Of a DNA stretch of 62,514 bases, positions 1-62,514 are shown one piece after another; positions within the stretch are counted from its first letter, which is position 1; each line of letters opens with the position of its first letter. Where the stretch lies: assembly GCA_009843915.1 (NCBI GenBank), contig VYCM01000151.1, forward strand, positions 1-62,514, in the 5' to 3' direction. A model generated the notes under the pieces. The model searched no databases, had not been told where the DNA came from, and worked only from the letters and a program-made list of their open reading frames with translations. The stretch is from Acidimicrobiaceae bacterium. GTDB taxonomy: Bacteria; Actinomycetota; Acidimicrobiia; Acidimicrobiales; Aldehydirespiratoraceae. The position numbers and the translations under genes are program-made.

Positions 1-694
1 CGGGCGCCGCCTCGGGCTCGGTGGTCGAGGCGCCCGCCTTCACGAACACGCTCGAACCGGGGGAGCCGCCGATCCCGACTGACGCCAGCGCGGCGTCGGT
101 GGCCAAATCGACGATTGCCGACACGGTGTAGGAAGCCGCCGGGGTCAGGCCGTCCACCCGCCGCTTCAGGTACATGAACAGATCGTCGCTGCGGTTGTGG
201 CCCTGCACGTAAATCCCTGCGCCGTCGAGGCCGTCGGGTAGGGCCCGGTGTCCGCCGTCAAGCTCGTAAATCGACTGGTCGTAGTCCTCCGGCAGGTCGG
301 CGAAGTCGACCACCCAGCCATCGGCGTCGGTCTCGAACGAGAAGTCGAACTCGACCGGGGCCGAGCCGGGCCCGGGACTCTCGTCGCTGCCGTCGGGCGC
401 CTCGCCGTCGGGTGCCTCCGGCTCGGTGGTTGTTGGTTCGGGTACTTCCGGTTCGGTCACCGTCGGCTCGGGTGTTTCCGGTTCGGTCACGGTTGGTTCG
501 GGTGCTTCGGACTCGGGCGTCTCGGGCTCGGTGATGGTTGGTTCGGGTGCTTCCGGTTTGGTGATGGTTGGCTCGGGCACATCCGGAATGCTGGGAGCGT
601 CGCTGGGTGCGCAGCCCGCGATGGCGACTGCCACAAGCACGGTCATCAGCCGCGGCCACCGTTTCAGCCGCTCAGACAGGGACCCTCGCGTCAC
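1..694 (-). CDS. Secreted lipoprotein with Pro/Glu/Thr stalk (3' end outside window)
   Basis: The reading frame is open from the GTG at 694 to the window edge, so the C-terminus is missing. The N-terminus has several Arg/Lys, then a short hydrophobic core ending in a lipobox (Val-Ala-Ile-Ala-Gly-Cys). This predicts lipidation and anchoring to the outer face of the membrane. About 75 residues of repeated Glu-Pro-Thr-(Val/Ile)-Thr-(Glu/Lys)-Pro follow, a typical extended spacer across the cell wall. The globular part begins near Phe-Asp-Phe-Ser-Phe-Glu and looks all-beta, possibly carbohydrate-binding-like, but I recognise no family. The start could instead be the ATG at 646 or GTG codons just upstream of 694; the 694 start gives a better charged signal-peptide n-region. 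It lies 60 bases downstream of cobD on the same strand, with no evident functional link. Confidence 0.75.
   Translation of the reverse strand, partial: MTRGSLSERLKRWPRLMTVLVAVAIAGCAPSDAPSIPDVPEPTITKPEAPEPTITEPETPESEAPEPTVTEPETPEPTVTEPEVPEPTTTEPEAPDGEAPDGSDESPGPGSAPVEFDFSFETDADGWVVDFADLPEDYDQSIYELDGGHRALPDGLDGAGIYVQGHNRSDDLFMYLKRRVDGLTPAASYTVSAIVDLATDAALASVGIGGSPGSSVFVKAGASTTEPEAAP
400..592 (-). repeat. Degenerate tandem repeats coding for the EPTxTEPE stalk
   Basis: This low-complexity block lies inside the lipoprotein gene. Units of about 24-30 bases encode Glu-Pro-Thr-Val/Ile-Thr-Glu/Lys-Pro-Glu, with changes largely at third codon positions. It is a coding repeat that builds a flexible spacer, and its copy number could vary between strains. 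Confidence 0.7.
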
Positions 695-754
695 CGACAC
701 CACAGCAACTGCAACCGTACCGGTGGGCGTGGCCTCCGAAACCGGGCCTTGGGT

Positions 755-1693
755 CTACGGCAGCTTCGCGGCGCGCCCCTTCAGCCGGGACGCCAGCCAG
801 ATGAGGCACAGCACCCCCACTGCCGCCCACTCGGCCCGGTCTGCGATGCGGACCGCCTCTCCGACATCGTCGGGGTCGGGCCGCGGTCCGTCCCCCAGCA
901 AGGGGCGATTCTCCTCGGCGTCCCCATAGCGCAGGGGCCCTCCGAGCCGGCGACCCAGCGCAGCCGCCAACGCCGCCTCGGCCACCCCCGCATTGGGGGA
1001 CGGATGGGCCGGCGCGTCGCGGCGGACCGCGGCGATGATCTCTCGGGCCCGGTGGGGACACAGCACTGCGACCAGTCCGGCGAAGATCCGGGCAGGAACG
1101 TAGTTGGCGACATCGTCGAGACGGGCCGCAGCCCAGCCGAAGTTGCCGTACCGGTCGTCACGCCGGCCGACCATGGCGTCCATGGTGTTGATCGCCCGGT
1201 AGGCGGCCGCGCCGGGCGCACCGGCCACTGCGGCCCAGAACGCAGGGGCGATCACCGCGTCCACGCTGTTCTCGGCCAGCGACTCGATGACCGCCGCGGC
1301 GATCCCCGTAGCGTCCAGTTCCGACGGATCACGCCCCACCAGCGACGGCAGCTCAGCCCGGGCCGCGGCCAGATCCCCCGACCCGGCCAACTCGCCGATG
1401 CGGCTCGCCACCCGGCGCAGCTCCCGACCTGCCGACACAGCCCAGGTGACCACGGCAGTAGAGCCAGTCGTGAGGCCGGCGGCCGCTCCCATCGCCGCGC
1501 CGGTCAGCGCATAGGCCGCGCCGTTCAACCGGCGATCGGCCCACAGCACATGCTCGGCCCGCTCCATGGTGCGCCCGAAACCGGCCACCGGGTGGACATC
1601 GGCCGGGGGCTCACCCACGAGCCGGTCCAGCAACAGCCCGCCGGCCGCAGCCAGGCAACGCTGCCCCAGCCGGATCAACGGACCACCCGACAC
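755..1693 (-). CDS. cobD: Adenosylcobinamide-phosphate synthase (CobD/CbiB)
   Basis: This integral membrane enzyme joins (R)-1-aminopropan-2-ol phosphate to adenosylcobyric acid during cobamide assembly. The protein has family hallmarks: Leu-Leu-Leu-Asp-Arg-Leu-Val-Gly-Glu-Pro-Pro at the N-terminus, Val-Gly-Arg-Asp followed by Ile-Glu-Ser-Leu-Ala-Glu-Asn, Tyr-Arg-Ala-Ile-Asn-Thr-Met-Asp, and Phe-Gly-Trp with Asp-Asp and Pro-Ala-Arg after it. Its length of 312 residues is normal. The open frame extends further upstream, but that part overlaps cbiZ and reads as arginine-rich nonsense. The GTG at 1693 (or TTG at 1678) lies just after the cbiZ stop and begins the conserved region. It is the last gene of a three-gene cobamide operon. 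Confidence 0.93.
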   Translation of the reverse strand: MSGGPLIRLGQRCLAAAGGLLLDRLVGEPPADVHPVAGFGRTMERAEHVLWADRRLNGAAYALTGAAMGAAAGLTTGSTAVVTWAVSAGRELRRVASRIGELAGSGDLAAARAELPSLVGRDPSELDATGIAAAVIESLAENSVDAVIAPAFWAAVAGAPGAAAYRAINTMDAMVGRRDDRYGNFGWAAARLDDVANYVPARIFAGLVAVLCPHRAREIIAAVRRDAPAHPSPNAGVAEAALAAALGRRLGGPLRYGDAEENRPLLGDGPRPDPDDVGEAVRIADRAEWAAVGVLCLIWLASRLKGRAAKLP

Positions 1694-1721
1694 ACAGCCG
1701 GGAGCGCACGGGGCAACACGC

Positions 1722-2357
1722 TCAGGCCCCCGGTTCGGCCCCGGCCCACACCGCCCGGTACACGGCCTGCGCGATCCTCGAACCCCACCGCGACCTCGGA
1801 CCGGCGAACCGCTCCGGCGCCCCCTCGCCGGGCCACGCAATGGCGATCGCGTCGGTGGCGGTGCCGGTTCCCGGCACGCCGCGGGCCGCCAACGCCTGGA
1901 CCTTGGCCTCGGTGGCCGTGATCGCCGCGTTCACCGCCGCGCCCGGATCGAGCGTCACCGGCACCTGCACCACGAGGTTGATCGTGCCCGGCCCCGCCGG
2001 CACAGCCCCTGCGGACGGGTCGGCAGCCCAGGTCGGATGGCTGATCCCGACCGTAGCGTCCACGGCCACACTCTCGAACCCGCATCGCTGCCGCCGCCCC
2101 AAGTCGACCGCGGTGAACATCGCAACGCCCGCGCCCTGCATGCCGAGCCCGGCCGCGACCTCCCGGGCATGCTCCGACAAGTCCGTGCGGTCGTAGTCGG
2201 ACGGTACGCCGATGTTGAGCACCCATTCGATCTCGCCCAGGCCACCGCCCACGGGCGCCGACGACAACACCGCCGTCGGGGCGTCCCACCGCCACACCAG
2301 CACACCGCGATGATCGGAGTCCGCTGGAACCAGATGCGGATCGACCGGGATGCTCAA
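1722..2357 (-). CDS. cbiZ: Adenosylcobinamide amidohydrolase (CbiZ)
   Basis: CbiZ removes the aminopropanol arm from adenosylcobinamide or pseudo-cobamides to give adenosylcobyric acid, which can be rebuilt with the cell's preferred lower ligand. The 211-residue protein shows the family pattern: Val-Leu-Ser-Ser-Ala-Pro-Val-Gly-Gly-Gly near residue 30, then Trp-Val-Leu-Asn-Ile-Gly-Val-Pro, and a late Thr-Gly-Thr-Ala-Thr-Asp segment. The start is a TTG at 2357 that overlaps the TGA of the upstream aminotransferase gene (TTGA), so translation is probably coupled. Sitting between cobC and cobD homologues argues for salvage and remodelling rather than de novo synthesis alone. Confidence 0.9.
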   Translation of the reverse strand: MSIPVDPHLVPADSDHRGVLVWRWDAPTAVLSSAPVGGGLGEIEWVLNIGVPSDYDRTDLSEHAREVAAGLGMQGAGVAMFTAVDLGRRQRCGFESVAVDATVGISHPTWAADPSAGAVPAGPGTINLVVQVPVTLDPGAAVNAAITATEAKVQALAARGVPGTGTATDAIAIAWPGEGAPERFAGPRSRWGSRIAQAVYRAVWAGAEPGA

Positions 2358-3346
2358 GAGCCGGAGTCGCCGTTGCTCAAGCGGTCCAATGCCCGCGCCA
2401 GCCGGTCCAGACCCGGGCTGTCGGGCACAGCCACCCGGACGTGGCCGGGCATGCCGAAGCCGGCGCAGTCGCGCACGACGATCCCCTCGGGAGCCAGGCG
2501 CTCACGGAGGCCCGGAGCCCGCACCAGCACCCACGGCGCGTCGGCCGCGACCACATCCCAGCCCCGGCGAGCGAACACGTCGGCCAGCGCGGCGCGGGCC
2601 GAAGCGACCTCCCGGGCCCATCGCGGCAAGTCGGCCGACTCCAGCAACTCCGCCAGCACGGCCACGCCCAGAGAACCCACCGCCCACTCCGGCACATGGC
2701 GGGCGAAGCGCTCCACATCGTCGGCGATCACATACCCGAGGCGCAGACCGGGGCAGGCGAACACCTTCGTCAACGAACCGACGACCACGCCGTCGCGCCC
2801 CGCCGACCAGCGTCCCGTGGCCAGCGGATAGAAGGCCTCGTCCCAGACGTCGGCCGTCTCACCGGCTGCGGCCAGCACGCCGCTCGGGTTGTGGGGATCG
2901 CTGCGCCACACAGGGCCGCCGGCACCCCTCGGATGCAGGCCGAACTCCGGCTCGGAACGCACCCGGCCTCCGATCTCGGCGGCCACGGCCGCCACCGCCG
3001 CCGCGCCGCCGTTGGTCAGCACCAGCCGCTCCGGCCGAACCCCTATCGCATCGGCCAGAAGACGGGTAGCGGCCGAGGGATCGGGGTATCTGCGCAGGGC
3101 GTCGAGGTGTTGTCGAGCGACCGCGGCCACGTCGGGCGCGAACGGGTTGAGGTTCTGCGACAGGTCGAGGATCGACCCCGGATCGACACCCAGCGCCTCG
3201 GCCACCCGAGCACCGTCGCCACCGTGCGGACCCGGCGGGGGAACCGAGCGTGGCCCGTCCCAGGCTCGGCGAGCCGGCACGGCGGCCCCCGCCCGGTCGG
3301 ACAGCCCCGGCAGCGCTGCATCCACGGGCGCCGATCGTACTGCCAT
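2354..3346 (-). CDS. Threonine-phosphate decarboxylase-like PLP enzyme (CobC/CobD-Salmonella family)
   Basis: This fold-type I aminotransferase-family enzyme probably decarboxylates L-threonine O-3-phosphate to (R)-1-aminopropan-2-ol phosphate, the substrate of the CobD synthase encoded downstream. Visible features are Asn-Leu-Asn-Pro-Phe early in the fold, His-Asn-Pro-Ser-Gly for PLP binding, the Schiff-base lysine in Ser-Leu-Thr-Lys, and a following Pro-Gly-Leu-Arg-Leu-Gly-Tyr. I chose the ATG at 3346 (330 residues). The frame stays open to 3607, but that extension has no family resemblance and overlaps the divergent gene at 3441. Histidinol-phosphate aminotransferase is the main alternative on sequence alone; the cbiZ-cobD neighbours decide for cobamide metabolism. 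Confidence 0.85.
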   Translation of the reverse strand: MAVRSAPVDAALPGLSDRAGAAVPARRAWDGPRSVPPPGPHGGDGARVAEALGVDPGSILDLSQNLNPFAPDVAAVARQHLDALRRYPDPSAATRLLADAIGVRPERLVLTNGGAAAVAAVAAEIGGRVRSEPEFGLHPRGAGGPVWRSDPHNPSGVLAAAGETADVWDEAFYPLATGRWSAGRDGVVVGSLTKVFACPGLRLGYVIADDVERFARHVPEWAVGSLGVAVLAELLESADLPRWAREVASARAALADVFARRGWDVVAADAPWVLVRAPGLRERLAPEGIVVRDCAGFGMPGHVRVAVPDSPGLDRLARALDRLSNGDSGS

Positions 3347-3389
3347 CGAGCCGGCTGCCCGGTTGGAACGAACCGGGGCCGGTTCGGCG

Positions 3390-3395
3390 TATCTT
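3390..3395 (+). promoter_or_regulatory. Candidate -10 box (TATCTT) for the OYE gene
   Basis: TATCTT lies about 45 bases before the ATG at 3441 in the divergent region between the cobamide operon and the flavin oxidoreductase. No clear -35 box is visible. Confidence 0.35.
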
Positions 3396-3440
3396 GCGGA
3401 GATGATCGCTCGCCCCCCGGTGCCAGGCTGAGGCCGGTCG

Positions 3441-4640
3441 ATGCCTGCTGTCGCCCCCTTCGCTGAAGCCCGGCTCGGGCCGGTCACCCTGCGCAACCGG
3501 ATCATCAAGGCCGCCACCTTCGAAGGCGTCATGCCCGAGGCGCTGGTCACCCCCGAGCTGATCGAGTACCACCGATCGGTGGCCGCGGGCGGCGCCGGCA
3601 TGTCCACCGTCGCCTACCTGGCCGTCGCCCCCGAGGGGCGCACCCACGCCGAATGCATCTGGCTGCGCCCCGAGGCCGTGCCCGGCCTGCGCCGTCTCAC
3701 CGACGCCATCCACGCCGAGGGATCGGCCGCCGCCGCCCAGATCGGACACGCCGGGCCCGTCGCCAACTCCCGCTCCAACAAGGCCGCCTCGATCGCCCCG
3801 ACCAAGCGGTTCAACCCGCTGGCCATGCGGGTCATCCGCTCGGCCACCGACGCCGACATCGCCCGCATCACCAACGACTACGCCCGGGCCGCCCGCCTCG
3901 CCGCCGACAGCGGCTTCGACGCCATCGAGATCCACCTCGGCCACAACTACCTGCTCAGCGCCTTCCTCAGCCCCAACCTCAACAAGCGCACCGACACCTG
4001 GGGCGGCCTCCTCGAGAACCGGGCCCGGTTCCCCCGCCAGGCCGTGCAGGCGGTGCGGGCCGCGGTCAGCGACAAGCTGGCCGTGACGGCCAAGGTCAAC
4101 ATGAACGACGGGGTCCCCGGCGGCCTCAAGGACGACGAGAGCCTCGAGTTCGCCCGGATGCTGGAGGCTGACGGCGCCCTCGACGCCCTGGAGCTCACCG
4201 GCGGCAGCTCCTTCGCCAACCCCATGTACCTGTTCCGAGGCGACGCCCCCCGCGAGGAGTTCGCCGCCACCCTGCCGCCCCACGTCCGGCTCGGCTTCAA
4301 GCTGGCCGGAGAGAAGCTCATGCCGGACTACCCCTTCGAGGAGGCCTACTTCCTGCCCAAGGCCAGGAAGTTCCTCGAAGCCCTCGACATGCCGCTGGTC
4401 CTGCTCGGAGGCATCAACCGGCTCGACACCGTGCAGTCCGCCCTCGACGAGGGGTTCGCCTTCGTGGCCATGGCCCGGGCCCTGCTGCGCCAGCCCGACC
4501 TGCCCAACCGCTGGCAAGCCGGAACCGACACCGAAGGCAACTGCATCCACTGCAACCGGTGCATGCCCACCATCTACAGCGGCACCCGCTGCATAGTCGA
4601 CCACCCCGAGCCCCTGACCGTCGGCCGCCCCATCATCTGA
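3441..4640 (+). CDS. Old-yellow-enzyme-type NADH:flavin oxidoreductase with C-terminal Cys cluster
   Basis: This FMN-dependent TIM-barrel ene-reductase has 399 residues. Typical features are Leu-Arg-Asn-Arg-Ile near residue 16 and Gln-Ile-Gly-His-Ala-Gly. Next come the His-Leu-Gly-His-Asn-Tyr-Leu substrate loop with Phe-Leu-Ser-Pro-Asn-Leu-Asn-Lys-Arg-Thr-Asp and Gly-Gly, and the late FMN-phosphate-binding Gly-Gly-Ile and Ala-Met-Ala-Arg-Ala segments. Near the C-terminus, Cys-x2-Cys-x2-Cys and another Cys nine residues later resemble the [4Fe-4S] site of 2,4-dienoyl-CoA reductases. The FAD/NAD(P) domain of those larger enzymes is absent, so this is either a short reductase or one that takes electrons from a partner. 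Substrate unknown; enoate or dienoyl-CoA compounds are plausible. Confidence 0.88.
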   Translation: MPAVAPFAEARLGPVTLRNRIIKAATFEGVMPEALVTPELIEYHRSVAAGGAGMSTVAYLAVAPEGRTHAECIWLRPEAVPGLRRLTDAIHAEGSAAAAQIGHAGPVANSRSNKAASIAPTKRFNPLAMRVIRSATDADIARITNDYARAARLAADSGFDAIEIHLGHNYLLSAFLSPNLNKRTDTWGGLLENRARFPRQAVQAVRAAVSDKLAVTAKVNMNDGVPGGLKDDESLEFARMLEADGALDALELTGGSSFANPMYLFRGDAPREEFAATLPPHVRLGFKLAGEKLMPDYPFEEAYFLPKARKFLEALDMPLVLLGGINRLDTVQSALDEGFAFVAMARALLRQPDLPNRWQAGTDTEGNCIHCNRCMPTIYSGTRCIVDHPEPLTVGRPII

Positions 4641-4690
4641 CCGGCGCCCGCCCTCGACGCCCGCTGCTAGGGCTGTCGGAGGGGCAGCGG

Positions 4691-4696
4691 TAGCCT
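4691..4696 (+). promoter_or_regulatory. Leaderless-type -10 box (TAGCCT) for mshC
   Basis: TAGCCT is followed by six bases and then the GTG start at 4703. In actinobacteria this spacing is typical of genes transcribed from the start codon itself. No Shine-Dalgarno sequence is present, which fits. Confidence 0.5.
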
Positions 4697-4702
4697 CGGC
4701 TC

Positions 4703-5911
4703 GTGCGTTTGTACGACACCGCACGCCGTTCTGTGGTGCCCTTCGAGCCGCCCGCGCCTCCCGAAGAGGTGCGGATCTACGTGTGCGGCATCACCCCGTA
4801 CGACAGCACCCACCTTGGACACGCCAACACCTACCTCGCCTACGACCTGCTGATCCGCCGCCTCGAGGACCTCGGCCACCAGGTGCGGATGGTGCGCAAC
4901 ATCACCGACGTCGACGACTCGATCCTGCCCAAGGCCCGCGAGCTCGGAGTCGACTTCCTGGAGCTGGCCGCGGCCGAGACCGCCCGGTTCCACTGCGACA
5001 TGGAGGCCCTCAACACCCGACCCCCCGCAGCCGAGCCCAAGGCCACCGAGTGGGTGTCGGAGATGATCGCCCTCATCGAGGTCCTCGTGTCCGGGGGCCA
5101 CGCCTACACCGTCGAGGGCACCTCCTGGTTCGACGTCTCCACCTGGCCCGCCTACGGCCGCCTCGGCGGCTACGACACCGCCGCCATGCGGACCCTGGCC
5201 GCCGAGCGGGGAGGCACCCCCGACGATCCCCGCCAGCGCAACCCGCTGGACTTCGTGCTGTGGCAGCCGTCGGCACCCGACGAGCCGACATGGGACTCGC
5301 CGTTCGGCCCGGGCCGCCCCGGCTGGCACATCGAATGCAGTGCCATGTCGATGGGCCTGCTCGGCGCCGGCATCGACCTGCACGGCGGGGGCAGCGACCT
5401 GATCTTCCCCCACCACGAGTGCGAGCTGGCCCAGAGCGAGGCCGCCGCCAACCGCCAGTTCGTGAAGCACTGGATGCACTGCGGGATGGTCGCCTACGAG
5501 GGCACCAAGATGTCGAAGTCGCTGGGCAACCTCGTGTTCGTCAGCGACCTCTGCAAGGAGAGCGACCCGGCCGCGGTGCGTCTCGCGCTGATGGCCCACC
5601 ACTACCGCGACGACTGGGAATGGCACGACGGCGACGTGGACGAGGCCGAGGTCATGCTCGGCTCCCTCAACGAAGCGGCGCGGTGGAAGGGTTCCGCCGG
5701 CGGTGCCGATCCCGCTCCGTTCGCGCAGCGGCTGCGAGACGCGCTCGACGACGACCTCGACGCGCCCCGGGCCCGTGCCGTGCTGGCCGAGATGGCCCGT
5801 GCCGTGCTCGCGGGCCGCCTCGACGACTCCGCACCGGGCCTGCTGGCCGAGCTGTGCGCACTGTGCGGGATCGCCCTGGAGCCAGACCCGCCGTCGCCCG
5901 ACCCGCAGTGA
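4703..5911 (+). CDS. mshC: Mycothiol cysteine ligase (MshC)
   Basis: MshC joins cysteine to GlcN-inositol with ATP, the penultimate step of mycothiol synthesis in the cytoplasm. The 402-residue protein is a short cysteinyl-tRNA synthetase paralogue. Cys28 in Tyr-Val-Cys-Gly-Ile-Thr-Pro-Tyr-Asp-Ser-Thr-His-Leu-Gly-His-Ala gives the zinc ligand and HIGH motif; the Ile-Thr-Pro-Tyr-Asp form is the MshC signature, where CysS has Pro-Thr-Val-Tyr. His-Ile-Glu-Cys and Lys-Met-Ser-Lys-Ser follow. The C-terminal tRNA-binding extension of CysS is missing, as expected. The stop overlaps the GTG of cysS (GTGA), so the two are translated as a unit. Its presence implies the organism makes mycothiol. Confidence 0.93.
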   Translation: MRLYDTARRSVVPFEPPAPPEEVRIYVCGITPYDSTHLGHANTYLAYDLLIRRLEDLGHQVRMVRNITDVDDSILPKARELGVDFLELAAAETARFHCDMEALNTRPPAAEPKATEWVSEMIALIEVLVSGGHAYTVEGTSWFDVSTWPAYGRLGGYDTAAMRTLAAERGGTPDDPRQRNPLDFVLWQPSAPDEPTWDSPFGPGRPGWHIECSAMSMGLLGAGIDLHGGGSDLIFPHHECELAQSEAAANRQFVKHWMHCGMVAYEGTKMSKSLGNLVFVSDLCKESDPAAVRLALMAHHYRDDWEWHDGDVDEAEVMLGSLNEAARWKGSAGGADPAPFAQRLRDALDDDLDAPRARAVLAEMARAVLAGRLDDSAPGLLAELCALCGIALEPDPPSPDPQ

Positions 5912-7305
5912 TCTCGCTGTACGACACCCTCACGGGCGAGGTTCGCCCCCTGACGCTTCGTGAGGAGGGCAAGGTGGCGCTGTACGCCTGCGGCCCGACC
6001 GTCTACGACCACCCCCACCTCGGTCACGCCCGCTCGGCCCTCACCTACGACGTGCTGCGCCGCTACCTGGAGTGGCGGGGCCTCGACGTGCGCCATGTGG
6101 CCAACATCACCGACATCGACGACAACATCATCAACCGGGCCCGCGACGAGGGCAGCACCGAGAGCGAGGTGGCCTTCGAGTGGGAGGCCGTCTACATCGA
6201 CGCCATGGCCGCGCTCGGAGTGCTCGACCCCCACGATCGGCCCCGAGCCACCGAATGGGTCACCGAGATGGTCGATTTCGTCGCTCGGATCATGGACGCC
6301 GGGGTGGCCTACACGACTCCCACGGGCGTGTACCTGCGGGTGCGGGACGTGCCCGGTTACGGCGACCTGGTGCACCGCGACCTCGACGACCTGCGGGCCT
6401 CGGCCGGGGCCAGGGTGGAGGTGGACGAGGCCAAGGAGGATCCCCTCGACTTCGCGCTGTGGAAGGCGGCCAAGCCCGACGAGCCGTCGTGGCCGTCGCC
6501 GTGGGGGCCGGGACGGCCGGGCTGGCACATCGAGTGCGTGGCCATGAGCCTCGGCATCCTCGGAGACGGCTTCGACATCCACGGCGGCGGCAACGACCTG
6601 GTGTTCCCCCACCACACCAACGAGCGGGCCGAGGCGCTGGCCGTCGGCCGGTCGTTCGCCCGCCACTGGGTGCACAACGCCATGCTCAACATCGAGGGCA
6701 CCAAGATGTCGAAGTCGCTGGGCAACTACCGCACGGTGGTCGAGATGCTCGACGAGCACCCCGACAACGGCCGGGCCTTCCGCCTGCTGGTGCTGCAAAC
6801 CCACTACCGCAAGACCATGGAGGTCAACGCCGAGCTAATGGCCTCGGCCCGGGCCGCCTGCCAGCGCCTCGACGCCCTGGCCCGCCGGGCTGCGGTCCTC
6901 GACCCCCTGTCGGAATCGGGGAGCGAGGGTGAACTGGACGTATCCGCCGTCGACGCCTTTCGGGCAGCCATGGACGACGACCTGGGCACACCCCAAGCCG
7001 TGGCGGTGATCTTCGACACGCTGCGCCGAGCCAACACCGCCTTGGACGCTGGCGCCGACGATGCTGGTGCCCTGGCGGCCACGGTGATCAACCTGGCCGG
7101 TGCGCTGGGAGTGGCGGCTGACGCGGCCGGGCACGGCGCTGACGCCGGTGAAGCCGATGATGCCATCGACGACTTGGTGGCCCGGCGGCAGGCGGCGCGG
7201 GAGGCCAGGGACTGGGCCACGGCCGACGCGCTGCGGGACGAGCTCTCGGCGCTGGGCGTCGTGGTGGAGGACACCCCGGCCGGCCCGATCTGGCATCGGG
7301 CGTGA
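5908..7305 (+). CDS. cysS: Cysteinyl-tRNA synthetase
   Basis: CysS charges tRNA-Cys with cysteine. The 465-residue protein has the zinc cysteine and Gly-Pro-Thr-Val-Tyr-Asp with His-Leu-Gly-His-Ala near residue 28-42. Further on are Trp-His-Ile-Glu-Cys, the zinc-binding Asn-Asp-Leu-Val-Phe-Pro-His-His, Thr-Lys-Met-Ser-Lys-Ser-Leu-Gly-Asn, and a DALR-type helical C-terminal domain that mshC lacks. The same frame is open far upstream, but the GTG at 5908, overlapping the mshC stop, starts the conserved sequence. This is the only CysS in the window and looks complete. Confidence 0.93.
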   Translation: MISLYDTLTGEVRPLTLREEGKVALYACGPTVYDHPHLGHARSALTYDVLRRYLEWRGLDVRHVANITDIDDNIINRARDEGSTESEVAFEWEAVYIDAMAALGVLDPHDRPRATEWVTEMVDFVARIMDAGVAYTTPTGVYLRVRDVPGYGDLVHRDLDDLRASAGARVEVDEAKEDPLDFALWKAAKPDEPSWPSPWGPGRPGWHIECVAMSLGILGDGFDIHGGGNDLVFPHHTNERAEALAVGRSFARHWVHNAMLNIEGTKMSKSLGNYRTVVEMLDEHPDNGRAFRLLVLQTHYRKTMEVNAELMASARAACQRLDALARRAAVLDPLSESGSEGELDVSAVDAFRAAMDDDLGTPQAVAVIFDTLRRANTALDAGADDAGALAATVINLAGALGVAADAAGHGADAGEADDAIDDLVARRQAAREARDWATADALRDELSALGVVVEDTPAGPIWHRA

Positions 7306-7315
7306 GGCCTCTGTG

Positions 7316-7366
7316 CGTTCTTGATGTAGTTGTGCCGCTCACAGAGGGTCAACTACATCAAGAACG
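7316..7366. repeat. 17-base perfect inverted repeat after cysS
   Basis: CGTTCTTGATGTAGTTG at 7316-7332 is repeated as its exact reverse complement at 7350-7366, with a 17-base loop. The arms are much richer in A/T than anything nearby. A second, overlapping pairing (CTCTGTG at 7309-7315 with CACAGAG at 7340-7346) could form an alternative fold. No run of T follows, so a classical terminator is not shown. It could be a terminator of the mshC-cysS operon, an operator or a dispersed palindromic element. Confidence 0.75.
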
Positions 7367-7390
7367 GGCGGTGAGGCAGGTGACGGTGCC

Positions 7391-9676
7391 GTGAGCGTGC
7401 TCGGCAACCGGGTGCTGCGCACCGAGGACCCCCGGATGCTCACCGAAGGGGCCCGCTATGTAGCCGACCTGCGGCTCGATGGTGCGGTCCGCGCTTGCTT
7501 CGTGCGTTCCACCGTCGCCCGCGGGCGCCTCACCGGCGTGGACACGGCCGAGGCCGGCAGGCAGCCCGGCGTGCTCGGGGTGTTCACCGCGGCTGACCTG
7601 GACCTGCCCGACCTGAAGCCGATCCCCATGGTCGACCAGCGCATGACCCGGCCGGTGCTGGCCCGCGACACCGTTTGCTTCGTCGGCGAGCCGGTGGCGG
7701 CGGTGGTGGCAGAGACGGCCGCCGCGGCCGCCGACGCAGCCGAGCACGTCCTCGTCGACATCGACCCACAGCCCGCGGTGGTGGCTCTGCCCGACGCCGC
7801 AACCGGCGACACGCTGGTCCATCCTGGCGCGGGCACCAACGTCGCCTTCGACATGCCCGCAGCTGGCAACGCCGAGGCCCCGGTGGACTTCTCGGACTGC
7901 GAGGTCACGGTGGAGGCGTCGCTGGTGAACCAGCGGTTGGCCGCCGTGCCGCTGGAGCCCCGTTCCGCGGCCGCGGAATGGTCCCCTGACGGCACCCGGC
8001 TGACGTTCTACGCCTCCACCCAGGCCCCGCACCGGGTGCGCGACGCTCTGGCCTCCCTGTACGGGCTCGACAAGGCCGCCGTCCGGGTGGTGACCCCCGA
8101 CGTGGGCGGCGGCTTCGGGGCCAAGGGCACCCCCGCACCCGAAGAGCTGGCGGTGGCCGGGCTGGCCCGCGCCGTCGGACGGCCGGTGGTGTGGACCGAG
8201 TCCCGAGCCGAGAACCTGACGTCCTCGGTTCACGGCCGGGCCCAGCGCCAGCGCCTGCGCCTGGGCGGCAGCCGCACCGGACGGATCACCCACTACGAGC
8301 TCGAAGTCGCCCAGGACGCGGGCGCCTACCCGATGATCGGCGCCTTCCTGCCCACCTACACCCGCAAGGTGTTCACCGGCTGCTACCGGATCGCCAACGC
8401 CTCCATCAGCGGGCAGAGCCTCGTCACGAACACCGCGCCGGTCACCGCCTACCGGGGCGCGGGCCGGCCCGAGGCCGTCTACGCCATCGAGCGGGCCGTG
8501 GACCTCTACGCCGCCACGATCGGGATGGACCCCGCCGAGGCGCGCCGCCTCAATTTCGTGGCGCCCGAGGGCTTCCCGTACACCAACCCGGCGGGAAGCA
8601 CCTACGACACCGGCGACTTCGGCGAGGCCCTCGATCGGGCGCTGGCAGCGGCCCGGTATGACGACCTGCGAGCCGAGCAGGCGTCTCGCCGGGCCGGCGG
8701 CGACCCGATGCTGCTCGGCATCGGCATCGCCTCATTCGTGGAGAGCACCTCGATGGGCCCCAGCGAGCTCGGCGAAATCGAGCTGGCCGCCGACGGGTCG
8801 CTGGTGGTGCGCAGCGGGGCCACCGCGTTCGGGCAGGGCCACGACACCTGCTGGGCCATGATCGCGGCCGAAGCCACTGGTGTTCCACTCGACCGCATCA
8901 AGGTCATATCGGGCGACACCGCCGAGATTGCGTCCAGCGGGCTGACGGCCGCCTCCCGGTCGGCCCAGTTGGCCGGCTCGGCGGTCCTGACCGCGGCCCG
9001 GCACCTGGTGGAACTGGCCCGGGTCCAAGCCGCCGCCTGCTTGGAGGCGGCCGAAGCCGACATCGTGCTCGACACCGCCACAGGGGCCTTCCATGTAGCC
9101 GGATCACCGCAGCCTCGAGTCAACTGGGCCGACATCACTGCCCGAGCGACCGATGCCGGGGAGGCCCCGCTGGCGGCGGTCTCGGACTTCGAGCAACCCG
9201 ACAACACGTACGCCTTCGGCTGCCACGTGGCCGTGGTCGAGATCGACTCCCGCACCGGTGAGGCAACCCTTCGGCGTCTGGTCGCCTGCGACGACGCCGG
9301 CACGCTCATCAACCCGCTGGTCGCCGAGGGCCAGGTCCAGGGAGGTATCGCCCAAGGCGTGGCTCAGGTCCTGCTCGAGGAGATGGTCTACGACGCCGAC
9401 GGCAACCCGCTGGCCACCAACCTCGTCGACTACCCGGCGATCTCAGCGCCCGACCTGCCCAGCTTCGACTTGGTCCCCATGGAGACTCCCACCCCCCTGA
9501 ACCCGCTCGGCGCCAAGGGGATCGGCGAATCCGGCACGGTCGGCGCCGGCCCCGCCGTCCTCAACGCCGTCCACGACGCCGTCGCCCACCTGGGCATAGA
9601 CCACATAGACATGCCCGCCACCCCCCAGAGAATCTGGCACGCCCTGCGGACTGCCGGGAGCGGACGGACCGGCTAG
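7391..9676 (+). CDS. Molybdenum hydroxylase large subunit, form-II CoxL-like
   Basis: This 761-residue protein belongs to the xanthine oxidase/CO dehydrogenase large-subunit family, which binds molybdenum-cytosine dinucleotide. Ala353-Tyr-Arg-Gly-Ala-Gly-Arg359 is the form-II signature; true form-I CO dehydrogenase has Ala-Tyr-x-Cys-Ser-Phe-Arg, so CO oxidation is not supported. Glu713 in Lys-Gly-Ile-Gly-Glu-Ser-Gly is the expected catalytic base. The N-terminal Gly-Asn-Arg-Val-Leu-Arg-x-Glu-Asp and Gly-Gly-Gly-Phe-Gly-Ala-Lys are also typical. No medium (FAD) or small (2Fe-2S) subunit gene lies nearby, so its partners must be elsewhere. Likely substrates are aldehydes or N-heterocycles. Its TAG stop is the same CTAG that ends the convergent neighbour. 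Confidence 0.88.
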   Translation: MSVLGNRVLRTEDPRMLTEGARYVADLRLDGAVRACFVRSTVARGRLTGVDTAEAGRQPGVLGVFTAADLDLPDLKPIPMVDQRMTRPVLARDTVCFVGEPVAAVVAETAAAAADAAEHVLVDIDPQPAVVALPDAATGDTLVHPGAGTNVAFDMPAAGNAEAPVDFSDCEVTVEASLVNQRLAAVPLEPRSAAAEWSPDGTRLTFYASTQAPHRVRDALASLYGLDKAAVRVVTPDVGGGFGAKGTPAPEELAVAGLARAVGRPVVWTESRAENLTSSVHGRAQRQRLRLGGSRTGRITHYELEVAQDAGAYPMIGAFLPTYTRKVFTGCYRIANASISGQSLVTNTAPVTAYRGAGRPEAVYAIERAVDLYAATIGMDPAEARRLNFVAPEGFPYTNPAGSTYDTGDFGEALDRALAAARYDDLRAEQASRRAGGDPMLLGIGIASFVESTSMGPSELGEIELAADGSLVVRSGATAFGQGHDTCWAMIAAEATGVPLDRIKVISGDTAEIASSGLTAASRSAQLAGSAVLTAARHLVELARVQAAACLEAAEADIVLDTATGAFHVAGSPQPRVNWADITARATDAGEAPLAAVSDFEQPDNTYAFGCHVAVVEIDSRTGEATLRRLVACDDAGTLINPLVAEGQVQGGIAQGVAQVLLEEMVYDADGNPLATNLVDYPAISAPDLPSFDLVPMETPTPLNPLGAKGIGESGTVGAGPAVLNAVHDAVAHLGIDHIDMPATPQRIWHALRTAGSGRTG

Positions 9677-11283
9677 CGGATGGCGTGGATGTAGCCGCCC
9701 TTGGTGCCGACCACGATGAGGCCGTCCCAGACCGCCGGGGTTGACTCGATGCAGGCGCCCAGCGAGATGCTCCACAGCTCAGGCGGCTCAACCGTCGTGT
9801 CGCTCACGTCGAAGGCGTAGAGCCCGCCGCCGCAGTCGCCCTGGATCCATACGTCGTCCACGATGGCGGGGCTGGGCCAGGTGGGGCCGGGCAGCTTCTT
9901 GGTCCAGCGCACCTCGCCGGTGGCGGTGTCCACGCCGTAGACGTGGCCGGTGTGGGTGGGCACGATCAGCAGGTCGCGGTGCAACCCCGGAGTGGCCCAC
10001 ACTCCCGACCCGTTCAGCGCGCCCCGCACATGCACGCTCCACACCAACGGATCATCGGGCCGGCTCGGGTCGAGCTTGATGATCTGGCCGACCTCGTGGG
10101 ACCGGTCCGTGCCCCGCTGGTACTCGACCCCGGCGTAGATCATGCCCTCGGCGTCGATCACCAGCGAGGCGTCGGTGTCGTCGCCCGTCCAGAAACGGAA
10201 CACCCGCTCGGGCACGTCGGCCGGGTCGTCCCGCAGCCCGGCGATGTCCCAGCCCTGCACCAGCCCGCCCGAGTTGGCGAAGTACACGGTGTCGCCGCTG
10301 ACGGCCACCGAGTTCTCGATCGACAGCTCCCGGTCCACCGCGGCCAGCAACTCGTCGTCCCAGCCGGGCGCGTGGAACACCACCTGCGGGTCGGCGGTGA
10401 CCAGCCCGTTGGCGCTGTAGCCCCGGTTCAGCTTCACGATGTGGAACCGTGAGTTCTCGCCGCCGATGAACAGGTGGTCGTCGATCACCATGCCCGAGCT
10501 GTCCCAGTCGTCGTTCCACATGATCGGACCCAGGTCGTAGGCGCCCAGCGACCACAACTCCCGGGGCGTCCCCGCGTCGAAGGCCACCACCCGGTACTTG
10601 TTGTCGCGGCTGCCCACGTACACCAGCGGATAGCCGTCGGGGTCGATCGTCACCGACCCCTTGATGATGTCGCCGGTATCGAAGTCGGGCAGCAGCCGCT
10701 CTCCGGTGTCGGCATCGAGGAAGTGCACGCTGCCGCTGAACGCCCCGACCACCACCCAGGTGCGGCCGTCCCGCTCGAAGACAGCGGGCTGGCCCGTCCA
10801 GCCGGTGCCGCACCACTCTCGGAGCTCGCCGCCGGTCGACGACAGCGAGCACATGGGATCACCCCTGGGGAAGTGCCAAGCCATCTCCGGCACCCGCGGC
10901 ACCGGCCCCTTGCCGTAGTAGGTCCGGGTCGGGTTGCCCCGGAACGTGAGCAGACCCTCCACGGTGTCGCCCCACGGCTGTCCGGAGGTCTCCGGATCCA
11001 CCCAGCCCTCGAACGGTGGCACCGTGGTTGTCGTGGTCGTAGTGGTCGTTGTCGTGGTTGTGGTTGTCGTCGTAGAAGTCGTGGTGGCCACCTCGGCCGA
11101 AGCCGCGCCGAGGGCTGTCCCCGGGGCGGCGCCGGGCGCAGCACCCGAGCCCTCGGCGGCGCCGGTGCCGTCGGACTCAGCCCGGTCCAACTGCGACGCC
11201 CACCTCACCACCAGCACTGCGGCCAGCACCAGGGTGGCCGCGGACAGCGCCACCAAGCGCACTCTCCTCGACCGCCCGGTCAC
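9673..11283 (-). CDS. Membrane-anchored PQQ-type beta-propeller with poly-Thr stalk
   Basis: The 536-residue protein starts with Arg-rich residues and one membrane helix (about residues 10-27). An Ala/Gly-rich stretch and an uninterrupted tract of about 17 Thr (near residues 71-87) follow, then a soluble domain of about 440 residues outside the cell. That domain carries repeated Val-Tyr-Val-Gly-Ser, Phe-Asp-Ala-Gly-Thr and Gly-Val-Asp-Thr-Ala-Thr-Gly-Glu-Val-Arg-Trp units, the signature of quinoprotein-like propeller blades. Cofactor residues cannot be judged by eye, and a structural role is equally possible. The Thr tract is probably a glycosylated spacer through the wall. The start is a GTG at 11283. 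It is convergent with the CoxL-like gene and shares its CTAG stop. Confidence 0.82.
   Translation of the reverse strand: MTGRSRRVRLVALSAATLVLAAVLVVRWASQLDRAESDGTGAAEGSGAAPGAAPGTALGAASAEVATTTSTTTTTTTTTTTTTTTTTVPPFEGWVDPETSGQPWGDTVEGLLTFRGNPTRTYYGKGPVPRVPEMAWHFPRGDPMCSLSSTGGELREWCGTGWTGQPAVFERDGRTWVVVGAFSGSVHFLDADTGERLLPDFDTGDIIKGSVTIDPDGYPLVYVGSRDNKYRVVAFDAGTPRELWSLGAYDLGPIMWNDDWDSSGMVIDDHLFIGGENSRFHIVKLNRGYSANGLVTADPQVVFHAPGWDDELLAAVDRELSIENSVAVSGDTVYFANSGGLVQGWDIAGLRDDPADVPERVFRFWTGDDTDASLVIDAEGMIYAGVEYQRGTDRSHEVGQIIKLDPSRPDDPLVWSVHVRGALNGSGVWATPGLHRDLLIVPTHTGHVYGVDTATGEVRWTKKLPGPTWPSPAIVDDVWIQGDCGGGLYAFDVSDTTVEPPELWSISLGACIESTPAVWDGLIVVGTKGGYIHAIR
11023..11089 (-). repeat. ACN-codon microsatellite coding for the Thr tract
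   Basis: On the coding strand this is a run of ACC/ACG/ACA/ACT codons. It is a low-complexity coding repeat that could expand or contract. Confidence 0.7.
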
Positions 11284-11354
11284 GGCTACATCATGCCCAC
11301 ACAGGCGAGGATCGCCGCCGCCGGGAGTGCCGTTCTGCTGTCAACCGGTGGTCG

Positions 11355-11360
11355 TAGGAT
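11355..11360 (+). promoter_or_regulatory. Leaderless-type -10 box (TAGGAT) for the HAD gene
   Basis: TAGGAT, six bases, then the GTG at 11367, with no ribosome binding site between. It supports that start codon. Confidence 0.5.
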
Positions 11361-11366
11361 CGAGGC

Positions 11367-12140
11367 GTGACCGCGGACGAGCACCCGCTGACCGTCGCCT
11401 TCGACGCCGACGACACGCTGTGGCACAACGAGGACCTGTTCTTGGACGTGCACATCGAGTACGAGGAGTTGCTGTCGCCGTGGGCCGAGGCCGCCACTGT
11501 GGACGACCGGCTGCACGAGGTCCAGATGACGAACCTTCCCCGCTTCGGCTACGGCGTGAAGTCGTTCACGCTGTCGATGATCGAGGCGGCCGTGCGCATC
11601 AGCGGGGGCGAGGTCGACGCCGACCGCATCACCACGATCATCGGCTATGGCAAGCGGCTCCTCGACCGGCCGGTCGAGCTGATCGACGGTGTCGAGGAGG
11701 TGCTCGACGCTCTCGGGCACCACCGGCTGATGGTCATCACCAAGGGCGACGTGCACGACCAGCTGGCCAAGGTGGCCGCCAGCGGACTGGCCGAGCGCTT
11801 CTGGCGGGTCGCGGTGGTGGCCGACAAGGACGCGGCCGTCTACGGCGAGCTGCTCGAGCGCCACGGGATCGACCCGACCAGGTTCGTGATGGTCGGCAAC
11901 TCTCTGCGCTCCGACGTGCTGCCGGTGCTGGAGCTGGGCGGGTCCGCGGTGCACGTCCCGTACCCGATCACATGGCGCCACGAGAACGAGCACGACGGCC
12001 ACGACATCGAGGTGCCCACTCTGGAGGCCCTGCGGGATCTCCCGCAACTGTTGAGGGGTTGGGACGGCGACGGCAAGTTGGCCCCCGGCATGGCCGGTCC
12101 GGCCGGGATCGGTGGACGCTATGGGGCGCACCCCGCGTGA
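11367..12140 (+). CDS. HAD-superfamily hydrolase
   Basis: This 257-residue haloacid-dehalogenase-like enzyme is probably a phosphatase. Motif I is Phe-Asp-Ala-Asp-Asp-Thr-Leu-Trp (residues 11-18), where the first Asp would form the phospho-enzyme. Motif II is the Thr in Val-Ile-Thr-Lys-Gly-Asp, a Lys follows in Ala-Asp-Lys-Asp, and motif IV is Val-Gly-Asn-Ser-Leu-Arg-Ser-Asp. A helical cap sits between motifs I and II. The phosphorylated substrate is not evident. Its stop overlaps the GTG of the next gene (GTGA). Confidence 0.85.
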   Translation: MTADEHPLTVAFDADDTLWHNEDLFLDVHIEYEELLSPWAEAATVDDRLHEVQMTNLPRFGYGVKSFTLSMIEAAVRISGGEVDADRITTIIGYGKRLLDRPVELIDGVEEVLDALGHHRLMVITKGDVHDQLAKVAASGLAERFWRVAVVADKDAAVYGELLERHGIDPTRFVMVGNSLRSDVLPVLELGGSAVHVPYPITWRHENEHDGHDIEVPTLEALRDLPQLLRGWDGDGKLAPGMAGPAGIGGRYGAHPA

Positions 12141-12508
12141 GACGGCTCAACGCCGAGGAGATCGCCCGCTACGACCTCGTACCGCCCGAGATCTCCCGCC
12201 GGGCCCGAGTGCAGAAGGTGCCGTTCCTCGCGCCGGGTTCCCATGGCATGACCGTGGGGCGGCTGATCCTGCTGCTGCGTGACGACGACCACTCAGGGAA
12301 GCGAACCCTGCTCGCTCACGAGTTGGTCCACATCGAGCAATACGCCGAGCTAGGCACGGCTCGGTTCCTGCGTCGCTACATCGGCGAGTACGCCCGCAAT
12401 CTCTGGCGCCTGCGCAGCCACCGGCAGGCCTATCTGGCGATCTCCTTCGAGGCTGAGGCCCGGGCTGCGGCCGAGCGCTGGCGGCGGGACCTAGCTCAGT
12501 ACTCGTAG
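12137..12508 (+). CDS. Small HExxH putative metalloprotein
   Basis: This 123-residue protein begins at the GTG overlapping the HAD stop; the frame is open further upstream, but only this part reads as a protein. Its one recognisable motif is His-Glu-Leu-Val-His-Ile-Glu-Gln-Tyr, a zinc-binding HExxH helix found in gluzincin-like peptidases and DUF4157-type proteins. No signal peptide or transmembrane helix is visible. It may be a minimal peptidase or a structural remnant of one. Its last 13 bases overlap the convergent 3-hydroxyacyl-CoA dehydrogenase gene. Confidence 0.7.
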   Translation: MRRLNAEEIARYDLVPPEISRRARVQKVPFLAPGSHGMTVGRLILLLRDDDHSGKRTLLAHELVHIEQYAELGTARFLRRYIGEYARNLWRLRSHRQAYLAISFEAEARAAAERWRRDLAQYS

Positions 12509-13347
12509 AAGCCGCGGCCGGTCTTGCGGCCCAGCCGGCCCGCGGCCACCATGCGGCGAAGCAGCGGGGGCGGCGCGTAGAACCTCTCGGCGTACTCCGC
12601 GTACAGCGACTCGGCCGTGAACAGGCACACATCGAGCCCGATCAGGTCGGCCAGCGTCAGCGGACCCATGGGATGGCCCGCGCCCAGCTTCATGGCGTCG
12701 TCGATGTCGGTTGCGGAGGCATGCCCCGACTCGTACATCTCGATGGCCTGGCAGATGTAGGGCACCAGCAGCTTGTTGACCACGAAGCCGGCCCGGTCCG
12801 GAGCCGGCACCACCCGCTTGCCGAGCGTGTCGGTGGCGAACGCGGTGGCCGCCTCGGTCACGGCCGGGTCGGTGAGCTGGGTGCTGATCACCTCGACGAG
12901 CTTCATCACCGTGGCCGGGTTGAAGAAGTGCATGCCCAGCACCTGCTGGGGACGGGATGTGCCCATGGCCACATCGATGATCGGGATCGACGACGTGTTG
13001 GTGGCCATGATCGCCGACGGGTCCAGCACCCGGTTGAGCACCCCGAAGATCTCCAGCTTGAGCGGCAGTCTCTCGGGCACGGCCTCCAGCACCAGTTGGC
13101 AGCCGGCCAGGTCGTCCAGGTCGGTAGTCCAGGAAATGGCCGAGGCCGCGGCCTCTCGGGTGGCCTCGTCGAGCTTGCCCCGGGCGACGCCCCGGTCCAT
13201 CGAGCCCTCGACCCGGCCCCGGCCCGCCTCGACCAGCTCCGGCGTCGCCTCACGGGCCACCACCTGAAGGCCGTTGCGGGCTGCCACCTCCACGACCCCA
13301 CTGCCCATGGTCCCGACGCCGATCACGCCGACTGTGCTGATCTCCAT
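12496..13347 (-). CDS. 3-hydroxybutyryl-CoA dehydrogenase
   Basis: This enzyme interconverts 3-hydroxyacyl-CoA and 3-ketoacyl-CoA with NAD(P), in beta-oxidation or butyrate-type metabolism. The 283-residue protein has an N-terminal Rossmann motif (Gly-Val-Gly-Thr-Met-Gly-Ser-Gly), Asn-Thr-Ser-Ser-Ile-Pro, and the catalytic His in His-Phe-Phe-Asn-Pro. The C-terminal dimerisation domain has Gly-Ala-Gly-His-Pro-Met-Gly-Pro-Leu, and the chain ends in Thr-Gly-Arg-Gly-Phe-Tyr-Glu-Tyr. An AGGAG ribosome binding site precedes the ATG. No enoyl-CoA hydratase is adjacent. Confidence 0.93.
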   Translation of the reverse strand: MEISTVGVIGVGTMGSGVVEVAARNGLQVVAREATPELVEAGRGRVEGSMDRGVARGKLDEATREAAASAISWTTDLDDLAGCQLVLEAVPERLPLKLEIFGVLNRVLDPSAIMATNTSSIPIIDVAMGTSRPQQVLGMHFFNPATVMKLVEVISTQLTDPAVTEAATAFATDTLGKRVVPAPDRAGFVVNKLLVPYICQAIEMYESGHASATDIDDAMKLGAGHPMGPLTLADLIGLDVCLFTAESLYAEYAERFYAPPPLLRRMVAAGRLGRKTGRGFYEY

Positions 13348-13395
13348 GTCTGTCTGCTCCTGTTAGCGCTCGTTTCCGGGGGACTTCGACGGTAC

Positions 13396-13956
13396 TCAGT
13401 CCGACTCGCTAATCGTCACCGAGTTGATGGTCACATCGGTGAGGGGCCGGTCGTTGCGGTCGGTCTCCACGTTCTGCATGGCTTCCACCACGTCCAGTCC
13501 CCGCACGACCTTGCCGAACAGCGAGTACTGGGGCGGCAGCCCGGCGCCGCCCGGCCCGCTGATGATGAAGAACTGGCTGCCGTTGGTGTCCGGCCCGGCG
13601 TTGGCCATGGCCAGCGAGCCGATCTCGTAGCGTCCCGGCTTGGGCAGCTCGTCGGCGAACCGGTAGCCGGGCCCGCCCCGGCCGGTGCCGGTGGGGTCGC
13701 CGCCCTGGCACACGAAGCCACTGATGATGCGGTGGAAGATCACGCCGTCGTAGTAGTGGTACCGGGCCAGCACCACGAAGTTGTTGACCGTCAGCGGCGC
13801 CGCCGCCGGGTCGAGGGCGATGGTGAGCGACCCCATGGAAGTGTCCATCGTCGCCGTGTAGCGCTTGGAGGCGTCGATGCACATCGGCGGCGGCTGGCTG
13901 AACTGTTGACGGACCGGACTCGATCCGTCCTCGGCGGGGCAAGGTGTGGCAGCCAC
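13396..13956 (-). CDS. Cyclophilin-type peptidyl-prolyl isomerase
   Basis: This foldase isomerises Xaa-Pro bonds. The cyclophilin core holds Phe-His-Arg-Ile-Ile, Phe-Val-Cys-Gln-Gly-Gly-Asp-Pro, Met-Ala-Asn-Ala-Gly-Pro-Asp-Thr-Asn-Gly-Ser-Gln-Phe-Phe-Ile and Phe-Gly-Lys-Val. I chose the GTG at 13956 (186 residues) because GAGGAA lies 8 bases before it; the frame is open to 14043, but that start has no ribosome binding site. There is no signal peptide in either version, so it is probably cytoplasmic, although the N-terminal Cys-Pro and Met-Cys-Ile-Asp are shared with actinobacterial cyclophilins of unclear location. Confidence 0.92.
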   Translation of the reverse strand: MAATPCPAEDGSSPVRQQFSQPPPMCIDASKRYTATMDTSMGSLTIALDPAAAPLTVNNFVVLARYHYYDGVIFHRIISGFVCQGGDPTGTGRGGPGYRFADELPKPGRYEIGSLAMANAGPDTNGSQFFIISGPGGAGLPPQYSLFGKVVRGLDVVEAMQNVETDRNDRPLTDVTINSVTISESD

Positions 13957-14102
13957 GGTGGATTCCTCGCTGTCGTGAGTCGTGGTCCCGAAGGACCGGG
14001 CGACCCTACCGGCGTGGTGCCCGCTCTTGTTCGCTTCGCTCACGGGCCGCTCGGGTCCAGGGGCGATGCGGGGGCATCATCCACCGGCGCGTGACCGCGC
14101 CC

Positions 14103-14108
14103 TATGGT
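14103..14108 (+). promoter_or_regulatory. Leaderless-type -10 box (TATGGT)
   Basis: TATGGT, seven bases, then the GTG at 14116. The ATG inside this box (14104) would also open the frame, but the spacing favours 14116. Confidence 0.45.
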
Positions 14109-14115
14109 GACGCGC

Positions 14116-14307
14116 GTGCGGTTCTGGATCCGGCGATCGAACCCGCCCAGCGGCACCGGCGTGGCCATGGCCACGCTCGCAGGGGCGCTCCACTCGCTGC
14201 GGTGCGAGCGCTGCGACGTCACCTGGCGCGGGTCGTCGTCGGTGCCCTGCTGGTGCTGCGGCGCCCCCGGCGACATCCGCGGCGAGGTGCGCATCTTCGC
14301 CGACTGA
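14116..14307 (+). CDS. Small zinc-ribbon protein
   Basis: This protein of 63 residues (67 if the ATG at 14104 is used) has Cys-Glu-Arg-Cys and Cys-Trp-Cys-Cys pairs about 13 residues apart, the layout of a rubredoxin-like zinc ribbon. Nothing else is recognisable. It lies directly before the MBL hydrolase gene, which has its own leaderless promoter, so co-transcription is not required. It may bind nucleic acid or serve as a small metal-binding adaptor; that is a guess. Confidence 0.6.
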   Translation: MRFWIRRSNPPSGTGVAMATLAGALHSLRCERCDVTWRGSSSVPCWCCGAPGDIRGEVRIFAD

Positions 14308-14315
14308 CCCGCCGA

Positions 14316-14321
14316 TAAGGT
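14316..14321 (+). promoter_or_regulatory. Leaderless-type -10 box (TAAGGT) for the MBL gene
   Basis: TAAGGT, seven bases, then the ATG at 14329, with no ribosome binding site. Confidence 0.5.
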
Positions 14322-14328
14322 CGGCGCC

Positions 14329-14937
14329 ATGACGCTGCACTGGTCCGACACCGGGGTCGAGGTCCACAAGGTGGTCGTCGGCCCGGTCGACAACAACGTC
14401 TTCGTGATCCGCTGCACGTCCACCGGCGAGGCGGTCCTGATCGACGCGGCCAACGAGCATGAACGCCTGCTGGAGCTGTGCCGCGGGCTCGGCGTGCGGA
14501 CCGTGCTCGAGACCCACGGGCACTGGGACCACATCCAGGCCATCCCGGCGGTGCGCGACGCCGGCTACGAAGTGGGAGTGACCGCCGAGGACGCGGCCAT
14601 GCTCCCCAGCTACGACTACCTGCTGGAGGACGACACCGTTATCGAGGTCGGCCGCCTCCGGCTGCGCACCCTGCACACCCCGGGCCACACCCCCGGCTCG
14701 ATTTCGTTCCATGTGGAGGGGACGCCGCTGCTGTTCACCGGCGACACGCTGTTCCCGGGCGGGCCGGGCGCCACCCAGTACGAGGGGGGCGACTTCCCGA
14801 CCATCATCCGCTCGATCGAGGACCGCATCTTCAGCAAGTTCGACGGCTCCACGGTCGTGCTGCCCGGCCACGGCCTCGACACCACCATCGGCGACGAGTC
14901 CCCGCACCTCGACGAATGGATCGCCCGGGGCTGGTGA
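14329..14937 (+). CDS. Metallo-beta-lactamase-fold hydrolase (glyoxalase II-like)
   Basis: This 202-residue binuclear metal hydrolase has Thr-His-Gly-His-Trp-Asp-His (HxHxDH), the later metal ligands in His-Thr-Pro-Gly-His-Thr-Pro-Gly-Ser, Phe-Thr-Gly-Asp-Thr-Leu-Phe, and the final His in Pro-Gly-His-Gly. The small size and the Pro-Gly-His-Thr pattern match the hydroxyacylglutathione-hydrolase-like branch. In a mycothiol producer it could act on S-acyl-mycothiol conjugates, but that is inference. Confidence 0.88.
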   Translation: MTLHWSDTGVEVHKVVVGPVDNNVFVIRCTSTGEAVLIDAANEHERLLELCRGLGVRTVLETHGHWDHIQAIPAVRDAGYEVGVTAEDAAMLPSYDYLLEDDTVIEVGRLRLRTLHTPGHTPGSISFHVEGTPLLFTGDTLFPGGPGATQYEGGDFPTIIRSIEDRIFSKFDGSTVVLPGHGLDTTIGDESPHLDEWIARGW

Positions 14938-14951
14938 ACGCCGGGCCCCGG

Positions 14952-14957
14952 TAGCTT
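14952..14957 (+). promoter_or_regulatory. Candidate -10 box (TAGCTT) for the SDR gene
   Basis: TAGCTT lies 40 bases before the ATG at 14998. This would give a 5' leader of about 35 bases, matching the presence of a strong ribosome binding site here, unlike the leaderless neighbours. Confidence 0.4.
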
Positions 14958-14997
14958 GACCGGCCAGAGCTGGCAGACCGCAGAACCAGGAGGTTCC

Positions 14998-15930
14998 ATG
15001 ACCAGGCTTCTCGAAGGCAAAGTGGCGCTCGTCACCGGCGCAGGACGCGGCATCGGGCGCGAGCACGCCCTGATGCTCGCCGAGCACGGCGCCAAGGTCG
15101 TGGTCAACGACCTGGGCGGCGACGAGTTCGGCGGAGGCGCGGACGTGACCCCCGCCGCCGAAGTGGTCGGCGCCATCACCTCGGCCGGGGGAGAGGCGGT
15201 CGTCAACGGCGGCAGCGTGGCCAGCTTCGACGACGCCGGAGCCATGGTGCAACAGGCCATCGACACGTTCGGCGACATCAACATCGTGGTCAACAACGCC
15301 GGGATCCTGCGGGACCGGATGGTGTTCTCGATGACCGAGGACGACTGGGACGCCGTGGTGGCTGTCCACCTCAAGGGCACCTTCGGACCGTCCCATCACG
15401 CCGCGGCGTACTGGCGCAACAAGGCCAAGTCGGGCACCGATACCTACGGGCGGATCATCAACACGTCGTCGCCGTCGGGGATCTACGGCAACGTCGGCCA
15501 GACCAACTACGGCGCAGCCAAGGCCGGCATCGCCGCCTTCACCGTGATCGCGGCCCAGGAACTGGTCCGCTACGGCGTGACCGTCAACTGCCTGGCCCCC
15601 ACGGCCTGGTCGCGCCTCACCGCGCCGCTGATGGGTGGCGACGAGGCCTCCGAGGAGTTCAAGGACAGCATCGACCCCCGCTGGATCGCGGTGGTCACCG
15701 CCTGGCTGGCCAGCCCCGAGGCGGCCAACGTGACCGGCCGCGTATTCGATGTGCGGGGCAAGAATCTGGGCATATCCGAGGGATGGCACCTGGGTCCGGT
15801 CGAGGTCCAGCCGGACAACCCCGCCGAGTTGGGTCCGGTGATGTCCAAGCTGATGGCCGCGGCCCGTCTGAACGCCGACATGTCCGGCCGGGACCACGAG
15901 GGTCTGGGCTTCCCGAGCCAGTCGATATAG
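14998..15930 (+). CDS. Short-chain dehydrogenase (3-hydroxyacyl-CoA dehydrogenase type)
   Basis: This 310-residue NAD(P)-dependent SDR has Thr-Gly-Ala-Gly-Arg-Gly-Ile-Gly near residue 14 for cofactor binding, Asn-Asn-Ala-Gly-Ile-Leu-Arg-Asp, and the catalytic Ser and Tyr-Gly-Ala-Ala-Lys. The insertion after the cofactor loop and the Arg-Asp-Arg-Met segment resemble the bacterial relatives of peroxisomal multifunctional enzyme dehydrogenase domains. The start is fixed by a perfect AGGAGG at 14988-14993 just before the ATG. The frame is open back to 14956, but that start lacks a ribosome binding site. It probably oxidises 3-hydroxyacyl-CoA or steroid-type substrates. Confidence 0.9.
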   Translation: MTRLLEGKVALVTGAGRGIGREHALMLAEHGAKVVVNDLGGDEFGGGADVTPAAEVVGAITSAGGEAVVNGGSVASFDDAGAMVQQAIDTFGDINIVVNNAGILRDRMVFSMTEDDWDAVVAVHLKGTFGPSHHAAAYWRNKAKSGTDTYGRIINTSSPSGIYGNVGQTNYGAAKAGIAAFTVIAAQELVRYGVTVNCLAPTAWSRLTAPLMGGDEASEEFKDSIDPRWIAVVTAWLASPEAANVTGRVFDVRGKNLGISEGWHLGPVEVQPDNPAELGPVMSKLMAAARLNADMSGRDHEGLGFPSQSI

Positions 15931-17196
15931 CTAGCCGGAACCCGACCCGCGGTCGGGCAGCGGGAGCCGGACGGTCATCTCGGTGAACTCACCGGGCTCG
16001 GACTCGGCGGTTATCGATCCGCCGTGCTGCCGGACGACATCGCTGCACAGGCTGAGTCCCAGTCCCACGCCGGTCCCCGACGGCTTGGTCGTGTAGAACG
16101 GGTTGAAGATCTTGTCCATGGAGTCGTGCGGGATGCCGATCCCATTGTCGCGGATGCGGATGACTATCTCCTCGCCCGTTCGCTCGGTCCTCAGCCACAG
16201 AGCCGGCTGGTAGGACCCGCTGTCCTGCTCGACCATCCGCCGCTTCTCGTCCATCGCGAAGCAGGCGTTGCCGACCAGGTTCAAGAACACCCTCCCCATC
16301 TCCTCGGGCACGACCTCCATCTCGCCGACATCGGGGTCGCAGTCGCGGTGGACCTCGATCTCGAGTCCCTCGGCCTGGACGCTGTGGAACGCGATCAACG
16401 TCCTGTCGTTGAGCAGGTCGTTGATGGCGACGGGCTGGGGCTTGCCGCCGCCGCGTCCGATAGTCGCCATGTCCTGAACAATCCGCTCCGCCCGGTCACC
16501 ATGCGATCGGATCCGCAGCAGGTTCTCGGTCAAGTCGTCGATGACCCCGGCGATCACGGCTCGCGTGCGCTCGTCGAGGTCGCCCGAGTGCTGCTGCATG
16601 GCCTCGCGGAGTTCTCCGACGAGCTCTTCCGACGACTCCGAGAAGTTCCTCATGAAGTTCAGGGGGTTCCTGATCTCATGGGCTACGCCCGCGGTCAACT
16701 CGCCCAACTCGACCAGCTTCTGGCGCACGACCATCCGGTCCTGCGTCCGGCGCAGCTCCGACAGCACTCGCTCCAGTTCACTGTTCTTCGCCTGGAGGTC
16801 TTCGGACAGCTTCCGCACGAGATCCAGCTGCAGGGCCTCGATGGATCGCTGACGAAGCTGCTCCAACGCCTCGGCCGCCTCGTTCACCTCGTCGTTGCCG
16901 GCCAGATCCACCGTGTAGTCCAGGTTCCCCTCGCCCATGTGCCGGATCCAGAGCTCGATCGCGACCGTGCGCAGGCCCGTGCGCACCAGGCGGTAGAAGG
17001 TGAAGAGAACGAGGCCGAGACAGACCGCGGCGAGCACGACCAGGGTGCTTTGGTCGGCGGATACCGCCTCTACGAGCAGTATGACGCTCACCACGAGGAT
17101 CCCCGTCATGGCGATGATCACCTGAACTGACTTGCGTCGAAGGCTGAACCGGGAGATCGGATGCTCACGGCTGCTGGGAGTCGTATCAGGCGCCAT
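15931..17196 (-). CDS. Membrane sensor histidine kinase, orphan
   Basis: The 421-residue kinase has two membrane helices (about residues 24-45 and 50-68) separated by only a few residues, so it has no real outside sensor domain. A HAMP-like segment and a long coiled coil (about 105-155) follow. His173 in Gly-Val-Ala-His-Glu-Ile-Arg-Asn-Pro is the phosphorylated histidine. The ATPase domain has Asn-Leu-Val-Gly-Asn-Ala (N box), Asp-Asn-Gly-Ile-Gly-Ile-Pro (G1) and Gly-Thr-Gly-Val-Gly-Leu-Gly-Leu (G2). I used the ATG at 17196; 21 more codons are open upstream. No response regulator gene is adjacent. It probably senses a membrane or cytoplasmic signal. Confidence 0.9.
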   Translation of the reverse strand: MAPDTTPSSREHPISRFSLRRKSVQVIIAMTGILVVSVILLVEAVSADQSTLVVLAAVCLGLVLFTFYRLVRTGLRTVAIELWIRHMGEGNLDYTVDLAGNDEVNEAAEALEQLRQRSIEALQLDLVRKLSEDLQAKNSELERVLSELRRTQDRMVVRQKLVELGELTAGVAHEIRNPLNFMRNFSESSEELVGELREAMQQHSGDLDERTRAVIAGVIDDLTENLLRIRSHGDRAERIVQDMATIGRGGGKPQPVAINDLLNDRTLIAFHSVQAEGLEIEVHRDCDPDVGEMEVVPEEMGRVFLNLVGNACFAMDEKRRMVEQDSGSYQPALWLRTERTGEEIVIRIRDNGIGIPHDSMDKIFNPFYTTKPSGTGVGLGLSLCSDVVRQHGGSITAESEPGEFTEMTVRLPLPDRGSGSG

Positions 17197-17354
17197 GTCC
17201 TGTAGTCCCTTCGGCTTGCTGATCGAGGTTCGGGCTGCCCGGCGGCCAGACCTCGACAAACTCTAGAGAGCGGACTCGTCCGGTGGCGGCGTGGGGGTTT
17301 GGCGGCGACATAATGAGCGAGGCAACGACCGCAGGTCCGAAGGGTGTCCAACGC

Positions 17355-18518
17355 ATGGACTTCGAGCTGAGCGAAGAGCAGCAGATGTTCCGCGACGTGC
17401 TCCGGCAGTTCGTCGACAGCGAGATCAAGCCAGTGGCCCGCGAGATGGAGCAGTCGGGCCAGTACCCCCATGAGATCGTGGCCAAGATGGCCGAGATGGG
17501 CCTGTTCGGCATCACCGTCGGCGCCGAATACGGCGGCCTCGACCTCGACACGGTGTCGATGAGCCTGGTCTTCGAGGAGATCTCCATGGGCTGGATGGGC
17601 ATCGCCGGGATCCTCGGCAGCCACTCCCTGAGCTGCCGGATGATCATGCTCCACGGCACCGATGAGCAGAAGGAGCGCTGGCTGCCCGGGTTGGCCACCG
17701 GCGAGCGGCGCACCGCCATCGCCCTCACCGAGCCAGGCGCGGGCAGCGATCTGCAGGGCATCTCCACCCGGGCCTGGCGCGACGGGGACACCTACGTGAT
17801 CCGAGGGACCAAGACCTGGATCACCAACGCTCGCTTCGCCAACCCGCTTCCCGTGCTGGTCAAGACCGACCCGGACTCCGTGCCCCGCCACCGGGGCATG
17901 AGCGTGCTCATGGTCGAGGCGGGCACGCCCGGTCTCGAAGTGCTCAGGGATCTGGGCAAGCTCGGCTACAAGGGCCCCGAGTCGTGCGAGGTGGTGCTCG
18001 ACGATGTGCGAGTGCCGGCCGGCAACCTGCTGGGCGGCCAGGAGGGCTTGGGGTTCAAGCAGGTGATGTCAGGCCTGGAGGTCGGCCGGATCAACATCGC
18101 GGCACGAGGCGTGGGCGTGGCCCAGGCCGCCTTCGATGCCGCGCTCGACTACTCCCAGCAGAGGGAGGCCTTCGGCCAGCCCATCGGGGAGTTCCAGGCC
18201 GTCCAGCTGAAACTGGCCGACATGGCCACCGAGATAGAGGCGGCCAGGCTGCTGACCCGCTGGGCCGCCAACCGCATCGACCAGGGCCTGAGGGCCGACG
18301 TGGAGGCGGGCATGGCCAAGCTCTTCGGTTCGGAGGCCGCCATCAAGGCGTCGCTCGAGTCCATGCGCATCCACGGCAGCTACGGGTACTCCACCGAGAT
18401 GGAGATCGAGCGCCTCTATCGCGACGCCCCCCTGATGGCCATCGGCGAGGGCACCAACGAGATCCAGCGCACCATCATCGCCAAGGGCCTGATGAGGCGG
18501 GCCCGGGAGCGGTCGTGA
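17355..18518 (+). CDS. Acyl-CoA dehydrogenase
   Basis: This FAD-dependent enzyme makes the alpha-beta double bond in acyl-CoA. The 387-residue protein starts with Met-Asp-Phe-Glu-Leu-Ser-Glu-Glu-Gln-Gln, the classic N-terminus. It carries Ile-Ala-Leu-Thr-Glu-Pro-Gly-Ala-Gly-Ser-Asp for FAD binding, Lys-Thr-Trp-Ile-Thr-Asn-Ala, and the catalytic-base region Glu-Gly-Thr-Asn-Glu-Ile-Gln near the end. The ATG at 17313 is an alternative start adding 14 residues; family length favours 17355. The stop overlaps the GTG of the PhyH gene (GTGA), implying coupled translation and a shared substrate path. Confidence 0.9.
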   Translation: MDFELSEEQQMFRDVLRQFVDSEIKPVAREMEQSGQYPHEIVAKMAEMGLFGITVGAEYGGLDLDTVSMSLVFEEISMGWMGIAGILGSHSLSCRMIMLHGTDEQKERWLPGLATGERRTAIALTEPGAGSDLQGISTRAWRDGDTYVIRGTKTWITNARFANPLPVLVKTDPDSVPRHRGMSVLMVEAGTPGLEVLRDLGKLGYKGPESCEVVLDDVRVPAGNLLGGQEGLGFKQVMSGLEVGRINIAARGVGVAQAAFDAALDYSQQREAFGQPIGEFQAVQLKLADMATEIEAARLLTRWAANRIDQGLRADVEAGMAKLFGSEAAIKASLESMRIHGSYGYSTEMEIERLYRDAPLMAIGEGTNEIQRTIIAKGLMRRARERS

Positions 18519-19384
18519 CGGTCGCCGATCGCCTCAGCGGGGTTGGGCTCCTGTCGGCCGCCGAGACGGCCGCGTTCAGTGCCGACGGGTTCGTGACCGT
18601 CGACTCATTGATCGACGCCAGCCTGATCGACCCCCTGAAGGAGCGCTTCGAGCGGCTGTTCCGCGGCGACTTCGAGACCGGCACCTCTCCCGACGAGGTC
18701 AACTGGCAGGAAGGTCGCAGCGATCCGGCCCTGGCCCGGCAGATCTGCAACGGCTGGAAGGCCGACCGGCTGATCGCGTCGGTCGTACTCGACGCCCGCT
18801 TCGGCGAAGCGGTGGCCGGCCTCGCCGGCTGGCCCGGCGCCCGGATCGTCCAGGACAACGTGATCTGGAAGCCGCCGGCGGCGCGCTCCTTCGGCTTCCA
18901 CCGCGACAACGCCTACCTGTCCTGGTACAAGCCGACGGAGATGTTCTCCTGCTGGATCGCCCTCGACGACACCACCGCCAGCGGCGGCACCATGGAACTG
19001 GCCCGGGGATCGCACCGCTGGCCCACCGGCTCCGACGTGATGGGCGAGTTCCACGACCCCGAGGACTACCGGGCCCCCGTCAGGGCCGCCGCCGCAGCCG
19101 CGGGTGTCGAGCTCGACTTGGCCGCAGTGGAGGTCGCCGCCGGCGGCGGGTCATTCCACCACGGCTGGGCCTGGCACGGCTCCGGCCCCAACCGCTCGGG
19201 CCGCCATCGCCGGTCCCTGGTGCTGCACTGCGCCAGCAGCGAGGCCCGATTCGACCGAGCCGGCTTCGGCGAGGGCAACGGGCCCATCTATTCCCGCTAC
19301 GCGCGGCTCACCGACGACGAGATGGACGAGAACCACTTCCCGATCCTGTGGCGATCCGACGGCTACCGGACCCCCGGCATCTAG
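18515..19384 (+). CDS. Phytanoyl-CoA dioxygenase-family oxygenase
   Basis: This Fe(II)/2-oxoglutarate oxygenase has 289 residues. The iron ligands are visible as Phe-His-Arg-Asp-Asn (HxD) and a distal His in Phe-His-His-Gly-Trp-Ala-Trp-His-Gly-Ser, followed by an Arg/Ser segment that would bind 2-oxoglutarate. The GTG start overlaps the acyl-CoA dehydrogenase stop, so the gene pair is probably one unit acting on a branched or hydroxylated acyl chain. PhyH-family enzymes also hydroxylate many non-CoA compounds, so the substrate is open. Confidence 0.85.
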   Translation: MTVADRLSGVGLLSAAETAAFSADGFVTVDSLIDASLIDPLKERFERLFRGDFETGTSPDEVNWQEGRSDPALARQICNGWKADRLIASVVLDARFGEAVAGLAGWPGARIVQDNVIWKPPAARSFGFHRDNAYLSWYKPTEMFSCWIALDDTTASGGTMELARGSHRWPTGSDVMGEFHDPEDYRAPVRAAAAAAGVELDLAAVEVAAGGGSFHHGWAWHGSGPNRSGRHRRSLVLHCASSEARFDRAGFGEGNGPIYSRYARLTDDEMDENHFPILWRSDGYRTPGI

Positions 19385-19435
19385 TCATCCAGCCGGCGTT
19401 GGGGACCAGGCTGGCCTGAGCCTCATCCAGGCCGT

Positions 19436-19441
19436 TAGCAT
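19436..19441 (+). promoter_or_regulatory. Leaderless-type -10 box (TAGCAT) for the mauE-like operon
   Basis: TAGCAT, eight bases, then the GTG at 19450. It would drive the whole 19450-23178 operon, whose genes overlap or nearly touch. Confidence 0.4.
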
Positions 19442-19449
19442 CGCCGCCC

Positions 19450-20061
19450 GTGTCGGTTTTGTCGGCGATACACGCCTCGGCTGCGATTCTGCTGGTGGTG
19501 GCGGGGGTGGCCAAGCTGGCCCGGCCTGCTGACGGGTTCGCCGGCTTGGTCGGCTTTCGGGCGCGCCCCTTCCTTGTCAGGACCCTCGGAGGCGGGGAGG
19601 TTGTGGCCGGTGCCGGCGCGCTCTGGTTGGGCGGCCCTGTTGCCGCGTCGGCGGTGGGGCTGCTGTACGCCGCGTTCGCCCTGGCCGTCTTGCGGGCGTT
19701 GCTGATCGGCGCCGAGTCATGCGGGTGCTTCGGGCGTCTCGATGCGCCGCCGTCGCGAGTTCACGTTCTCGGCAATCTGGCATTGGCGGCGGTGTCGTTC
19801 GTTGCTGCCGGAGCCGATGTCGCTCCGGTACAGACCATCGTGCAGTCGATCAGCGACCGACCCGCGTACGGCGCGGCGCTGGCGCTGGAGATCGTCTTGA
19901 TGGCCGGGCTGGGTCTGGTGGCCTTCACCGCGCTGCCTGAGGCCCTCGGCGCCCGAACCGTCAGAGCGGCCCGGCACGACACCGACACCCTGTTCCGGTC
20001 CGTGCCACCGCTTGCCGCCAAGCCCGGCGAACCGGTGGCCGTGGAGGGAAGGCGCCGGTGA
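19450..20061 (+). CDS. MauE/DoxX-like redox membrane protein
   Basis: The 203-residue protein has about four membrane helices. Cys91-Gly-Cys93-Phe-Gly lies after the third, the pair that defines the MauE family. MauE works with MauD in the folding and disulfide formation of methylamine dehydrogenase light chain, and related proteins carry reducing or oxidising power across the membrane. Its stop overlaps the ATG/GTG of the next gene, which encodes a secreted protein with 24 cysteines, a natural client. The chain ends in a cytoplasmic tail of about 40 residues rich in Arg and Pro. Confidence 0.83.
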   Translation: MSVLSAIHASAAILLVVAGVAKLARPADGFAGLVGFRARPFLVRTLGGGEVVAGAGALWLGGPVAASAVGLLYAAFALAVLRALLIGAESCGCFGRLDAPPSRVHVLGNLALAAVSFVAAGADVAPVQTIVQSISDRPAYGAALALEIVLMAGLGLVAFTALPEALGARTVRAARHDTDTLFRSVPPLAAKPGEPVAVEGRRR

Positions 20062-21233
20062 GCCGCAAGCTGGTCGAACGGGTCTCCCGGGTGGTGGACC
20101 GCCGCGCCGGGCGCCGGGGCTTCCTGCGCAAGTCGGCCATGGCGGCCACGGCCGTCGCAGTTGCTCCCGTCGCCTACGCCATCCGCCCGACCACCGCGGA
20201 GGCGGCCATCATTCTGTGCAAGGGCTGGGAGTGCCGCCCCAGCGCCCTGTGCTGTGACCCCTACAGCGAGTTCTGCTGCAAGCTCACCGGCGAGAACCTG
20301 TGCCCACCCCGGACGATCGTCGCCGGCTGGTGGAAGGTGGACGGCTCGGGATTCTGCGATCTGAACGGCCCGAGCCCGCGCTACTACCTCGACTGCAACT
20401 TCACCTGCGACACTCGCACGGGCTGCCACTGCCGCTCCAACGGGTTCTGCGACAGGGGTTGCACGCCGGCCAGGTGCCAATGCAGCGGTGGATGCGACAC
20501 TCGCAAGTCCGAGTGCACTCGCTTCCGATACGGGCAGTGCAACCAGGACGTGTGCGTGGGCCAACTCATGTGCCGAATCGTCACCTGCGTGCCGCCGTGG
20601 ACGTGGGACCCGGCCTGCGCAACGTCCCCGGTTCTGTACGACCCGGGGACCCGCTGGCACGACCGGCCCTGCCTGCACGAAGGGTTCAACGACGTGCCGC
20701 CCAGGGCCTATTACGCCGACGCGGTCAAGTGGATGGCCGATGAGGGCATCACCACCGGCATGAAGAGCGACCTGTTCGGCCCCGACGAGCTGGTTAACCG
20801 GGCCCAGTTCGCCACCTTCCTGTGGCGTTACGAGGGCCAACCCCAGGTCGAACCCAGCAACAAGTTCAACGACGTGGAGACGAGCGCCTTCTACGCGCGG
20901 GCGGTGGCGTGGATGGTTGAGCAGCGGATCACCACGGGTCGGACCCTGAATCGCTTCGATCCGAACAGCAATGTGTCCCGGGCGGAGTCCATCGTCTTCC
21001 TGCACCGTCTGGCGGGAGAGCCGCAGGGCAGCGCAAGGATCGAATTCTCCGATGTGGGCCCCGACGCCTGGTACCGGGATGCGCTGGCATGGGTCCTCGA
21101 ACACAACATCGATTGGTGGGCGGAGCATTCGACCCTCGACGCGGAGAAGCCTGCCAGCCGGGCCGAGATCGCCGCCCTACTGCACGGTTACGACCTCCGC
21201 CCATCCACCAGCCCGAGTGCGGTGGCGCCGTGA
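20058..21233 (+). CDS. Tat-exported cysteine-rich protein with three SLH repeats (MauA-like N-terminal part)
   Basis: The 391-residue protein has a twin-arginine signal (Arg19-Arg20-Gly-Phe-Leu-Arg, hydrophobic core to about residue 41, cut near Ala50). Residues 54-205 hold 24 cysteines, including two Cys-Cys pairs. Leu-Cys-Pro-Pro then Gly-Trp-Trp (91-92), followed by Tyr-Tyr-Leu-Asp-Cys and Trp181-Thr-Trp183, recall methylamine dehydrogenase light chain, although that subunit has half as many cysteines. Residues from about 210 to 380 form three S-layer-homology repeats (Phe-Asn/Ser-Asp-Val, ...Ala-Val/Leu-x-Trp, ...Arg-Ala-Glu/Gln), which would bind the cell wall. Tat export implies folding, perhaps cofactor loading, before transport. 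Function unknown. It is flanked by mauE- and mauD-like genes. Confidence 0.8.
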   Translation: MSRKLVERVSRVVDRRAGRRGFLRKSAMAATAVAVAPVAYAIRPTTAEAAIILCKGWECRPSALCCDPYSEFCCKLTGENLCPPRTIVAGWWKVDGSGFCDLNGPSPRYYLDCNFTCDTRTGCHCRSNGFCDRGCTPARCQCSGGCDTRKSECTRFRYGQCNQDVCVGQLMCRIVTCVPPWTWDPACATSPVLYDPGTRWHDRPCLHEGFNDVPPRAYYADAVKWMADEGITTGMKSDLFGPDELVNRAQFATFLWRYEGQPQVEPSNKFNDVETSAFYARAVAWMVEQRITTGRTLNRFDPNSNVSRAESIVFLHRLAGEPQGSARIEFSDVGPDAWYRDALAWVLEHNIDWWAEHSTLDAEKPASRAEIAALLHGYDLRPSTSPSAVAP

Positions 21234-22018
21234 CGGTCGTCGTCGTGCTGCTGGCCATCGCGGTGGGCGTGCTCGCCCTGCTCGTGTTCGGGCTGCTCCG
21301 AACCCACGCCGAGATCCTGCGGGCCCTCGACCGCGCCGGCATCAGCCTCGACGACGAGGAGGCCGCGGGATCCTCCACCGGGATCGTGCCGGAGCCGTCG
21401 GAGGTTGGTGCGTCTGCCGAGCCGGCAGGTGCCCGAGACCTCGTCGGGACGGTTCCGGCCGGAGGTCCGACCAAGGTCGCCGTCAGCGGTGTGGCGCACC
21501 TCACCCTGCTCGCGTTCTTGTCGCCGGGGTGCCGTACCTGCAAGCGGTTCTGGGATGCTTTCTCGGACCCGGATCTCGAGTTGCCCGGCGGCGACACCCG
21601 CCTCGTGGTAGTGGGCCAGGATCCGGCCCACGACTCGGAGTCGGCCATGGCGGAACTGGTCCCGCCGGGGGTCAAGGCCGTGCTGTCGTCGGCGGCATGG
21701 GAGGACTACGACGTGCCGGGCTCGCCGTACTTCGTGCTGGTGGACGGCTCCGAGGGCCGGGTAGTGGGTGCTGGCAGCGCGCTGCGCTGGGAGCAGTTGC
21801 AGAACCTGCTCCAGCAGGCCCTGGACGACGCCGGCCTGGCCGACTCCACCGGGCCGCAACCGCCGGGCGCCTCGGCTGGACGCTCGGGCCGCAGCCGGGC
21901 GCAGCGGGCCGATGAGGCGCTGCGGTCCGCGGGCATCGGTCCCGGTCATCCGAGTCTCTACGGCGGGCAGTCGGACTCGAACGGCAGCAACGGCGCCGAC
22001 TCCCGCGCCGAACGATGA
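21230..22018 (+). CDS. MauD-like membrane-anchored thioredoxin-fold protein
   Basis: The 262-residue protein has one N-terminal membrane helix (residues 2-23) and an acidic linker. A thioredoxin/TlpA domain follows with Cys101-Arg-Thr-Cys104 and the cis-proline loop Gly-Ser-Pro-Tyr-Phe, and a disordered Ser/Gly/Arg tail ends the chain. The domain probably faces outside and handles disulfides. MauD-type proteins serve maturation of the cysteine-rich methylamine dehydrogenase light chain. The GTG start overlaps the stop of the cysteine-rich protein gene (GTGA). Confidence 0.83.
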   Translation: MTVVVVLLAIAVGVLALLVFGLLRTHAEILRALDRAGISLDDEEAAGSSTGIVPEPSEVGASAEPAGARDLVGTVPAGGPTKVAVSGVAHLTLLAFLSPGCRTCKRFWDAFSDPDLELPGGDTRLVVVGQDPAHDSESAMAELVPPGVKAVLSSAAWEDYDVPGSPYFVLVDGSEGRVVGAGSALRWEQLQNLLQQALDDAGLADSTGPQPPGASAGRSGRSRAQRADEALRSAGIGPGHPSLYGGQSDSNGSNGADSRAER

Positions 22019-22086
22019 TCGCGGTGCTGGCCATCGGGATGGCGGCGGCTCTAGCCGCTGGAGTCCGGTCGGCCTGGTCGCCTTGA
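22015..22086 (+). CDS. Possible 23-residue hydrophobic peptide
   Basis: An ATG overlapping the MauD-like stop (ATGA) opens a 24-codon frame: a single hydrophobic helix ending in Arg-Ser-Ala-Trp-Ser-Pro. The coupling, the membrane-helix composition and its place inside a membrane-redox operon make it a candidate small protein, but short open frames are easily found by chance in this GC-rich DNA. Confidence 0.25.
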   Translation: MIAVLAIGMAAALAAGVRSAWSP

Positions 22087-22095
22087 GGCGTATCG

Positions 22096-22683
22096 ATGCT
22101 CACCAGCATCAGCCCGCTCGGCGAGCGGGCCCGGGGAAATCGATGGTCGGTGACAGTCCTGTGGCTGGGCCTGGGCGCGGTCTTTGGGGGAACCGCCGTC
22201 GGGGCGGCCCTAGGCGCGCTGGGCCGGATTTCGGTCGCCGGTGTGGACAGCAGTGTCCGGCTCGTGTTGCTGGCCGTTGCCTGCGCCGGCGCCGCGGCCT
22301 GGGACTTGTCGGGTCGACGGCTCCCGGGTCGTCGCCAAGTGAACGAGGACTGGCTGGTCGCGTACCGGTCGTGGGTCTATGGAGCAGGCTTCGGCGTTCA
22401 ACTCGGCGCGGCGGTGGCGACGGTGGTCAACACCGCGCTGGTGCCATTGTTCATGCTGGCTGCCTTGCTGGCCGGCGAGATGACCGCGGGACTGCTGATG
22501 GGCACGGCCTTCGGCGCAGTCCGGGGCGCGAGCTTGGTGCTGGGCCGCCGGGTTCGGACTCCCGACGATCTGCGGCACCTGCACCGCCGTCTCGACCGGC
22601 ACGCCGACCGGGTCCGGCGCATGGGCGCGGGCGTGGCCGTGGCCCTCGCTGGAGCGGCCGCCGCCAGCCTGCTGGCGCTCTAG
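22096..22683 (+). CDS. Multi-pass membrane protein of the MauE-like operon
   Basis: The 195-residue protein has about five or six membrane helices and starts Met-Leu-Thr-Ser-Ile-Ser-Pro-Leu-Gly-Glu-Arg-Arg/Ala-Arg. It contains no cysteine CxxC motif; isolated cysteines do not suggest redox chemistry. I do not recognise a named family. It looks like a conserved partner of actinobacterial MauE-type operons. It could be a transporter or scaffold for the cysteine-rich wall protein system. Confidence 0.65.
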   Translation: MLTSISPLGERARGNRWSVTVLWLGLGAVFGGTAVGAALGALGRISVAGVDSSVRLVLLAVACAGAAAWDLSGRRLPGRRQVNEDWLVAYRSWVYGAGFGVQLGAAVATVVNTALVPLFMLAALLAGEMTAGLLMGTAFGAVRGASLVLGRRVRTPDDLRHLHRRLDRHADRVRRMGAGVAVALAGAAAASLLAL

Positions 22684-22704
22684 CTGCGAGCAGGGCCGGA
22701 TGAC

Positions 22705-23178
22705 GTGAGCAGGCTGGCAGCTCATGGGGTGAGCGTGGATGTGCCTGCGGGCTGGGAAGCCGAGCTGTCGACCCAGCCGGACCCGGCCATGCTCGACTCC
22801 AGCCTGGAGTCCTCGGATGCTTCGCTGGTGGTGGTGCACGCGGCCAACTTCTCGCTGCCTGCCGAGCGGGGTGACTACGGGTCGGGCGCGGTTGAGATCA
22901 TGGACCGCGGCGGCATCTTCGCCGCCCTGATCGAGTTCGACGGCGCCTCGGCCAAGTCGAAACTGTTCGCTCACGAGGGCTTCCCGACCCGCCTCGAACC
23001 GGCCGATTTCGCCCCCGACCAACTGCACCTGTCACTGCCGGGTCAAGCCGGCCTCCAGCAGTTCTTCCACATGGGGTCGCGGGCGTTCTGCCTCTACACG
23101 GTGATCGGGTCGTACTCGATGCGGAACCTGCTGGTGCCGGAACTCAACCGGATGCTGTCGGGTATGAGCATCGGTTGA
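22705..23178 (+). CDS. Small soluble protein of the MauE-like operon, unknown function
   Basis: The 157-residue protein has no signal or membrane helix. It starts with a beta-strand-like Val-Ser-Val-Asp-Val-Pro-Ala-Gly-Trp-Glu, reminiscent of PsbP/LpqN-type folds, and ends with Arg-Ala-Phe-Cys-Leu-Tyr-Thr-Val-Ile-Gly-Ser and a terminal helix. No catalytic motif is visible. It lies 21 bases after the membrane protein gene and is probably the last gene of the operon, since the next gene is convergent. Confidence 0.65.
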   Translation: MSRLAAHGVSVDVPAGWEAELSTQPDPAMLDSSLESSDASLVVVHAANFSLPAERGDYGSGAVEIMDRGGIFAALIEFDGASAKSKLFAHEGFPTRLEPADFAPDQLHLSLPGQAGLQQFFHMGSRAFCLYTVIGSYSMRNLLVPELNRMLSGMSIG

Positions 23179-23199
23179 CAGCCCCAATACCGGGAGTCC

Positions 23200-24045
23200 T
23201 CAGAGTGGCTCGCCCTCGTGAAGGACGCCGTACACGTCGGTGCGGCGGTCGGCCCGGGGCTGAATGAGCTCGCTTCGGGCCTGAGCCCTGCGGGCCTCGG
23301 ACAAGTCGACGTCGACAACCTCGAGCTGCTCGCGCACCGTGGACAGAGGCCCGCCGGCCATCCGGCCGTACGGGTCGGACACCACCGACGATCCGAGGAG
23401 CTCGACACCGTCGCCCGCCCCGACCTGTGACGTGCAGGCGATGAACACCTGGCTGAGGTTGGCCTGCACCAGCGCCCCCTCGGCGTGGGCGATCAGCTCG
23501 CCCTCGCGGTACTGGCGCCGGTCGAAGCCGCGCACCCAGGCGGTGGGCACGCAGATCAGATCCGCTCCCCGCAGGGCCAGCACCCGCACCACCTCCACGA
23601 AGCGCAGGTCGTAGCAGATGCACAGCCCGATGGTCCCGTAGTCTGTGTCCACCACGCTCAGGCCGGTGTCGCCGGGGGTGAAGCAGTGCTTCTCGACGTC
23701 GAACAGGTGCAGCTTGCGGTAGTGCGCGACCACGCCTTCAGAGCCGACGGCCACCGCGGTGTTGTAGATGTCGTCGCCCGAGCGCTCGCACAGCCCGCCG
23801 ACCACGAGTCCGCCGTGACGGGCCGCCTCGGCCTGCCAGTCGCCGACCGTCGGGCCGTCCAGAGCCTCGGCCAGCGGTTCGAGCGCCTCGCGGTCGGTGG
23901 TGTACCAAGGCACCGCCATCTCGGGAAGCAGCACGATGTCGGCGCCCTGCTCGAACAGCGAGGCGGCCGCGTCGACGCTGGCCTTCCGGTTGGCCTCGGC
24001 CGCTTCAGGGCGGCTGAGCAGCTGTGCCAGTCCGATGCGGGTCAT
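23200..24045 (-). CDS. Carbon-nitrogen hydrolase (nitrilase superfamily)
   Basis: The 281-residue amidase or nitrilase-like enzyme has the Glu-Lys-Cys catalytic set: Glu in Leu-Leu-Pro-Glu-Met, Lys in Tyr-Arg-Lys-Leu-His-Leu-Phe, and Cys in Cys-Ile-Cys-Tyr-Asp-Leu-Arg-Phe. The Tyr-Asp-Leu-Arg-Phe form is typical of the omega-amidase/Nit2 and carbamoylase-like amidase branch rather than true nitrilases. The start ATG at 24045 follows a short gap after the tRNA on the same strand. Substrate unknown; deaminated glutathione-type or omega-amide compounds are plausible. Confidence 0.87.
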   Translation of the reverse strand: MTRIGLAQLLSRPEAAEANRKASVDAAASLFEQGADIVLLPEMAVPWYTTDREALEPLAEALDGPTVGDWQAEAARHGGLVVGGLCERSGDDIYNTAVAVGSEGVVAHYRKLHLFDVEKHCFTPGDTGLSVVDTDYGTIGLCICYDLRFVEVVRVLALRGADLICVPTAWVRGFDRRQYREGELIAHAEGALVQANLSQVFIACTSQVGAGDGVELLGSSVVSDPYGRMAGGPLSTVREQLEVVDVDLSEARRAQARSELIQPRADRRTDVYGVLHEGEPL

Positions 24046-24096
24046 TCGAGTTCAGCCCCATGGTCGTGACCGGGCGCGGTGGACGCCCGTCGAGGG

Positions 24097-24171
24097 TGGA
24101 GCTGATCGGATTCGAACCGACGACCCCCTGCTTGCAAAGCAGGTGCTCTAACCAGCCTGAGCTACAGCCCC
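24097..24171 (-). tRNA. tRNA-Ala (anticodon TGC)
   Basis: This 75-base cloverleaf has the acceptor stem GGGGCTG/CAGCTCC with one G-T pair, a D arm GCTC/GAGC, the anticodon stem CCTGC/GCAGG around TTTGCAA, and a T arm with TTCGAAT. The discriminator base is A. CCA is not encoded. Confidence 0.95.
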
Positions 24172-24203
24172 GTGACGGGTGAGCGTAGCGGGGACACCAG
24201 CCG

Positions 24204-25235
24204 TCAGGAGGCCAGCGGACGGCCGAAGGGCAGCTCGTCCTGCCAGGTCGACAGGAACGCCTCCGCGGCGTAGCAGGCACCCAGGAACGGGCCGTCGTCG
24301 GAGGTGAGAGCCTCCTCCATCAGCGCGGCGACAGTGCTGGCGATCTCGGCGCGGACCTCGTCGTCGTTGGCGTCAGGACTGCTCCAGGCCGCGACTGTGG
24401 ACCCGGCCAGGGCGACGAAGTCGGGCACGGCGGCGATGCCTTCACGGCGGCACACCGCCAGCGCCTTGGACGTGTACGCAAGCCGCCCGCTCGGTACCAG
24501 GGCGCGGCACCGGAGACCCTCCGCGATCCCGTGGTGCACCGCGCCCATCTTGGATCCAGCGAACACGACATCGGCGGCGATGCCCCACAGGGCACCCGGC
24601 TCGGCCAACCCGTCGCCGTTGCCGGCCAGGGCGCTCAGTGCCTTGTCGCCGTGCTCGGCCGAGGCGTCGGCCAGAGCCGCCGGATCGATACCGCCGTCGG
24701 CAGCCAACGACCCTTCGGCGGTGGCCACACCGATGATGCGCCCGCCCCGCTGCGCTACGGCCTCGGCCAGCGCAGGCCCGCTCGCGGAGAACCCCTCGAC
24801 CACCGCAGTGCGTCCGTCGAGCCCCACGGCGGCGTCGGCCGCTGCGACCGCCGAGAGGCCATCGCACTGCGCCCCGAAGGCGTCCAGGCGCTCGGCGTTG
24901 CGGGGGTCACCGTCGCGCAACGGCGCCAAGTCCTGGTCGCTCACGCCCTTGGCCGCGTCGGGCAAGTAGGTGCCCTCAGCCACGAGGGCGGCAGCCTCGG
25001 CCACGAACGTGGCTACGGCCTCAGCTCGCGCCGGGGCGTCTGCGTTGATCCCTGCGGAAGCGCCGCTGCGCCGCATCTGCAGTGCCGCGTAGGTGTAGGT
25101 CTGGGAGCGGGCCAGATCCTTGGCCCCGCCCTGGAGGATCTTGCGGGCCCAGCGCACCGGGCCCGAGGCGGCCTCGGCGCCGTCGAGGTCCAGCGCTACG
25201 AACGCGTCAACCTCGCTGAACTTGTGCAGCCGCAC
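24204..25235 (-). CDS. Divergent Glu/Leu/Phe/Val dehydrogenase-like protein
   Basis: The 343-residue protein shows the two-domain plan of amino-acid dehydrogenases. The N-terminal part (Tyr-Thr-Tyr-Ala-Ala-Leu-Gln and Gly-Ala-Ser-Ala-Gly-Ile-Asn) stands where the family has a glycine/lysine-rich active site. A Rossmann segment (Val-Val-Glu-Gly-Phe-Ser-Ala-Ser-Gly) follows, then a late Val-Pro-Asp-Phe-Val-Ala-Leu-Ala-Gly matching the usual Pro-Asp-Ile-x-x-Asn-Ala-Gly-Gly. The catalytic Lys of the Gly-Gly-x-Lys motif and the Gly-Ala-Asn motif (here Pro-Ser-Gly) are changed. Deaminase activity is therefore doubtful; it may act on another substrate. It lies downstream of the P450 gene, 9 bases apart. 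Confidence 0.6.
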   Translation of the reverse strand: MRLHKFSEVDAFVALDLDGAEAASGPVRWARKILQGGAKDLARSQTYTYAALQMRRSGASAGINADAPARAEAVATFVAEAAALVAEGTYLPDAAKGVSDQDLAPLRDGDPRNAERLDAFGAQCDGLSAVAAADAAVGLDGRTAVVEGFSASGPALAEAVAQRGGRIIGVATAEGSLAADGGIDPAALADASAEHGDKALSALAGNGDGLAEPGALWGIAADVVFAGSKMGAVHHGIAEGLRCRALVPSGRLAYTSKALAVCRREGIAAVPDFVALAGSTVAAWSSPDANDDEVRAEIASTVAALMEEALTSDDGPFLGACYAAEAFLSTWQDELPFGRPLAS

Positions 25236-25244
25236 GCGCGCTCC

Positions 25245-26537
25245 TCAGCTGGCGCCGTTGAGGATCCGCACCGGCAGCTTGCGGGGCCCGCGGATCTGTC
25301 CGGTCGACCAGGTCACGCCGTCGGGGTCGGCCAGCTCGAAGTCCGGGACGCGGGCCATCCACTCCTCCAGGGCCACGGTCAGCTCCATGCGGGCAAGGTT
25401 CGATCCCAGGCAGCGGTGGATGCCGAGTCCGAAGGCGACATGGCGGTTGCGCTGGCGGTCGATCACGAACTCGCCGGCATCCTCGAAGGCCTCGGGGTCG
25501 CGGTTGGCGGCCGGGAACGGCAGCAGCACCCAGTCGTCGGCCTGCATCGACTGGCCCGCGAACTCGGCGTCGGTGGCCACCAGCCGGGCCATGGTCACCG
25601 GCGCGTAGAAGCGCAGGAACTCCTCCACCGCGAACGGTCGCACCGCGGGGTCCTCCACCCAGCGACTGCGGTCGGTGGGGTGCTGGGCCATATGCCACAG
25701 CGAGGCGCCGATGGACGACCAGGTGGTGTCCACCCCGGCGACGATCAGCAGGGCGCAGGTGCCCCGCACGTGCTCGTGCTCCAGGGGCTGGCCCGCGATC
25801 TTGGCGTGGGTCATGTGGCTGATCAGATCGTCCTGGGGCTCTTCGGCCCGCTGCGCGATGAGCTTGTCTAGGTAGAAGTCGATCGAGTCCTCGTACTCGA
25901 CGTGCAGCTCGGTGCCGGGCTGCTCCATGATCCGGTGGATGAACACCCGGAACTGGTCGCCGTCGGAGCGGGGCACCCCCAGCATGTCGGCGATCACCCG
26001 CACCGGGATGTGCTGGGTGTAGCCGAGGGCGGCGTCCACTATGTCGGTGCGTCCGGCCTCCACGTCGGCCAGGAGGTCGTCGAGCAATTCGCGGCAGGTC
26101 TCACGGGTGGACTCCCGCTTGGCCTCTATCGGCTTGGGGGCGAAGGCGGGCAGCAGGAACTCGCGGGCGATGCGATGGAACGGCGGGTCGCTGGTGATCG
26201 GCGGGGCGAACCCCACCGGCGGAGGGATGTCGGGACGGCCGTCGTGCACCACCACGCCGTTGGAGCTGAACGTGTCGGTGTCCTTGGCGATGGCGCAGAC
26301 GTCGGTATGGCGCACCGGCAGCCAGGTCCCGCCGTAGCGGTCGCTGTGGGCCACCGGGCACTCCTGGCGCAACTCGTCCCATATCTCCGGGGCGCGGGCC
26401 GCGTAGCCCGGGTCGACATGGTCGAAGTCGGTGGCCCAGTCGGCCACCGGTGCCCGGGGCTTGGGGCCGTCGTGAGCGTCGCCGGCGTCGGCACTCCCGT
26501 CGGTCGAGGGATCGGTCGAGGGGATCGTGTAGGTCAT
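25245..26537 (-). CDS. Cytochrome P450
   Basis: The 430-residue soluble P450 has the I-helix Ala267-Gly-Val-Asp-Thr-Thr272, ExxR (Glu306-Arg309), and the heme loop Phe-Gly-Leu-Gly-Ile-His-Arg-Cys376-Leu-Gly. His-Arg before the Cys and the class-I length are usual for bacterial enzymes needing ferredoxin, but no ferredoxin gene is adjacent. The start overlaps the sulfatase stop by four bases, so the two are co-translated. The substrate may be one that also carries a sulfate ester. Confidence 0.93.
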   Translation of the reverse strand: MTYTIPSTDPSTDGSADAGDAHDGPKPRAPVADWATDFDHVDPGYAARAPEIWDELRQECPVAHSDRYGGTWLPVRHTDVCAIAKDTDTFSSNGVVVHDGRPDIPPPVGFAPPITSDPPFHRIAREFLLPAFAPKPIEAKRESTRETCRELLDDLLADVEAGRTDIVDAALGYTQHIPVRVIADMLGVPRSDGDQFRVFIHRIMEQPGTELHVEYEDSIDFYLDKLIAQRAEEPQDDLISHMTHAKIAGQPLEHEHVRGTCALLIVAGVDTTWSSIGASLWHMAQHPTDRSRWVEDPAVRPFAVEEFLRFYAPVTMARLVATDAEFAGQSMQADDWVLLPFPAANRDPEAFEDAGEFVIDRQRNRHVAFGLGIHRCLGSNLARMELTVALEEWMARVPDFELADPDGVTWSTGQIRGPRKLPVRILNGAS

Positions 26538-28027
26538 GGCGTCAGGGTCAACTCCTCGGCCTCATAGTCCAGCAGACGGCGGAACAGCGCGCGCAACTCA
26601 TTGCGCCGGCCCCGGTCGTTGGCCAGGTTCACCACCTCGTGGGGATCCTCGCCGGTCTCGTACCACTCGTGGTCATGGTCGTCGAAGTCGGCGTCCACAT
26701 CGAAGATCTTGCCCTGCTCGTCGGCAGTTCCGTCGCGCCGGATGCCCCCGCCGATCCCGTAGTAGCGGGCGTACTTGGTCTCGCCGTCGTAGAAGCCCCG
26801 CACCGCGTAGCGGGTGTTGCGGATCAGGTCGGACTGGGCCGAGTCCTGGGAGAACAGCACGAAGTCGCGCACCGAGGCCTCCGGGTCGGCCAGCACCGGC
26901 GACAGGTCCCGGCCCGACAGGGTGGGCGTGTCGCCGGCGTCGACTCCTCCCAGCGCCGCGATGGTGGCCGCCAGGTCGACATGGGTAGCCAGGGCCTGGG
27001 TGCGGGCTCCGGCGGGCGCGCCGGGGGCCTTGACGATCAGCGGCACCCCCATCACCTCGTCGTACACGCAGGGCAACTTGGCTCGCAGCCCGTGGGACCC
27101 GCAGGCGTCGCCGTGGTCGGAGGTGTAGGCGATCACGGTGTCGTCGTACAGGCCGTGGGCGTCGAGCGCGTCCAGCAGGCGGGCCAGGCTGCGGTCCAGC
27201 TCGACATGAAGCCAGGCGTAGTAGTCGAGGCCCCGCAGCCACGCGTCGTGGTCGTCTGCGTCGATGCGGCCCACCACATGCTCCCGGTTGCGCACATGAC
27301 GCCAAGCCCGCTGCACCTCCGGCTTGGTGTGCAGATCGTCGGCGAAGTTCTCCGGCAGCCGGTCGAACAACCGGGGGTAGTCCTCAGGAGGCGGGGTCAC
27401 CGGCAGGTCGCCCAGACGCATCTCCACCACCGCGTTGAAGAACCTGGCGAACCTGGGATGGTCGGCTTGGTAGCTCAAGTGGTCGGCCGGGAACCACATG
27501 ATGTCGTGGGGGTTGACCAGCGCGACCGTTAGGAACCACGGCCGACCGCTGCCGTTCTCGCCGGCCCGATGGTCCAGCCAGTCGATGGCCTGGTCGACGA
27601 TGATCGGGTCGAAGTAGCGGCCCGTGTAGGCGCTGCCCATGAAGTGGACGTCGTTGCCCTCCCAGTCGAGGTAGCCGTGGGCGGCCATGTCGGGGGTGGC
27701 GTCGTGGCCGAGGTGCCACTTGCCCAGATAGCTCGACCGGTAGCCCCGCTCGGCCAGCAGGCTGCCGATGGTCGGGATGGCCGGGTCGAGCGCGGCGTGG
27801 GTGGGGAAGGCGACATTGTCGACCACCCCGTGCTCGGCCAGGTAGCGGCCGGTGTAGAGGCTCGCTCTCGACGGCGAGCACGGCGAGGCGTGGGTGAAGT
27901 AGCGGTCGAAGCTGAGCCCGTCGGCTCGCAGCCGCTCGTGGGCGGGCAGATCCACTACCCCGTCGAGCCAGTCGTTGCGCCGCTCCTCGTCTGAGACGAT
28001 CAGCAGGACGTTGGGCCGATCAGCCAC
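26534..28027 (-). CDS. Type I sulfatase
   Basis: The 497-residue arylsulfatase-fold hydrolase has metal-binding Leu-Ile-Val-Ser-Asp-Glu-Glu near residue 10 and the formylglycine motif Cys50-Ser-Pro-Ser-Arg-x-x-Leu-x-Thr-Gly. His-Leu-Gly-His with Lys-Trp and a later Ser-Asp-His-Gly-Asp complete the site. Cys50 must be converted to formylglycine for activity. There is no signal peptide, so it is predicted cytoplasmic, implying an imported sulfate ester (choline sulfate-like or steroid/aryl sulfate). The GTG start is six bases after TAGCGT, a leaderless arrangement. It leads the sulfatase-P450-dehydrogenase-like unit. Confidence 0.9.
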   Translation of the reverse strand: MADRPNVLLIVSDEERRNDWLDGVVDLPAHERLRADGLSFDRYFTHASPCSPSRASLYTGRYLAEHGVVDNVAFPTHAALDPAIPTIGSLLAERGYRSSYLGKWHLGHDATPDMAAHGYLDWEGNDVHFMGSAYTGRYFDPIIVDQAIDWLDHRAGENGSGRPWFLTVALVNPHDIMWFPADHLSYQADHPRFARFFNAVVEMRLGDLPVTPPPEDYPRLFDRLPENFADDLHTKPEVQRAWRHVRNREHVVGRIDADDHDAWLRGLDYYAWLHVELDRSLARLLDALDAHGLYDDTVIAYTSDHGDACGSHGLRAKLPCVYDEVMGVPLIVKAPGAPAGARTQALATHVDLAATIAALGGVDAGDTPTLSGRDLSPVLADPEASVRDFVLFSQDSAQSDLIRNTRYAVRGFYDGETKYARYYGIGGGIRRDGTADEQGKIFDVDADFDDHDHEWYETGEDPHEVVNLANDRGRRNELRALFRRLLDYEAEELTLTP

Positions 28028-28033
28028 AACCGG

Positions 28034-28039
28034 ACGCTA
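28034..28039 (-). promoter_or_regulatory. Leaderless-type -10 box (TAGCGT) for the sulfatase operon
   Basis: On the minus strand TAGCGT is followed by six bases and the GTG at 28027. No ribosome binding site lies between. Confidence 0.5.
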
Positions 28040-28060
28040 CCGGCGCTCTACTCGCTGCCG

Positions 28061-29668
<1,608 letters not shown>

Positions 29669-29737
29669 GCCTCCAGTGTGGCCCGACACCGGCAGGCTGC
29701 GTCGCGGCTGCCGACCGGAAGACCCGCTAAACGACGG

Positions 29738-29770
29738 TATACAATCCGGCCACTAGAGGCGGCGGGGAGG
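29738..29770 (+). promoter_or_regulatory. Promoter -10 (TATACAAT) and GGGGAGG ribosome binding site of the carboxylase-like operon
   Basis: TATACAAT (29738-29745) is the best -10 element in the window. GGGGAGG at 29764-29770 lies eight bases before the GTG at 29779. No convincing -35 box is visible. It would drive the ten-kilobase cluster up to at least 38327. Confidence 0.5.
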
Positions 29771-29778
29771 ATCGCTGC

Positions 29779-30114
29779 GTGGCCACGGACTCCGGCGCCG
29801 GACGAAGACGCATCACCGAGGCGTTGGATCTCGACCCGACGTCCCGGCGATGGGTGTGCAACCGGTGCGGGCACGACCTCGGTCCGGCCGAGCGCAACTA
29901 CAAGGAGGGCTGCCTCGTCTACGACCGTGACCCGCGGGAGATCCACGTTCCGTTCGATCCCCCCACCGAGTTCGGGTTCAACCCCCATCCGGACTGGTGC
30001 CGGATCGTGGAGTTCTACTGCCCCGCCTGCGCGGTCATGTTCGACGTGGAGTACCTGCCGCCGGGCCATCCCATCACCCACGACATAGAACTCGACCTCG
30101 ATGCCATCGGCTGA
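29779..30114 (+). CDS. Acetone/acetophenone carboxylase gamma-like zinc subunit
   Basis: The 111-residue protein has Cys-Asn-Arg-Cys-Gly near residue 27 and Tyr-Cys-Pro-Ala-Cys near residue 78, two pairs that should hold one zinc. Tyr-Lys-Glu-Gly-Cys and Pro-Asp-Trp-Cys lie between. This pattern matches the small gamma subunit of ATP-dependent ketone carboxylases (AcxC/Apc2 type). Its position immediately before HyuA- and HyuB-like genes supports the assignment. Its 3' end overlaps the next start by 14 bases. Confidence 0.8.
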   Translation: MATDSGAGRRRITEALDLDPTSRRWVCNRCGHDLGPAERNYKEGCLVYDRDPREIHVPFDPPTEFGFNPHPDWCRIVEFYCPACAVMFDVEYLPPGHPITHDIELDLDAIG

Positions 30115-32257
30115 CCCCGCCGGGCCGAGTCTGCTCGACGTCGACATCGGGGGGACGTTCACCGACGCCTTCGTGGTGCTGGGCGGGCGTCAGGCCACCG
30201 GCAAGTCACTGACCACCCACGCCGACCTGTCCGACGGCATGATCGAGGCCATCGGCCAGGCGGCCCGGAGGCTCGGCTGCGACCCGGCTGACGCCTTCGC
30301 GGCGGCCGACGCGGTCAAGTACTCCACCACGGTGGGCACCAACGCCCTGATCGAGCGCACCGGCCCCAAGGTCGGGCTCATCACCACCGCCGGCCAGGAG
30401 GACACCGTCCACGTGGCCCGCTCCCGCTCGTGGGCCGACGGGATGCCCCTGGAGGTGCAGATCGACCGCACCCGGGCCCAGCGTCCCGACGACCTGGTGC
30501 CCCGGTCGCTGCGGGTGGGGGTGCGCGAGCGCATCGACTGCTTCGGCCAAGTACTCATGCCGCTGAGCACCGACGACGTGCTCGGGGCGGTCGACCACCT
30601 AGTCCGCCAGGGTGTGCGGGCCATCGCGGTGTGCCTGGCGTGGTCGTTCATGAACCCGGCCCACGAACAGCAGGTGGCCGAGATCGTGCGGCGCGAGTAC
30701 CCCGATTCGGTGCTGGGTCGCTGCCCGGTGCTGCTGTCGTCGGAGGTGGCCCCCCGCCTCGACGAGTACCGGCGAAGCATCACCACCATCCTCAGCGCGT
30801 TCCTGGCCCCCGACACCGAAGAGCACGTCATCGACCTCGGCGACCGGCTGCGAGCCCTGGGATGCCGCAAGCCGCTGCTGGTGGCCCGCAACATCGGCGG
30901 GGTGGCCTCGCCCAGCCGTACCACCGCCCTGCACCTGCTGGGCAGCGGTCCGGTGGCCGGCCTGGCCGGCGCGGCCGTCATGGCCCGCGACTACGGCCTC
31001 GACCGGGTAGTGACCGCCGACATGGGCGGCACCAGCTTCGATGTCGGCCTCGTGATCGACGGCCAGGACCGCAACTACGAGTTCGATCCGGTCATCAACC
31101 GCTGGCGGGTGCACCTGCCGGTGATCGCCAACTACTCGATCGGCGCCGGCGGCGGCTCGATCGCGCACCTCACCGACACCGGCGAGCTGCGAGTGGGGCC
31201 CCGCAGCGCCGGCTCGATGCCCGGCCCGGCTTGCTACTCGCAGGGTGGCACCGAGCCGACGGTGACCGACGCCGACGTGGTGCTGGGCTTCATCGACCCC
31301 GACCGCTTCCTGGGCGGGACCATGCCGCTCAGCCGGCGCAGAGCCGAGCGGGCTCTGCAGCGCCGCATCGCCGACCCGCTCGGCATCGACGCGACCGAGG
31401 CTGCGGTGCGGGTGCGGCGACTGATCGACGGCGTGATGGGTCAGGAGATCTACCGCCAGACCGCGCTGGAGGGCCACGATCCCCGCCACTTCGCCATGTT
31501 CGCTTTCGGTGGAGCCGGGCCGGTGCACGCCGCCGCAGTGGCCGACTACGCGGACGTTCGCACCGTGGCCACGTTCCCCCACGGCAGCGAGTTCAACGCC
31601 TACGGGGTGGCCACCATGCCGGTGATGCAGACCTACGAGCGCACCCGCATGATCCAGCTGTTCGACGGGGACTCCTACACCGACGAGGCCGGCGCCTTCA
31701 ACGAGGTGGTGCGAGGACTCCTGTCGCTGGCCGAGCGGGACATGGCCGAGGAGGGCTTCGGCCTCGACTCGGTGACCCTGCGGTTGGAGCTGGACATGAA
31801 CTACGGGGGCCAGCACCACACGGTTCGCCTCGAGTCGCCCCGGCTGCTGCTGGAGACCCCCGCCGACACCGTCGCGGTGTGCGACGCCTTCAACGAGGTG
31901 TTCGCCGCGGCCTACGGCGCCGGGTCCATCCACCCTTATGGCGGGATCCTGGTTCAGCTGTTCCGGCTGGTGGCCGGCGCCTCAGGACTGCGGTTGGAGG
32001 CCCGGCCCCGGCCGGTGAACGCGGTGGCTGGGAACGGGTCGCGGCCTCGGGACGAGACCCGGGAGGTGTGCTGGCCCGGCGCGGGCGCGCTGATCACACC
32101 GGTTCACGACCGGGCGCTCCTGCCCGACGGCTTCGCCACCCAGGGCCCGGCGCTCATGGAGGACGTCGACACCGTGGTGGCGGTGCCTCCCGGCTGGAAC
32201 TACGCCCTCGACGAGCAGAGCACCGGCTGGCTCACCGCACCGGAGGCATCGTCATGA
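30101..32257 (+). CDS. Hydantoinase/oxoprolinase HyuA-like subunit (ketone carboxylase alpha type)
   Basis: The 718-residue member of the HyuA/acetone-carboxylase family has two ASKHA ATPase halves. Asp-Val-Asp-Ile-Gly-Gly-Thr-Phe-Thr-Asp near residue 13 and Ala-Asp-Met-Gly-Gly-Thr-Ser-Phe-Asp-Val near residue 307 are the phosphate-binding loops. Thr-Thr-Val-Gly-Thr-Asn-Ala and Phe-Ala-Phe-Gly-Gly-Ala-Gly-Pro are also diagnostic, and the length is full. In ketone carboxylases this subunit helps use ATP to activate substrate and bicarbonate. Hydantoin or oxoproline hydrolysis are the alternatives; the gamma-like gene and the downstream ligase/thiolase-like genes favour ketone carboxylation. 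The stop overlaps the HyuB ATG (ATGA). Confidence 0.85.
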   Translation: MPSADPAGPSLLDVDIGGTFTDAFVVLGGRQATGKSLTTHADLSDGMIEAIGQAARRLGCDPADAFAAADAVKYSTTVGTNALIERTGPKVGLITTAGQEDTVHVARSRSWADGMPLEVQIDRTRAQRPDDLVPRSLRVGVRERIDCFGQVLMPLSTDDVLGAVDHLVRQGVRAIAVCLAWSFMNPAHEQQVAEIVRREYPDSVLGRCPVLLSSEVAPRLDEYRRSITTILSAFLAPDTEEHVIDLGDRLRALGCRKPLLVARNIGGVASPSRTTALHLLGSGPVAGLAGAAVMARDYGLDRVVTADMGGTSFDVGLVIDGQDRNYEFDPVINRWRVHLPVIANYSIGAGGGSIAHLTDTGELRVGPRSAGSMPGPACYSQGGTEPTVTDADVVLGFIDPDRFLGGTMPLSRRRAERALQRRIADPLGIDATEAAVRVRRLIDGVMGQEIYRQTALEGHDPRHFAMFAFGGAGPVHAAAVADYADVRTVATFPHGSEFNAYGVATMPVMQTYERTRMIQLFDGDSYTDEAGAFNEVVRGLLSLAERDMAEEGFGLDSVTLRLELDMNYGGQHHTVRLESPRLLLETPADTVAVCDAFNEVFAAAYGAGSIHPYGGILVQLFRLVAGASGLRLEARPRPVNAVAGNGSRPRDETREVCWPGAGALITPVHDRALLPDGFATQGPALMEDVDTVVAVPPGWNYALDEQSTGWLTAPEASS

Positions 32258-34449
32258 CGGTGGCCCCTGCCTCGCAGTCGATGATGCTCGATGTGGCCGC
32301 CATGGGCCTCGACGAGCGCATCGCTCGCTTCGGGCGCCCGCTCATGAAGCCCGGCCCCGGTCTGGACCCCGAGGTGCTGCACCGGGAGGTGCTGGAGGAG
32401 CCCACCGAACTGGAACTGGCCGGCGAAGGCCGCCTCGACCCAGTCGACCTGGAGATCTTTCTCCACAAGCTCGACTCGATCATCGACGACGGCCGCGACG
32501 TCTGCAAGTACCTGAGCATGGCCGAGATGCTGCAGGCCGGTGACCTCGGCGTGGGCATCTTCACCGCCAAGGGCGACCTGGCCGGCATGTCCACCGGGGT
32601 GATCCTGCACGCACTGCTGCACTACGGACCGGTCAAGTACGTGCTCAAGCACTACGTGGACGACCCCACGGTGGGGCTGGCTGACGGCGACATCTTCTTC
32701 TTCAACGACCCCGACGCCGGCGGGGTGCACACCTACGACCACTTCCTGATGATGCCGGTGTTCGCCGGCGGCGAGCTTCTGGCCTGGGTGGCCTGCGGCG
32801 GTCATCAGGGCGAGACAGGGTCGCGCTCTCCCGGCGGCTGGTCGCCCGAGATCGGCACCCGCTACGAGGAGGGCCTGCACATCACCCCGCTGCGGGTGGG
32901 CACCGACTTCCGGTTCCACACCGACCACCTCGAGTTCCTGCTGAACTCGGTGCGCACACCCCGGCAGAACTCCCTCGACATGAAGGCCCGCCTGGCGGTG
33001 TGCGTGCGGCTGCGCCAGCAGCTACTGCGGGAGGTGGAGCGCAGGGGAGCCCCGTTTGTGGCGGCCGGGCTCCGGCGGTCGATCAAGACCTCGGCCGAGC
33101 TGGCCCGCCGTCGCATCGCCGGCTTCAACGACGGTGTGTACCGATCGGTCGTGTTCCTCGACACCATCGGCATCGAGGACGGCCTCATCCGGTTGCCGGT
33201 CGAACTCCACAAGCAGGGCGACGAGCTGATCGTCGACATGGCCGGGGCCTCGCCCGAGCCCGGCATCGGGCCGTTCCACTTGCGCTGGCACCTGGCCCGG
33301 GCCGCCTCGGCCGCCGCGCTGTTCCCGACCGTGTTCCGGGGGCTGCGCTGGTCGATCGGCCTGTTCGATCCGATCAAGCTCACCGCTCCGCCCAGCATCG
33401 TCAACGCCCCCAGCCGCGACGCGGGCACCGGCTCGGGCAGCCACACCGGCCGGGTGGTGGTGCAGGGCCTGCTGCTGGCCGCCATGCGCATGCTGCACGA
33501 CAGCCCCCACCGCACCGGGGTGGCCGCCCCCTTCGCCGAGAACCTGCTGCTGATCCAGTTCGGGGGCACCGGCCAGTACGGCAACCCGATCGCCGGCGGG
33601 CCGGCCAACGGCAACGCCACCGGCCAGGGCGCCCGCTTCGACCTCGACGGCGAGCACAGCGCCGGGTTCTTCTGGGCCATGGTGGTGGACTGCCCCGGCC
33701 CCGAGGAGCAGGAGCGCAAGTTCCCGTGGGTGTACCTGTTCCGCAACCGTTTCGACCAGGACGTATGCGGGCTGGGCCAGTACCGGGGCGGGGTGGGCCT
33801 CACCGACTGCTTCGTGATCCACGGGACCCCGCAGCTGAGCAGCAACTCGGTGGGCACCGGCAGCCGGTTCACCAAGAACTACGGGCTGTTCGGCGGCTAC
33901 TCGGGCGCGGCCCAGCCCCGCATCGTGATCCGCGGCTCCGACGCCAAGGAACTCATGGCGGCTGGCGCCGTGGATCTGCCCATGAGCGTTCGGGAGCTGG
34001 CCGACCGGCGCCGCATCTCAGGCGAGTACACCTTCGGGCACACCAACTCCGAGGGCGAGACGGTTCGCGACGGTGACGTGGTGGTGCTGGCCCGGGGCTG
34101 TGGCGGCGGCTACGGCGACCTGCTGGAACGCGATCCAGACGCGGTGCTGGGCGACATCGCCGACGGGGTGACCTCGCCGGAGTTGGCCGCGCAGCTCTAC
34201 GGCGTGGTGCTGGCGCAGGGCCGTGACCGGGTTGACGCCGAGGCCACTGCAGCCCGCCGGGCCGAGATCAGGGCCGAGCGCAAGCGCCTGGGCCGCCCCT
34301 ACGCGGATTTCGTGGTCGACTGGTCGCAGCGGCAGCCCCCACCCGAGGCCCTGCGCCACTACGGCGAGTTCCCAGTGCCCGTCCAGGTGGTCGACGACCG
34401 CGAGTACCCGACCGAGCCCGACTCCGACCGCGGGTCTTGGCACCGATGA
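32254..34449 (+). CDS. Hydantoinase HyuB-like subunit (ketone carboxylase beta type)
   Basis: The 731-residue HyuB-family protein is longer than stand-alone HyuB, as in AcxB-like subunits. Typical parts are Asp-Pro-Val-Asp-Leu-Glu-Ile, Phe-Phe-Phe-Asn-Asp-Pro-Asp-Ala-Gly-Gly-Val-His, Gly-Gly-His-Gln-Gly-Glu-Thr-Gly, Asn-Ala-Pro-Ser-Arg-Asp-Ala-Gly and, near the C-terminus, Gly-Cys-Gly-Gly-Gly-Tyr-Gly-Asp. The ATG at 32254 overlaps the HyuA stop. The same frame is open far upstream, but only as the shadow of hyuA. Metal ligands of the family are His/Asp in the middle domain and look intact, though exact positions need alignment. Confidence 0.87.
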   Translation: MTVAPASQSMMLDVAAMGLDERIARFGRPLMKPGPGLDPEVLHREVLEEPTELELAGEGRLDPVDLEIFLHKLDSIIDDGRDVCKYLSMAEMLQAGDLGVGIFTAKGDLAGMSTGVILHALLHYGPVKYVLKHYVDDPTVGLADGDIFFFNDPDAGGVHTYDHFLMMPVFAGGELLAWVACGGHQGETGSRSPGGWSPEIGTRYEEGLHITPLRVGTDFRFHTDHLEFLLNSVRTPRQNSLDMKARLAVCVRLRQQLLREVERRGAPFVAAGLRRSIKTSAELARRRIAGFNDGVYRSVVFLDTIGIEDGLIRLPVELHKQGDELIVDMAGASPEPGIGPFHLRWHLARAASAAALFPTVFRGLRWSIGLFDPIKLTAPPSIVNAPSRDAGTGSGSHTGRVVVQGLLLAAMRMLHDSPHRTGVAAPFAENLLLIQFGGTGQYGNPIAGGPANGNATGQGARFDLDGEHSAGFFWAMVVDCPGPEEQERKFPWVYLFRNRFDQDVCGLGQYRGGVGLTDCFVIHGTPQLSSNSVGTGSRFTKNYGLFGGYSGAAQPRIVIRGSDAKELMAAGAVDLPMSVRELADRRRISGEYTFGHTNSEGETVRDGDVVVLARGCGGGYGDLLERDPDAVLGDIADGVTSPELAAQLYGVVLAQGRDRVDAEATAARRAEIRAERKRLGRPYADFVVDWSQRQPPPEALRHYGEFPVPVQVVDDREYPTEPDSDRGSWHR

Positions 34450-35195
34450 CCCGGTTGACGGCGTTGGTCCCGGGATCGGTGTGCGCAGCCGCGCTGGGCC
34501 GGGCGTGGCCGCAGGACCTCGACAGCCAGGTGCGCTGCATCGACGAAGGGGCGAGGTCGCTGCGGCTGGCCTGCTGCTGCCCGCCCCGATTCCACGAGGC
34601 TCCGGATCCCGACACGGTCACCGCCGGCCTGGTACGGACGCCGGGCGCAGTGCCCGTGCTCGGAGTGGTGACAGGACCGCTGAGCGAACTCCTGTCAGAT
34701 ATCCACCGCAGAGGTGGAGAACTCTCAGGTAGTTCGCCGATCCAGGACGTCCAGGAATTCCTTGACGATGCCTCGGATGCCGCGGTGGACAGGCTCCGTG
34801 CGCTGAGCGCATGCGGGGTGCGGCGAGCCGCCGTGGCGGAGCACGCTACGACGGCGCCACGGATCGACCAAGACGCCGCGGCCGAGGCCCACCGCCCCCT
34901 CCTCAACGCGGCCGCTCACCTGCGCATCGACCTGGTGCTCGTCGCGAGCGGCCTCGATGACGTGGCGTCGCTCGGCTATGAGGACTGGGTGTCCGACTGG
35001 GGATGCTCGCCGGGGCTGGCCTTCCTGGCGGCCGACGCCTTCGATTCGGCCGCAGCACTGGAGCGCGAGCTGGACCGGATCCGAGCCGCCGGCGATCCCA
35101 GCGAGGCCATTACCGCGCCGCTCGATGCAGGCGTGTCCCCTGAACTGGTGCGGCACGCGTCCCGTGTCCTGTCCGGGGAGGACGCACGGCCGTGA
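34446..35195 (+). CDS. Unassigned protein of the carboxylase-like cluster (possibly URO-D/MetE-like barrel)
   Basis: The 249-residue soluble protein overlaps both neighbours by four bases (ATGA and GTGA), so it belongs to the operon. Pro-Val-Leu-Gly-Val-Val-Thr-Gly-Pro-Leu and a C-terminal Ala-Pro-Leu-Asp-Ala-Gly-Val-Ser-Pro-Glu-Leu-Val resemble the strand-loop edges of uroporphyrinogen-decarboxylase or cobalamin-independent methyltransferase barrels, but the similarity is weak by eye. A Cys-Cys-Cys run near residue 40 is unusual. In acetophenone carboxylase a fifth, separate subunit is needed; this could fill such a place, but nothing in the sequence proves it. Confidence 0.45.
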   Translation: MTRLTALVPGSVCAAALGRAWPQDLDSQVRCIDEGARSLRLACCCPPRFHEAPDPDTVTAGLVRTPGAVPVLGVVTGPLSELLSDIHRRGGELSGSSPIQDVQEFLDDASDAAVDRLRALSACGVRRAAVAEHATTAPRIDQDAAAEAHRPLLNAAAHLRIDLVLVASGLDDVASLGYEDWVSDWGCSPGLAFLAADAFDSAAALERELDRIRAAGDPSEAITAPLDAGVSPELVRHASRVLSGEDARP

Positions 35196-36763
35196 GCTAC
35201 TCGGTGGGCATCGACATGGGGGGCACCTTCACCGACGGGTATTTCTCCGACGGCGAGCAGGCCATGATCGCCAAGGTTCCCACCACCCACTTCGACCTGA
35301 CCCGCTCGGTGATGGCGTGCCTGGCCGAGGGCGCCGAGGCCTTCGATGTTCCCCTGGAGCAGTTGCTGGGCGAGATCGGCCTGTTCCGGCTGGCCACCAC
35401 CATCGGCACCAACGCGGTGGTCACCGGCACCGGCGACCCGGTCGGGCTGATGGTCGAGGCCGGCGCCGAGAAGTCGCTGTACGGACCGAGCGAGCCCGCG
35501 CCTGCCCTGGGCGTCTTCGTGAGGCCCGACCATGTGGTGGGCGTCGACCCGGAGGCAGCCGCCGCGGAGGTGCTGGCCCTGTGCCGCGACCTGGTGCAGC
35601 AGGGGGTACGCCACACGGTGGTGAGCCTGCGAGGGCCGCGCCGGGACGCAGAGGCGGGGTTGCGGGAGTTGGTGCGCGACCGGTACCCGGTCCACTACCT
35701 GCGGTCCATCCCTCTCACCATGGGGTGGGAGACGGCCGACGTCGACGACGACGTGCTGCGCACCAACACGGCCGTCCTCAATGCCTACCTGAGCCGGCCC
35801 ATGGCCAAGCTGCTGTACCGCACCGAGGGGATCCTCCAGCGGGCCGGGCTGGCGGTGCCTCTGATGGCGGCCCGCTCCGACGGCACCTTCAGCCGGATGC
35901 CCCGGACGACCGCCATCAGCACCTACAGCTCAGGACCGGCCGCCGGGCTGGGGCTGGCGGCCGTGCTGGCCGGCCAGCACGGCGACTCGACCGTGGTCGC
36001 CTTCGACATGGGCGGCACCACCCTCGACCTCGGACTGGTGCGGGACGGAACCCACGAAGTGAACCCCGAGCCTGAGATCCGGGGTGTCCCGGTGTCGTTG
36101 CCCGTGCCCGGGATCGTCTCGGTCGGCCTCGGAGGCTCGTCGATCGCCTCCGCTGACAGTTCGGGGACGGTGACGGTGGGGCCGGCCAGCGCCGGCGCCG
36201 TTCCAGGCCCGGCCGCGTTCGGCCGGGGCGGCACCGAACCGACCCTCACCGACGCCGACATGGAGTTGGGGCTGCTGGCTGACGGGCAGGTCCTACCCGG
36301 CGACATAGTGCTCGACGCGGGCCGGGCCTCGGCGGCCTTGGCCCCGCTGGCCGACGGCGACGCTACGGCCGCAGCCCGGCTCGTGCATGAGGTCGCCCAC
36401 AACACGGCGGCTGCGGCCATCGAGGACCTACTGTCCCGCTCGGGGGTCGATCGCGCCGAAGCCACTCTCTACGCGTTCGGCGGGGCCGGAGGGCTGCACG
36501 CCGGCCCGGTCGCGGCCCTGGTGGGCATCAGCCGGGTCCGGTCGTTCGCGGCGGGCAGTGTCTTCAGTGCCCGGGGTGTAGCCGAGGCCGCACTTGATGG
36601 GTCCGCTCTCGGTCGCTGGCACGACGCCGATAGGTCCCTGCCAGGCGGTGTTGTTGCCGGTCCCGCGCTCGTCAACGTCTCGGGAGCCGTGCATGCTGTG
36701 CCTTCCGGCTGGACGGCAAGGAGTGACGGAGTCGACAGCCTCCTGTGGGAGCGGTCGGGGTGA
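35192..36763 (+). CDS. Second, short HyuA-like subunit (alpha-prime type)
   Basis: The 523-residue ASKHA ATPase has Gly-Ile-Asp-Met-Gly-Gly-Thr-Phe-Thr-Asp at its N-terminus, Thr-Thr-Ile-Gly-Thr-Asn-Ala, Phe-Asp-Met-Gly-Gly-Thr-Thr-Leu-Asp-Leu near residue 271, and Tyr-Ala-Phe-Gly-Gly-Ala-Gly-Gly-Leu-His. It lacks about 170 C-terminal residues of the first HyuA. Two unequal HyuA-like chains with one HyuB-like chain and a gamma-like chain mirror the alpha, alpha-prime, beta, gamma core of acetophenone carboxylase. The stop overlaps the GTG of the thiolase-like gene. Confidence 0.83.
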   Translation: MSYSVGIDMGGTFTDGYFSDGEQAMIAKVPTTHFDLTRSVMACLAEGAEAFDVPLEQLLGEIGLFRLATTIGTNAVVTGTGDPVGLMVEAGAEKSLYGPSEPAPALGVFVRPDHVVGVDPEAAAAEVLALCRDLVQQGVRHTVVSLRGPRRDAEAGLRELVRDRYPVHYLRSIPLTMGWETADVDDDVLRTNTAVLNAYLSRPMAKLLYRTEGILQRAGLAVPLMAARSDGTFSRMPRTTAISTYSSGPAAGLGLAAVLAGQHGDSTVVAFDMGGTTLDLGLVRDGTHEVNPEPEIRGVPVSLPVPGIVSVGLGGSSIASADSSGTVTVGPASAGAVPGPAAFGRGGTEPTLTDADMELGLLADGQVLPGDIVLDAGRASAALAPLADGDATAAARLVHEVAHNTAAAAIEDLLSRSGVDRAEATLYAFGGAGGLHAGPVAALVGISRVRSFAAGSVFSARGVAEAALDGSALGRWHDADRSLPGGVVAGPALVNVSGAVHAVPSGWTARSDGVDSLLWERSG

Positions 36764-37920
36764 GCGTGCTCGACGGCATCGCCATTGTCGGCGTGGCCGA
36801 GACGGCCATCGGGAAGCTGCCGGGCCGCAGCGCCATCAGCCTGCAGGCTGAGGCAGGCGTTGCCGCGGTAGCCGCAGCCGGCCTGGCCAAGGGCGACATC
36901 GACGGGGTGTTCTCGTTCTCGGGCTACTCCCAGGCGATGATGCTGCACGCAGTCCGGGTGGCCGAGCATCTGGGTCTGCGACCCGAGTTGGCCGTGGTCA
37001 CCGACGTGGGCGGTCCCGGCACCCACCACGCCGCCCTGCTGAACGTGGCAGCGGCCATCGACGCGGGCATGTGCACCGCCGCGCTGTGCACCTACGGCGA
37101 GAACGGCATCTCCATCCGCCGATCGGGCCGGGGTCGGGCACCGGGCACGCTCACCGGCGGGGAGGACTTCGAGGCGCCCTACGGCCAGATCGCGATGATC
37201 AGCGGCTACGCCCTGTTTGCCCAGCGCCATATGCACATGTACGGCACCACCAGCGAGCAACTCGGTGCGGTGGCGGTGGCCTCCCGATACCACGCCTCGC
37301 TGAATGACAACGCCCACAAGCGCGAGCCCATCACCCTGGACGACCACCAGGCCTCACCCATGATCTCGTCGCCGTTGCGCCGGCTCGACTGCTCGCTGAT
37401 CTCCGACGCGGGCGGGGCCTTCGTGGTGACGTCAATCGAGCGGGCCCGCAGCCTGGGCGTGCCCTACGCACGGGTGCTCGGCTACGGCGCGGCGGCCACC
37501 CACCACATCCCGTCTCAGGCTCCCGACCTACACGAGTTGGGCGGACCGGTGGCCGCAGCCCGAGCCTTCGAGCGCGCCGGCCTGACCGTGGCCGACGCCG
37601 ACGCGGTCTACATCCATGATGCCTGCACGTTCAGCGTGGTGGCCGGGGTGGAGGCTCTCGGCCTGTGCGTCGAGGGTGAGGGCGGGCCGTACGCCGAGTC
37701 GGGGGCGCTGGCGCTGGGCTCGAAGTGCCCGGTGAACCTGCACGGCGGGATGCTGTCGCACGGTCACGCCGGCGGAGTGTTCCACCTGCTCGACGCGGTG
37801 CGCCAGCTGCAGGGCACGGCCGGGCGTCGCCAGGTCGAGGGGGCCGAAATAGTGGTGGCCCACGGCAACGGCGGGGTGTTCTCGACGTTCTCCACCATGG
37901 TGCTGGGACGTGGCCCATGA
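36760..37920 (+). CDS. Thiolase-like protein (SCP2/lipid-transfer type) lacking the usual nucleophilic Cys
   Basis: The 386-residue thiolase-fold protein has Ile-Val-Gly-Val-Ala-Glu-Thr at the N-terminus, His-Asp-Ala-Cys-Thr-Phe, and the C-terminal Asn-Leu-His-Gly-Gly-Met-Leu-Ser-His-Gly-His-Ala-Gly-Gly. Where true thiolases carry the acyl-accepting Cys, this chain reads Val-Gly-Gly-Pro-Gly-Thr-His-His. It is paired (ATGA overlap) with a DUF35 gene, the arrangement of lipid-transfer-type thiolases and the Ltp retro-aldolases of steroid side-chain breakdown. It may cleave or condense a CoA ester by a variant chemistry. Confidence 0.78.
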   Translation: MSVLDGIAIVGVAETAIGKLPGRSAISLQAEAGVAAVAAAGLAKGDIDGVFSFSGYSQAMMLHAVRVAEHLGLRPELAVVTDVGGPGTHHAALLNVAAAIDAGMCTAALCTYGENGISIRRSGRGRAPGTLTGGEDFEAPYGQIAMISGYALFAQRHMHMYGTTSEQLGAVAVASRYHASLNDNAHKREPITLDDHQASPMISSPLRRLDCSLISDAGGAFVVTSIERARSLGVPYARVLGYGAAATHHIPSQAPDLHELGGPVAAARAFERAGLTVADADAVYIHDACTFSVVAGVEALGLCVEGEGGPYAESGALALGSKCPVNLHGGMLSHGHAGGVFHLLDAVRQLQGTAGRRQVEGAEIVVAHGNGGVFSTFSTMVLGRGP

Positions 37921-38327
37921 CCGGCAAGCCGCGCCCCGACCTGAACGACACGGCCACGACCCCGTACTGGGAGGCAGCCGCCCGCCACGAACTTGCGCTG
38001 CCGTGTTGCGACGGCTGCGGACTCGTCTTCTTCCCACCCCGGGAGCGCTGCCCGGGCTGTTGGAGCGCCGAGTTGTCCTGGCAGCCGATGAGCGGTGGGG
38101 GCACGGTGTGGACGTTCACCGAGGTCCATGTGGCCTTCTACGACGACACCTGGGCCGATGACGTGCCCTATGTCGTTGCCGTCATCGAGTTGGACGAGGG
38201 CCCGCGGATGCTGGCTGGCATCGTCGAGCCCGATATGGCCAGCTTGGCCATCGGCGACCGGGTCGAAGTCACCTTTGAGGACCGTCCCGAAGGGGTGACG
38301 CTGCCCGTGTTCCGAGTTGTCGAGTGA
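37917..38327 (+). CDS. DUF35 Zn-ribbon/OB-fold partner of the thiolase-like protein
   Basis: The 136-residue protein has a rubredoxin-like zinc ribbon (Cys-Asp-Gly-Cys and Cys-Pro-Gly-Cys, about residues 32-49) followed by an OB fold. DUF35 proteins bind acyl-CoA and form active complexes with thiolase-like partners. The ATGA overlap with the preceding gene makes a 1:1 complex likely. Confidence 0.87.
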   Translation: MTGKPRPDLNDTATTPYWEAAARHELALPCCDGCGLVFFPPRERCPGCWSAELSWQPMSGGGTVWTFTEVHVAFYDDTWADDVPYVVAVIELDEGPRMLAGIVEPDMASLAIGDRVEVTFEDRPEGVTLPVFRVVE

Positions 38328-38342
38328 CCGCCCCGGCCTCGT

Positions 38343-38462
38343 CGAATTGGCAGCGTCTTGCCCCCTATACGGGCATTTCTGCTGCCAGTTCCCCGGCCCA
38401 GATGTCCACCGGCCGAATTGGCAGCGTTTTGCCCCCTATACGGGTGTTTCTGCTGCCAGTTC
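38343..38462 (+). repeat. Two 49-base structured direct repeats
   Basis: Copy 1 is 38343-38391 and copy 2 is 38414-38462, 71 bases apart start to start, with three mismatches. Each copy folds: GAATTGGCAGC pairs with GCTGCCAGTTC (one U-G pair) and an inner GCCC pairs with GGGC in copy 1 or GGGT in copy 2. The change in the inner stem keeps pairing through a G-U pair. They fill the gap between the DUF35 gene and the acyl-CoA ligase gene. Role unknown: RNA stabiliser, terminator/attenuator, or members of a dispersed palindromic family. Confidence 0.8.
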
Positions 38463-38498
38463 TAGGCCGGTGACTTGTGTGACCATGGGCGGCAGGTC

Positions 38499-40079
38499 GT
38501 GACCGGCGTCGAATACCAGGATCTGTGGTCGTTGTGCGAGGCCCGGGCCCGGGAGCACCCGGACCGGGTAGTGCTCGACTTCGACGGCAAGCTCTGGACC
38601 TGGGCTGAGCTGATCGCGGCTGCTGAGGGCTTGGCCGGTGGGCTGGTCGCCGCCGGAGTGGGAGCGGGTGAGGTGGTCGGGCACATGTCGCCCAATCATC
38701 CCGAGGCGGTGGTCACGATGTTGGCCCTGCTGCGGCTGGGCGCGGTGGAGTGCCCGGTCAACGCGGGTCTGCGGGGCCAGCAGTTGGCTCATGTGCTGGA
38801 CCACTCCGGCGCGAGGGTGCTCATCGTGGACGGGTCCCTCATGGAGCGAGTCTCCGACCAGTTGCCGTCCGCGCCGGGAGTGCAGGCGATCGTGCAGCGT
38901 GGCCAGTGTTCGACACCGGCTGGTGTGGAGGCCATCAACTACGCCGGACTCCGGGTATCGGCCGATAGGCCGCCGTCGTTCGCGCCTCCGGCGCCGGGCG
39001 ACCCGATGAACGTCATCTACACGTCGGGCACCACCGGGCCGGCCAAGGGTGCGGTGCTGCCTCAGGCCTTTCCCATACAGCAGGCCCGCATCAAGATCGA
39101 GCAGTGGGGGCTGACCGCCGACGACGTGCTGTTCTCGGCCCTGCCCCTCTACCACGTCAACGCCCGGTTCTCGACGCTGGGCACCGCCCTGGTGGTGGAC
39201 GGGCGGGCTGCGCTGGTCTCGCGCTTCTCGGCCGGCACGTTCTGGGACCAGGTTCGCGGCGCGGGTGCCACCGAAGTGGGCGTGGTGGGTGCGGTGTCGT
39301 CGATCCTGCTGCGCCAGGAGCCCGGCCCGGCCGACCGTGACCACCATGTCCGAATGATGCACGGCGCAGCCGGAATACCGATGGATCGCCGAGCCGATTT
39401 CGAGGAGCGGTTCGGGCTGCGGTTAGTCACCGGGTTCGCTATGACCGAGACCGGCCACTTCTCCACCACCAGCCCCGACGACCCCATGCGCTACCGGGCA
39501 TCGGGCCGTCCCGTGCCCCAGTATGAGGTGGCGGTGGTCGACGTCGACGACAACGAGTTGCCCCCCGGCACCGTCGGCGAGCTGGTGGTCAGGCCCCGGG
39601 TGCCGGGCGTGATGATGACCGGCTACCACCGCCAGCCCGAGGCCACTGAGGCAGCGTTTCGCAACGGGTGGTTCCACACCGGCGATCTGGCCACCATCGA
39701 GGCCGACGGCTATATCCGCTGGGTCGACCGGATCGCCGATGCCATCCGCCGCCGGGGCGAGATGATCTCCTCCACAGAGGTCGAGCGAGCAGTGTGCGCC
39801 TTCGACGGGATCGCCGAGTGCGCCGCGGTGGGCGTGCCCTCAGAACTGGGCGAGGAGGACGTCAAGCTGGTCGTGGTACCCGAGCCGGGCCGGGCCATCG
39901 ACCCGGCGGCCTTGCAACGCCACTGCCAAGCCACCCTCCCCGACTTCTGCCAACCCCGCTACCTGGAGATCCTCGAAGAACTCCCCAAGACGGCCACCCA
40001 CAAGGTAAACAAACCCCAACTCCGCCACACCGACGGCCCAACTGTCCTGGACCTCGCGGGAGGGTCTAAAGGGATCTAG
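38499..40079 (+). CDS. AMP-forming acyl-CoA synthetase
   Basis: The 526-residue ANL-superfamily ligase converts a carboxylic acid, ATP and CoA to acyl-CoA. It has the P-loop-like Tyr-Thr-Ser-Gly-Thr-Thr-Gly-Pro-Ala-Lys-Gly near residue 170. Trp-Phe-His-Thr-Gly-Asp and Asp-Arg-Ile-Ala-Asp-Ala-Ile-Arg-Arg-Arg-Gly-Glu-Met-Ile-Ser form the hinge, and the C-terminal catalytic Lys lies in Thr-Ala-Thr-His-Lys-Val-Asn-Lys. I chose the GTG at 38499, preceded by GGCAGG; a GTG at 38475 would add eight residues. In this setting the likely substrate is the beta-keto acid made by the carboxylase. The stop lies in a CTAG shared with the convergent cupin gene. Confidence 0.9.
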   Translation: MTGVEYQDLWSLCEARAREHPDRVVLDFDGKLWTWAELIAAAEGLAGGLVAAGVGAGEVVGHMSPNHPEAVVTMLALLRLGAVECPVNAGLRGQQLAHVLDHSGARVLIVDGSLMERVSDQLPSAPGVQAIVQRGQCSTPAGVEAINYAGLRVSADRPPSFAPPAPGDPMNVIYTSGTTGPAKGAVLPQAFPIQQARIKIEQWGLTADDVLFSALPLYHVNARFSTLGTALVVDGRAALVSRFSAGTFWDQVRGAGATEVGVVGAVSSILLRQEPGPADRDHHVRMMHGAAGIPMDRRADFEERFGLRLVTGFAMTETGHFSTTSPDDPMRYRASGRPVPQYEVAVVDVDDNELPPGTVGELVVRPRVPGVMMTGYHRQPEATEAAFRNGWFHTGDLATIEADGYIRWVDRIADAIRRRGEMISSTEVERAVCAFDGIAECAAVGVPSELGEEDVKLVVVPEPGRAIDPAALQRHCQATLPDFCQPRYLEILEELPKTATHKVNKPQLRHTDGPTVLDLAGGSKGI

Positions 40080-40651
40080 AGGTCGTAAGGGATCTGGTGG
40101 GGGCCGGGGTGGTCGTGGGTCTCGCCGGTGTCGGGGTTGAGGCGGCGGTGGGCGAACTTGCCGACCCGGGCGCTGCGGACCATCACGGCCACCGTGCGAT
40201 CGGTCTCGGCCTGCTCGGCGTGGAACGTCCACGGCGGCACCAGGTCCACCTCGCCGATAGTCAGGCTGATCTCCTCATCGGGCTCCAAGACTGACGCTGC
40301 CCCCGCTGGATCCCGGTAGCGCAGGACGGTCTCAGCGCCCTCAAGCAGGCCGTAGGCCACCCAGGCGTGGCCGTGGTCGTGGACCGGGGTGCGGCCGGTC
40401 TCATCCTTGACCAGGCCGTTGACCACGAAGCCGAAGTCGGGGTCCTCGTAGAACAGCAGGTTGGTGTAGCGGTTGTTGGTGCGGTCGTGGCTCTTGGGCC
40501 AGTCCCGAGCCGCCGCCTTCAGCTCGGGATCGGCCAGGGCCGCCTCCAGCACGTCGCTGATGCGGCTCCAGAGCTCGGGTTCGGGCATGTCCTCCGCGTA
40601 GAGCCGGCGGACGGGGTCGACGATGCGGCGGAGCAATCTGGAGTCGCTCAC
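40076..40651 (-). CDS. Cupin protein related to cysteine-dioxygenase-like enzymes
   Basis: The 191-residue protein has a single cupin domain with Pro-Val-His-Asp-His-Gly-His-Ala-Trp-Val-Ala-Tyr-Gly as motif 1 (metal-binding His residues) and Trp-Thr-Phe-His-Ala-Glu-Gln in motif 2. The Tyr-Thr-Asn-Leu-Leu-Phe-Tyr segment before it is common in a conserved family of putative non-heme oxygenases. Its GTG overlaps the stop of the alcohol dehydrogenase gene, so they form a pair. Confidence 0.75.
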   Translation of the reverse strand: MSDSRLLRRIVDPVRRLYAEDMPEPELWSRISDVLEAALADPELKAAARDWPKSHDRTNNRYTNLLFYEDPDFGFVVNGLVKDETGRTPVHDHGHAWVAYGLLEGAETVLRYRDPAGAASVLEPDEEISLTIGEVDLVPPWTFHAEQAETDRTVAVMVRSARVGKFAHRRLNPDTGETHDHPGPHQIPYDL

Positions 40652-41730
40652 GGTCGGATCACTGCCTTGGTGGGGTACATGCCTTCGATCTCGTTGGCGA
40701 TGGCCCGGATGCACAACTCGGTGTCGTCCAGGTCGAACGTGTGGCTGATCATCTCCTCGGGCTTGAAGCCGGTGGACTCGATGAGGTCCATCGTCGCCCG
40801 CAGCGCTGGGCTGCCGGCCGTGAACGCCCCCTGCACCTTGATCTCGTTCCAGACCAGGGCGTCGATCTCGACCGGTACCTGCCTGCCTCCGCTGAGTCCG
40901 GCCAGCACCAGCGTTCCCCGCTTGCGCACGGCCGCCACCGAGGACGCCAACGCTGCCGGGCTGCCGCTCACGTCGACCACCACGTCGGCCATGGCCCCGC
41001 CCGTCTCGTCGGCCACCGCCTCGACCACGTCGGTCTGATCGACCTCGACCGTGAGATCGGCTCCCCAGCGGCGGGCCAACGCCAGCCGGTCGACGTCGGC
41101 CGCCGTGCCGGTCACGATGATGCGAGCTGCGCCCGCGGCCCGGGCCGCCCACGTGCAGGCCAGGCCCTGCTGGCCCGGCCCCTGGATCAGCACCGTGTCA
41201 CCGAACGTCACGCCGCCGTGCAGGATGGCCCACTGGTAGCCGTTGGCCATGACCGACCCGCACAGCACTGCGGCCTCGTCGCTCATGGCGTCGCCCACCT
41301 TGAACAGTTCGGCGTCCGGGTTCACGTACAGATACTCGGCCAGACCTCCGAAGAGATGGGGCGGATCCGCGGCGCTGGTGTTGCTGCCGTAAGAGGTGCG
41401 CTGGGGACAGAACCGGGGAGCGCCGTCTCGACAGTCGCGGCAGTGGCCGCAGCCTCGGGAGCCCTTGAGGATCACCCGGTCGCCCTCGGTCACGCCGTGG
41501 ACGGCGGCCGCCGCTCGCCCCAGCCGCTCAACCCGGCCGAAGATCTCGTGGCCCAGGATCACCGGATAGGGCATGTCGATGCGGCCCCGGAAGTACTTGA
41601 CGTCCGTCCCGCACACGCCGCCCAGACCGATACGCAGCAGGGCTCCATCGTCGGCCACGTCCGGCACGGGGTACTCCCGGATCTCCAGGCGCTCAGGCCC
41701 CAGCAGCGTCGCAGTTCGCACCGTGCTCAC
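40648..41730 (-). CDS. Zn-dependent medium-chain alcohol dehydrogenase
   Basis: The 360-residue NAD(P)-dependent enzyme has catalytic zinc ligands in Gly-Gly-Val-Cys-Gly-Thr-Asp and Gly-His-Glu, and a structural zinc site Cys-Gly-His-Cys-Arg-Asp-Cys with a fourth Cys seven residues later. The nucleotide-binding Gln-Gly-Pro-Gly-Gln-Gln-Gly is also clear. The GTG at 41730 follows GGGGGAG. TAGGTT at 41753-41758 on the minus strand is a likely -10 box. It is convergent with the carboxylase-like cluster; a secondary alcohol oxidised to a ketone would feed that cluster, which is inference. Confidence 0.87.
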   Translation of the reverse strand: MSTVRTATLLGPERLEIREYPVPDVADDGALLRIGLGGVCGTDVKYFRGRIDMPYPVILGHEIFGRVERLGRAAAAVHGVTEGDRVILKGSRGCGHCRDCRDGAPRFCPQRTSYGSNTSAADPPHLFGGLAEYLYVNPDAELFKVGDAMSDEAAVLCGSVMANGYQWAILHGGVTFGDTVLIQGPGQQGLACTWAARAAGAARIIVTGTAADVDRLALARRWGADLTVEVDQTDVVEAVADETGGAMADVVVDVSGSPAALASSVAAVRKRGTLVLAGLSGGRQVPVEIDALVWNEIKVQGAFTAGSPALRATMDLIESTGFKPEEMISHTFDLDDTELCIRAIANEIEGMYPTKAVIRP

Positions 41731-41804
41731 AGCTCTCCCCCTGTCACCGCGCAACCTAACGACCTGCGCCTGAGGTCACGAAGTCCGGCTCGACGGCCGC
41801 GAAG

Positions 41805-42872
41805 TCATGCCTGGCGCGTGGCTACGAAGCGGGCGGTGGCGGCAAGGGCCTCTTTGGCCGCGGGCACATCGGGCAGGGTCTTCAGCGCGTCGAGCGCTTC
41901 TTCCAATAGGTCCGAGATCTCGTCCTCGAGACGGGCGAGGGCGCCGGTGTCGACGATCACCTGCTGGACGTCGGCCACCGTCTCGTCGCTCATCTCGGAG
42001 CCGACCAGGTCCAGGAGTGCCAGCTGTGACGGGGCCGCGGCGGCTCTCGCCATGGCCATGAGCAGGGTGGGCTTGCCTTCCCGCAGGTCGTCGCCGACTG
42101 GCTTGCCGGTGGCGGCCGGGTCTCCGAACGCACCCAGGATGTCGTCTCGCAGTTGGAAGGCCAAGCCCACCGGAAGGCCATGGCGCTTCAGTGGCTCGGC
42201 CAGGTCGGGGCGTCCAGCCAGCGCGGCGCCGAGTTGTAGCGGCCGCACCACCGTGTAGCGGGCCGTCTTGTGCTCGATGATCTTGCGAGCCTCGTCCGCG
42301 GTGGCGCTCCCCCGGGCACCTCCGACCACGTCCAGGTACTGGCCCATGTTGAGCTCGGTGCGCAGCCCGTCCCACACTGCCCGGGTCTCGGGGGACACCC
42401 ATCCCAGCGTGCGGTCGGCGAGCACCATGGCCATGTCTCCCACCAGCACGGCAGCCGCCTCACCGAAGCGCCGGTCCTCGCCGCGCCACTCCCTGGAGCG
42501 ATGGCGCTGCACGAATTTGCGCCACACCGTGGGCGCGCCCCGCCGGGTGTCGGAGCCGTCCATCACGTCGTCGTGGGCGAGCGCGAAGGCGTGGAGGATC
42601 TCCAGGGCGCAGCCGCCGTCGAGGGCACCGTCGCCGCTCGGGTCCCCGCCGGCTACCAGCCAGCCCCAGTGGCAGTAGGCGGGCCGGATGCGCTTCCCCC
42701 CGCCCAGGACCATGTCGGCGAGGTCGCCGAGCGGCTCATCGAGGCTCGGGTCCAGTGCGGCCCACTCCTGGCGCTCAGCGGCCAGGATCTCGCCGAGGCG
42801 GATCTGGACCCTGGCCGCGATGGCTGCCAGCTCGGCGGGAGGCTCGACGCGCTGGTCGTCGTGGGCAGTCAT
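41805..42872 (-). CDS. Polyprenyl (geranylgeranyl-type) diphosphate synthase
   Basis: The 355-residue all-helical prenyltransferase extends allylic diphosphates with isopentenyl diphosphate. The first Asp-rich motif is Asp101-Asp-Val-Met-Asp105 and the second is Asp243-Asp-Ile-Leu-Gly-Ala-Phe-Gly-Asp. Gly-Gly-Lys-Arg-Ile-Arg-Pro near residue 58 binds the homoallylic substrate. Product chain length cannot be told by eye. The start overlaps the xseB stop (ATGA). Confidence 0.92.
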   Translation of the reverse strand: MTAHDDQRVEPPAELAAIAARVQIRLGEILAAERQEWAALDPSLDEPLGDLADMVLGGGKRIRPAYCHWGWLVAGGDPSGDGALDGGCALEILHAFALAHDDVMDGSDTRRGAPTVWRKFVQRHRSREWRGEDRRFGEAAAVLVGDMAMVLADRTLGWVSPETRAVWDGLRTELNMGQYLDVVGGARGSATADEARKIIEHKTARYTVVRPLQLGAALAGRPDLAEPLKRHGLPVGLAFQLRDDILGAFGDPAATGKPVGDDLREGKPTLLMAMARAAAAPSQLALLDLVGSEMSDETVADVQQVIVDTGALARLEDEISDLLEEALDALKTLPDVPAAKEALAATARFVATRQA

Positions 42873-43111
42873 TTGGACTCGTGCGACTCGAGCGCGGCCA
42901 CGACCCGCTCCACCTGGACGCTGGCGTTGGCGATTCGGCACCGGCAGACCTCGATGAGCGTCGCCGCCCGCTCGACCCGGTCGGCCAGCACGTCGACGTC
43001 AGGGTCCTCGCCCTCCAGCTCCTCCAGGATCTGCTCGAGTTCGGCCATGGCCGCGGCGTAGCCGGGCTCCCCGTCGCCGCTGCCGCTGCTGTCGGACTGT
43101 TCGGTGCTCAT
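42869..43111 (-). CDS. xseB: Exodeoxyribonuclease VII small subunit
   Basis: The 80-residue protein has the XseB helix: Tyr-Ala-Ala-Ala-Met-Ala-Glu-Leu-Glu-Gln-Ile-Leu-Glu-Glu-Leu-Glu, then Val-Asp-Val-Leu-Ala-Asp-Arg-Val-Glu-Arg-Ala and Cys-Arg-x-Arg-Ile. It pairs with XseA to form the single-strand-specific nuclease. It is encoded 103 bases after xseA, a gap that contains a hairpin. Confidence 0.9.
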   Translation of the reverse strand: MSTEQSDSSGSGDGEPGYAAAMAELEQILEELEGEDPDVDVLADRVERAATLIEVCRCRIANASVQVERVVAALESHESK

Positions 43112-43157
43112 CGAGCTAGTTTCGCCCTTCATGAGTTCGTTTACGAGGCGCTCGGCC

Positions 43158-43206
43158 GAACTTCTGCCAAAGGACCACCGTGTAGGTGGGAAACTGACAG
43201 GAGTTC
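43158..43206 (-). repeat. Two-stem hairpin between xseA and xseB
   Basis: GAACTTCTG (43158-43166) pairs with CAGGAGTTC (43198-43206) with one G-U pair, and CCACC (43175-43179) pairs with GGTGG (43185-43189) around a five-base loop. An eight-by-eight internal loop lies between. The same outer-arm and inner-stem sequences recur at 49991-50036. Possible RNA processing or translation-control element, or a dispersed palindromic repeat. Confidence 0.6.
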
Positions 43207-43214
43207 GTCGATCC

Positions 43215-44636
43215 TCATGGACTCGGGTCCTCGCTCGGCCTCTGTCGGGCGCGAATCGTACTGCCCAGCGTGCCGTCGCTCAGGTGGGTGACGATGCCGT
43301 CGCCGGGCGACACGTCCTGAACTGAGCGCACCAGCGCTCCGTCATCGCGCCGGGTCATCGACCACCCCCGGCCCAGAATCAGGGCCGGGTCGAGGGCCCG
43401 GACCCTGGTGGCGATGGCGTCCAGCTGACGTTGGGCGTGGCGGATCTCGTGGCGGCCGGCCACCGACAGCCGGGCCGAGGCCCGATCGAGACGGCTGCTG
43501 GCCCTGCGCTCGGCTGCGGGTCCGGCCACCGACAGCCGGTGGGCGACCGCAGCCACCCGGCGCCCGGTGAGGGCTGTGGCCGCCCGTCCCGTGCGGGCGA
43601 GTCGCCGGGCGGCGGCATCGAGGCTCCGGTCGGCCCGCCGCGCCGCGGCCCGCGCCTGCTGAGCCACATCGTCGGCGGTGCTGCCGGTTCGGCTCTCGGC
43701 CGCGGCCAGGGCACGGCGGCCGCACACCTCGATCCTGCGACCGGTGGTGTGGAGTTGCTCCAGCCAGCCCTCCACCCGCTGAACCACGGCCCGGGCCGCG
43801 GCTGTCGGGGTCGAGCAGGCGGTGTGAGCGGTCTCGTCGGCCACGCTGCGGTCGATCTCGTGGCCGATGCCGGTGAACACGGGGCGCTCGCACATCGCGA
43901 TGGCCCTGGCCACCAGCTCGTGGTCGAACGCGACCAGGTCGGTGCGGCTGCCGCCCCCTCGCGCCAGCACCACCACGTCCACACCGGCGCCGGCCGCCGC
44001 GCCGATGGCCGCCGCGACCTCGGCGGGCGCGTCGGGGCCCTGCACCCGTGTGTCGATCTCGAACACCTTGAAGGCGAAGCCGCTGGTGGCGAACACCTTC
44101 AGCATGTCGGCATGGGCGGCGCTGCCCGCTGAGGTGACGAGGCCGACCCGCAGCGGCACGGGCGCCAGGGCGACGCCGGTGTTGCGGCTCAGGATTCCCT
44201 CGGCGGCCAGAGCCTTCAGCATCGCCTCGCGTTCCGCCGCGAGCGCCCCCAAGGTGTGGGCTGGGTCGATGGAGATCATGCGCAACTGGAGCTGTCCCCG
44301 CGGCGCGTAGAAGTCGGGCATCCCCTGGATACGCACGCTTACCCGGTCGACCATGCGTATGGCGTCGCCATGCTGCTTGATGACGGTGTTGACCCGCTCC
44401 TTGTCGTCGCGGAATAGCACGACGCTCACCGAGGCCACCGGCGGTGCGCCGGGCTTGGCGTGCTCGGAGCGCTCGACTAGGTCGAAGTAGACGTGCCCGC
44501 TGCGGGCCCGTGTGATGCTGTCGATCTCCCCGGACACCCAGACGCCGCTCGGGAAGGTCTCGTCCAGGGTCCAGCTAAGAACTTGGGCGAGCTCGCCCAC
44601 CGTCAGGGTCTGGTCCGCGCTGATCGGCGGGTTCAC
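43215..44636 (-). CDS. xseA: Exodeoxyribonuclease VII large subunit
   Basis: The 473-residue catalytic subunit has an N-terminal OB fold (Val-Trp-Val-Ser-Gly-Glu-Ile), Arg-Val-Gly-Leu-Val-Thr-Ser, Ala-Arg-Gly-Gly-Gly-Ser and Asp-Leu-Val-Ala-Phe-Asp. Gly-Ile-Gly-His-Glu-Ile-Asp, Ala-Asp, and Ser-Thr-Pro-Thr-Ala-Ala-Ala follow, then a long helical region and Leu-Gly-Arg-Gly-Trp-Ser. The GTG at 44636 overlaps the ABC transporter stop. It acts with XseB in DNA repair. Confidence 0.93.
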   Translation of the reverse strand: MNPPISADQTLTVGELAQVLSWTLDETFPSGVWVSGEIDSITRARSGHVYFDLVERSEHAKPGAPPVASVSVVLFRDDKERVNTVIKQHGDAIRMVDRVSVRIQGMPDFYAPRGQLQLRMISIDPAHTLGALAAEREAMLKALAAEGILSRNTGVALAPVPLRVGLVTSAGSAAHADMLKVFATSGFAFKVFEIDTRVQGPDAPAEVAAAIGAAAGAGVDVVVLARGGGSRTDLVAFDHELVARAIAMCERPVFTGIGHEIDRSVADETAHTACSTPTAAARAVVQRVEGWLEQLHTTGRRIEVCGRRALAAAESRTGSTADDVAQQARAAARRADRSLDAAARRLARTGRAATALTGRRVAAVAHRLSVAGPAAERRASSRLDRASARLSVAGRHEIRHAQRQLDAIATRVRALDPALILGRGWSMTRRDDGALVRSVQDVSPGDGIVTHLSDGTLGSTIRARQRPSEDPSP

Positions 44637-46618
44637 GGCACGGCCTGTCCGGCGACCTCGGCTGTCTCGGCCGGGCCGGACGTCTCGGCGATTTCGGCTC
44701 GCAGCAGGCCCTCGTAGAGCTCGGCGTACAGGCCGCCGGCGAGGCGGAGCTCCTCGTGGGTGCCCGACTCGGTGATCACGCCCTCGTCGAGCACCACGAT
44801 CAGATCCGCGTCGACGATGGTGGACAGGCGGTGGGCCACCACCAGCGAGGTGCGGCCCCGCAGAGCCTCGGTCAGAGCCTCCTGCACCAGGGCCTCGTTC
44901 TCGGTGTCGAGATGCGACGTGGCCTCGTCGAGGATGACGATGGCCGGGTCCTTGAGCAGCATCCTGGCGATGGCCAGACGCTGCTTCTCGCCGCCCGACA
45001 GCCGGTAGCCCCGCTCTCCGACCACCGTGTTGTAGCCGTCGGGCAGGGCCGCGATCACGTCGTGGATGCGGGCCGCCCGGCATGCCTCCACCAGCAGAGT
45101 GTCGGCGGCGTCGGGCCGGGCGTAGCGAAGGTTGGAGGCCACCGTGTCGTGGAAAAGGTGCGGGTCCTGGGTGACGGTTCCGATGGCGGCCCGCAGCGAC
45201 GATTGCGTGAGGTCGCGCACGTCGGCGCCGTCGACCAGCACCGCGCCCTCCGTCACGTCGTACAGGCGGGGCACGAGCGACACCAGCGTGGTCTTGCCCG
45301 AACCCGACGGACCCACCACCGCCACCATCCGTCCCGGGTCGATGTCGAGATCGATGTCGACCAGCACCTCAACCGCCCCCGCAGAGTCGTCCTGGGAGTC
45401 GACCGCGGCCGCGTCGGGCGATTCGGGAGTCCTGCCGGCCGTCGCTGAGCCGTCCTTGACGCCGGCTACGGCCACGCCCAGCGACTCGGGGGTGTCGTCA
45501 GCCGACGGGTAGGCGAAGCTCACGCCCCGGAACTCGACCCGCCCCTCCGGTTGCGTCAGATCGCGGGCGTCACCGGAGTCGGTGATCGGGTTGGGCGTGT
45601 CGATCACCTCGAACACCCGCTCGAAGCTCACGAACGCCGACATCACGTCCACCCGGGCGTTGGACAGGCTCGTCAGGGGCACATAGATCCGCACCGTGTA
45701 CAGGCCCAGCGCCACCAGCGTGCCCGCGCTGATCGCGCCGTCGATGGCGAGGTGGCCGCCCAGCCAGTAGACGATGGCCGTGCCGATCGCCCCGACCAGG
45801 GTCAGCGCGATCAGGAACACCTGCGAGTACAGGGCGCTGCGGACCCCGATGTCGCGCACCCGCCCGGCCCGGTCGGAGAAGTCGGCGGCCTCGTCGTCGT
45901 GGCGGCCGAACAGCTTCACCAGCAGCGCGCCGGCCACGTTGAACCGCTCGGTCATGGTGTTGTTCATGGAGGCGTTGAGGTTCATGCCCTCCCGGGTGAT
46001 GGCCTGCAGGCCCCGGCCCACCCGCCTCGCCGGCAGCACGAAGACGGGCAGGATCGCCACCGCCAGCAGGGTGAGCCGCCACTCCAGCACGAACATGGCG
46101 ATGAGCGTCGCGACCAGGGTGATGATGTTGGCCACCACCGTGCCGAGCGTGCCCGTGAAGGCCCGCTGCGCCCCGATCACGTCGTTGTTGAGCCGGCTCA
46201 CCAGCGTGCCGGTCTGGGTGCGGGTGAAGAACGACAGCGGCATGCGCTGCACGTGGTCGAACAGCTGCAGCCGCAGGTCGAGGATCAGGCCCTCGCCGAT
46301 CCCGGAGCTGAGCCTGCGGCCTACCAGCGACAGCAGCGCCTCGCCCGCGGCGGCCGCGATCAGCACCGAGAACAAGACGTTCAGATAGCTGCCGTCGCCG
46401 TCGGCGATGGCGGAGTCGAAGATCTCCCGGATGACCAGCGGTGGCAGCAGCCCCAGGAACGTGGAGGCGACGGTGGTCGCGATGAAGGCGAAGATCCAGG
46501 CTCGGTAGGGGCGGGCGAAGCCCCACACCCGGCGCCGGGTGTCGGCCGTGATCGTCTTGCCCTTGAGCCCGGAGCGGTCGGCCGCCATGGAGTGCATGAC
46601 TCCCCACGCGGTCATCAT
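44633..46618 (-). CDS. ABC exporter, fused permease-ATPase (half transporter)
   Basis: The 661-residue half transporter has six membrane helices (about residues 45-340) followed by an ATPase with Gly-Pro-Ser-Gly-Ser-Gly-Lys-Thr-Thr (Walker A), Leu-Ser-Gly-Gly-Glu-Lys-Gln-Arg (signature), Ile-Val-Ile-Leu-Asp-Glu-Ala-Thr-Ser (Walker B) and His-Arg-Leu-Ser (H loop). A low-complexity insert of about 45 residues just before the Walker A region, rich in Asp, Ser and Ala, is not part of the usual fold. It probably works as a homodimer in lipid or drug export. I used the first of two adjacent ATG codons at 46618. Confidence 0.9.
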   Translation of the reverse strand: MMTAWGVMHSMAADRSGLKGKTITADTRRRVWGFARPYRAWIFAFIATTVASTFLGLLPPLVIREIFDSAIADGDGSYLNVLFSVLIAAAAGEALLSLVGRRLSSGIGEGLILDLRLQLFDHVQRMPLSFFTRTQTGTLVSRLNNDVIGAQRAFTGTLGTVVANIITLVATLIAMFVLEWRLTLLAVAILPVFVLPARRVGRGLQAITREGMNLNASMNNTMTERFNVAGALLVKLFGRHDDEAADFSDRAGRVRDIGVRSALYSQVFLIALTLVGAIGTAIVYWLGGHLAIDGAISAGTLVALGLYTVRIYVPLTSLSNARVDVMSAFVSFERVFEVIDTPNPITDSGDARDLTQPEGRVEFRGVSFAYPSADDTPESLGVAVAGVKDGSATAGRTPESPDAAAVDSQDDSAGAVEVLVDIDLDIDPGRMVAVVGPSGSGKTTLVSLVPRLYDVTEGAVLVDGADVRDLTQSSLRAAIGTVTQDPHLFHDTVASNLRYARPDAADTLLVEACRAARIHDVIAALPDGYNTVVGERGYRLSGGEKQRLAIARMLLKDPAIVILDEATSHLDTENEALVQEALTEALRGRTSLVVAHRLSTIVDADLIVVLDEGVITESGTHEELRLAGGLYAELYEGLLRAEIAETSGPAETAEVAGQAVP

Positions 46619-46679
46619 CGAACCGAGCCTACGGAACACGCCAGCAGTAGCGCTCTTGGGCGCTCTCGGCCTCTGCCGG

Positions 46680-46685
46680 TAGCGT
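46680..46685 (+). promoter_or_regulatory. Leaderless-type -10 box (TAGCGT) for the pncB-pncA gene
   Basis: TAGCGT, seven bases, then the GTG at 46693. It supports this start over the ATG at 46711. Confidence 0.5.
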
Positions 46686-46692
46686 TTGAGTC

Positions 46693-48672
46693 GTGGATCG
46701 CGGTGCCTCCATGGCCCTGAAGACCGACCACTACGAGCTCACGATGGTGGCCTCGGCCCTCCAGTCCGGGATCGCCGAGCGCCGGGCCGTGTTCGAGGCT
46801 TTCGCCCGCCGGCTGCCCGCCGGTCGGGCATACGGCGTGGTGGCCGGGGTGGACCGGATCATCGACGCCATCGAGCGATTCCGCTTCGACGAGGCGACGG
46901 TGGACCATCTCACCGCCGCGGGCGTGGTGACCGCCCCCGACGTGGTCGAATGGCTGCGCTCGTACCGCTTCAGCGGCGACGTCACCGGCTATCCCGACGG
47001 CGAGCTGTTCTTCCCCTACTCACCGGTGCTGACCGTGGAGGGCGGCTTCGCCGAGTGCGTGGTGCTCGAGACGGTGGTGCTGTCGATCCTCAACTACGAC
47101 TGCGCGGTGGCCTCGGCCGCGGCCCGGGTGCGCGACGTTGCCCACGGCCGCCTCCTCATCGAGGGCGGCAGCCGTCGCGCCGACCCCGACGCGGCCGTGG
47201 CCGCAGCCCGGGCCGCCCACATCGGCGGCTTCGACACCACGTCGAACTTGGAGGCGGGCCGTCGCTACGGCATCCCCACCGGGGGCACCACCGCTCACGC
47301 CTTCGTGCTGGCCCACGCCGACGAGCACACCGCGTTCAGGGCCCAGCGAGATGCCCTCGGCACCGGCTCCACCTACCTGGTCGACACGTTCGAGGTGCTG
47401 GAGGGCATCCGGCGGGCCGTGCAGGTGGTGGGTCGTGACATCGGCGCGGTTCGCATCGACAGCGGCAACCTGCTGGCGGCCAGCATCCGGGCCCGGGCCT
47501 TGCTCGACTCGCTCGGCGCGGAGAACTGCCGGATCGTGGCTTCCGGGGATCTGGACGAGTTCCGCGTGGCCGAGCTGGAGGAGGCGGCTGCCCCCATCGA
47601 CGCCTATCTGATGGGCACCAGCCTGGTTACCGGCTCGGGCCATCCCACCGCGTCGGTGGTGTACAAGCTGGTGGCCATCGCCGACGGCGACGGCGCGCCG
47701 TTGCGGGCTGTGGGCAAGTTGTCGCCGGGCAAGACCACCGTTGGTGGCCGCAAGCAGGTTCACCGCACCGTCGACGCAGACGGCTACTGGAGGGCAGAGG
47801 TGCTGTCGCCGCCAGGCATGGCCGGTCCTGCCGGCAGCCACGACCCGCAGGTCCTTCTGATGGCAGGCGGCGAGCGGGCCTGGCAGGATGATCCCGCGGC
47901 AGCCCGTCTCCGCTGTGCTGAGCGACGCCAGGGGCTGCGGCCCGAGGATCGGGTTCCGCACCCCCGACGCTCGCCGGCCGTGCCCACCGAATGGGTGGGA
48001 CTGGAGGCGCCGGCCGCCACAGAATCATCGAACGGAGAGGGACGGCAGTCGACGTCGGCACAGGGTGCTCGGCATGCCGGGGGAGGAGACGAGATGCAGA
48101 AGGCACTGATCATCGTGGACGTGCAGAACGACTTCTGTGAGGGCGGGTCGCTGGCGGTGGAGGGCGGGCATGCGGTGGCCTCCTCCATCACCGACCTGGT
48201 CGGCCTGGACCGGGCCGGGGGACGCTACGACTATGTGGTCGCGTCCAAGGACTGGCATATCGACCCGGGGGAGCACTACGCCGCGGCCGGCACCAACCCC
48301 GATTTCGTGACGTCGTGGCCGGTGCACTGCGCGGCCGGCACGCAGGGCGCCGCCTTCTCGCCCAACCTTCAGGTGGCACTGGATGAGGTCTTCCTCAAGG
48401 GCCAGTACAGCAGCGGCTACAGCAGCTTCGAGGGGGTGTCGGGATCCAGCGAGGGCGTGGGCTTGCGGGACTGGCTCACCGAGCGCGGCGTGAAGGCCGT
48501 CGACGTGGTGGGCATCGCCACCGACCACTGCGTGCGAGCCACCGCGCTGGACGCGACCGCAGCCGGCTTCGAGACGGCGGTGCTGGTCGACCACTGCGCC
48601 GGAGTCACCTCCGACACCTCTGAGGCCGCCCTGGAGGAGCTGGCCTCCGCCGGCGTCACCATCGTCGACTGA
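46693..48672 (+). CDS. pncB-pncA: Nicotinate phosphoribosyltransferase-nicotinamidase fusion
   Basis: One uninterrupted 659-residue frame contains two successive NAD-salvage enzymes. Residues about 7-430 are PncB: Leu-Lys-Thr-Asp-His-Tyr-Glu-Leu-Thr-Met, Glu-Gly-Gly-Ser-Arg-Arg, Gly-Gly-Thr-Thr-Ala-His, and Arg-Ile-Asp-Ser-Gly-Asn. Residues about 468-659 are PncA: Ile-Val-Asp-Val-Gln-Asn-Asp-Phe (catalytic Asp), Ser-Lys-Asp-Trp-His (Lys/His), and the nucleophile Cys in Ala-Thr-Asp-His-Cys-Val. The join has about 35 residues of low-complexity Ser/Gly/Ala that look like a former intergenic region. An internal ATG at 48094, preceded by GGAGGAG, could also give free PncA. Nicotinamide would be deamidated and passed directly to PncB. 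Confidence 0.87.
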   Translation: MDRGASMALKTDHYELTMVASALQSGIAERRAVFEAFARRLPAGRAYGVVAGVDRIIDAIERFRFDEATVDHLTAAGVVTAPDVVEWLRSYRFSGDVTGYPDGELFFPYSPVLTVEGGFAECVVLETVVLSILNYDCAVASAAARVRDVAHGRLLIEGGSRRADPDAAVAAARAAHIGGFDTTSNLEAGRRYGIPTGGTTAHAFVLAHADEHTAFRAQRDALGTGSTYLVDTFEVLEGIRRAVQVVGRDIGAVRIDSGNLLAASIRARALLDSLGAENCRIVASGDLDEFRVAELEEAAAPIDAYLMGTSLVTGSGHPTASVVYKLVAIADGDGAPLRAVGKLSPGKTTVGGRKQVHRTVDADGYWRAEVLSPPGMAGPAGSHDPQVLLMAGGERAWQDDPAAARLRCAERRQGLRPEDRVPHPRRSPAVPTEWVGLEAPAATESSNGEGRQSTSAQGARHAGGGDEMQKALIIVDVQNDFCEGGSLAVEGGHAVASSITDLVGLDRAGGRYDYVVASKDWHIDPGEHYAAAGTNPDFVTSWPVHCAAGTQGAAFSPNLQVALDEVFLKGQYSSGYSSFEGVSGSSEGVGLRDWLTERGVKAVDVVGIATDHCVRATALDATAAGFETAVLVDHCAGVTSDTSEAALEELASAGVTIVD

Positions 48673-48689
48673 CCGGCCGTTCCCCGAAT

Positions 48690-48734
48690 TCTCGGGTTGG
48701 TTTTGGGTGGTATATCCCCACAATCGTCCCGAGA
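48690..48734. terminator. Candidate bidirectional terminator hairpin
   Basis: TCTCGGG (48690-48696) pairs with CCCGAGA (48728-48734), with an outer CCCCG/CGGGG that can extend it. The right arm is followed by TTTTG on the plus strand. It lies between the convergent pncB-pncA gene and the enolase-superfamily gene. Confidence 0.4.
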
Positions 48735-48771
48735 TTTTGCGGCGGGGAGCGCGAGCGTCAGTCGGGGCGCT

Positions 48772-49944
48772 TCATGCGACGGCGGCGTCCAGCTGGTCGC
48801 GGGTTAGTTCTATACCGAAGCCGGGCGCGTCGTTGGGGACTAGCCAGCCGTCAGTCGGCAAGGCCATGCCGGGGGTGGAGCGCCAGGCGCCCATAAGCGA
48901 CTCCCCGGGCCCGCAACCCACGAACATCTCTGCCCAGCGATTGCCGGGCAGTCCGTGGCAGAGGTGCTGGCCGTAGGAGTCGTTGCAGCCGCCGTGTACG
49001 GCTAGCTCGATGCCGGCCGCGGCCGCGATGGTTGCGATCTTGAGCACCGCCGTGGCGCCGCCCACCCATTGCACGTCGGGCTGCATGACGTCGACGAGGC
49101 GCTGTTCAGCGGCGTGGGCGAAGACGCGGTCGGTGTACCAGCGCTCGCCGGTGGCCAGCATCTGGTGAGGAAGGCGGCGGCGGACCTCGGCGTAGCCGGG
49201 CCAGTCGTCGGGCTGGGCGTAGTCCTCGATCCAAGTGAGGCGGTAGGGGGCCAGCGCCTCGCCGAGCCGCACCGTGTAGGACGCGTCGTGCACTGCCCAG
49301 CAGTCGAGCATGATGTCTGCGTCGGGCCCCAACTCCGAGCGGGCATCGGCCACCTGCCGCTCGACCTGCTCGATCCCGGCGGTGGCCGCGGCCGGGCCGA
49401 CGGTGCAGGCCAGCTTGAAGGCATCGAAGCCCCGGTCGCGCGGGTCGTCGAGGTCGTTGCCAGTGGCGTAGCAGCGGGTGCGGTCGCGGGCGGGGCCGCC
49501 CACCAACTCGTACACCGGCGCGCCCAGGATCTTGCCCTTCAGGTCCCACAGGGCCAGGTCCACCGCGCTCACCGCGAACGAGGCGATCCCGGACGCACCG
49601 AATGCGCTGTTGGCGCTGCGCATCATCATGTTCCACAGCTTCTCTGTGGCCAGGGCGGGCTCTCCCGCGACCATGGGCGCGAAGAAGTCGTTGATGATCG
49701 GAACGACCGGGCCGGCCTGGCTGGTCATGCCCACGCCGAAAGTGCCGTCGGAGGCGGTGGCCACGCACACGACCTCGCCCCACGGCGGCGTGAAGCGCTC
49801 GGCCTGCCCGGCGAAGGCCCGGTCGTAGGACAGGGGATGCATCAGGCCCCACGGATCCCAGGAGGCGGTGCTCGCCTGCGGGCGGCCCAGCACCTCGGGG
49901 CGGCGCAGGGGTGCGGCCCTGATTTCTGCGATGGTCGGCGTCAT
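48772..49944 (-). CDS. Enolase-superfamily sugar-acid dehydratase (rhamnonate dehydratase-like)
   Basis: The 390-residue mandelate-racemase-family enzyme has Lys in Phe-Lys-Leu-Ala-Cys, metal ligands Asp in Met-Leu-Asp-Cys-Trp, Glu in Trp-Ile-Glu-Asp-Tyr and Glu in Ala-Thr-Gly-Glu-Arg, and the catalytic His in Val-His-Gly-Gly-Cys-Asn-Asp. The Pro-Leu-Ser-Tyr-Asp segment early and Gly-Glu-Arg-Trp-Tyr recall L-rhamnonate dehydratase. It would eliminate water from a sugar acid. No other sugar-acid catabolic gene is adjacent. Confidence 0.8.
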   Translation of the reverse strand: MTPTIAEIRAAPLRRPEVLGRPQASTASWDPWGLMHPLSYDRAFAGQAERFTPPWGEVVCVATASDGTFGVGMTSQAGPVVPIINDFFAPMVAGEPALATEKLWNMMMRSANSAFGASGIASFAVSAVDLALWDLKGKILGAPVYELVGGPARDRTRCYATGNDLDDPRDRGFDAFKLACTVGPAAATAGIEQVERQVADARSELGPDADIMLDCWAVHDASYTVRLGEALAPYRLTWIEDYAQPDDWPGYAEVRRRLPHQMLATGERWYTDRVFAHAAEQRLVDVMQPDVQWVGGATAVLKIATIAAAAGIELAVHGGCNDSYGQHLCHGLPGNRWAEMFVGCGPGESLMGAWRSTPGMALPTDGWLVPNDAPGFGIELTRDQLDAAVA

Positions 49945-49996
49945 CGCCGCAGCGTAGGTGCCTGCGGACGCTGACGTCGCGCCGCGGATCTACCTG

Positions 49997-50025
49997 CACG
50001 AATCCACCCGTGCGGTGGATTCGTG
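49997..50025 (-). terminator. Perfect 12-base-pair hairpin downstream of the peroxiredoxin gene
   Basis: CACGAATCCACC (49997-50008) pairs exactly with GGTGGATTCGTG (50014-50025) around a five-base loop. It follows the peroxiredoxin stop on the minus strand and precedes the dehydratase gene. No U-run follows, so it may be a processing or stabilising hairpin. Flanking GAACTTCTG (minus strand) links it to the xseA-xseB hairpin. Confidence 0.5.
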
Positions 50026-50069
50026 ACAGAAGTTCGTTCCGAGCGGCGCTTGGCGGGCGTCGCCGCCGA

Positions 50070-50732
50070 TCAGGCTCCGGGTTGCGGGACTACCCGAAGG
50101 TAGGGCAGGGGGGCCTCCCAGCCGTCGGGGTACTTCTCGGCCGCGGCCTCGTTGGAGACCGCGGGCACGATGATCACGTCCTCGCCCTGCTGCCAGTTGG
50201 CCGGGGTGGCCACCTGCTCGTGGGCGGTGAGCTGGACCGAGTCGAGCAGGCGCAGGATCTCGACGAAGTTGCGGCCGGTGGTCATCGGGTAGGTGAGGGA
50301 GGCCTTGATCTTCTTGTCGGGGCCGATGATGAACACCGAGCGGGCGGTGGCATTGTCGGCCGCGGTGCGTCCCTCGGACGTGTCGCCGGCGTCGGCCGGG
50401 AGCATGTCGTAGAGCTTCACCACGTTGAGCTCGGGATCGCCGATCAACGGGTAGTTGACCGCGTTGCCGGTCGCCGTCTCGATGTCGGCCGACCAGCCGA
50501 CGTGGTCGCTCACCCCGTCGACGCTGATGCCGATGATCTTGCAGTTGCGGGCCGCGAAGTCCGGCTTCAGCCCGGCCACCGCACCCAGCTCGGTGGTGCA
50601 GACCGGGGTGAAGTCCTTCGGGTGGGAGAACAGCAGCGCCCATCCGTCGCCGATCCACTCGTGGAAGTTGATCTCTCCCTCAGTGGTGTCGGCGGTGAAG
50701 TCGGGAGCCGTGTCGTTGATGCGCAGTCCCAT
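50070..50732 (-). CDS. 1-Cys peroxiredoxin (Prx6 type)
   Basis: The 220-residue thiol peroxidase has the peroxidatic Cys in Phe-Thr-Pro-Val-Cys-Thr-Thr-Glu near residue 45, a conserved Phe-Ser-His-Pro-Lys-Asp before it, and an extended C-terminal part that distinguishes the Prx6 group. No resolving Cys in a CxxC is visible, so an external thiol, perhaps mycothiol, would reduce it. The ATG follows GGAGG closely. A palindrome lies upstream in the divergent promoter region. Confidence 0.92.
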   Translation of the reverse strand: MGLRINDTAPDFTADTTEGEINFHEWIGDGWALLFSHPKDFTPVCTTELGAVAGLKPDFAARNCKIIGISVDGVSDHVGWSADIETATGNAVNYPLIGDPELNVVKLYDMLPADAGDTSEGRTAADNATARSVFIIGPDKKIKASLTYPMTTGRNFVEILRLLDSVQLTAHEQVATPANWQQGEDVIIVPAVSNEAAAEKYPDGWEAPLPYLRVVPQPGA

Positions 50733-50786
50733 GGGTTACCTCCAGGTGATGGCGAATTGTCCACAGGCTAGCGCGCCATGATGATA

Positions 50787-50800
50787 AATCCGACCGGATT
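50787..50800. promoter_or_regulatory. Palindrome AATCCGACCGGATT in the peroxiredoxin/ATP-grasp divergent region
   Basis: This perfect 6-2-6 palindrome, in an A/T-richer patch, is placed about 55 bases before the peroxiredoxin ATG and 55 bases before the ATP-grasp GTG. It would overlap the -35 region of a promoter whose -10 is TAGCCT on the minus strand. It is a plausible operator for a redox or iron-sulfur regulator; the regulator is unknown. Confidence 0.4.
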
Positions 50801-50840
50801 AGTCAGGTATCGGCCCGGAGACTGAACGGCTGGAGTCCAA

Positions 50841-50846
50841 TAGATT
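50841..50846 (+). promoter_or_regulatory. Leaderless-type -10 box (TAGATT) for the ATP-grasp operon
   Basis: TAGATT, eight bases, then the GTG at 50855, with no ribosome binding site. Confidence 0.45.
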
Positions 50847-50854
50847 CCCGGGCC

Positions 50855-53005
50855 GTGAGGATCGCGGTCGTCTACAACCGGGACAGCCAGAACGTCATCA
50901 ACCTGTTCGGCATGCCGAACCAGGAGAAGATCGGCCTGAAGACCATCAAGCGGCTCACCGACGCTCTCCGCGCCGGCGGCCACCAGGTCGCGGCCATAGA
51001 GGCCGACAAGGAGTTGATCTCCAAGCTGGAGTCGTTCATGCCCCGGGTGGTGGCGGGAGAGCGGCCCGGGATGGTGTTCAACGTCTCCTACGGGCTTCAG
51101 GGCCAGGCCCGCTACACCCATGTGCCCAGCATTCTCGAGATGGTCGGGATCCCCTATGTGGCGTCCGGTCCTCTGGGCCATTCGCTGGCGCTCGACAAGG
51201 TCGTCACCAAGATGATCCTGCGCCAGCACAGCATCCCCACGCCGGAGTTCGCGGTGCTTGAGACGCCGGAGATGCCGATCCCGGGCGACCTGCCCTATCC
51301 GATGGTCGTGAAGCCGAAGAACGAGGCCGTCTCGTTCGGTCTCGCGGTGGTGAACGACGAGAGCGAGCTGCGGGCGTCGGCCAAGGTGATCTTCGACCGG
51401 TTCTCCCAGCCGGTGCTGGCCGAGCAGTACATCGAGGGTCGCGAGATCAACGTCGGACTTCTCGGCAACGCCCCTCCGGAGGCGTTCCCGCCGGTGCTGC
51501 TGAGCTTCGGCGACGGCCCCCAGATCTACACCTACGAGGACAAGACCGGCCGCAGCGGCCGCCAGATCCAGCCGGTGTGCCCCGCGCCCATCTCCGAGGA
51601 GCTCACCGCGGAGGCCCAGCAGATTGCAGTGCGCACGTTCTCGGCTCTCGGCCTTTACGACTGCGCCCGCGTCGACATGCGCATGGACGCCAACGACAAC
51701 CTCTACGTGCTCGAGGCGAACAGTCTCCCCAGCCTGGGCGAGCACGGGTCCTACCTGGTGGGGGCGGCCCATGTGGGCCTGGAGTTCGAGGGCTTCGTCA
51801 ACCGTCTGGTCGAGGTGGCCAGCGCCCGCTACTTCGGCACGCCGCAGCCGCCCCCGGTAGACGCCCGGGCCGCGGACCCGTCCAAGCGGGCCTTCCAGTT
51901 CATCACCCAGCGCCGCGACGCCATGGAGCGCTCGCTGCAGCGGTGGGTGCAGGTCTCCAGCCGCACCGACGACCCAGTGGGCCTGGAGCGGGCCGCGGAG
52001 CGGGCCGGACGCGTCCTCACCGACGTCGGGATGCTGCCCGTGCCGGAGCTCACCCAGCAGGCCGAGGCACACATGTACCAGACGGCCAGGGGGTTCGACT
52101 CCGGAGTCCTGCTGGTGGCCCATCTGGACGTCCCGGTGATAGCCGGGGGACTGCGGCAGGGGTACCGCCGGGATCCGGAGTGGCTCTACGGCGAGGGGGT
52201 GGGACGGTCGCGTGCGTCGCTGGTGATGCTGGAGTACGCGCTGCGGGCGCTTCGCAGCACCAGGAGCCTCCGGCGCGTGCCCCTCGGTGTGCTGCTGTAC
52301 TGCGACGAGGGACGCGACGCGGCCCGCAGCCGGCGCGTGATCGAGCAGGCCGCAGCCCGGGCGGAACAGGTCCTCGTGTGCCGGCCCGGCACCGTCGGCC
52401 ACGGCATCGTCACCCAGCGGCGGGGCAGCCGGCGCTACGACCTGACCATAGAGGGCGAGAGGCTCAGCCCCGGCCAGGTGGGGCGCCGCCGGCCGGTGGT
52501 GCGCTGGGCCTGCGAGAAGGTCGAGGCCATCGGCCAGCTGAGTTCGCCCCGCAGGCGCCTGTCCATCGGTGTCATCGACATGAACACCGAGCGCCACGCC
52601 ATGTTCATGCCCCACCGGGTCGAGGTCTCCCTGATGATGTCGTATCTCTCGGTCGCCCACGCCGACGAGACGGAGGCCGCCATGCGGAAGGTTCTCGGCC
52701 GGGGCGGGCCGAAATGGAGCCTCAACCGGCTCACCGACCGGCCGCCCATGCCGGACCGTCCGGCCAACCGGCCCCTCGCCGAAGCGCTGGAGGCCGCCGC
52801 GACCAAGTGGGACATCGGCGTGGAGCGGGAGTCGTCGGCATGGCCGTCGGTGGCCGGCCTCGTCGGAGACAGCACGGCCGTCGTCTGCGGTGTGAGCCCC
52901 GCCATGAAGGACGGCGGAACCCCTGAGGAGGCCGTCCAGCGCATCAGCCTGGTGGAGCGGACCCTGCTGCTGACCGAGTACCTCACCGGCTGGATCGGGC
53001 GCTGA
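50855..53005 (+). CDS. ATP-grasp ligase fused to a degenerate M20 peptidase domain
   Basis: The 716-residue protein has two parts. Residues 1 to about 335 form a D-Ala-D-Ala-ligase-like ATP-grasp enzyme: Val-Val-Lys-Pro-Lys-Asn-Glu, Glu-Gln-Tyr-Ile-Glu-Gly-Arg-Glu, Arg-Val-Asp-Met-Arg, and Leu-Glu287-Ala-Asn289-Ser-Leu-Pro with metal ligands. This part should join a carboxylate to an amine with ATP. Residues about 350-716 resemble an M20 metallopeptidase. His423 and Asp425 (HxD) and Asp484-Glu485 are present, but the bridging Asp is Arg451 and the second metal Glu is Gly486, so peptidase activity is doubtful. It heads an operon with gamma-glutamyltranspeptidase and an N-formylglutamate-amidohydrolase-like gene. 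The product is unknown. Confidence 0.82.
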   Translation: MRIAVVYNRDSQNVINLFGMPNQEKIGLKTIKRLTDALRAGGHQVAAIEADKELISKLESFMPRVVAGERPGMVFNVSYGLQGQARYTHVPSILEMVGIPYVASGPLGHSLALDKVVTKMILRQHSIPTPEFAVLETPEMPIPGDLPYPMVVKPKNEAVSFGLAVVNDESELRASAKVIFDRFSQPVLAEQYIEGREINVGLLGNAPPEAFPPVLLSFGDGPQIYTYEDKTGRSGRQIQPVCPAPISEELTAEAQQIAVRTFSALGLYDCARVDMRMDANDNLYVLEANSLPSLGEHGSYLVGAAHVGLEFEGFVNRLVEVASARYFGTPQPPPVDARAADPSKRAFQFITQRRDAMERSLQRWVQVSSRTDDPVGLERAAERAGRVLTDVGMLPVPELTQQAEAHMYQTARGFDSGVLLVAHLDVPVIAGGLRQGYRRDPEWLYGEGVGRSRASLVMLEYALRALRSTRSLRRVPLGVLLYCDEGRDAARSRRVIEQAAARAEQVLVCRPGTVGHGIVTQRRGSRRYDLTIEGERLSPGQVGRRRPVVRWACEKVEAIGQLSSPRRRLSIGVIDMNTERHAMFMPHRVEVSLMMSYLSVAHADETEAAMRKVLGRGGPKWSLNRLTDRPPMPDRPANRPLAEALEAAATKWDIGVERESSAWPSVAGLVGDSTAVVCGVSPAMKDGGTPEEAVQRISLVERTLLLTEYLTGWIGR

Positions 53006-53009
53006 TCCG

Positions 53010-54716
53010 ATGACCGGATCCGAGCCGCAGCAGCCTCGCGCGCCGCTCCAGCCGGAGGGTCGCCGCCATTCGAGGCCGCGGCAGCCGCGGCGGGTGACCG
53101 AGGTGGACACCGATCTGCTGGAGTTGACCGACACCCGCATCCACGAGCCCCAGCGGGTCGCCGCGTCGCCGCATGGGATGGTGAGCACGGCCCACTATTC
53201 GGCCACGGCCGCCGGGGTGAGGATGCTCGAGCGGGGCGGCAACGCAGTGGACGCCGCAGTGGCGGCCGCGCTGGCCCTGGGCGTGTGCGAGCCCGCCGCG
53301 TCGGGACTGGGTGGCCAGACCATGATGCTGGTCCATCACCGGTCCTCCGGCACCACGGTGGCGGTGGACGGGTCATCGCGAGCCCCCGGCGGGGCTCTGA
53401 TCGACAGCTTCGCCAACCTGCGAGTCGACCGCAGGCGCGGCCATCGGGCCACCACCGTCCCCAGCTCGCCCGCAACCTACGCCCACGTGCTGGAGCGCTT
53501 CGGGCGCCTCGGCTGGGCGACGGTCCTCGAGCCGGCCATCGAACTGGCCGCCGACGGGTATGAGGTCAGCGTGCTGCAGTACCGCCTCACCCGGCGAGAA
53601 CGCCGGCACTTGAAGGCTCACTCGGCGGGGCCGCTCTTCCTGCAGGACGGGCGCAGAGCGCGCCGGGCCGGGACGAGGTTCGTCCAGCCCGCGCTGGCGG
53701 CGACTCTTCGCCGGTTGGCCGAGCGGGGTTATGAGGACTTCTACTCGGGTGAGACCGCCCGCCTGATCCATGAGGACATGGTGGCCAACGGCGGCTTCCT
53801 CCGCGAGGACGACTTGGCGCAGATTCCCGTGCCCGTCGAGCGCGAGCCGCTGTCGGGACGCCTCGGCCGCGACCGGGTGTTGACGATGCCGCTGCCGGGG
53901 GCGGGCCGCACCCTGTTGGAGATGCTCAACATCCACCAGAGCCTGCCCCGCGAGCTACAGGATCTCGATACCCCCGATGGTGCGGTGTGCCTGGCCAGGA
54001 CCATGCGGCAGGCACTGATCGACCGGAACGACCGCCCTTTCGATCCCGACCTCTACGACCAGGTCCCCGACAAGCAGATGCTCAACCGCCAGTACGCCCG
54101 GGGCGTGGCCCGCCGGATCGCGGCGATCCAGACCAGCGGCGAGACCACCCACCTGTCGGTGATGGACGCGGACGGCAACACGGTGGCGCTCACCCAGTCG
54201 ATCGAGAACGTCTACGGCTCGTGCGCGGCCTCGCCGCAACTGGGCTTCCTCTACAACAACTACATGAGCGCCTTCAACCTCGAGGATCCCTCGCACCCTT
54301 ACTACTTGAGGCCCAACGCGGTGCCGTGGGCCAGTGTGGCCCCCACCATCGTCTTCAAGGACGAACGGCCCTGGCTGGCGATCGGCTCGCCGGGAAGCGA
54401 GCGCATCCCCCCGGCGATCCTGCAGGTGCTGTTGCGACTCCGGAGGTCCTCGCCGCTGGCCGCGGTGGACGCGCCCCGTATCCACTGCTCGCTCGACGGC
54501 GTGGTCTCGGCCGAGGCGTCGCGCATCTCGACCGATGTGCTGGACGCGCTCGGCCGCTCGGGCTTCGAGCTGACCCGGCGCGAGCCCTACTCCTTCTACA
54601 TGGGCTGCGTGCAGCTGGTCATGGCCGACGGTGACCGGCTGGTGGGGGTGGCCGACCCCCGCAGGGACGGCGCGGCCGCCGGCCCGGACTCGGCGCCGGC
54701 GGCCATGCCGGCATGA
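53010..54716 (+). CDS. Gamma-glutamyltranspeptidase without signal peptide
   Basis: The 568-residue Ntn hydrolase transfers or hydrolyses gamma-glutamyl groups after self-cleavage. The nucleophile is Thr379 in Gly-Glu-Thr-Thr-His-Leu-Ser-Val-Met-Asp, where the large and small subunits split. Gly-Gly-Asn-Ala-Val-Asp-Ala-Ala-Val-Ala, Gly-Leu-Gly-Gly-Gln and the C-terminal Pro-Gly-Ser-Glu-Arg-Ile complete the family set. The N-terminus is charged and Pro/Arg-rich with no export signal, unlike most of the family, so it probably acts in the cytoplasm. It begins four bases after the ATP-grasp gene and overlaps the next (ATGA). Confidence 0.9.
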   Translation: MTGSEPQQPRAPLQPEGRRHSRPRQPRRVTEVDTDLLELTDTRIHEPQRVAASPHGMVSTAHYSATAAGVRMLERGGNAVDAAVAAALALGVCEPAASGLGGQTMMLVHHRSSGTTVAVDGSSRAPGGALIDSFANLRVDRRRGHRATTVPSSPATYAHVLERFGRLGWATVLEPAIELAADGYEVSVLQYRLTRRERRHLKAHSAGPLFLQDGRRARRAGTRFVQPALAATLRRLAERGYEDFYSGETARLIHEDMVANGGFLREDDLAQIPVPVEREPLSGRLGRDRVLTMPLPGAGRTLLEMLNIHQSLPRELQDLDTPDGAVCLARTMRQALIDRNDRPFDPDLYDQVPDKQMLNRQYARGVARRIAAIQTSGETTHLSVMDADGNTVALTQSIENVYGSCAASPQLGFLYNNYMSAFNLEDPSHPYYLRPNAVPWASVAPTIVFKDERPWLAIGSPGSERIPPAILQVLLRLRRSSPLAAVDAPRIHCSLDGVVSAEASRISTDVLDALGRSGFELTRREPYSFYMGCVQLVMADGDRLVGVADPRRDGAAAGPDSAPAAMPA

Positions 54717-55405
54717 CGCTGCCGCTGCTGGTCTCGGTGCCTCATGCCGGCCTGCGGGTACCGGCCGAGGTCGAACCGCTGTGCGCGCTCACGCCGTCAG
54801 AGGTCGCCGACGACGGCGACGGCGGCGCGGACGAGATCTATTCCTTCGAGGACGAGGTCGGGGCCTTCGTAACCACCGACGTGGCCCGGGCCATCGTCGA
54901 CATGAACCGGGCGCGGGACAACCTCAAGGCCGATGGCGTGGTGAAGACCCACACCTGCTGGGACGTCGAGGTGTGGCACCGCCCGCTGTCGCACGCAGAG
55001 ATCGAGGGCCTCCTCGACGCCTACCACGCCCCTTACCACCGGCGACTGACCGAGCTGGGGACGGGCCGCCAGTGGGTTCTGGGCGTCGACTGCCACACGA
55101 TGGCGGGCGTGGGGCCGCCGCTGGGGCCGGACCCGGGCGTGGAGCGGCCCTGGGTGTGCCTCAGCCACGGCGACGGGACCTGCCCGCAGGAGTGGATCGA
55201 ATCGCTGAGGGACTGCTTCCAGGAGCAACTGGAGGGGCCGGTGAGGATCAACGACCCCTACGACGGTGGCTACATCACCCGCTTCCACGCGGCCGAGATG
55301 CCCTGGATCCAGATCGAGCTGTCCCGGGCCCCCTTCATGTCCAACGAAGCCAAGCGCCACGTCGTGCTAACCGCGCTGCAACGCTGGACACAACGCAACA
55401 CCTGA
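54713..55405 (+). CDS. N-formylglutamate-amidohydrolase-like enzyme
   Basis: The 230-residue zinc hydrolase has Val-Ser-Val-Pro-His-Ala-Gly near residue 7, Asp-Glu-Ile-Tyr, Val-Asp-Met-Asn-Arg, and Val-Asp-Cys-His-Thr-Met, the metal and substrate residues of the HutG/FGase family. Asp-Pro-Tyr-Asp-Gly-Gly-Tyr is present in the second half. The usual role in histidine degradation is unlikely, as no hut gene is near. Overlap with the transpeptidase gene points to a shared pathway acting on an N-acyl- or peptide-linked glutamate. Confidence 0.87.
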   Translation: MTLPLLVSVPHAGLRVPAEVEPLCALTPSEVADDGDGGADEIYSFEDEVGAFVTTDVARAIVDMNRARDNLKADGVVKTHTCWDVEVWHRPLSHAEIEGLLDAYHAPYHRRLTELGTGRQWVLGVDCHTMAGVGPPLGPDPGVERPWVCLSHGDGTCPQEWIESLRDCFQEQLEGPVRINDPYDGGYITRFHAAEMPWIQIELSRAPFMSNEAKRHVVLTALQRWTQRNT

Positions 55406-55414
55406 AGAAAGTGG

Positions 55415-55501
55415 CGGAGAGTATGGGATTCGAACCCATGGTGACCCGGAGGCCACAACGGCTTTCGAGGCCGCCCCATTCGTCCGCTCTGGCAACTCTC
55501 C
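55415..55501 (-). tRNA. tRNA-Ser (anticodon CGA)
   Basis: This 87-base tRNA has acceptor GGAGAGT/ACTCTCC, discriminator G, an anticodon stem GCGGC/GCCGT around CTCGAAA, a long class-II variable arm and a T loop TTCGAAT. It sits just upstream of tadA, on the same strand. Confidence 0.94.
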
Positions 55502-55523
55502 GCCGCAGAGGCTACCGGCGGGC

Positions 55524-55988
55524 CTACGGGTCGACTTCAGAGCCCCTCAGGTCCGAGAAGAAGTCCTGCAGCAGGGCGGCGCACTCGCCGGCCCGCACGC
55601 CCGGCACCACCTCGAACTCGTGGTTGAGCCGGGGGTCGGCGCCCAGGTTGTAGAGCGAGCCGAGGGCACCGGCCTTGGGGTCGTCGGCGCCGTAGACGAC
55701 CCGGCCCACCCGGGCCTGCTGCAGCGCTCCGGCGCACATGGGGCACGGCTCCAGGGTCACGGCCACCGTGGCTCCGTCCAGGCGCCAGCCGCCGAGGCGG
55801 GTAGCGGCCTCCCGCAGGGCCAGCATCTCAGCGTGGGCGGTGGGATCGCCGGCGCGCTCCCGCTGGTTGTGGCCGCGGGCGACCACCTCGCCGTCGCGCC
55901 ACACCACCGCGCCCACGGGCACGTCGCCGTGCGCAGGGGCCAATCGGGCCTCGGCCAGGGCTATTTCCATGAGCTGCTCGTCCGTCAC
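55524..55988 (-). CDS. tadA: tRNA adenosine-34 deaminase
   Basis: The 154-residue deaminase makes inosine at the wobble position of tRNA-Arg. Zinc and catalytic residues are His-Ala-Glu near residue 52 and Pro-Cys-Pro-Met-Cys near residue 82; His-Asn-Gln-Arg-Glu binds substrate. The length and order of motifs match TadA rather than cytosine deaminases. GTG start at 55988. Confidence 0.93.
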   Translation of the reverse strand: MTDEQLMEIALAEARLAPAHGDVPVGAVVWRDGEVVARGHNQRERAGDPTAHAEMLALREAATRLGGWRLDGATVAVTLEPCPMCAGALQQARVGRVVYGADDPKAGALGSLYNLGADPRLNHEFEVVPGVRAGECAALLQDFFSDLRGSEVDP

Positions 55989-55991
55989 GAC

Positions 55992-56045
55992 GCTCCCGAG
56001 ACGTGCGGGGCTCCCGCGACATGTGATGCTCCCAAGACGTGCGAG
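55992..56045. repeat. Three tandem 18-base repeats upstream of tadA
   Basis: Units GCTCCCGAGACGTGCGGG, GCTCCCGCGACATGTGAT and GCTCCCAAGACGTGCGAG stand head to tail between the aminotransferase stop and the tadA start. The length is a multiple of three and the frame into tadA is open, so they may be remnants of coding sequence. Confidence 0.6.
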
Positions 56046-56052
56046 GTCCGGG

Positions 56053-56898
56053 TCACGGGTCGATGTCGTTGGCCATCAGGCCGGCCATCAGCGCGGCCGC
56101 GGCCGCCGTCAGCGGGCCGTCCACCACCGGCAGCTCGGTGTCGTCGATGCGGGCGATGGACTGGACCGCCCGGGTGGAGGAGGCCAGGAAGGCCTCGGGA
56201 ACGCCTCGAAGCTCCTCGACGGGCAGATGGGTCTCGGCCACGTCGAGCCGTTCCAGCAGCAGCGCCCGGGTGACCCCGGCCAGGCAGCCGGTGTCCAGCG
56301 GCGGTGTGTGCAGCCGCGCCCCGTCGCACCAGAAGATGTTCGACCCGGTGCCCTCGCTGACACGGCCCCGGGTGTCGGCGAAGATCGCCTCGGATGCGCC
56401 CCGCTCCCGGACCACGTCGAGCGCCAGCACATTCTCGGCGTAGGAGGTCGTCTTGACGCCGGCCATGGCGCCCCGCTCGTTGCGGGGGAACGGAACGGTC
56501 GAGACCGCGGTGCCGGGCGGGTAGTCGGGCGGCCGGTTGCCGGCGATCACGATGGCCGAGCCCCGCGCCCCGCTGCGCCCGGATCCCAGCGGGCCGCCGC
56601 CGCTGGTGGCCGTGACCCGCACGATCCCGGCCTCGGGCGCGGCGTCGAGGCACAGGGTGATCGCGGCCCGCAACTCGTCGTCGCCGTAGGGGCACTCGAA
56701 GCGCAGCGCTCGGGCCGAGCGGCGCAATCGCTCAAGATGCCGGCGCACTGCGAAGGCGGCCACCCCGGCGCCGTCGGGCACCACCAGCAGTGTCTCGAAG
56801 ACGCCGTCGCCCACGATCACTCCGTGGTCGTCGGCCCTCAGGTGCGGGTGGTCGGGCTCGACCATCCGTCCGTTCACCCACACGGCCCGCGCGCTCAC
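56053..56898 (-). CDS. Class-IV PLP enzyme (aminodeoxychorismate lyase or branched-chain/D-amino-acid aminotransferase type)
   Basis: The 281-residue fold-type IV enzyme has the PLP Lys in Gly-Val-Lys-Thr-Thr-Ser-Tyr-Ala-Glu-Asn, Glu-Gly-Thr-Gly-Ser-Asn-Ile-Phe, Leu-Ala-Gly-Val-Thr-Arg, and Gly-Asp-Gly-Val-Phe-Glu-Thr at the N-terminus. The Thr/Ser-Tyr-Ala-Glu-Asn sequence fits PabC-like lyases, but families here are hard to separate by eye and no pab genes are adjacent. GTG at 56898 was chosen because upstream open sequence overlaps the divergent DM13 gene. Confidence 0.82.
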   Translation of the reverse strand: MSARAVWVNGRMVEPDHPHLRADDHGVIVGDGVFETLLVVPDGAGVAAFAVRRHLERLRRSARALRFECPYGDDELRAAITLCLDAAPEAGIVRVTATSGGGPLGSGRSGARGSAIVIAGNRPPDYPPGTAVSTVPFPRNERGAMAGVKTTSYAENVLALDVVRERGASEAIFADTRGRVSEGTGSNIFWCDGARLHTPPLDTGCLAGVTRALLLERLDVAETHLPVEELRGVPEAFLASSTRAVQSIARIDDTELPVVDGPLTAAAAALMAGLMANDIDP

Positions 56899-56998
56899 GG
56901 CCCCGAACCTACCGGCGGGAGCGAGATCGGGGCCCCCGCCTCCGCCGCTCGGCAAGAATCTCTGAAATCTGCCGCGCCGGGCGGCGATACTGGGAGTG

Positions 56999-57775
56999 AT
57001 GAGATCCTGGATCCGACAGCACTGGCGCTGGGCGCTACCGGCAGGGGTCGTACTGGCGGGGGTGGGAGCCTGGCTGGTGTTCGGCTTCTTCGCCTTCCAG
57101 ACGTACTTCCAAGACGACGAGGTGGACGAGGCGCTCCCGTTCTTCACCGCGGGCCCGGCCCCGTCGGGCATCGCAGGCGACGAGACGACCGAGGACATGG
57201 CGGACGCTATGAACGACGCCATGGCCGAAGACGACATGCCCATGGTCGACGAGGTCGACGAGCCCATGCCCGATATGCCGGGGCCGGCCACGTCGCAGGT
57301 CCCCAAGCCCGGCGTCGAGGCGTCCGAACCGGCTGAGCCCGCCACCGAAACCGAGCCAGCGGAGGAGACCCAGCCAGCGGAGGAGACCCAGCCCACCGAG
57401 ACTGAGCCCGCCACCACACAGGCGCAGCCGCAGATCATCGTGGAGGCTTCCGGATCGTTCATCGACCGCTCGCATCCCACCGAGGGCAGCGCAGTGGTGC
57501 TGGGCGACGGCAGCGGCCAGCGGTTCCTGCGGTTCGAGGACTTCCGCACCGACAACGGGCCCGACCTGAACGTGTACCTGTCGGCCGCCCCGACCGACGC
57601 GCCGGCCGGCCAGTTCGACGATGACTTCGTCGACCTCGGCGACCTCAAGGGCAACGTCGGCGCTCAGAACTACGAGATCCCTGTCGGGCTCGACCTGGAC
57701 CACTACTCCACGGTGGCGATCTGGTGCGTGCGCTTCGGGGTGGTCTTCGGCGTAGCCGAGCTCACCGCCGGCTGA
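56999..57775 (+). CDS. Membrane-anchored DM13-domain protein
   Basis: The 258-residue protein has a membrane helix (about residues 10-33) and a long acidic Glu/Pro/Thr spacer with repeated Pro-Ala-Glu-Glu-Thr-Gln. A C-terminal DM13 domain follows: Gly-Ser-Phe, Asp-Gly-Ser, Phe-Arg-Thr-Asp-Asn-Gly-Pro-Asp-Leu-Asn-Val-Tyr-Leu, Tyr-Glu-Ile-Pro, and Ile-Trp-Cys-Val-Arg-Phe-Gly-Val-Val-Phe. DM13 domains are proposed to carry redox groups through the conserved Cys. The ATG at 56999 follows GATACT by seven bases. Its 3' end overlaps the convergent gene by 14 bases. Confidence 0.85.
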   Translation: MRSWIRQHWRWALPAGVVLAGVGAWLVFGFFAFQTYFQDDEVDEALPFFTAGPAPSGIAGDETTEDMADAMNDAMAEDDMPMVDEVDEPMPDMPGPATSQVPKPGVEASEPAEPATETEPAEETQPAEETQPTETEPATTQAQPQIIVEASGSFIDRSHPTEGSAVVLGDGSGQRFLRFEDFRTDNGPDLNVYLSAAPTDAPAGQFDDDFVDLGDLKGNVGAQNYEIPVGLDLDHYSTVAIWCVRFGVVFGVAELTAG

Positions 57776-58949
57776 GGGTCGTTTCGAGCAGGAACGACGA
57801 GCCGGGCGAGGGGTCCACGCCCAGCCCTGTCAGCTCGACGGCGAACCAGTCCTGGCTTCCGTCGGCCGGTTCGAGTCGGGCTACCACCAGCGTCGGCGTG
57901 CGGTCGGAGGTCAGCCAGGCCACCGAGCCGGAGTCGTCGGACCACCGCGGGCGGCCGTAGCCGCCTCCGTCCAGCAGGCGCAATCGGTCGGTCTGCCGAT
58001 CGAACAACCACGCCGGGCTGGTGTCGTTGAGCAGCCAGCGACTGTCCGGTGACACCGATATGCCGGCCAGTTCGGCCACGAAGTCCTCGGGCAGCTCGGT
58101 GACCCGGCCGGTGGCCGCCTCCACGGCCACCACGATGCAGGAGAGGTCCTCGTCGCAGCGCTGCTCCACGCGCAGCCGGTCGCTCGCCGCGAGCAGCCTG
58201 TGCTCGCTGACAACCTCGAACCCCTCGAGCTTCGGCTGGAATGTCCGGCCCACGGGGGGAGTCACGAACACTCCGGCGCCGTGGACCGCCAGCACGTCGG
58301 AGCCCGACGGCGCTTCCAACTCGCCGGTCAGGACGCCATAGCGCTGCCAGGCATTCAGCCGTACGGAGCCGTCGGGCCCGTCGGGTCGGCTGATCACCCA
58401 GTACTCGACCAGCGGTTCTGCCGAGGGCACCAGCTCCGCGCCGGTGGTGATGAGCACCGCGGTCGGTGGATCATCCGCCAATGACACGCCCACGGTGCGC
58501 CGGCCGTCGGTGAGCAGCACCAGGCCATCGAGCAGAAGCACCGACCCGAACGGTTCGACGGGCACTCTTTGCAGCGCTCCGGTCGCGAGGTCCACCATCG
58601 CCACATGGCGGCCGCTCAGGTACATGAGCCGGCCGTCCAGGTCGCTGAACCGGCCAGCGCCAGCGGGAGCAGCGTCTCGGGGCTCAGCGCCCTCGGAGGC
58701 GACCTCGGTGCTGGTCTCGGGCTCCCGGAGCACGGCAGTGGTGGTCGGCGCCTCGAAGCTGTCCTCGTCGACGGGGTCGGCGTCGGGGTCGCCGGCCTCG
58801 GGGCCGTCGTCGCTGGTGAGACTGAGCAGCCACAGAACGACGACCAGCACGGCCAGCACCCCGATGAGTCCCCCAGCAGCACGCCATGACCGTTCGTGTT
58901 CGCCGCGGTCCGGTTGGTCGTCGCGGCTGTCAACCGGTGCCGCGTCCAT
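57762..58949 (-). CDS. Single-pass membrane protein with propeller-like outer domain
   Basis: The 395-residue protein has a charged start and one membrane helix (about residues 28-45). An Asp/Pro/Thr spacer and an all-beta domain follow, with repeated Asp-Gly-Leu-Val-Leu-Leu-Thr-Asp, Val-Val-Ala-Val-Glu-Ala-Ala-Thr-Gly and Trp-Ser-Asp-Asp-Ser-Gly-Ser-Val-Ala-Trp-Leu units, as in TolB/WD-like propellers. It has no recognised function. A Cys-Asp-Glu-Asp-Leu-Ser-Cys pair could form a disulfide. Confidence 0.75.
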   Translation of the reverse strand: MDAAPVDSRDDQPDRGEHERSWRAAGGLIGVLAVLVVVLWLLSLTSDDGPEAGDPDADPVDEDSFEAPTTTAVLREPETSTEVASEGAEPRDAAPAGAGRFSDLDGRLMYLSGRHVAMVDLATGALQRVPVEPFGSVLLLDGLVLLTDGRRTVGVSLADDPPTAVLITTGAELVPSAEPLVEYWVISRPDGPDGSVRLNAWQRYGVLTGELEAPSGSDVLAVHGAGVFVTPPVGRTFQPKLEGFEVVSEHRLLAASDRLRVEQRCDEDLSCIVVAVEAATGRVTELPEDFVAELAGISVSPDSRWLLNDTSPAWLFDRQTDRLRLLDGGGYGRPRWSDDSGSVAWLTSDRTPTLVVARLEPADGSQDWFAVELTGLGVDPSPGSSFLLETTLSRR

Positions 58950-58958
58950 GCCGCGAGG

Positions 58959-60437
58959 CTACGGGTTCAGCGCAGCCGGCAGGGGCGGCTCGGCCGCGAA
59001 GAGCCTGTCCCGGACATCGCGGTACCGGGCCCGCAGAAGTCCGTGGCCGGTTGGGAGTTCGGGCTCGAATGCGTCGCCCGTGCCGAGCGCCCAGCGCTGA
59101 GCGACCTCGTCGACGGGCTCGGCCGCGAGGATGGCCGCGGCCTGGACTGCCGCGCCGCTGGCGACCAGTTGCTTGTCGTGGGGCACGACGATGACGCGGC
59201 CGGTCAGATCGGCGACCCGCCGCCGGTAGGCGGGCGACTGGGACCCGCCGCCGATCAGGAACGTCCTGCCGCCGGTGTCCACCCCGCGGGCGCCGAGGAC
59301 GTCGATGCCCTCGAGCAGGCCGCAGACCACCCCGTCGAAGGCCGACAGCGCCAACTGCTCGCGGGTCGTTCCGCTCTGGAGCCCGCCCCAGCTTCCGGTG
59401 GCGTCGGGCAGGTTCGGCGTGCGCTCCCCGTCGAAGTAGGGCACCAGCACCGGACCGAGGTCCTCACCGATCCCGGCCAGGGCCAACTCCGAGAGCCGCT
59501 CCGGGGCGACGCCGAGCCAGCCGGCCACTGCGTCGGTCACCTTGGCCGCGTTGACGGTGCAGACCAGCGGCAGGAAGTTGCCGGTGGCGTCGGCGAATCC
59601 CGCGATCGTGCCGGTGCTGTCGCTCGTCGGTGTGTCGCTGGTGGCGTAGACGGTTCCGGACGTGCCGATCGAGATGGCGATGTCGCTGGGGCGGAGCCCG
59701 AGCCCGAGCGCGGCCGCCATGTTGTCGCCGCTGCCCGGCCCGACAACCGCGCCGGGCCCGAGTTCCAACTCGGCGGCCACCGCCGGTGTGACGGTGGCGG
59801 CTGCTTCGTCGTGCCTCAGGACGCGGGGCAGCCTTCCCAGCCAGGTGTCGGGCTCGTCGACTGCCTGCCCGAGCAGCTCCGATCGGTACTCGTTGCCCGA
59901 TGGGTCGAACCAGCCGGTCCCCGAGGCGTCGCCGCGGTCGGTGACGTGCTCGCCGGTGAGGCGCCAGGTGAGGTAGTCGTGGGGCAGCATGACCTTGTCG
60001 ACTGCCGCGGCCAGCTCGCGCTCGTGCTCGAGGAACCAGGCCAGCTTGGTGATGGTGAACGAGGCGACCGGCACCGATCCGCAGGTCGCGGCCCACCAGT
60101 CCGCTCCGGCCGCGGCGACGAGCCGCTCGGACTGCTCCGATGACGTCAGGTCGTTCCAGAGCTTGGCCGGGCGGACGACCTCGCTGCCGGACATGAGCAC
60201 GAGTCCGTGCTGCTGGGCGCCCACGCTGATGGCCCGGATCTGGGCGGCGTGCTCAGCCAGCTGCCCGAAGCAACTCGCGAGGGCGCTCCACCAAGCGGCT
60301 GGGTCCTGCTCGCTAACCGGAGGGTTCGTCGGAGTGTGGGGCGATGTCGCACTGGCCACAAGCCTTCCAGAGTCGATGTCGCGCAGAACGACCTTCGTCG
60401 CCTGGGTGGAGGAGTCGATGCCGGCCACAAGGGTCAT
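58959..60437 (-). CDS. xylB: Xylulokinase-type FGGY carbohydrate kinase
   Basis: The 492-residue kinase phosphorylates a ketose, probably D-xylulose. It has Gly-Ile-Asp-Ser-Ser-Thr-Gln-Ala-Thr-Lys at the N-terminus, Gln-Gln-His-Gly, Leu-Trp-Asn-Asp, Asp-Ala-Ser-Gly-Thr-Gly-Trp-Phe, Gly-Ser-Gly-Asp-Asn, Gly-Thr-Ser-Gly-Thr, and the C-terminal Gly-Gly-Gly-Ser-Gln-Ser-Pro. The ATG at 60437 starts the conserved fold. It is divergent from the iron-uptake genes. No xylose isomerase is in the window. Confidence 0.88.
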   Translation of the reverse strand: MTLVAGIDSSTQATKVVLRDIDSGRLVASATSPHTPTNPPVSEQDPAAWWSALASCFGQLAEHAAQIRAISVGAQQHGLVLMSGSEVVRPAKLWNDLTSSEQSERLVAAAGADWWAATCGSVPVASFTITKLAWFLEHERELAAAVDKVMLPHDYLTWRLTGEHVTDRGDASGTGWFDPSGNEYRSELLGQAVDEPDTWLGRLPRVLRHDEAAATVTPAVAAELELGPGAVVGPGSGDNMAAALGLGLRPSDIAISIGTSGTVYATSDTPTSDSTGTIAGFADATGNFLPLVCTVNAAKVTDAVAGWLGVAPERLSELALAGIGEDLGPVLVPYFDGERTPNLPDATGSWGGLQSGTTREQLALSAFDGVVCGLLEGIDVLGARGVDTGGRTFLIGGGSQSPAYRRRVADLTGRVIVVPHDKQLVASGAAVQAAAILAAEPVDEVAQRWALGTGDAFEPELPTGHGLLRARYRDVRDRLFAAEPPLPAALNP

Positions 60438-60481
60438 GGGAACGAGTCTTCCACCGCGGATGGGACGGTTCCGGCAGAAGT

Positions 60482-60496
60482 TGAGAATGATTCTCA
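60482..60496. promoter_or_regulatory. Fur box (7-1-7 palindrome TGAGAATGATTCTCA)
   Basis: This perfect 15-base palindrome matches the 7-1-7 consensus TGATAATNATTATCA at 13 of 15 places. It lies 45-59 bases before the ATG of the siderophore-binding protein gene. It predicts iron-dependent repression by a Fur-family protein and may also reach the divergent xylB promoter. Confidence 0.8.
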
Positions 60497-60540
60497 TTAT
60501 TGATACCGTGCAGCCGGACCGATCAGAGGAGGCTCGCCGC

Positions 60541-61665
60541 ATGGCGCATCGAACATCACCCCTTACCCACCGCACGAAGTTGGCCCAGTGTGTCGGCATT
60601 GCGGTCGTCCTAGTGGCGCTGGCTGCCTGTGGAGGGGAGTCGGAAACTGCGACCAGCGAGGCGCCGACCACCGAGGCGCCGACCACGACGGCCGCCCCCG
60701 CCACCACCGAGGCGTCAACCACGACGGCTGCCCCTGCCACCACCGAGGCGCCGACCACGACGGCTGCTCCCGCCACCACCGCGGTGCCTTCGCTGACGGT
60801 CACCGACGGCAGCGGGCGGGAGATCACGCTCGACCATCCTGCTGAGCGGATCGTGTGCCTAGAGGACAACTGCACCGACCTGACTTCCGACCTCGGAATC
60901 GTGCCCGTCGCCCAGCATCGAGGCGGCGCCTGGGGCACCGCCGCCGCCTACTACGGCGACGCTGCCGCCGACATTCCCGTCATCGGAGATCGCACCTCCG
61001 TAGAGGAGCTGGCTGCATTCGAGCCCGATCTCATCATCGCCCGCGTCGGCCAAGAAGAGGTGCGTGACGCTGTCGAAATGGTTGCCCCGGTCTACCTGGT
61101 CGACATCGGCGGCGTCCAGACCCTTAAGGAGGGATGGATGGACATCGGCCTCCTGACCGGTAGGCAGGCTGAAGCGGAAGAGGCCATCCACCGGTTCGAG
61201 CACAACGTCGAGCACCTCGCTGAGGACCTCCCCGCGGATGCTGTCAACACGCGGGTGGCGGTCGGATTCGGAGACACCAACTGGATGATCTGGGATTCCT
61301 CCTCGTTCTGCAAGTTCCTCCACGACGAGGGTGCCGGCACATGCGTCTTCCCCGCACAGCCCGAGTCCGAGTACGGCTCTCCGGACAGCGAGTTCGCATG
61401 GGAGTTCATCGTCGAGGCCGACCCCGAGGTCTGGGTGATGATCACTTGGGAGGGCAGCGCCCGCGCCGACTCGGTCACCGAGCCGGCATGGCTCGAGACC
61501 ACCGCCCACCGCGAGGGCCGGATCTGCAATGAGGACTCGGCGGGTTCCTTCGGCCATGGGCTGCTGATGCTCCAGTGGGCCTACCAGTGCTACCTGAACG
61601 CAGGATGGCCGAGCATCTACGACCATCCGGGCGACCTTGCCGTGTGGCTGCCCGAGGACCACTGA
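60541..61665 (+). CDS. Iron-siderophore-binding lipoprotein (ABC importer)
   Basis: The 374-residue protein has a lipobox (Val-Ala-Leu-Ala-Ala-Cys30), a Thr/Ala/Pro-rich linker made of three 12-residue repeats, and a class-III periplasmic-binding fold. Ile-Thr-Leu-Asp-His-Pro-Ala-Glu-Arg-Ile-Val-Cys-Leu begins the fold, with Glu-Pro-Asp-Leu-Ile-Ile-Ala in the middle. It should capture a ferric siderophore outside the membrane and pass it to the permease encoded next. The ATG is set by AGGAGG at 60527-60532. A Fur box precedes the gene. Confidence 0.88.
   Translation: MAHRTSPLTHRTKLAQCVGIAVVLVALAACGGESETATSEAPTTEAPTTTAAPATTEASTTTAAPATTEAPTTTAAPATTAVPSLTVTDGSGREITLDHPAERIVCLEDNCTDLTSDLGIVPVAQHRGGAWGTAAAYYGDAAADIPVIGDRTSVEELAAFEPDLIIARVGQEEVRDAVEMVAPVYLVDIGGVQTLKEGWMDIGLLTGRQAEAEEAIHRFEHNVEHLAEDLPADAVNTRVAVGFGDTNWMIWDSSSFCKFLHDEGAGTCVFPAQPESEYGSPDSEFAWEFIVEADPEVWVMITWEGSARADSVTEPAWLETTAHREGRICNEDSAGSFGHGLLMLQWAYQCYLNAGWPSIYDHPGDLAVWLPEDH
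60676..60783 (+). repeat. Three tandem 36-base coding repeats in the lipoprotein linker
   Basis: Units 60676-60711, 60712-60747 and 60748-60783 each encode Ala-Pro/Ser-Thr-Thr-Thr-Ala-Ala-Pro-Ala-Thr-Thr-Glu/Ala. Their near identity suggests recent expansion. Confidence 0.8.
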
Positions 61666-61688
61666 GCAGACCTGAGAGCGGCGCAACG

Positions 61689-61722
61689 ATGGAGAGGCCG
61701 CCAATCACGGCGGCCTCTCCAT
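61689..61722 (+). terminator. 14-base-pair hairpin between binding protein and permease
   Basis: ATGGAGAGGCCGCC (61689-61702) pairs perfectly with GGCGGCCTCTCCAT (61709-61722) around six bases. No T-run follows, so it may be a partial terminator or an RNA stabiliser that keeps the binding protein message more abundant than the permease message. Confidence 0.65.
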
Positions 61723-61741
61723 GACTTGAGAGGGAACCTCG

Positions 61742-62514
61742 CTGTACCGGAGCCGTCGTTGGAAGCAGGCGGTCACGGTTGTGATCGTCCTCTCCTGCGT
61801 GTCCGCGGGAGTGGTGCTCTGCTCCCTGGCGTGGGGCACACCCACTCTCTCGGTGGGGAAGGTTGTAGGCGCCCTGTTTGGTTCAGCGGGTGTGGAGGAC
61901 AGCCACCGCTTCATCGTGCGTGATCTCCGGCTTCCCCGTGTCATCGGGGGAGCGCTGGCCGGGGGAATGCTGGGCGCTTCGGGCGCAGTGATGCAGGACA
62001 CGCTCCGCAATCCCCTGGCCGGGCCGGAGCTGATCGGGGTGTCCGCCGGAGCCTCCCTGGCCGTGGCCACCATCGTCGCGTTCCGGCTCCCGTTTCCCGG
62101 GGTCGCCTTGCCCATAGCCGCGCTGGCGGCGGGGCTCATCACGGGGACGCTCATCCTCTCGCTGGTGAGCCTCAAGACGAACCCGATGCACATGCTGCTG
62201 GTGGGAGCGGCGCTCACCGCCCTGATCAATGCGCTGGTGATCGCGGCCATAACGCTGGCGCCCAATTTCGGCGGCGTCTCCATCATCTACCGCTTCCTGG
62301 TGGGAAGCCTGTCGGATGTCCAGTGGGACGAGATCCGTCTGGCGGCACCGTGGGCAATCGCCCTTCCGCTGGTGATCCTGCTGGCGGGGCGCCCCTTGAA
62401 CATCCTGAAACTCGGCGATGAGGTAGCCGAGGGCCTGGGTGTCGGAGTCCGCCGTACCCGGGCGGTGCTCTTCGCGGCGTCGGTCCTCCTGGTGGCGCCG
62501 GTGGTCGCCATCGC
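61742..62514 (+). CDS. FecCD-type siderophore ABC permease (3' end outside window)
   Basis: The frame is open to the window edge with at least 257 residues and six or more membrane helices. Leu-Arg-Leu-Pro-Arg-Val-Ile, Gly-Ala-Ser-Gly-Ala-Val-Met-Gln, Asn-Pro-Leu-Ala-Gly-Pro-Glu-Leu-Ile-Gly-Val-Ser-Ala-Gly-Ala and Gly-Val-Gly-Val are hallmarks of the FecCD family. There is no ATG, GTG or TTG before the first helix. A CTG at 61742 is six bases after GAGAGGGA and gives Tyr-Arg-Ser-Arg-Arg-Trp ahead of the helix, so I take it as the start. A GTG at 61781 would cut into the helix. Confidence 0.85.
   Translation, partial: MYRSRRWKQAVTVVIVLSCVSAGVVLCSLAWGTPTLSVGKVVGALFGSAGVEDSHRFIVRDLRLPRVIGGALAGGMLGASGAVMQDTLRNPLAGPELIGVSAGASLAVATIVAFRLPFPGVALPIAALAAGLITGTLILSLVSLKTNPMHMLLVGAALTALINALVIAAITLAPNFGGVSIIYRFLVGSLSDVQWDEIRLAAPWAIALPLVILLAGRPLNILKLGDEVAEGLGVGVRRTRAVLFAASVLLVAPVVAI

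Follow-up and report, generated by a model that had tools for sequence, protein, structure and literature searches.

A predicted selenocysteine-containing membrane protein encoded with MauE- and MauD-like proteins and an exported cysteine-rich client in Actinomycetota

Within a conserved five-gene operon of an Acidimicrobiaceae bacterium we find that an in-frame TGA codon is, on comparative evidence, almost certainly read as selenocysteine. It lies in the gene for a membrane protein, encoded beside MauE- and MauD-like redox proteins and an exported protein rich in cysteine, which we term the client. We consider it probable that the operon serves to produce a disulfide-rich protein for export to the surface, along with a dedicated selenium-dependent folding relay.

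RESULTS

A conserved operon of five genes

The window, i.e. the whole stretch of DNA analysed, comprises 62,514 nucleotides of contig VYCM01000151.1. Within it five open reading frames are read in the same direction, and with the corrected start of the fourth gene (see below) genes 1 to 4 overlap head to tail by 4 nt each. An earlier sequence-only reading had described the five genes, with an overlap of the first three. The features are:

19450-20061, + strand: MauE-family membrane protein with Cys91-Gly-Cys93 (Pfam MauE; Cys pair in 75/75 homologues)
20058-21233, + strand: client, with Tat-type signal (residues ~1-50), Cys-rich module (~49-209) and SLH repeats (from ~210)
20202-20684, + strand: portion of the Cys-rich module of the client common to all homologues (from alignments)
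21230-22018, + strand: MauD-like protein of thioredoxin-like type, anchored in the membrane at its N terminus, with C101xxC104 (CxxC invariant; Pfam below cut-off)
22015-22683, + strand: membrane protein of 222 aa, predicted to contain selenocysteine, with WSPUG motif (TGA, SECIS-like element, Sec machinery)
22084-22086, + strand: TGA codon, predicted selenocysteine 24, within WSP[U]G (63-locus comparison)
22095-22110, + strand: hairpin 1 of the SECIS-like element, GAUGCU....AGCAUC (6/6 pairs in all 55 TGA forms)
22112-22130, + strand: hairpin 2 of the SECIS-like element, with apical loop GGC (compensatory changes)
22705-23178, + strand: small soluble protein, kept with the operon (67/80 loci)

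Across 80 client loci taken from named genome records the gene order is mostly as in the window. The client is accompanied by MauE in 74, by the MauD-like protein in 73, by the membrane protein in 62 and by the small protein in 67, many of the missing neighbours being due to contig ends. The client is found in 65 of the 248 genomes of the order, as is the membrane protein, and 64 genomes have both; the two therefore co-occur in 64 of the 66 genomes with either one. The five genes are found again in other classes of Actinomycetota, with the client at the far end in three loci (L204-L206). Comparison of these sequences leaves us very confident that the operon is conserved. The earlier proposal of an undescribed system, in which MauE/MauD-type redox proteins are paired with a Tat-exported Cys-rich client, was to be checked by a genome survey of gene linkage, and is supported by this conservation. 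As had also been remarked, there is no mau heavy chain among the genes of the operon.

A nitrilase-like gene (window 23200-24045, - strand) flanks the operon, and also flanks a degraded locus in another genome of the same genus (G223), so the site of the operon is syntenic within the genus. At that locus (L176, G223:C9, ~5042-6006) the gene for the selenocysteine membrane protein is intact, the client has been lost and the MauE and MauD-like genes are remnants, as if there had been an internal deletion.

An in-frame TGA codon in the membrane protein gene

The fourth gene had been taken to start at 22096. The open reading frame is real, but the start is not; the true start is the ATG at 22015, upstream of the in-frame TGA. 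This ATG precedes the listed start and, at the end of the CxxC gene, provides the 4 nt overlap with the mauD-like stop. Reading from 22015 gives MIAVLAIGMAAALAAGVRSAWSP, then the TGA, and then in-frame GVSMLTSIS. This is the single conserved Cys/Sec position of the membrane protein in 47 sequences.

If the TGA were an ordinary stop it would end a 23-residue leader peptide, with re-initiation at 22096 to give a shorter membrane protein. An ATG does follow the TGA at a distance of 9 nt, both in the window and in the majority of homologues. Yet the 23 codons 5' of the TGA are conserved in frame among homologues, and those with cysteine translate straight across the position. Of the 63 loci with the motif, 55 have TGA at this position, four have TGC and four have TGT, and none has TAA or TAG. 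Moreover, two downstream hairpins are present with TGA only. Together these observations make ordinary termination highly improbable.

The hairpins have the character of a SECIS element. Hairpin 1 forms all six pairs in each TGA form, compared with three to five in the eight Cys forms. The loop of hairpin 2 lies 33 nt past the UGA, and the apical loop is GGN in relatives. Four pairs of hairpin 2 show compensatory changes, with 36 cells changed on both sides, compared with 12 by shuffling. Both stems are present in 55/55 TGA forms and 0/8 Cys forms. A distant group of the selenocysteine proteins mostly retains the hairpins with pairs swapped (GAUGGU/ACCAUC). Taken alone, the window copy does not have an unusual folding energy (z = -0.7), and the case for the element thus depends on comparison. 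A search of Rfam gave no significant match at the hairpins.

Both a tRNA-Sec (66.9 bits against a gathering score of 47) and SelA (342.7 bits, above cut-off) are encoded in the genome from which the window comes. For SelB the best match is a fragment below cut-off (G000:C83:12164-13321) with one in-frame TAG, which may reflect a frameshift, divergence of SelB or an error in the assembly. Among the 248 genomes of the order, selA is present in 38 of the 41 with the TGA form and in three of the 23 with the Cys form, the form being read for each genome from the stops reported within each match; the Fisher probability of 1.3e-10 is optimistic, because the eight Cys forms in the tree make up one clade and the counts are not independent events. 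The three TGA carriers with no selA match are perhaps incomplete genomes. In total 148 of the 248 genomes have selA; use of selenocysteine is thus common in the order, and other selenoproteins are probably under-annotated.

The exported client

The client has 24 cysteines, all within residues 54-205. It also has a Tat-like signal, and Pfam recognises its SLH repeats (77.4 bits), in agreement with the original description. The Tat model matches it just below cut-off and gives a match at some level for 26 of the 30 homologues. The conserved part comprises the ~207 N-terminal residues, in which ~20 conserved cysteines are spread across ~155 residues, and the module is predicted with confidence by AlphaFold2 (pLDDT 89.7). 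Three motifs singled out earlier, Trp91/92, CPP and YYLDC, are present in conserved columns of 30-63 homologues, and are therefore not there by chance. The Trp91-92 pair is invariant; Trp181 is replaced by Cys in distant clients.

The SLH repeats with which the client ends are genuine, but they are one of several exchangeable tails rather than a defining feature. SLH tails are found on the window client and three others (L010, L011 and L034), while the remaining tails are FG-GAP-like repeats (just below the Pfam cut-off), a GWAIDPD repeat or DUF4214. Some distant clients are tail-less. At L201-L203 the client genes have TGA codons that were considered as possible selenocysteine codons and rejected; these clients lack a tail, and TGA is their natural stop. 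The GWAIDPD repeat is ~100 residues in length (RVRGWAIDPDT..VHVYVDG...HGFD...VCVYAIN), is C-terminal in clients L014-L017 and L019-L024, and has no Pfam match. It is probably an undescribed Ig-like display domain.

Comparison with the methylamine dehydrogenase light chain

The client had been likened to the light chain of methylamine dehydrogenase (MADH), MauA. A faint structural likeness survives, but there is no similarity at the level of profiles. The light-chain profile (PF02975) matches neither the client nor any of its 30 homologues and has no match in the genome, and single-sequence and profile searches of the client in Pfam, NCBIfam and the PDB did not match MauA. Compared profile to profile with ten MauA/AauA sequences, the client gave short matches only, with an hhalign probability of ~3%. 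A Foldseek search with the client model gave no significant match. When the model was compared with 211 chains using VIA-align, all the matches listed with Z ≥ 2 were MADH/AADH light chains (Z = 2.2-2.8, 69-80 residues, 16-20% identity). This exclusivity is suggestive, although such Z values by themselves prove nothing. The client possibly shares the light-chain fold, and we do not conclude that it is MauA.

It had been suggested that the client might carry a cofactor derived from tryptophan. In a low-confidence alignment the first position of tryptophan tryptophylquinone (TTQ) may match the Trp pair of the client. In this same alignment the MauA sequence NDI(I/N)WC falls opposite NQ.VxC of the client, so that the second TTQ tryptophan is probably missing. 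In addition, we find no CCP_MauG in the genome of the window (88% complete) or in nine of ten other carriers, i.e. in 10 of 11. A TTQ-type cofactor on the client is therefore unlikely.

These data bear on the possibility that the client is a MauA-like subunit of quinoprotein type, matured by MauE and MauD to carry a Trp-derived cofactor and serving as a wall-anchored dehydrogenase or electron carrier. The partner genes, the invariant Trp pair and the restriction of the listed structural matches to light chains are consistent with this. Nevertheless we regard it as very unlikely, given the lack of a profile match, the probable second TTQ position without Trp, the change of Trp181 to Cys in distant clients and the carriers lacking MauG. 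There is also a slim chance that the client itself acts at the surface as a redox enzyme, whose new cofactor would be derived from amino acids and built on the Trp91-Trp92 pair; such a client would share the fold of the light chain and be matured via a selenocysteine-dependent transmembrane relay.

The redox partners and the membrane protein

The identity of the MauE-like protein is confirmed by Pfam MauE (PF07291; 37.2 bits, cut-off 27). The MauD-like label is less secure. The CxxC is found in all aligned homologues, and the following Trp and a VP motif are conserved (W108 and P163), but profile support is weak and below cut-off in Pfam, with Thioredoxin_2 below cut-off in three of 25 family members. 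The VP motif looks like a cis-Pro loop. A PDB search with the MauD-like family gave nothing useful, and the small protein has no Pfam or PDB match.

The selenocysteine membrane protein is modelled by AlphaFold2 with a pLDDT of 94.1. The model has no significant match by Foldseek; matches listed by VIA-align are mostly to MFS halves (Z ≤ 7.5), reflecting a common helical arrangement. The protein has no Pfam match, and this includes the DsbD/CcdA model PF02683. It resembles CcdA/DsbD in being a helical membrane protein with SP(C/U) at the end of helix 1 and an adjoining thioredoxin-like protein. The likeness to CcdA is only local (SPC aligned with SPC, E = 0.06), and in contrast to CcdA/DsbD the protein has one conserved Cys/Sec in place of two. 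By the positive-inside rule the selenocysteine would lie near the cytoplasmic side. No DsbD_TM protein was found in the genome of the window at E = 1e-10. This fits a substitute role for the selenocysteine protein, without proving it. Some other carriers do have CcdA-type (DsbD_TM) proteins.

A second client

The genes for distant TGA-form membrane proteins (motif GPUG or SPUG) and for a single Cys form immediately follow a gene for a different Tat-type protein. This second client has exactly 10 cysteines in 10/10 examples (L209-L215, L217, L218 and L220, in the gene upstream of the membrane gene), with the motif CGHTYTTGSCPHP...GGWSRCCGG...DCC...INGD...GYC. MauE and MauD-like genes are often nearby. 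Neither Pfam nor the PDB has a match for it, and no relationship with MauA or with the first client could be detected.

A possible transmembrane relay

We propose a folding relay mainly because both types of locus pair an exported disulfide-rich protein with a selenocysteine membrane protein. That MauE, the MauD-like protein and the selenocysteine protein act together in this way we think somewhat better than an even chance. The client would be exported via Tat, and its cysteines paired outside the membrane. MauE, with its CGC, and the anchored MauD-like protein, with its CxxC, would form and reshuffle the disulfides of the client. MauE has been speculated to aid disulfide formation in the β-subunit of methylamine dehydrogenase (PMC7794033). 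The selenocysteine protein, whose SPUG closes helix 1 and is loosely like the SPC of CcdA, would be a transmembrane thiol-selenol carrier. It would pass electrons across the membrane, thus keeping the MauD-like protein active as an isomerase or reductase. Flow of electrons from cytoplasm to outside is only tentatively proposed, by analogy with CcdA. Where present, the SLH repeats would anchor the folded module to the wall.

Some of our observations count against the relay. The selenocysteine protein does not match the DsbD/CcdA model and has a single conserved Cys/Sec, CcdA-type proteins exist in some carriers, and G223 retains the selenocysteine protein without a client and with remnants of MauE and MauD. 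The lack of a fold assignment and the single redox residue would also be compatible with a role other than disulfide carrier, in which the protein would be selenium-dependent and, as a transporter or by detoxifying peroxide, protect the oxidising chemistry at the surface. We consider this unlikely in view of the tight coupling to the MauE/MauD-like genes and to two kinds of Cys-rich exported client.

Alternatively, the Cys-rich module might bind metal, as a metallothionein-like or metal-trapping surface protein whose thiols are kept reduced by the redox partners. The density of conserved cysteines is consistent with this, and the selenocysteine and CxxC proteins could serve as reductases. However, the cysteines are spread across a confidently predicted folded domain, in a pattern more reminiscent of the disulfide-rich light chain than of short metal-binding repeats, and the cysteines of exported proteins are usually oxidised. 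Metal binding thus seems improbable, and we favor the folding relay.

DISCUSSION

The operon has parallels with the mau cluster of Paracoccus and other methylotrophs, in having a MauE-family protein, a MauD-like protein and a disulfide-rich client exported by a Tat-type signal, and perhaps in the fold of the client. It differs in that MauG is missing in most carriers, the operon has no heavy chain, and the client has neither a profile match nor the probable second TTQ tryptophan. It additionally holds a selenoprotein and a small protein, and its client bears display tails. Another parallel is provided by the decRiPPter candidate clusters of Streptomyces, where, in the available part of the report (PMC7794033), MauE and in one case MauD lie beside a product with at least eight cysteines and with no other mau genes. 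Those products are proposed RiPP precursors, and that part of the report makes no mention of a selenoprotein.

The membrane protein shares with known bacterial selenoprotein families a UGA at a cysteine position, a nearby downstream hairpin, homologues with cysteine and the Sec machinery. Yet it corresponds to none of them in the sources covered. There is no model for the family in NCBIfam or Pfam, it is absent from the 119 families of prokaryotic selenoproteins inventoried in 2026 (PMC13188914), and the available part of the deep-Sep paper (PMC12013277) lists no such family. TsoB (PMC13188914) is set apart by its description as rhodanese/DsbD fusion-like, with two selenocysteines and an NCBIfam model of its own. 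Within the libraries searched, the protein thus represents a new selenoprotein family, in a variation on the theme of MauE/MauD maturation.

These results add a widespread family of membrane selenoproteins in Actinomycetota, whose start would be placed too late by gene finders. The family offers its carriers a reason for retaining selenocysteine, and ties selenium to the folding of proteins outside the cytoplasm. MauE/MauD-type proteins would serve clients besides methylamine dehydrogenase, and their unclear roles therefore become testable with two types of client.
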